Below, in pieces: positions 1 through 7,602 of a stretch of 7,602 nucleotides of DNA (positions are counted from its first letter, which is position 1; each line of letters starts with the position of its first letter). The notes under the pieces were generated by a model. It did not search any database, was not told the DNA's origin, and saw only the letters and a program-made list of their open reading frames with translations. This DNA comes from Pseudomonadota bacterium (GTDB taxonomy: Bacteria; Pseudomonadota; Gammaproteobacteria; Halothiobacillales; Halothiobacillaceae): the NCBI GenBank assembly GCA_021795795.1, contig JAJYPA010000400.1:1-7602 (forward strand), written 5' to 3'. The translations under genes were made by a program, and so were the position numbers.

Positions 1-55
1 AGAAGAAATGGGCGGCTTGGCGGGCGTCCACCATCAACAGAAAAGAAGACTGCAT
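1..55 (-). CDS. Possible 5' end of a minus-strand gene (partial, truncated by window edge)
   Basis: Reading the minus strand from an ATG at 55 gives MQSSFLLMVDARQAAHFF before the window ends. The codons after residue 8 end mostly in C or G, which fits coding DNA of this GC content. A competing ATG at 68 in another frame (MRHYDAVFF...) has a slightly better GAGG-like site before it, so the frame is uncertain. The motif DARQAAHFF is loosely like the start of Panacea/SocA-like proteins, but 18 codons are too few to assign a family. Confidence 0.25.
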   Translation of the reverse strand, partial: MQSSFLLMVDARQAAHFF

Positions 56-293
56 CGTAATGTCTCATAGCGGCCCTCACCAGGCACTCGGAGCACCCAG
101 CAAAACCAGGCCATCCGCCCCGGCCCGCCTGGCGCTCACGAGACACAATGATACAAATTGTCTTGTTTTGTGGTGCCTCATGGATCTGGTCTGATGCTAT
201 TACCCGTTGCCAATCCTGAGGCTATGGCAACAGCTCGACGCAAGGCTCCAACCATTGTGTTGTGGTCTGCCATGAAACGCTGCGGAAACGAGT

Positions 294-515
294 GTTTTCG
301 CGCGTTCATGCACGAACGACTCTGCATGGTGACTAAATGGTAGGCTCCAGCCGCCCCGGTCAGCCACGCACCGCCACGCCCTTATTGGGCGCAGACGGCA
401 CACCAACTTCCCGAGTTGCTGCACAGCAGCCATACAACACAGCTCGTACCTACTCTCCCAGCTCGCGCGTTCGTTTCGGCCGTTGTAGTTCTCCGCATTA
501 CCTGCCCATGACTAC
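294..515. repeat. Diverged direct repeat, copy A
   Basis: This segment aligns in the same orientation with 931-1082. Shared blocks include the CATGC.CGAACG region near 307-318, a small hairpin (CGCCC at 377-381 pairing with GGGCG at 387-391), TCGTTTCGGC near 472, and a final GACTAC. Copy A carries about 75-80 extra bases between the hairpin and the TCGTTTCGGC block. I see no convincing gene in 56-577. The short ORFs there overlap one another in several frames and have no good ribosome binding site. Confidence 0.6.
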
Positions 516-577
516 CCACCCATCGCATCAATCTGCTAGCTCGCATGGTTCACGATCATGGGAATCATTCATATTTT

Positions 578-832
578 TTAGTTGTCCTTACGCCTAACTA
601 TTGCCACCTTATTTCCGCCAACCGAAACAATGCTTGCATTGTGTTCCTCCCTCAGAATTCGACGCACCTCAGTTTTCGTATGGCTATTCTCACGCCGATA
701 GGACGCAAGATATTTCATGTCTGCAGCATCTTGATATGAAACGTCTTTTGTTAAAAGGTCTCTCCTGATAGAACTTGCTATTGCGCTGCGATGCACCTCT
801 AGCTGGTCGTCTGTCAACTCTTTCCTAGCCAT
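578..832 (-). CDS. Small hypothetical protein, 84 aa
   Basis: I do not recognise this protein. It is hydrophilic and rich in Arg, Lys, Asp and Glu, with no signal peptide, membrane segment or Cys, and ends in a basic tail (VAIVRRKDN). Such a composition suits a small cytoplasmic, possibly nucleic-acid-binding protein, but that is inference. The gene looks real because it starts with ATG, has AGGA seven bases upstream on its own strand, and is preceded by a TTGACA -35 box. It is more AT-rich than the R-M operon and lies between two diverged direct repeats, so it resembles a separately acquired cassette. It is divergently oriented from the R-M operon. Confidence 0.7.
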   Translation of the reverse strand: MARKELTDDQLEVHRSAIASSIRRDLLTKDVSYQDAADMKYLASYRRENSHTKTEVRRILREEHNASIVSVGGNKVAIVRRKDN

Positions 833-862
833 GTCGGTTTCCTGTTTTGAAAAAGGTGGATA

Positions 863-891
863 ATTTTTTATTTTTTGGTGGCAAATGTCAA
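863..891 (-). promoter_or_regulatory. Promoter of the 84-aa minus-strand gene
   Basis: On the minus strand a perfect TTGACA lies at 891-886. Seventeen bases further on is an A-rich AAAAAT (868-863) inside a run of A and T. The -35 match is strong and the -10 match is weak. The start codon at 832 lies about 30 bases beyond the -10 region, leaving room for a short leader with an AGGA ribosome binding site. The same AT-rich stretch contains TTATCCACC, one mismatch from a DnaA box, which I take as chance. Confidence 0.55.
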
Positions 892-930
892 GAAGTTTGA
901 TATCTTCTGAGAGTCGCCGTGCTTAGCAAG

Positions 931-1082
931 CCTTTTCACGCGCCCATGCGCGAACGGCCTTGCGCTGGCGACCAGATGCTGGCCCTAGCCATCCCAGTCA
1001 GCGGCGCAGCACGCGCCTGTACGCCCATTTTGGGCGGTCGTTTCGGCGGCCGCAGTTCGCTGCGTTGCCTAACAGGGACTAC
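931..1082. repeat. Diverged direct repeat, copy B
   Basis: This is the second copy of the repeat at 294-515. It keeps the CATGCGCGAACGG block, a hairpin (CGCCCA at 1022-1027 with TGGGCG at 1031-1036), the TCGTTTCGGC block and the final GACTAC. It lacks the 75-80 base insertion of copy A. The hairpin arms are kept although the loop and closing pair differ, which may point to a structured RNA or DNA element. No gene is evident in 833-1157, which otherwise holds the promoter of the small gene and the operator of the R-M operon. Confidence 0.6.
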
Positions 1083-1116
1083 TCGCCCCCACTTCGCTCT
1101 TCAGGCTCGTAGCGCA

Positions 1117-1148
1117 TACACCAGTATGGTGTAATATGGTGCATATTA
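1117..1148 (+). promoter_or_regulatory. Tandem palindromic operator and likely promoter of the R-M operon
   Basis: Two perfect inverted repeats overlap by two bases: TACACC-5 nt-GGTGTA (1117-1133) and TAATAT-5 nt-ATATTA (1132-1148). Each has 6-bp arms and a 5-nt spacer. They lie just ahead of the ribbon-helix-helix gene, a usual place for autoregulatory sites of such proteins. TAATAT (1132-1137) or TATTAT (1144-1149) could be the -10 box, so bound repressor would block RNA polymerase. Neither has a clear -35 box, which suggests a weak or activated promoter. A start from TATTAT would give an almost leaderless mRNA. Confidence 0.65.
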
Positions 1149-1157
1149 TGTGGGCGG

Positions 1158-1373
1158 ATGACCATGGCGAACAAAACGAAGCGAGCGGTGAGTCCAAAGA
1201 TAGAAACCCAGACCTTGCGTGCTTCGGTGAGCTTCCCGCGCGATTTGTACGACACCCTCGAACGCATAGCCAGGGACCGTAAGGTGTCCTTGGCCTGGGT
1301 CGTGCGCGACGCGGCGGAAAAATACGTGGGCGACCAGTGGCCGCTGTTCGACGACAGAGGGAAGGGCGCATGA
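1158..1373 (+). CDS. Ribbon-helix-helix (CopG-like) regulator of the R-M operon
   Basis: This 71-aa protein fits the ribbon-helix-helix fold. A basic N-terminal tail is followed by a beta strand with alternating residues (TLRASVSFP, about 19-27), helix A (RDLYDTLERIARDRK) and helix B (SLAWVVRDAAEKYVGD). Such proteins dimerise and insert the strand pair into the DNA major groove. The tail QWPLFDDRGKGA follows the fold. The gene is first in the operon, directly after two tandem palindromes, so it is probably the autoregulator and may play the part that C proteins play in other R-M systems. No clear Shine-Dalgarno site precedes ATG 1158; ATG 1164 is an alternative start. The stop at 1371-1373 abuts the vsr start. 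Confidence 0.85.
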   Translation: MTMANKTKRAVSPKIETQTLRASVSFPRDLYDTLERIARDRKVSLAWVVRDAAEKYVGDQWPLFDDRGKGA

Positions 1374-1781
1374 ATGGACACGCTCGACCCACAGCAACGC
1401 TCGGCGCGGATGGCGCTCGTCCGCAGCAAAAACACAAAGCCGGAACTGGTCGTGCGCCGATTGGTGCATGCGCTCGGCTACCGCTACCGGTTACATCGAT
1501 GCGACTTGCCAGGGACACCCGATCTGGTGTTTGCTGCCCGCAGCAAGGTGATCTTCGTTCATGGCTGCTTCTGGCACCGGCACGTCGGCTGCGCGCTTGC
1601 TAGGCTGCCGAAGTCACGCGTCGACTTTTGGGTGCCGAAACTTGAAGGCAACGCCGAACGCGACAAGCGCAACATGCGTGCGCTTCGGCGCTTGGGGTGG
1701 GGCGTGATGACGATTTGGGAATGCCAGTTGCGCGACACGCCGCAGCTGGAAAGCAGGATCAGGAGGTTCTTGGATGCGTAG
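1374..1781 (+). CDS. vsr: Very short patch repair endonuclease (Vsr)
   Basis: Vsr nicks DNA 5' of the T in T:G mismatches that arise when 5-methylcytosine is deaminated, and so protects sites of a C5-methyltransferase. The 135-aa length matches the family. Visible family features are MDTLDPQQRSARMALVRSKNTKPE at the N-terminus, catalytic Asp50 in LPGTPDLVF, and the HGCFWHRH core with His63, Trp67 and His68. Cys65, His70, Cys73 and Cys117 match the zinc ligands of E. coli Vsr. The ATG directly follows the stop of the regulator gene and has an AAGGG site 7 bases upstream. Its 3' end overlaps the methyltransferase start by 8 bases, so its target is probably that enzyme's recognition site. Confidence 0.96.
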   Translation: MDTLDPQQRSARMALVRSKNTKPELVVRRLVHALGYRYRLHRCDLPGTPDLVFAARSKVIFVHGCFWHRHVGCALARLPKSRVDFWVPKLEGNAERDKRNMRALRRLGWGVMTIWECQLRDTPQLESRIRRFLDA

Positions 1782-2970
1782 CGTTGAACTGTTTGCCGGA
1801 GCTGGTGGTCTGGCAATGGGCATGGGACGGGCTGGCTTCAATCACGCCGCAGTTATCGAGTGGAACCACGATTCCTGCGAGACGTTTCGCTTCAATCAAC
1901 AGAACCACGCCCACGACGTGGAGCAGTGGCCGCTGTTCGAGGGCGATGCCCGCGCATTCGACTACGGCACCATTGGCGGTGACGTGATGGTGGTTTCGGG
2001 CGGCCCCCCGTGCCAACCGTTTTCGCTCGGCGGCAAACACCGCGGCCACATGGACGAACGTGACATGTTCCCGCAGGCGGTGAGGGCGGTCCGCGAGCTT
2101 CAACCCAAGGCTTTCATCTTTGAGAACGTGAAGGGCCTGCTTCGACAAACCTTCGCGTCGTACTTTGAGTACATCTATCTGCAGCTCTCACATCCTGAAC
2201 TCATGCGCAAGAAGGGTGAGACATGGGAACGCCACTGCGGGCGGCTGGAACGGCACCACACCAGCAACAAGGGCGCGGCCAGCTACAATGTGGTCTATCG
2301 GCTTCTGAACGCCGCAGACCATGGCGTGCCGCAACGGCGCGAACGTGTATTCCTGGTTGGCTTCCGCTCTGATTTGGGCGTCGAGTGGGCATTCCCAGAA
2401 GCGACGTACTCCGAGGAAGCCTTGCTTCGCGACATGTGGGTGACCGGCGACTACTGGGAGCGCCACCGGGTGGCGAAACGGAATCGCCCAACGATTCCGC
2501 TCAAGCTGGCGCTACGGATTGCGCGGCTGCGCGACGATGATATATTCACCGGATTACCTTGGAGAACCGTCCGCGACGCGATAGCGGACTTGCCAGACCC
2601 CGAAAAGCACCCCCGAAACGGGATTGCCAATCACGTTTTCAACGCGGGCGCGCGCAGCTATCCTGGTCATACCGGCAGCCCACTGGACGAACCAGCCAAG
2701 ACATTGAAGGCCGGCGACCACGGCGTGCCAGGAGGCGAAAATATGCTGCTACGGCCTAACGGTTCGATGCGCTACTTCACTGCGCGCGAAGCCGCGCGGC
2801 TTCAAACGTTTCCAGATGACTACATTTTTTGCGGGTCATGGACGGAAACAATGCGCCAACTTGGCAACGCCGTGCCGGTGCGCCTGGCTGAAGTAATCGC
2901 GGGTTCGGTGGCTGCCAGCTTGCGCGCGAAAACAGAGAACCTGATGGGACTGGACTGCAATGCGGCATAA
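1774..2970 (+). CDS. DNA (cytosine-5-)-methyltransferase, modification subunit
   Basis: This enzyme transfers a methyl group from S-adenosylmethionine to carbon 5 of cytosine in the recognition site, protecting host DNA. The 398-aa protein shows the family motifs in order: motif I VELFAGAGG (4-12), motif IV GGPPCQPFS (76-84) with catalytic Cys80, motif VI ENV (117-119), motif VIII around QRRER (187-191), a region near KTLKAGDHGVPGG matching motif IX, and motif X GNAVP (364-368). The target recognition domain should lie between about residues 200 and 310. A perfect AGGAGG (1761-1766) sits 7 bases before the ATG, which is inside the vsr end. It is the likely partner of the GIY-YIG nuclease at 4958. 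The end overlaps the FRG gene by 11 bases. Confidence 0.97.
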   Translation: MRSVELFAGAGGLAMGMGRAGFNHAAVIEWNHDSCETFRFNQQNHAHDVEQWPLFEGDARAFDYGTIGGDVMVVSGGPPCQPFSLGGKHRGHMDERDMFPQAVRAVRELQPKAFIFENVKGLLRQTFASYFEYIYLQLSHPELMRKKGETWERHCGRLERHHTSNKGAASYNVVYRLLNAADHGVPQRRERVFLVGFRSDLGVEWAFPEATYSEEALLRDMWVTGDYWERHRVAKRNRPTIPLKLALRIARLRDDDIFTGLPWRTVRDAIADLPDPEKHPRNGIANHVFNAGARSYPGHTGSPLDEPAKTLKAGDHGVPGGENMLLRPNGSMRYFTAREAARLQTFPDDYIFCGSWTETMRQLGNAVPVRLAEVIAGSVAASLRAKTENLMGLDCNAA

Positions 2971-3712
2971 CGATCGTGAAATCAATTCGGTCAACGATCT
3001 ATTGACGTCGCTACGCGAGCTTTCGGCGCAGCGCGAAGTCGTGTGGTTCCGTGGCCACGCAAACAAAGATTGGCAGTTGACTCCGTCCTTGGCGCGCAAC
3101 GTAAACCATCTTCCCAAGGAAAGAGAACTCATCAAACGGTTTATACAGCTCGCCGTGCCGCACTTGACAGAAGATACCCCACGCAATGACTGGGAGTGGA
3201 TATTCTTGATGCAGCACCACCGAGTCCCCACACGCTTGCTTGATTGGACTGAATCACCGCTGGCCGCCCTGTGGTTTGCGGTCAATTCGAGCACGGCAGC
3301 GGACAACACCAGAGACGGCGCGTTCTGGTGCCTGGCGCCACTGTCCCTCAACAGACAAGCGGGCTTCCGCGCACCGTTTGACAACGAACTACCAGGCTTT
3401 GGTAAAGACAATGTGCTGGATGGTTGGTTGCCTGATCGGCAAACCACTGGCTTGGCGCTGAACCCCGTGGCGGCGACCGGTCCGCGGACATCGCGGCGCA
3501 TGGCAGCGCAGCTGGGTAACTTCACCATATCCGACCGCGGCTCTAGTGCGATTGAATTGGTTGGTACAAGAGATCATGTTTGGCGGTTCATAATTCCGGC
3601 AAGCTCCAAGGCGAGTATCGCCGAGGAACTCAAGCTGCTGCGCTTCACAGAATTGACACTCTTCCCCGACTTAGATCGCGTTGCCACATCGACAAAGGAG
3701 CTGTTGGTATGA
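2960..3712 (+). CDS. FRG domain-containing protein
   Basis: The 250-aa protein is a standalone FRG domain, named after a conserved Phe-Arg-Gly. Family hallmarks are WFRGH (29-33), LTPSLAR (40-46), and the long conserved block QHHRVPTRLLDWTESPLAAL (85-104) followed by WFA. GNFTIS and FTELTLFPDLD near the C-terminus also recur in the family. The biochemical activity of FRG proteins is not settled to my knowledge; they are often found in phage and defence loci. Here the gene sits between the methyltransferase and DUF262 genes, overlapping both (11 and 4 bases), so it is co-translated with them and probably acts in the same defence system. Two CCGCGG sites (3482 and 3535) lie within it. Confidence 0.93.
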   Translation: MRHNDREINSVNDLLTSLRELSAQREVVWFRGHANKDWQLTPSLARNVNHLPKERELIKRFIQLAVPHLTEDTPRNDWEWIFLMQHHRVPTRLLDWTESPLAALWFAVNSSTAADNTRDGAFWCLAPLSLNRQAGFRAPFDNELPGFGKDNVLDGWLPDRQTTGLALNPVAATGPRTSRRMAAQLGNFTISDRGSSAIELVGTRDHVWRFIIPASSKASIAEELKLLRFTELTLFPDLDRVATSTKELLV

Positions 3713-4788
3713 GGCCATTTCGGATCACACGCATCAGCGAGCCAGATAATAGCGCTTGGCGTCTTTATCGAACGCGCGAGACGATTCAAGCCGACCCTGA
3801 GTATCAGCGTTTAAGCGATATTTGGACTGAGGAAAAGAAGCAACTGCTCATCGACACAATCCTGAATGGCTTCGATGTGCCAAAGCTGTATTTCCACAAG
3901 TTCCCCACTCCGGTCACTGTAGCGGACAAGGAATACGAATACGCGATCATCGACGGAAAGCAGCGACTTGAAGCGATATGGGAGTTCATCGACGGAAAGT
4001 TCCCGCTGTCTACGGACTTCGAGTGCCTATGGGACACGACGTTGGCCGCTGCGGGAATGACGTACTCGGAGTTAGGGAAAAATTATCCAGACTTGCGCAA
4101 CGCAATCGATAGTTACGGGCTTACCGTAGTTTGTATCGAAACAAACGATCTGGAGATCATCGAGGACATGTTTTCTCGTCTCAACGAGGCGGTGCCGCTC
4201 AGCGCGGCGGAGAAACGCAACGCCAAGGGCGGACCGGTGCCTGGCGCTATCAAGACACTGACGGCAAGCCGGCTCTTCCAAAGCAAGATTCCGTTTGGCA
4301 ACAGCCGGTACCGTCACTTCGACCTGGCTGCCAAGTTCTTAATGTCCACGGAAATGAACAAGGTCATCGACACCAAGAAGCGAACTCTGGATAAGTACGT
4401 CATCAACTGGGCTGCGAAAGCCCCGCGCGATCAGGCCTTACCCTGCTATGGCACTGCTGTGTCGATCACTGAAGACATGGCCAATGTATTCACGGATCGG
4501 GATAGGCTGTTGCGTCAAGTGGGCGTAGTGACCTTGTATTTTCACTTGTTCCGCTTAGCGCGCGCACAAGGCTGGACCGCTGAAATCGAGCGACGCAAGT
4601 TGGATGCCTTCGAGGACGAGAGGGCGCGGAACCGGGCATTAGTCGAGGCCGGCGAAAGTGGAAATGCCGAGCTGATCGAATTTGATCGCTACGCACAATC
4701 GTCAAACGATGCATATGCAGTGAAGATCCGGCTGCGTACACTGCTCAATGCAGTTTTCAACCGCAATGTGACAATCGAAGAGCTGTAG
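3709..4788 (+). CDS. DUF262 (GmrSD N-terminal-like) protein
   Basis: From ATG 3709 the protein is 359 aa. The start overlaps the FRG stop in an ATGA arrangement and has AAGGAG (3695-3700) 8 bases upstream; an in-frame start at 3580 would lie inside the FRG gene and is less likely. DUF262 hallmarks are YQR (32-34), W39 with TEEKKQLLIDTIL, IIDGKQRLEAI (80-90), FSRLN (155-159) and LSAAEKRN (164-171). The domain has a ParB/sulfiredoxin-like fold and occurs in GmrSD-type type IV restriction enzymes and in SspE, where it binds or hydrolyses nucleotides. I see no C-terminal DUF1524 HNH nuclease motif, so any DNA cutting would need a partner, perhaps FRG or the GIY-YIG enzyme. That partnership is inference. 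Confidence 0.93.
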   Translation: MRPFRITRISEPDNSAWRLYRTRETIQADPEYQRLSDIWTEEKKQLLIDTILNGFDVPKLYFHKFPTPVTVADKEYEYAIIDGKQRLEAIWEFIDGKFPLSTDFECLWDTTLAAAGMTYSELGKNYPDLRNAIDSYGLTVVCIETNDLEIIEDMFSRLNEAVPLSAAEKRNAKGGPVPGAIKTLTASRLFQSKIPFGNSRYRHFDLAAKFLMSTEMNKVIDTKKRTLDKYVINWAAKAPRDQALPCYGTAVSITEDMANVFTDRDRLLRQVGVVTLYFHLFRLARAQGWTAEIERRKLDAFEDERARNRALVEAGESGNAELIEFDRYAQSSNDAYAVKIRLRTLLNAVFNRNVTIEEL

Positions 4789-4890
4789 ATGACGCCACAT
4801 ACGGACAACGTGACAACGGCCTATCTGGTGGCGGCGAATCGTGGCAAGGATAATAAGTGGCACGAACAACAAGCTGAGGAGCATCCTTGA
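4789..4890 (+). CDS. Possible 33-aa ORF between DUF262 and the restriction gene
   Basis: An ATG directly follows the DUF262 stop and opens a 33-codon frame (MTPHTDNVTTAYLVAANRGK...HP) with GAAGAG nearby as a weak ribosome binding site. No family is recognised. It ends at 4888-4890, overlapping the TTG of the next tiny ORF. The 13-base sequence CACGAACAACAAG occurs in it (4861-4873) and again 32 bases later. Removing one 32-base interval would fuse both tiny ORFs into one of about 45 codons. It may be a remnant or a coupling peptide. Confidence 0.3.
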   Translation: MTPHTDNVTTAYLVAANRGKDNKWHEQQAEEHP

Positions 4891-4958
4891 GCCACGAACA
4901 ACAAGAACACTGGCCCGTAGGCGCATACACGGACCCCATTCCTATGGTTGATCGGTGA
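4887..4958 (+). CDS. Possible 23-aa leader ORF coupled to the restriction gene
   Basis: A TTG start at 4887 is preceded five bases upstream by AGGAG (4877-4881), the best ribosome binding site in the gap. The 23-codon frame (MSHEQQEHWPVGAYTDPIPM...) ends with TGA at 4956-4958, overlapping the ATG of the restriction gene in a TGATG arrangement. Because the restriction gene lacks its own Shine-Dalgarno site, ribosomes terminating here may re-initiate on it. The peptide itself has no recognised family. Confidence 0.35.
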   Translation: MSHEQQEHWPVGAYTDPIPMVDR

Positions 4959-5725
4959 TGGAGGGGTTCGCCGAATTCGAGTTCGACCTTCCCCGCGCCC
5001 TCAAGGCTGAGCTGATCGGCCTTCTTGATGGGATGGAAACTGGTCTCCTTGACACGACCATCACCGCACACGTGCCGGAAGCGCAGGGGGTCTATCAACT
5101 GTTCTACGACGATGCCTTGGTCTATGTCGGCAAGACTGACGCCGAAGCAGGACTGTGCAAGCGCCTGACACGTCACGCGCGAAAAATCCTGCACCGCCCG
5201 ACGCTCACGGGAGCCGTGCGCTTCAAAGCGGTTCGCATCATGGTGTTCACCGCCATGGACCTAGAAACCCAGCTCATCAAGCACTACCGCGAGGCGCATG
5301 ACGGTGCGGCCGCCTGGAACGGCAGCGGCTTCGGATCAAATGATCCAGGACGGGAGCGCGAGACAACCAACAAGAGCCCCGAGGGTTTCGACGCGCAGCA
5401 CCCTATCAACATCGATCTTGCGGGCGAACTGTTAGAGCCCGGCACCATGTCCGTGGCCGCAGCGCTGTCAACGCTCAAAGCGGCGCTGCCCTACACGCTG
5501 CGCTACGAGACCTTGAGGAACGCACAGGGCCGGGCACGGCGGGGACAACCTCATGCGGATTTAACGGCAACCAACGTCACCATTCTGGCTGGCCCGCAGA
5601 CAGTGCGCGGGCTCATGCAAACGATCAGGGGAACCTTAGGGCCGGCTTGGCAGGCAACCGCCTTCGTAAGCCATGTAATCCTGTATAAGGAAGCGCGCAC
5701 GTATCAGTACGGCGAGGTGCTTTAG
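4958..5725 (+). CDS. GIY-YIG restriction endonuclease, Eco29kI family
   Basis: This is the likely restriction subunit, a type II endonuclease that cuts unmodified DNA. Numbering from ATG 4958 (255 aa), GVY (44-46) and YVG (56-58) replace GIY and YIG. They are followed by Arg69 and His73 in KRLTRHARK, Glu103 in MDLETQLI, and Asn121 in WNGSGFGSNDPGRER, the block typical of Eco29kI. Eco29kI itself recognises CCGCGG; shared specificity is plausible but unproven. GTG 4955 is an alternative start, and a TGA at 4949-4951 rules out anything further upstream. No Shine-Dalgarno site precedes it, so translation may be coupled to the preceding tiny ORF. The C-terminal 100 or so residues extend beyond the known catalytic core. 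Confidence 0.9.
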   Translation: MEGFAEFEFDLPRALKAELIGLLDGMETGLLDTTITAHVPEAQGVYQLFYDDALVYVGKTDAEAGLCKRLTRHARKILHRPTLTGAVRFKAVRIMVFTAMDLETQLIKHYREAHDGAAAWNGSGFGSNDPGRERETTNKSPEGFDAQHPINIDLAGELLEPGTMSVAAALSTLKAALPYTLRYETLRNAQGRARRGQPHADLTATNVTILAGPQTVRGLMQTIRGTLGPAWQATAFVSHVILYKEARTYQYGEVL

Positions 5726-5835
5726 GCCTCTGATGTCCAGTGGAACGGAAAACCTGTTAAGTGGTTATACGCCAGAATCCTCGCAATTTATCCGGACCAT
5801 ATGTGGGGGTGTAAGCCCAAACCCACAGAAAGTTC

Positions 5836-5862
5836 CGCCTTTATCGTCTTAAGGCGTTTTTT
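5836..5862 (+). terminator. Rho-independent terminator of the R-M operon
   Basis: CGCCTT (5836-5841) can pair with AAGGCG (5851-5856) across a 9-base loop, followed directly by six T residues (5857-5862). It lies about 110 bases after the restriction gene stop and is oriented to end plus-strand transcription. The 5726-5835 stretch before it holds no gene that I can see. Confidence 0.75.
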
Positions 5863-5899
5863 ACCGCAAGATGAGTACGCGGTGTATATGTGTTTACAT

Positions 5900-6088
5900 C
5901 TATTTGGGTATGATCGGATTGGACATGACCCGAATGATGCCATCAACATAGGAAAAACGAACGTTTTCTGAACACTTGGTATCTGGACACTTCTGGGGCC
6001 GTTTCCGGCCCAGATTCTGTCCAGTAACCCATCCAGCTTTCAGCGTCCGGTAAACCTCTTCATAACCCCAGATCACTGCGCGACCCAA
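5900..6088 (-). CDS. Small hypothetical protein with a Cys pair, possibly truncated
   Basis: The minus-strand frame gives up to 62 aa from TTG 6088, or 58 aa from GTG 6076. The frame stays open back to a stop at 6122-6124, inside the repeat copy that begins at 6111. Sequence such as GYEEVYRTLKAGWVTGQN and RPQKCPDTKCSENVRFSYVD looks protein-like, and the CPDTKC pair could bind a metal. There is no ATG and no clear ribosome binding site, so it may be the 3' remnant of a gene whose beginning was replaced by the repeat. No family is recognised. Confidence 0.35.
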   Translation of the reverse strand: MGRAVIWGYEEVYRTLKAGWVTGQNLGRKRPQKCPDTKCSENVRFSYVDGIIRVMSNPIIPK

Positions 6089-6110
6089 ACCGGACGAAAA
6101 GCGGCGCCGC

Positions 6111-6323
6111 GAGGGTGTCCACTAAAATGCGCCTTGTATATCCCCACCCCGGCAGGGTTGTTGGCGTAGCCCGCCCGCCGCAAGGCTTCCAAGCAAAACG
6201 AAAAACCGGCTGGCCGCTCACGGCCAGCCCCCCGCCACCGCGCTCACGCGGCAAGGTCCGACTCTCGGCCAGGATCGACCGCACCAGGCATCGAGGTCGG
6301 GCGAGAATCGGCCATATTTGCCC
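6111..6323. repeat. Direct repeat with terminator hairpin, copy 1
   Basis: This segment is about 80-90 percent identical by eye to 6973-7199. Shared landmarks are GAGGGTG at the left edge, ACTAAAATGCGCCTTGTATA, GCTTCCAAGCAAAACGAAAA, the hairpin GGCTGGCC/GGCCAGCC, the second hairpin CCGCG-ctca-CGCGG, GTCCGACTCTCGGCCAGGAT and GGCCATATTTGCCC at the right edge. It lacks a 15-22 base internal duplication seen in copy 2. The stretch 6324-6575 after it holds no convincing gene. Confidence 0.85.
6195..6229 (-). terminator. Minus-strand terminator in repeat copy 1
   Basis: On the minus strand GGCTGGCC and GGCCAGCC (8-bp stem, 6-base loop; plus coordinates 6208-6229) are followed by GG and then TTTTTCGTTTT (6205-6195). 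This is a strong rho-independent terminator shape. It would end transcripts coming from the minus strand to the right. Confidence 0.65.
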
Positions 6324-6459
6324 GCTGAGGGCATCTTGAGGAGTGGGGTGGTAGGGTGGGATCGCCGGGAGCACGCACGCTGCCCGCATCCGCCAACAGA
6401 CAAGAACAGGAACCACACCCATGGTTAGACCAGGGCCAGTGAGCGTCAACCTACCCCAT

Positions 6460-6473
6460 AGAACAACGGTTCT
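6460..6473. other. Short inverted repeat
   Basis: AGAAC (6460-6464) and GTTCT (6469-6473) form a 5-bp hairpin with a 4-base loop, in a stretch with no gene. It could be a small operator or chance. Confidence 0.25.
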
Positions 6474-6575
6474 TCTATAGGCTTTAAGTTACACATTCCG
6501 GATATTTACGATGGGGGTATTTCTGATTATTTTTTCCCAAACGGGGACTTCCCAAGGAAATATCATTTGCACCGA

Positions 6576-6812
6576 TCAGGTCCACCACTTCGGTGCCGAA
6601 GGTATAGACTCTTGCACAAACTGCACAAAAAGCGCGGAGTGCGGGTGCGCTTTATCTTGCATTATACAAAACAGGTATCTTTCTGCAAGAACTCTCCTGG
6701 GTTGCACTCTCCATTCATCAGAAGTGTTTACACCGATACGCGGGGAGTTATTCCATTCTAAACCATCTTTGGCGGATAAATAAAGTACGAAACAATTTGC
6801 GGTGTTTTTCAT
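6576..6812 (-). CDS. Possible small hypothetical protein, 78 aa
   Basis: An ATG at 6812 on the minus strand opens a 78-codon frame (MKNTANCFVLYLSAKDGLEW...) ending at 6576. The region is less GC-rich than the flanks. The amino-acid composition is plausible for a small cytoplasmic protein, with no recognised domain. The ribosome binding site is poor. The minus-strand terminator at 6229-6195 lies some 350 bases further on and could serve it. The overlapping plus-strand frame (6511-6783) is Cys-rich and less convincing. Confidence 0.3.
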   Translation of the reverse strand: MKNTANCFVLYLSAKDGLEWNNSPRIGVNTSDEWRVQPRRVLAERYLFCIMQDKAHPHSALFVQFVQESIPSAPKWWT

Positions 6813-6987
6813 CCGTTGTGGGTGGCAAGGGATTTTCCTATTCGGAACTGTGAGGGGCTTTTCCCAGGTCGAAAAACGCGCCCAGGCGCGGGCTATGCGC
6901 GATGGCGGGTCATCCTTCCGCCAGATCGCGGCCGAGATCGGCGTCCATCACCGCACGATCCAGAAGTGGTGTGAGGGTGGCGACTAA
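6802..6987 (+). pseudogene. Helix-turn-helix fragment (homeodomain-like)
   Basis: The last 38 or so residues of this 61-codon frame, from EKRAQARAMRDGGSSFRQIA to the end, form a clear helix-turn-helix: a helix with AMRDGG, then SSFRQIAAEIGV, then HHRTIQKWCEGG. This pattern occurs at the C-terminus of resolvases and in transposases and terminase-like proteins. The N-terminal part looks non-coding, and GTG 6802 has no good ribosome binding site. I therefore read it as the tail of a lost recombinase or replication gene. Its stop codon falls at 6985-6987, within the left edge of repeat copy 2. It could instead be a tiny DNA-binding protein starting at GTG 6850 or ATG 6894. Confidence 0.4.
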
Positions 6988-7199
6988 AATGCGCCTTGTA
7001 TAGCCCCCCGGAGGGTAGGGCGTAGCCCGCCTGCTGCAAGGCTTCCAAGCAAAACGAAAAACCGGCTGGCCGCTCACGGCCAGGCCCCGCAGCCGCGCTC
7101 ACGCGGCAAGGTCCGACTCTCGGCCAGGATCGGCCGCACCAGGCGTCGAGATCGAGGCCACCGGCATCGAGGTCGGGCGGAAACCGGCCATATTTGCCC
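6973..7199. repeat. Direct repeat with terminator hairpin, copy 2
   Basis: This is the second copy of the 6111-6323 repeat, 862 bases further on and in the same orientation. It has an extra GAGATCGAGGCCACCGGC-like stretch near 7147-7164, so the motif GGC(G/A)TCGAG(G/A)TCG occurs twice. It covers most of the sequence after the stop of the KfrA-like gene on the minus strand. Confidence 0.85.
7051..7083 (-). terminator. Minus-strand terminator in repeat copy 2, after the KfrA-like gene
   Basis: On the minus strand CTGGCC/GGCCAG (plus coordinates 7066-7071 and 7078-7083) form a hairpin followed by TTTTTCGTTTT (7061-7051). It lies about 165 bases downstream of the stop at 7247 and probably ends the KfrA-like transcript. 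Confidence 0.65.
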
Positions 7200-7246
7200 T
7201 CAGAGCGATTTTCTCGATCGGGGTAGGGTCCACAGCAGGGATGCGG

Positions 7247-7602
7247 TTATTTCTCGCCTCTCCCGGCCCCGGAAGGTTTCCGCGGTTGCCATTCCGAGAT
7301 CACCCGTTGCAACGCCTCGACCTGCCCGCGCAACTCGGCGGCGGTTTCTCGGGCTTCTGTGGTCTCCTGTCGCCGTCGCTCGATCTCCTGCCGCTGCTCC
7401 TCGATGGCCCTGGTCAGTTCAGCGAGTTTAGCCTCCATGGCTTGGATTTCGATCCTAGCCTGATCCAGCTCTGACGCCAGGCTATCGGCCAGCTCTGCGG
7501 CTTCGGCGCGTTCCTGTTCCAACTCCTGCCGCGCCGCCTCCAGGGCGGCTCGTTCCGCCTGGAGTTTTTCGTGGGCCAGGGCGGAGGCCTGCGCCCACAG
7601 GG
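7247..7602 (-). CDS. KfrA-like coiled-coil plasmid protein, C-terminal part
   Basis: The minus-strand frame stays open from the right edge to a TAA at 7247, giving about 118 residues of a gene whose start lies outside the window. The protein is an almost unbroken coiled coil rich in Ala, Glu, Gln and Arg (for example ALAHEKLQAERAALEAARQE and EEQRQEIERRRQETTEARE), ending in a basic tail with KPSGAGRGEK. The opening LWAQASALAHEKLQAER resembles the point where KfrA proteins pass from their DNA-binding N-terminal domain into the coiled coil. KfrA is an autoregulated plasmid protein linked to stable inheritance in IncP-type plasmids. The DNA-binding domain is not visible here, so another coiled-coil protein remains possible. 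A terminator lies in the following repeat. Confidence 0.6.
   Translation of the reverse strand, partial: LWAQASALAHEKLQAERAALEAARQELEQERAEAAELADSLASELDQARIEIQAMEAKLAELTRAIEEQRQEIERRRQETTEARETAAELRGQVEALQRVISEWQPRKPSGAGRGEK

Follow-up and report, generated by a model that had tools for sequence, protein, structure and literature searches.

An FRG-DUF262 gene pair linked to Eco29kI-type restriction-modification genes as a candidate abortive backup

Genomic comparison shows that genes for an FRG-domain protein and a DUF262 protein form a strict pair, one clade of which is linked to Eco29kI-type restriction-modification (R-M) genes in unrelated hosts. The starting point was a locus in 7,602 nt of DNA assigned to the Halothiobacillaceae (here, "the window" is this whole stretch of DNA). 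Type II R-M systems are usually viewed as self-contained two-enzyme devices. Our preferred reading, held tentatively, is that the pair is a portable effector-sensor module which, in this clade, provides Eco29kI-type R-M systems with an abortive backup.

The locus spans positions 1158 to 5725 and comprises six genes on one strand:

1158..1373, + strand: small regulator gene of the RHH (CopG-like) type, 71 aa; PF01402 (RHH_1), 6.3e-7
1374..1781, + strand: vsr, very short patch repair endonuclease, 135 aa; PF03852, 1e-28; TIGR00632, 4e-43
1774..2970, + strand: M, C5-cytosine methyltransferase, 398 aa; PF00145 (DNA_methylase), 9.6e-59
2960..3712, + strand: FRG-domain protein, predicted ART-fold effector, 250 aa; PF08867, 4e-27
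3709 (ATG)..4788, + strand: DUF262/GmrSD_N protein, ParB/Srx-like fold, 359 aa; PF03235, 5e-17
4789..4954: spacer between DUF262 and R, 166 nt
4955 (GTG)..5725, + strand: R, type II restriction endonuclease of the GIY-YIG class, divergent Eco29kI subfamily, 256 aa; PF09517, 2.8e-4

This is the order given in the preliminary description (regulator, vsr, M, FRG, DUF262, R), which also correctly noted overlaps running through DUF262: vsr and M share 8 nt, M and FRG 11 nt, and FRG and DUF262 4 nt, while the RHH gene abuts vsr (1373/1374) and the 166-nt gap precedes R. No gene was seen in this spacer, the longest ATG frame of which has 33 codons; it contains a 13-nt direct repeat, with copies at 4861 and 4893. 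An alternative R start, ATG 4958, would give a 255-aa protein. The RHH gene probably controls the operon; an RHH gene product 63% identical to that of the window is encoded upstream of vsr-M at locus L011. The 3′ end of the window is similar to an Acidithiobacillus plasmid.

Judging from its genes, the locus encodes a type II R-M system with m5C methylation. The previously noted likeness of R to Eco29kI stands as far as the catalytic center is concerned, since the six active-site residues given for R.Eco29kI in the part of PMC1952068 consulted (Y49, Y76, R104, H108, E142, and N154) recur in the R protein of the window and in every one of the 19 aligned R sequences. At the profile level it has to be qualified: R scores 21.2 bits against RE_Eco29kI (PF09517), under the 30.8-bit cutoff, and because this match is below the cutoff we regard it as a divergent relative of the family. 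The L013 endonuclease, of the same subfamily, does clear the cutoff (35.5 bits), and the endonucleases of L001 and L002 are 50 to 52% identical to the window R. The methyltransferase is 49% identical overall to M.Eco29kI and 45 to 72% identical to those of the pair-linked close-clade loci, which all belong to one family; three other C5-methyltransferases are 28 to 32% identical to it. Residues 292 to 325 of M are 79% identical to M.Eco29kI (21 to 33% in three unrelated C5-methyltransferases). As a predictor of the target CCGCGG this block has its limits, for it covers part of a general methyltransferase motif, and identity to M.Eco29kI falls to 43% across the whole stretch from 196 to 304. The comparison therefore no more than suggests that the system targets CCGCGG.

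The Eco29kI system of Escherichia coli plasmid pECO29 resembles that of the window in its methyltransferase and in having a GIY-YIG endonuclease whose six active-site residues are shared, but it has only R followed by M annotated (in a gene table that may be incomplete), and the window R falls in a divergent subfamily. Rhizobium WSM1325 (pR132502), Methylocaldum MSZNORminor, and Ruegeria YS9 also have vsr, M, and R, with R 43 to 52% and M 57 to 64% identical to those of the window. Unlike in the window, their M and R overlap by 1 to 4 nt and no FRG or DUF262 gene is annotated within up to 8 kb (in Ruegeria YS9, 5 kb on one side; in Methylocaldum MSZNORminor, 2.5 kb).

The FRG protein, like the Frg domain of the ART superfamily, matches PF08867 (95.4 bits; cutoff, 25). 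Its structure model looks ADP-ribosyltransferase (ART)-like, at weak scores; Foldseek alone returned semialdehyde dehydrogenases in its first 14 rows, with low TM-scores that we judged to reflect chance. The assignment of the Frg domain to the ART superfamily was reportedly made by Burroughs and Aravind in 2020. FRG is a predicted NAD-consuming enzyme, with R31, D95, and Q184 as candidate functional residues on grounds of conservation. Iyer et al. 2022 (PMC9503650) list Frg among signal-generating ART enzymes and put forward an NADase role as a possibility; the word DUF262 does not occur in that paper, and the parts of it consulted mention no tie of Frg to Eco29kI R-M.

The DUF262 protein matches PF03235 (GmrSD_N) at 63.2 bits, its structure model is BrxU/SspE/ParB-like, and it carries the motifs PEYQR (residue 30), DGKQR (82), FSRLNE (155), and QSSND (330). 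The best PADLOC model is NsnA (1.3e-25), which we take to be a Menshen gene. A homology search with DUF262 gave 2765 homologues. A ParB/Srx-like DUF262 domain and a DGxQR motif are likewise described for BrxU/GmrSD, SspE, Menshen, Dazbog, and PD-T4-2 in the part of PMC10952713 consulted. Unlike in these systems, the partner here is FRG, and no DUF1524 HNH nuclease domain was matched in the 359-aa protein (Pfam, E ≤ 0.1), for which reason a GmrSD-type nuclease was rejected. NCBIfam gave no match for FRG, DUF262, or R, and PDB sequence searches with the same three proteins gave nothing meaningful. Among open-license PMC papers none names the FRG domain and DUF262 together, although the pairing may still be published; neither appears in the parts consulted of a Fervidacidithiobacillus defense paper (PMC12375680) and of PMC9519451. 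As modeled, an ART-like effector and a sensor of the NTP-binding type suit a second antiviral layer such as that initially suggested.

FRG lies directly upstream of DUF262 in all 15 loci of the initial scans and in every further whole-genome match (E ≤ 1e-30) with the upstream side on the contig. Among close relatives (DUF262 identity of 47% or more, not counting the window), FRG immediately precedes DUF262 in 14 of 14, and 11 of these 14 have Eco29kI-type M and R genes next to the pair, so that the anticipated recurrence of the association in other genomes was borne out; G1153, whose DUF262 is partial and meets the end of the contig with its FRG side out of view, is counted as linked. All three close relatives first found by whole-genome searches (G064, G933, and G1094) are linked, these searches being free of the short-word filter of the first scan yet centered on genomes found by it. 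Linked hosts are unrelated (Pseudomonadota, Acidobacteriota, and one Streptomyces). The Eco29kI family occurs in 9/13 genomes of the first scan, a biased sample in that exact short words are required, versus 17/693 sampled genomes (Fisher P = 1.8e-11; centers G002 and G005 removed from the sample counts), a base rate that does not cover Actinomycetota, to which 3 of the 13 belong. The pair adjoins the Eco29kI genes in eight of the nine; in G006 (L009) the pair and the Eco29kI gene are on different contigs. By these comparisons, the link between FRG-DUF262 and Eco29kI-type R-M is real.

The pair family also occurs without R-M genes in reach, and in 16 of the 17 sampled Eco29kI-family genomes, several with short contigs, no pair lies beside the Eco29kI gene. 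The one linked case in 17 is a lower bound (L047, L048, L050, L053, L054, and L056 are near contig ends), and the sampled rows include partial, odd, or sub-cutoff entries (G447, G583, and G605). These 16 genomes indicate that the pair is accessory and dispensable for a nuclease of the Eco29kI kind. The initial proposal of a composite system was based in part on the location between M and R; recurrent linkage makes a composite sensible, but that location is particular to the window, the pair elsewhere following R, preceding vsr or M, or facing them. M-FRG-DUF262-R as a conserved gene order was therefore rejected. So was replacement of the endonuclease by FRG-DUF262, as the linked R proteins keep the six active-site residues; L017 is the one locus where it may still apply. 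At L017, a 178-aa gene lies between M and FRG; no family was found for it, and its 93 homologues (E ≤ 1e-5), named "hypothetical" or "uncharacterized," are without a Pfam domain. The nearly identical L018 was left out of the counts (L104 and L105 are contigs of L017 and L018).

FRG and DUF262 evolve together, their identities correlating across loci (r = 0.94), while those of M and DUF262 do so weakly (r = 0.44, P = 0.02) or, minus L013, hardly at all (r = 0.08). Cassette and R-M backbone have therefore undergone reshuffling, with the combination kept. More distant FRG-DUF262 pairs are mostly without R-M genes, including all seven on viral contigs and one in a prophage with terminase and portal genes (G238); the profiles were built for Eco29kI-type R-M, and other types near the pairs could have escaped notice. 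Two distant pairs adjoin BREX genes, BrxL in L014 and BrxHI, PglZ, and BrxC in L015. G146, G749, and G936 (DUF262 30 to 34% identical) had no FRG match in the stretch scanned (about 3.5 kb for G749 and G936) and were not counted as pairs, and a scan of viral contigs with a single DUF262 sequence confirmed none.

These free-standing pairs favor a self-sufficient defense or toxin-sensor module whose R-M link is co-mobilization, with R-M stabilizing the cassette by postsegregational killing and no mechanistic coupling. Plasmid-borne Eco29kI causes such killing (PMC11324026, part consulted), and the plasmid-like 3′ end of the window points the same way. Passive linkage should, however, draw many R-M types, whereas the close-clade methyltransferases are all of one rare family (as seen with profiles for Eco29kI-type R-M only), and the combination recurs despite reshuffling of M and cassette; we hold this explanation to be quite possible, if not the one we favor. 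That FRG-DUF262 regulates or assists the endonuclease, delaying R after entry or joining the cutting complex, appears very improbable: the position between M and R in the window could delay R expression, and the genes through DUF262 overlap or abut, but the pair is placed otherwise relative to R in relatives, vsr-M-R occurs without it in L001 to L003, and R-M stands alone in pECO29. DUF262 might alternatively read DNA modification in the manner of BrxU, GmrSD, or Dazbog, sensing R-blocking modified cytosines in phage DNA and firing FRG. BrxU and GmrSD do act on modified cytosines, BrxU complements BREX, and the BREX-adjoining pairs would fit; yet the neighboring M marks host target sites with m5C, making a plain m5C reader autoreactive, and neither a DUF1524 nuclease nor a Pfam modified-DNA-binding domain was matched in DUF262. 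We consider this distinctly unlikely.

According to the abortive-backup reading, FRG-DUF262 would be a portable two-gene cassette added to a type II R-M system in which R is the first line, cutting unmethylated invading DNA. DUF262 would act as an NTP-dependent sensor or switch that keeps the ART-like FRG silent while sensing what state the DNA or the R-M enzymes are in. Upon restriction failure, i.e., persisting unmethylated or abnormally modified target DNA or a blocked R, it would release FRG, which would consume NAD+ or ADP-ribosylate a host target, stopping the infected cell. This mode would be akin to PrrC in EcoprrI or to PARIS, restriction-associated effectors that trigger abortive infection upon blocked restriction or an antirestriction protein (PMC12707154, part consulted), except that here the effector would be ART-like and the R-M system is of type II. 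Like them, the window has an effector associated with a restriction system, the coupling being presumed; PrrC, in contrast, is a nuclease acting on tRNA and belongs to a type IC system. The conserved R-M linkage typical of such guards is found in the close relatives (11/14) and not in the distant ones. A more specific version, which we deem unlikely, has DUF262 sense whether target sites are methylated, the mark that R reads too, and gate an NAD+-consuming ART accordingly. A single methyltransferase would then serve two independent effectors, one cutting DNA and the other bringing about cell suicide. If true, the distant pairs beside BREX would do likewise for BREX methylation, and FRG-DUF262 would be an abortive supplement of general use to methylation-based immunity.

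The occurrence of one rare R-M family with the same predicted effector-sensor pair across phyla suggests a backup defense layer that can be tested. It poses the question of whether abortive backups accompany type II R-M systems, which is directly testable in E. coli, and the FRG domain would gain a natural genetic context, and with it a candidate trigger.

In the 7,602-nt window, the genes for FRG (a predicted ART-like effector) and DUF262 (a sensor-like GmrSD_N protein) lie within an Eco29kI-like restriction-modification (R-M) locus.

Features of the window
1158-5725, all on one strand: RHH (CopG-like) regulator, vsr, C5-methyltransferase (M), FRG, DUF262, and GIY-YIG endonuclease (R) genes
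578-832, minus strand: 84-aa ORF with no family match, upstream of the R-M operon and divergent from it
6802-6987: 61-aa helix-turn-helix ORF (PF13936, 2e-6)

This gene order, with starts and stops overlapping through DUF262 as stated in the preliminary description, was borne out: vsr directly abuts the RHH gene, and overlaps of 8, 11, and 4 nt join vsr to M, M to FRG, and FRG to DUF262, respectively. ATG 3709 was adopted as the DUF262 start because the alternative longer frame, from TTG 3580, reaches back into frg and because relatives share the start position. Between DUF262 and R is a 166-nt spacer with no evident gene, carrying a 13-nt direct repeat. The window R matches the RE_Eco29kI profile below the cut-off, and all six active-site residues described for R.Eco29kI (PMC1952068) are present in it and in 19/19 aligned endonucleases. 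Compared with M.Eco29kI, the window M shows 49% identity overall, 43% over residues 196-304, and 79% over residues 292-325, where three unrelated C5-methyltransferases reach 21-33%. Sequence likeness suggests CCGCGG as a possible target.

FRG and DUF262 form a single cassette. An initial hint of pairing was that many protein-database matches of the two lay on equally long contigs. FRG was immediately 5' of DUF262 in all 15 loci from the DUF262-alignment search (13 genomes plus two near-identical viral contigs), its frame as called extending into DUF262 in L015. The same arrangement was found in genomes G064, G381, G238, G275, G559, G933, G1094, G1102, and G1217, a Hymenobacter plasmid, and seven viral contigs (L106-L112). 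FRG and DUF262 pairwise identities across 13 loci were tightly correlated (r=0.94; Mantel p 0.0002). No DUF262 directly followed FRG in 22 of the 31 viral loci from the FRG alignment (those beyond L104-L112; some contigs end there), indicating that the FRG family also occurs without DUF262.

The search of other genomes for this pair beside an Eco29kI-family nuclease and C5-methyltransferase revealed a recurrent association. Among 14 close relatives, defined by a DUF262 that shares 47% identity or more with the window's (L004-L013, L017, G064, G933, and G1094; window excluded), both enzymes adjoin the pair in 11 (L004-L008, L011-L013, G064, G933, and G1094), with two genes separating R from FRG in L007 and no vsr seen in L004, L005, or G1094. 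These include all three close relatives new in the whole-genome searches (G064, G933, and G1094). Neither enzyme was found by the pair in L009 and L010, whose contigs stop 1.4 and 2.6 kb downstream. L017 has a methyltransferase and a 178-aa gene of no assigned family beside the pair. The latter (1617-2153) occupies the M/FRG interval, the expected place of R, and could encode an unrecognized endonuclease; its 93 homologues showed no Pfam domain. Below 47% identity, linkage was found in 1 of 11 (G1153) and was not seen in L014-L016, G381, G238, G275, G559, G1102, G1217, or the Hymenobacter plasmid. On a 27-row DUF262 tree, the linkage label takes 6 changes versus 9.3 in shuffles (equally low in 13/500).

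The Eco29kI family was present in 9 of the 13 genomes from the DUF262-alignment search, in 8 beside the pair, against a background of 12/397 Pseudomonadota and 5/296 Acidobacteriota genomes (counts exclude the sampling centres; one of the matches scored under the cut-off) (Fisher p 1.8e-11). In the reverse direction, the pair adjoins R in only 1 of 17 sampled Eco29kI-family genomes. Thus, the close module usually accompanies an Eco29kI-type R-M system, whereas such systems seldom have the module. In L012 (1020-6950; Burkholderia arboris), two Eco29kI-family endonuclease genes flank FRG-DUF262, a methyltransferase adjoining just one. On a Paraburkholderia plasmid (L103, 836-12220), vsr-M-Eco29kI R has genes annotated as abortive infection family protein, PIN domain, and SIR2 family nearby, possibly another effector pairing.

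The siting of the pair between M and R, also noted in the preliminary description, holds for the window but for no other linked locus. The pair is directly 3' of R in L004, L008, L011, G064, and G1094, follows M-R-vsr in L007, precedes vsr-M-R in L012 and M-R in G1153, lies beyond vsr with R reversed in G933, precedes reversed R and M in L013 (Streptomyces), and is convergent with M in L005 and divergent from it in L006. The methyltransferase family is the constant element throughout. The cassette occurs with endonucleases of two subfamilies: the canonical subfamily, for example in L004-L008, and that of the window, which also includes L013 and G933. M and DUF262 identities across 13 loci gave r=0.44 (p 0.02), falling to r=0.08 (p 0.26) without L013. 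L011 has the M closest to the window's (72%), yet its DUF262 is just 55% identical; L004 is the opposite (M 60-62%, DUF262 77%). These comparisons indicate that cassette and R-M backbone were reshuffled relative to each other.

The host is probably an Acidithiobacillus, and the locus itself may sit on a plasmid or another mobile element, given that the last 415 nt of the window (7188-7602) share 86.8% identity with the Acidithiobacillus ferrooxidans plasmid CP084177 and that A. ferrivorans supplies the nearest named FRG relative (86%). That terminal segment encodes a minus-strand, weakly KfrA-like coiled-coil protein. Two imperfect direct repeats of ~220 nt (6111-6329 and 6973-7205; blocks 88-96% identical, spacing 855-876 nt) flank the small helix-turn-helix ORF and may belong to a plasmid or mobile element.

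The pair also has other settings. It lies within a prophage in G238, next to an integrase gene in L017, and on the seven viral contigs L106-L112, where the scan for R-M genes of the chosen kinds found none in the available stretch. The pair can thus occur without the R-M system. Two, perhaps three, of its other settings involve methylation-linked defences. Distant pairs adjoin the BREX genes for BrxHI, PglZ, and BrxC in L015 (3722-12666) and brxL in L014 (10235-12232), and a mad3-like ATPase gene lies ~2 kb from the pair in G1102. FRG-DUF262 may be self-sufficient and travel with an addictive R-M system, the main alternative explanation and one we consider only somewhat less likely than a guard function; against it, one rare R-M type keeps recurring beside the pair.

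Beyond the genes, their linkage, and their conservation, which are directly observed, a guard function would operate as follows. R would cut unmethylated DNA as the first line; DUF262 would sense failed restriction or abnormal DNA, NTP dependently, and then release FRG, which would act against NAD+ or some target in the host. Guards of R-M systems that follow the same logic are known, namely PrrC and PARIS (PMC12707154). Accessory effectors linked to R-M systems are a known kind. Searches of open-licence PMC papers, mostly at listing level, brought up no FRG-DUF262 cassette paired with an Eco29kI-like type II system.
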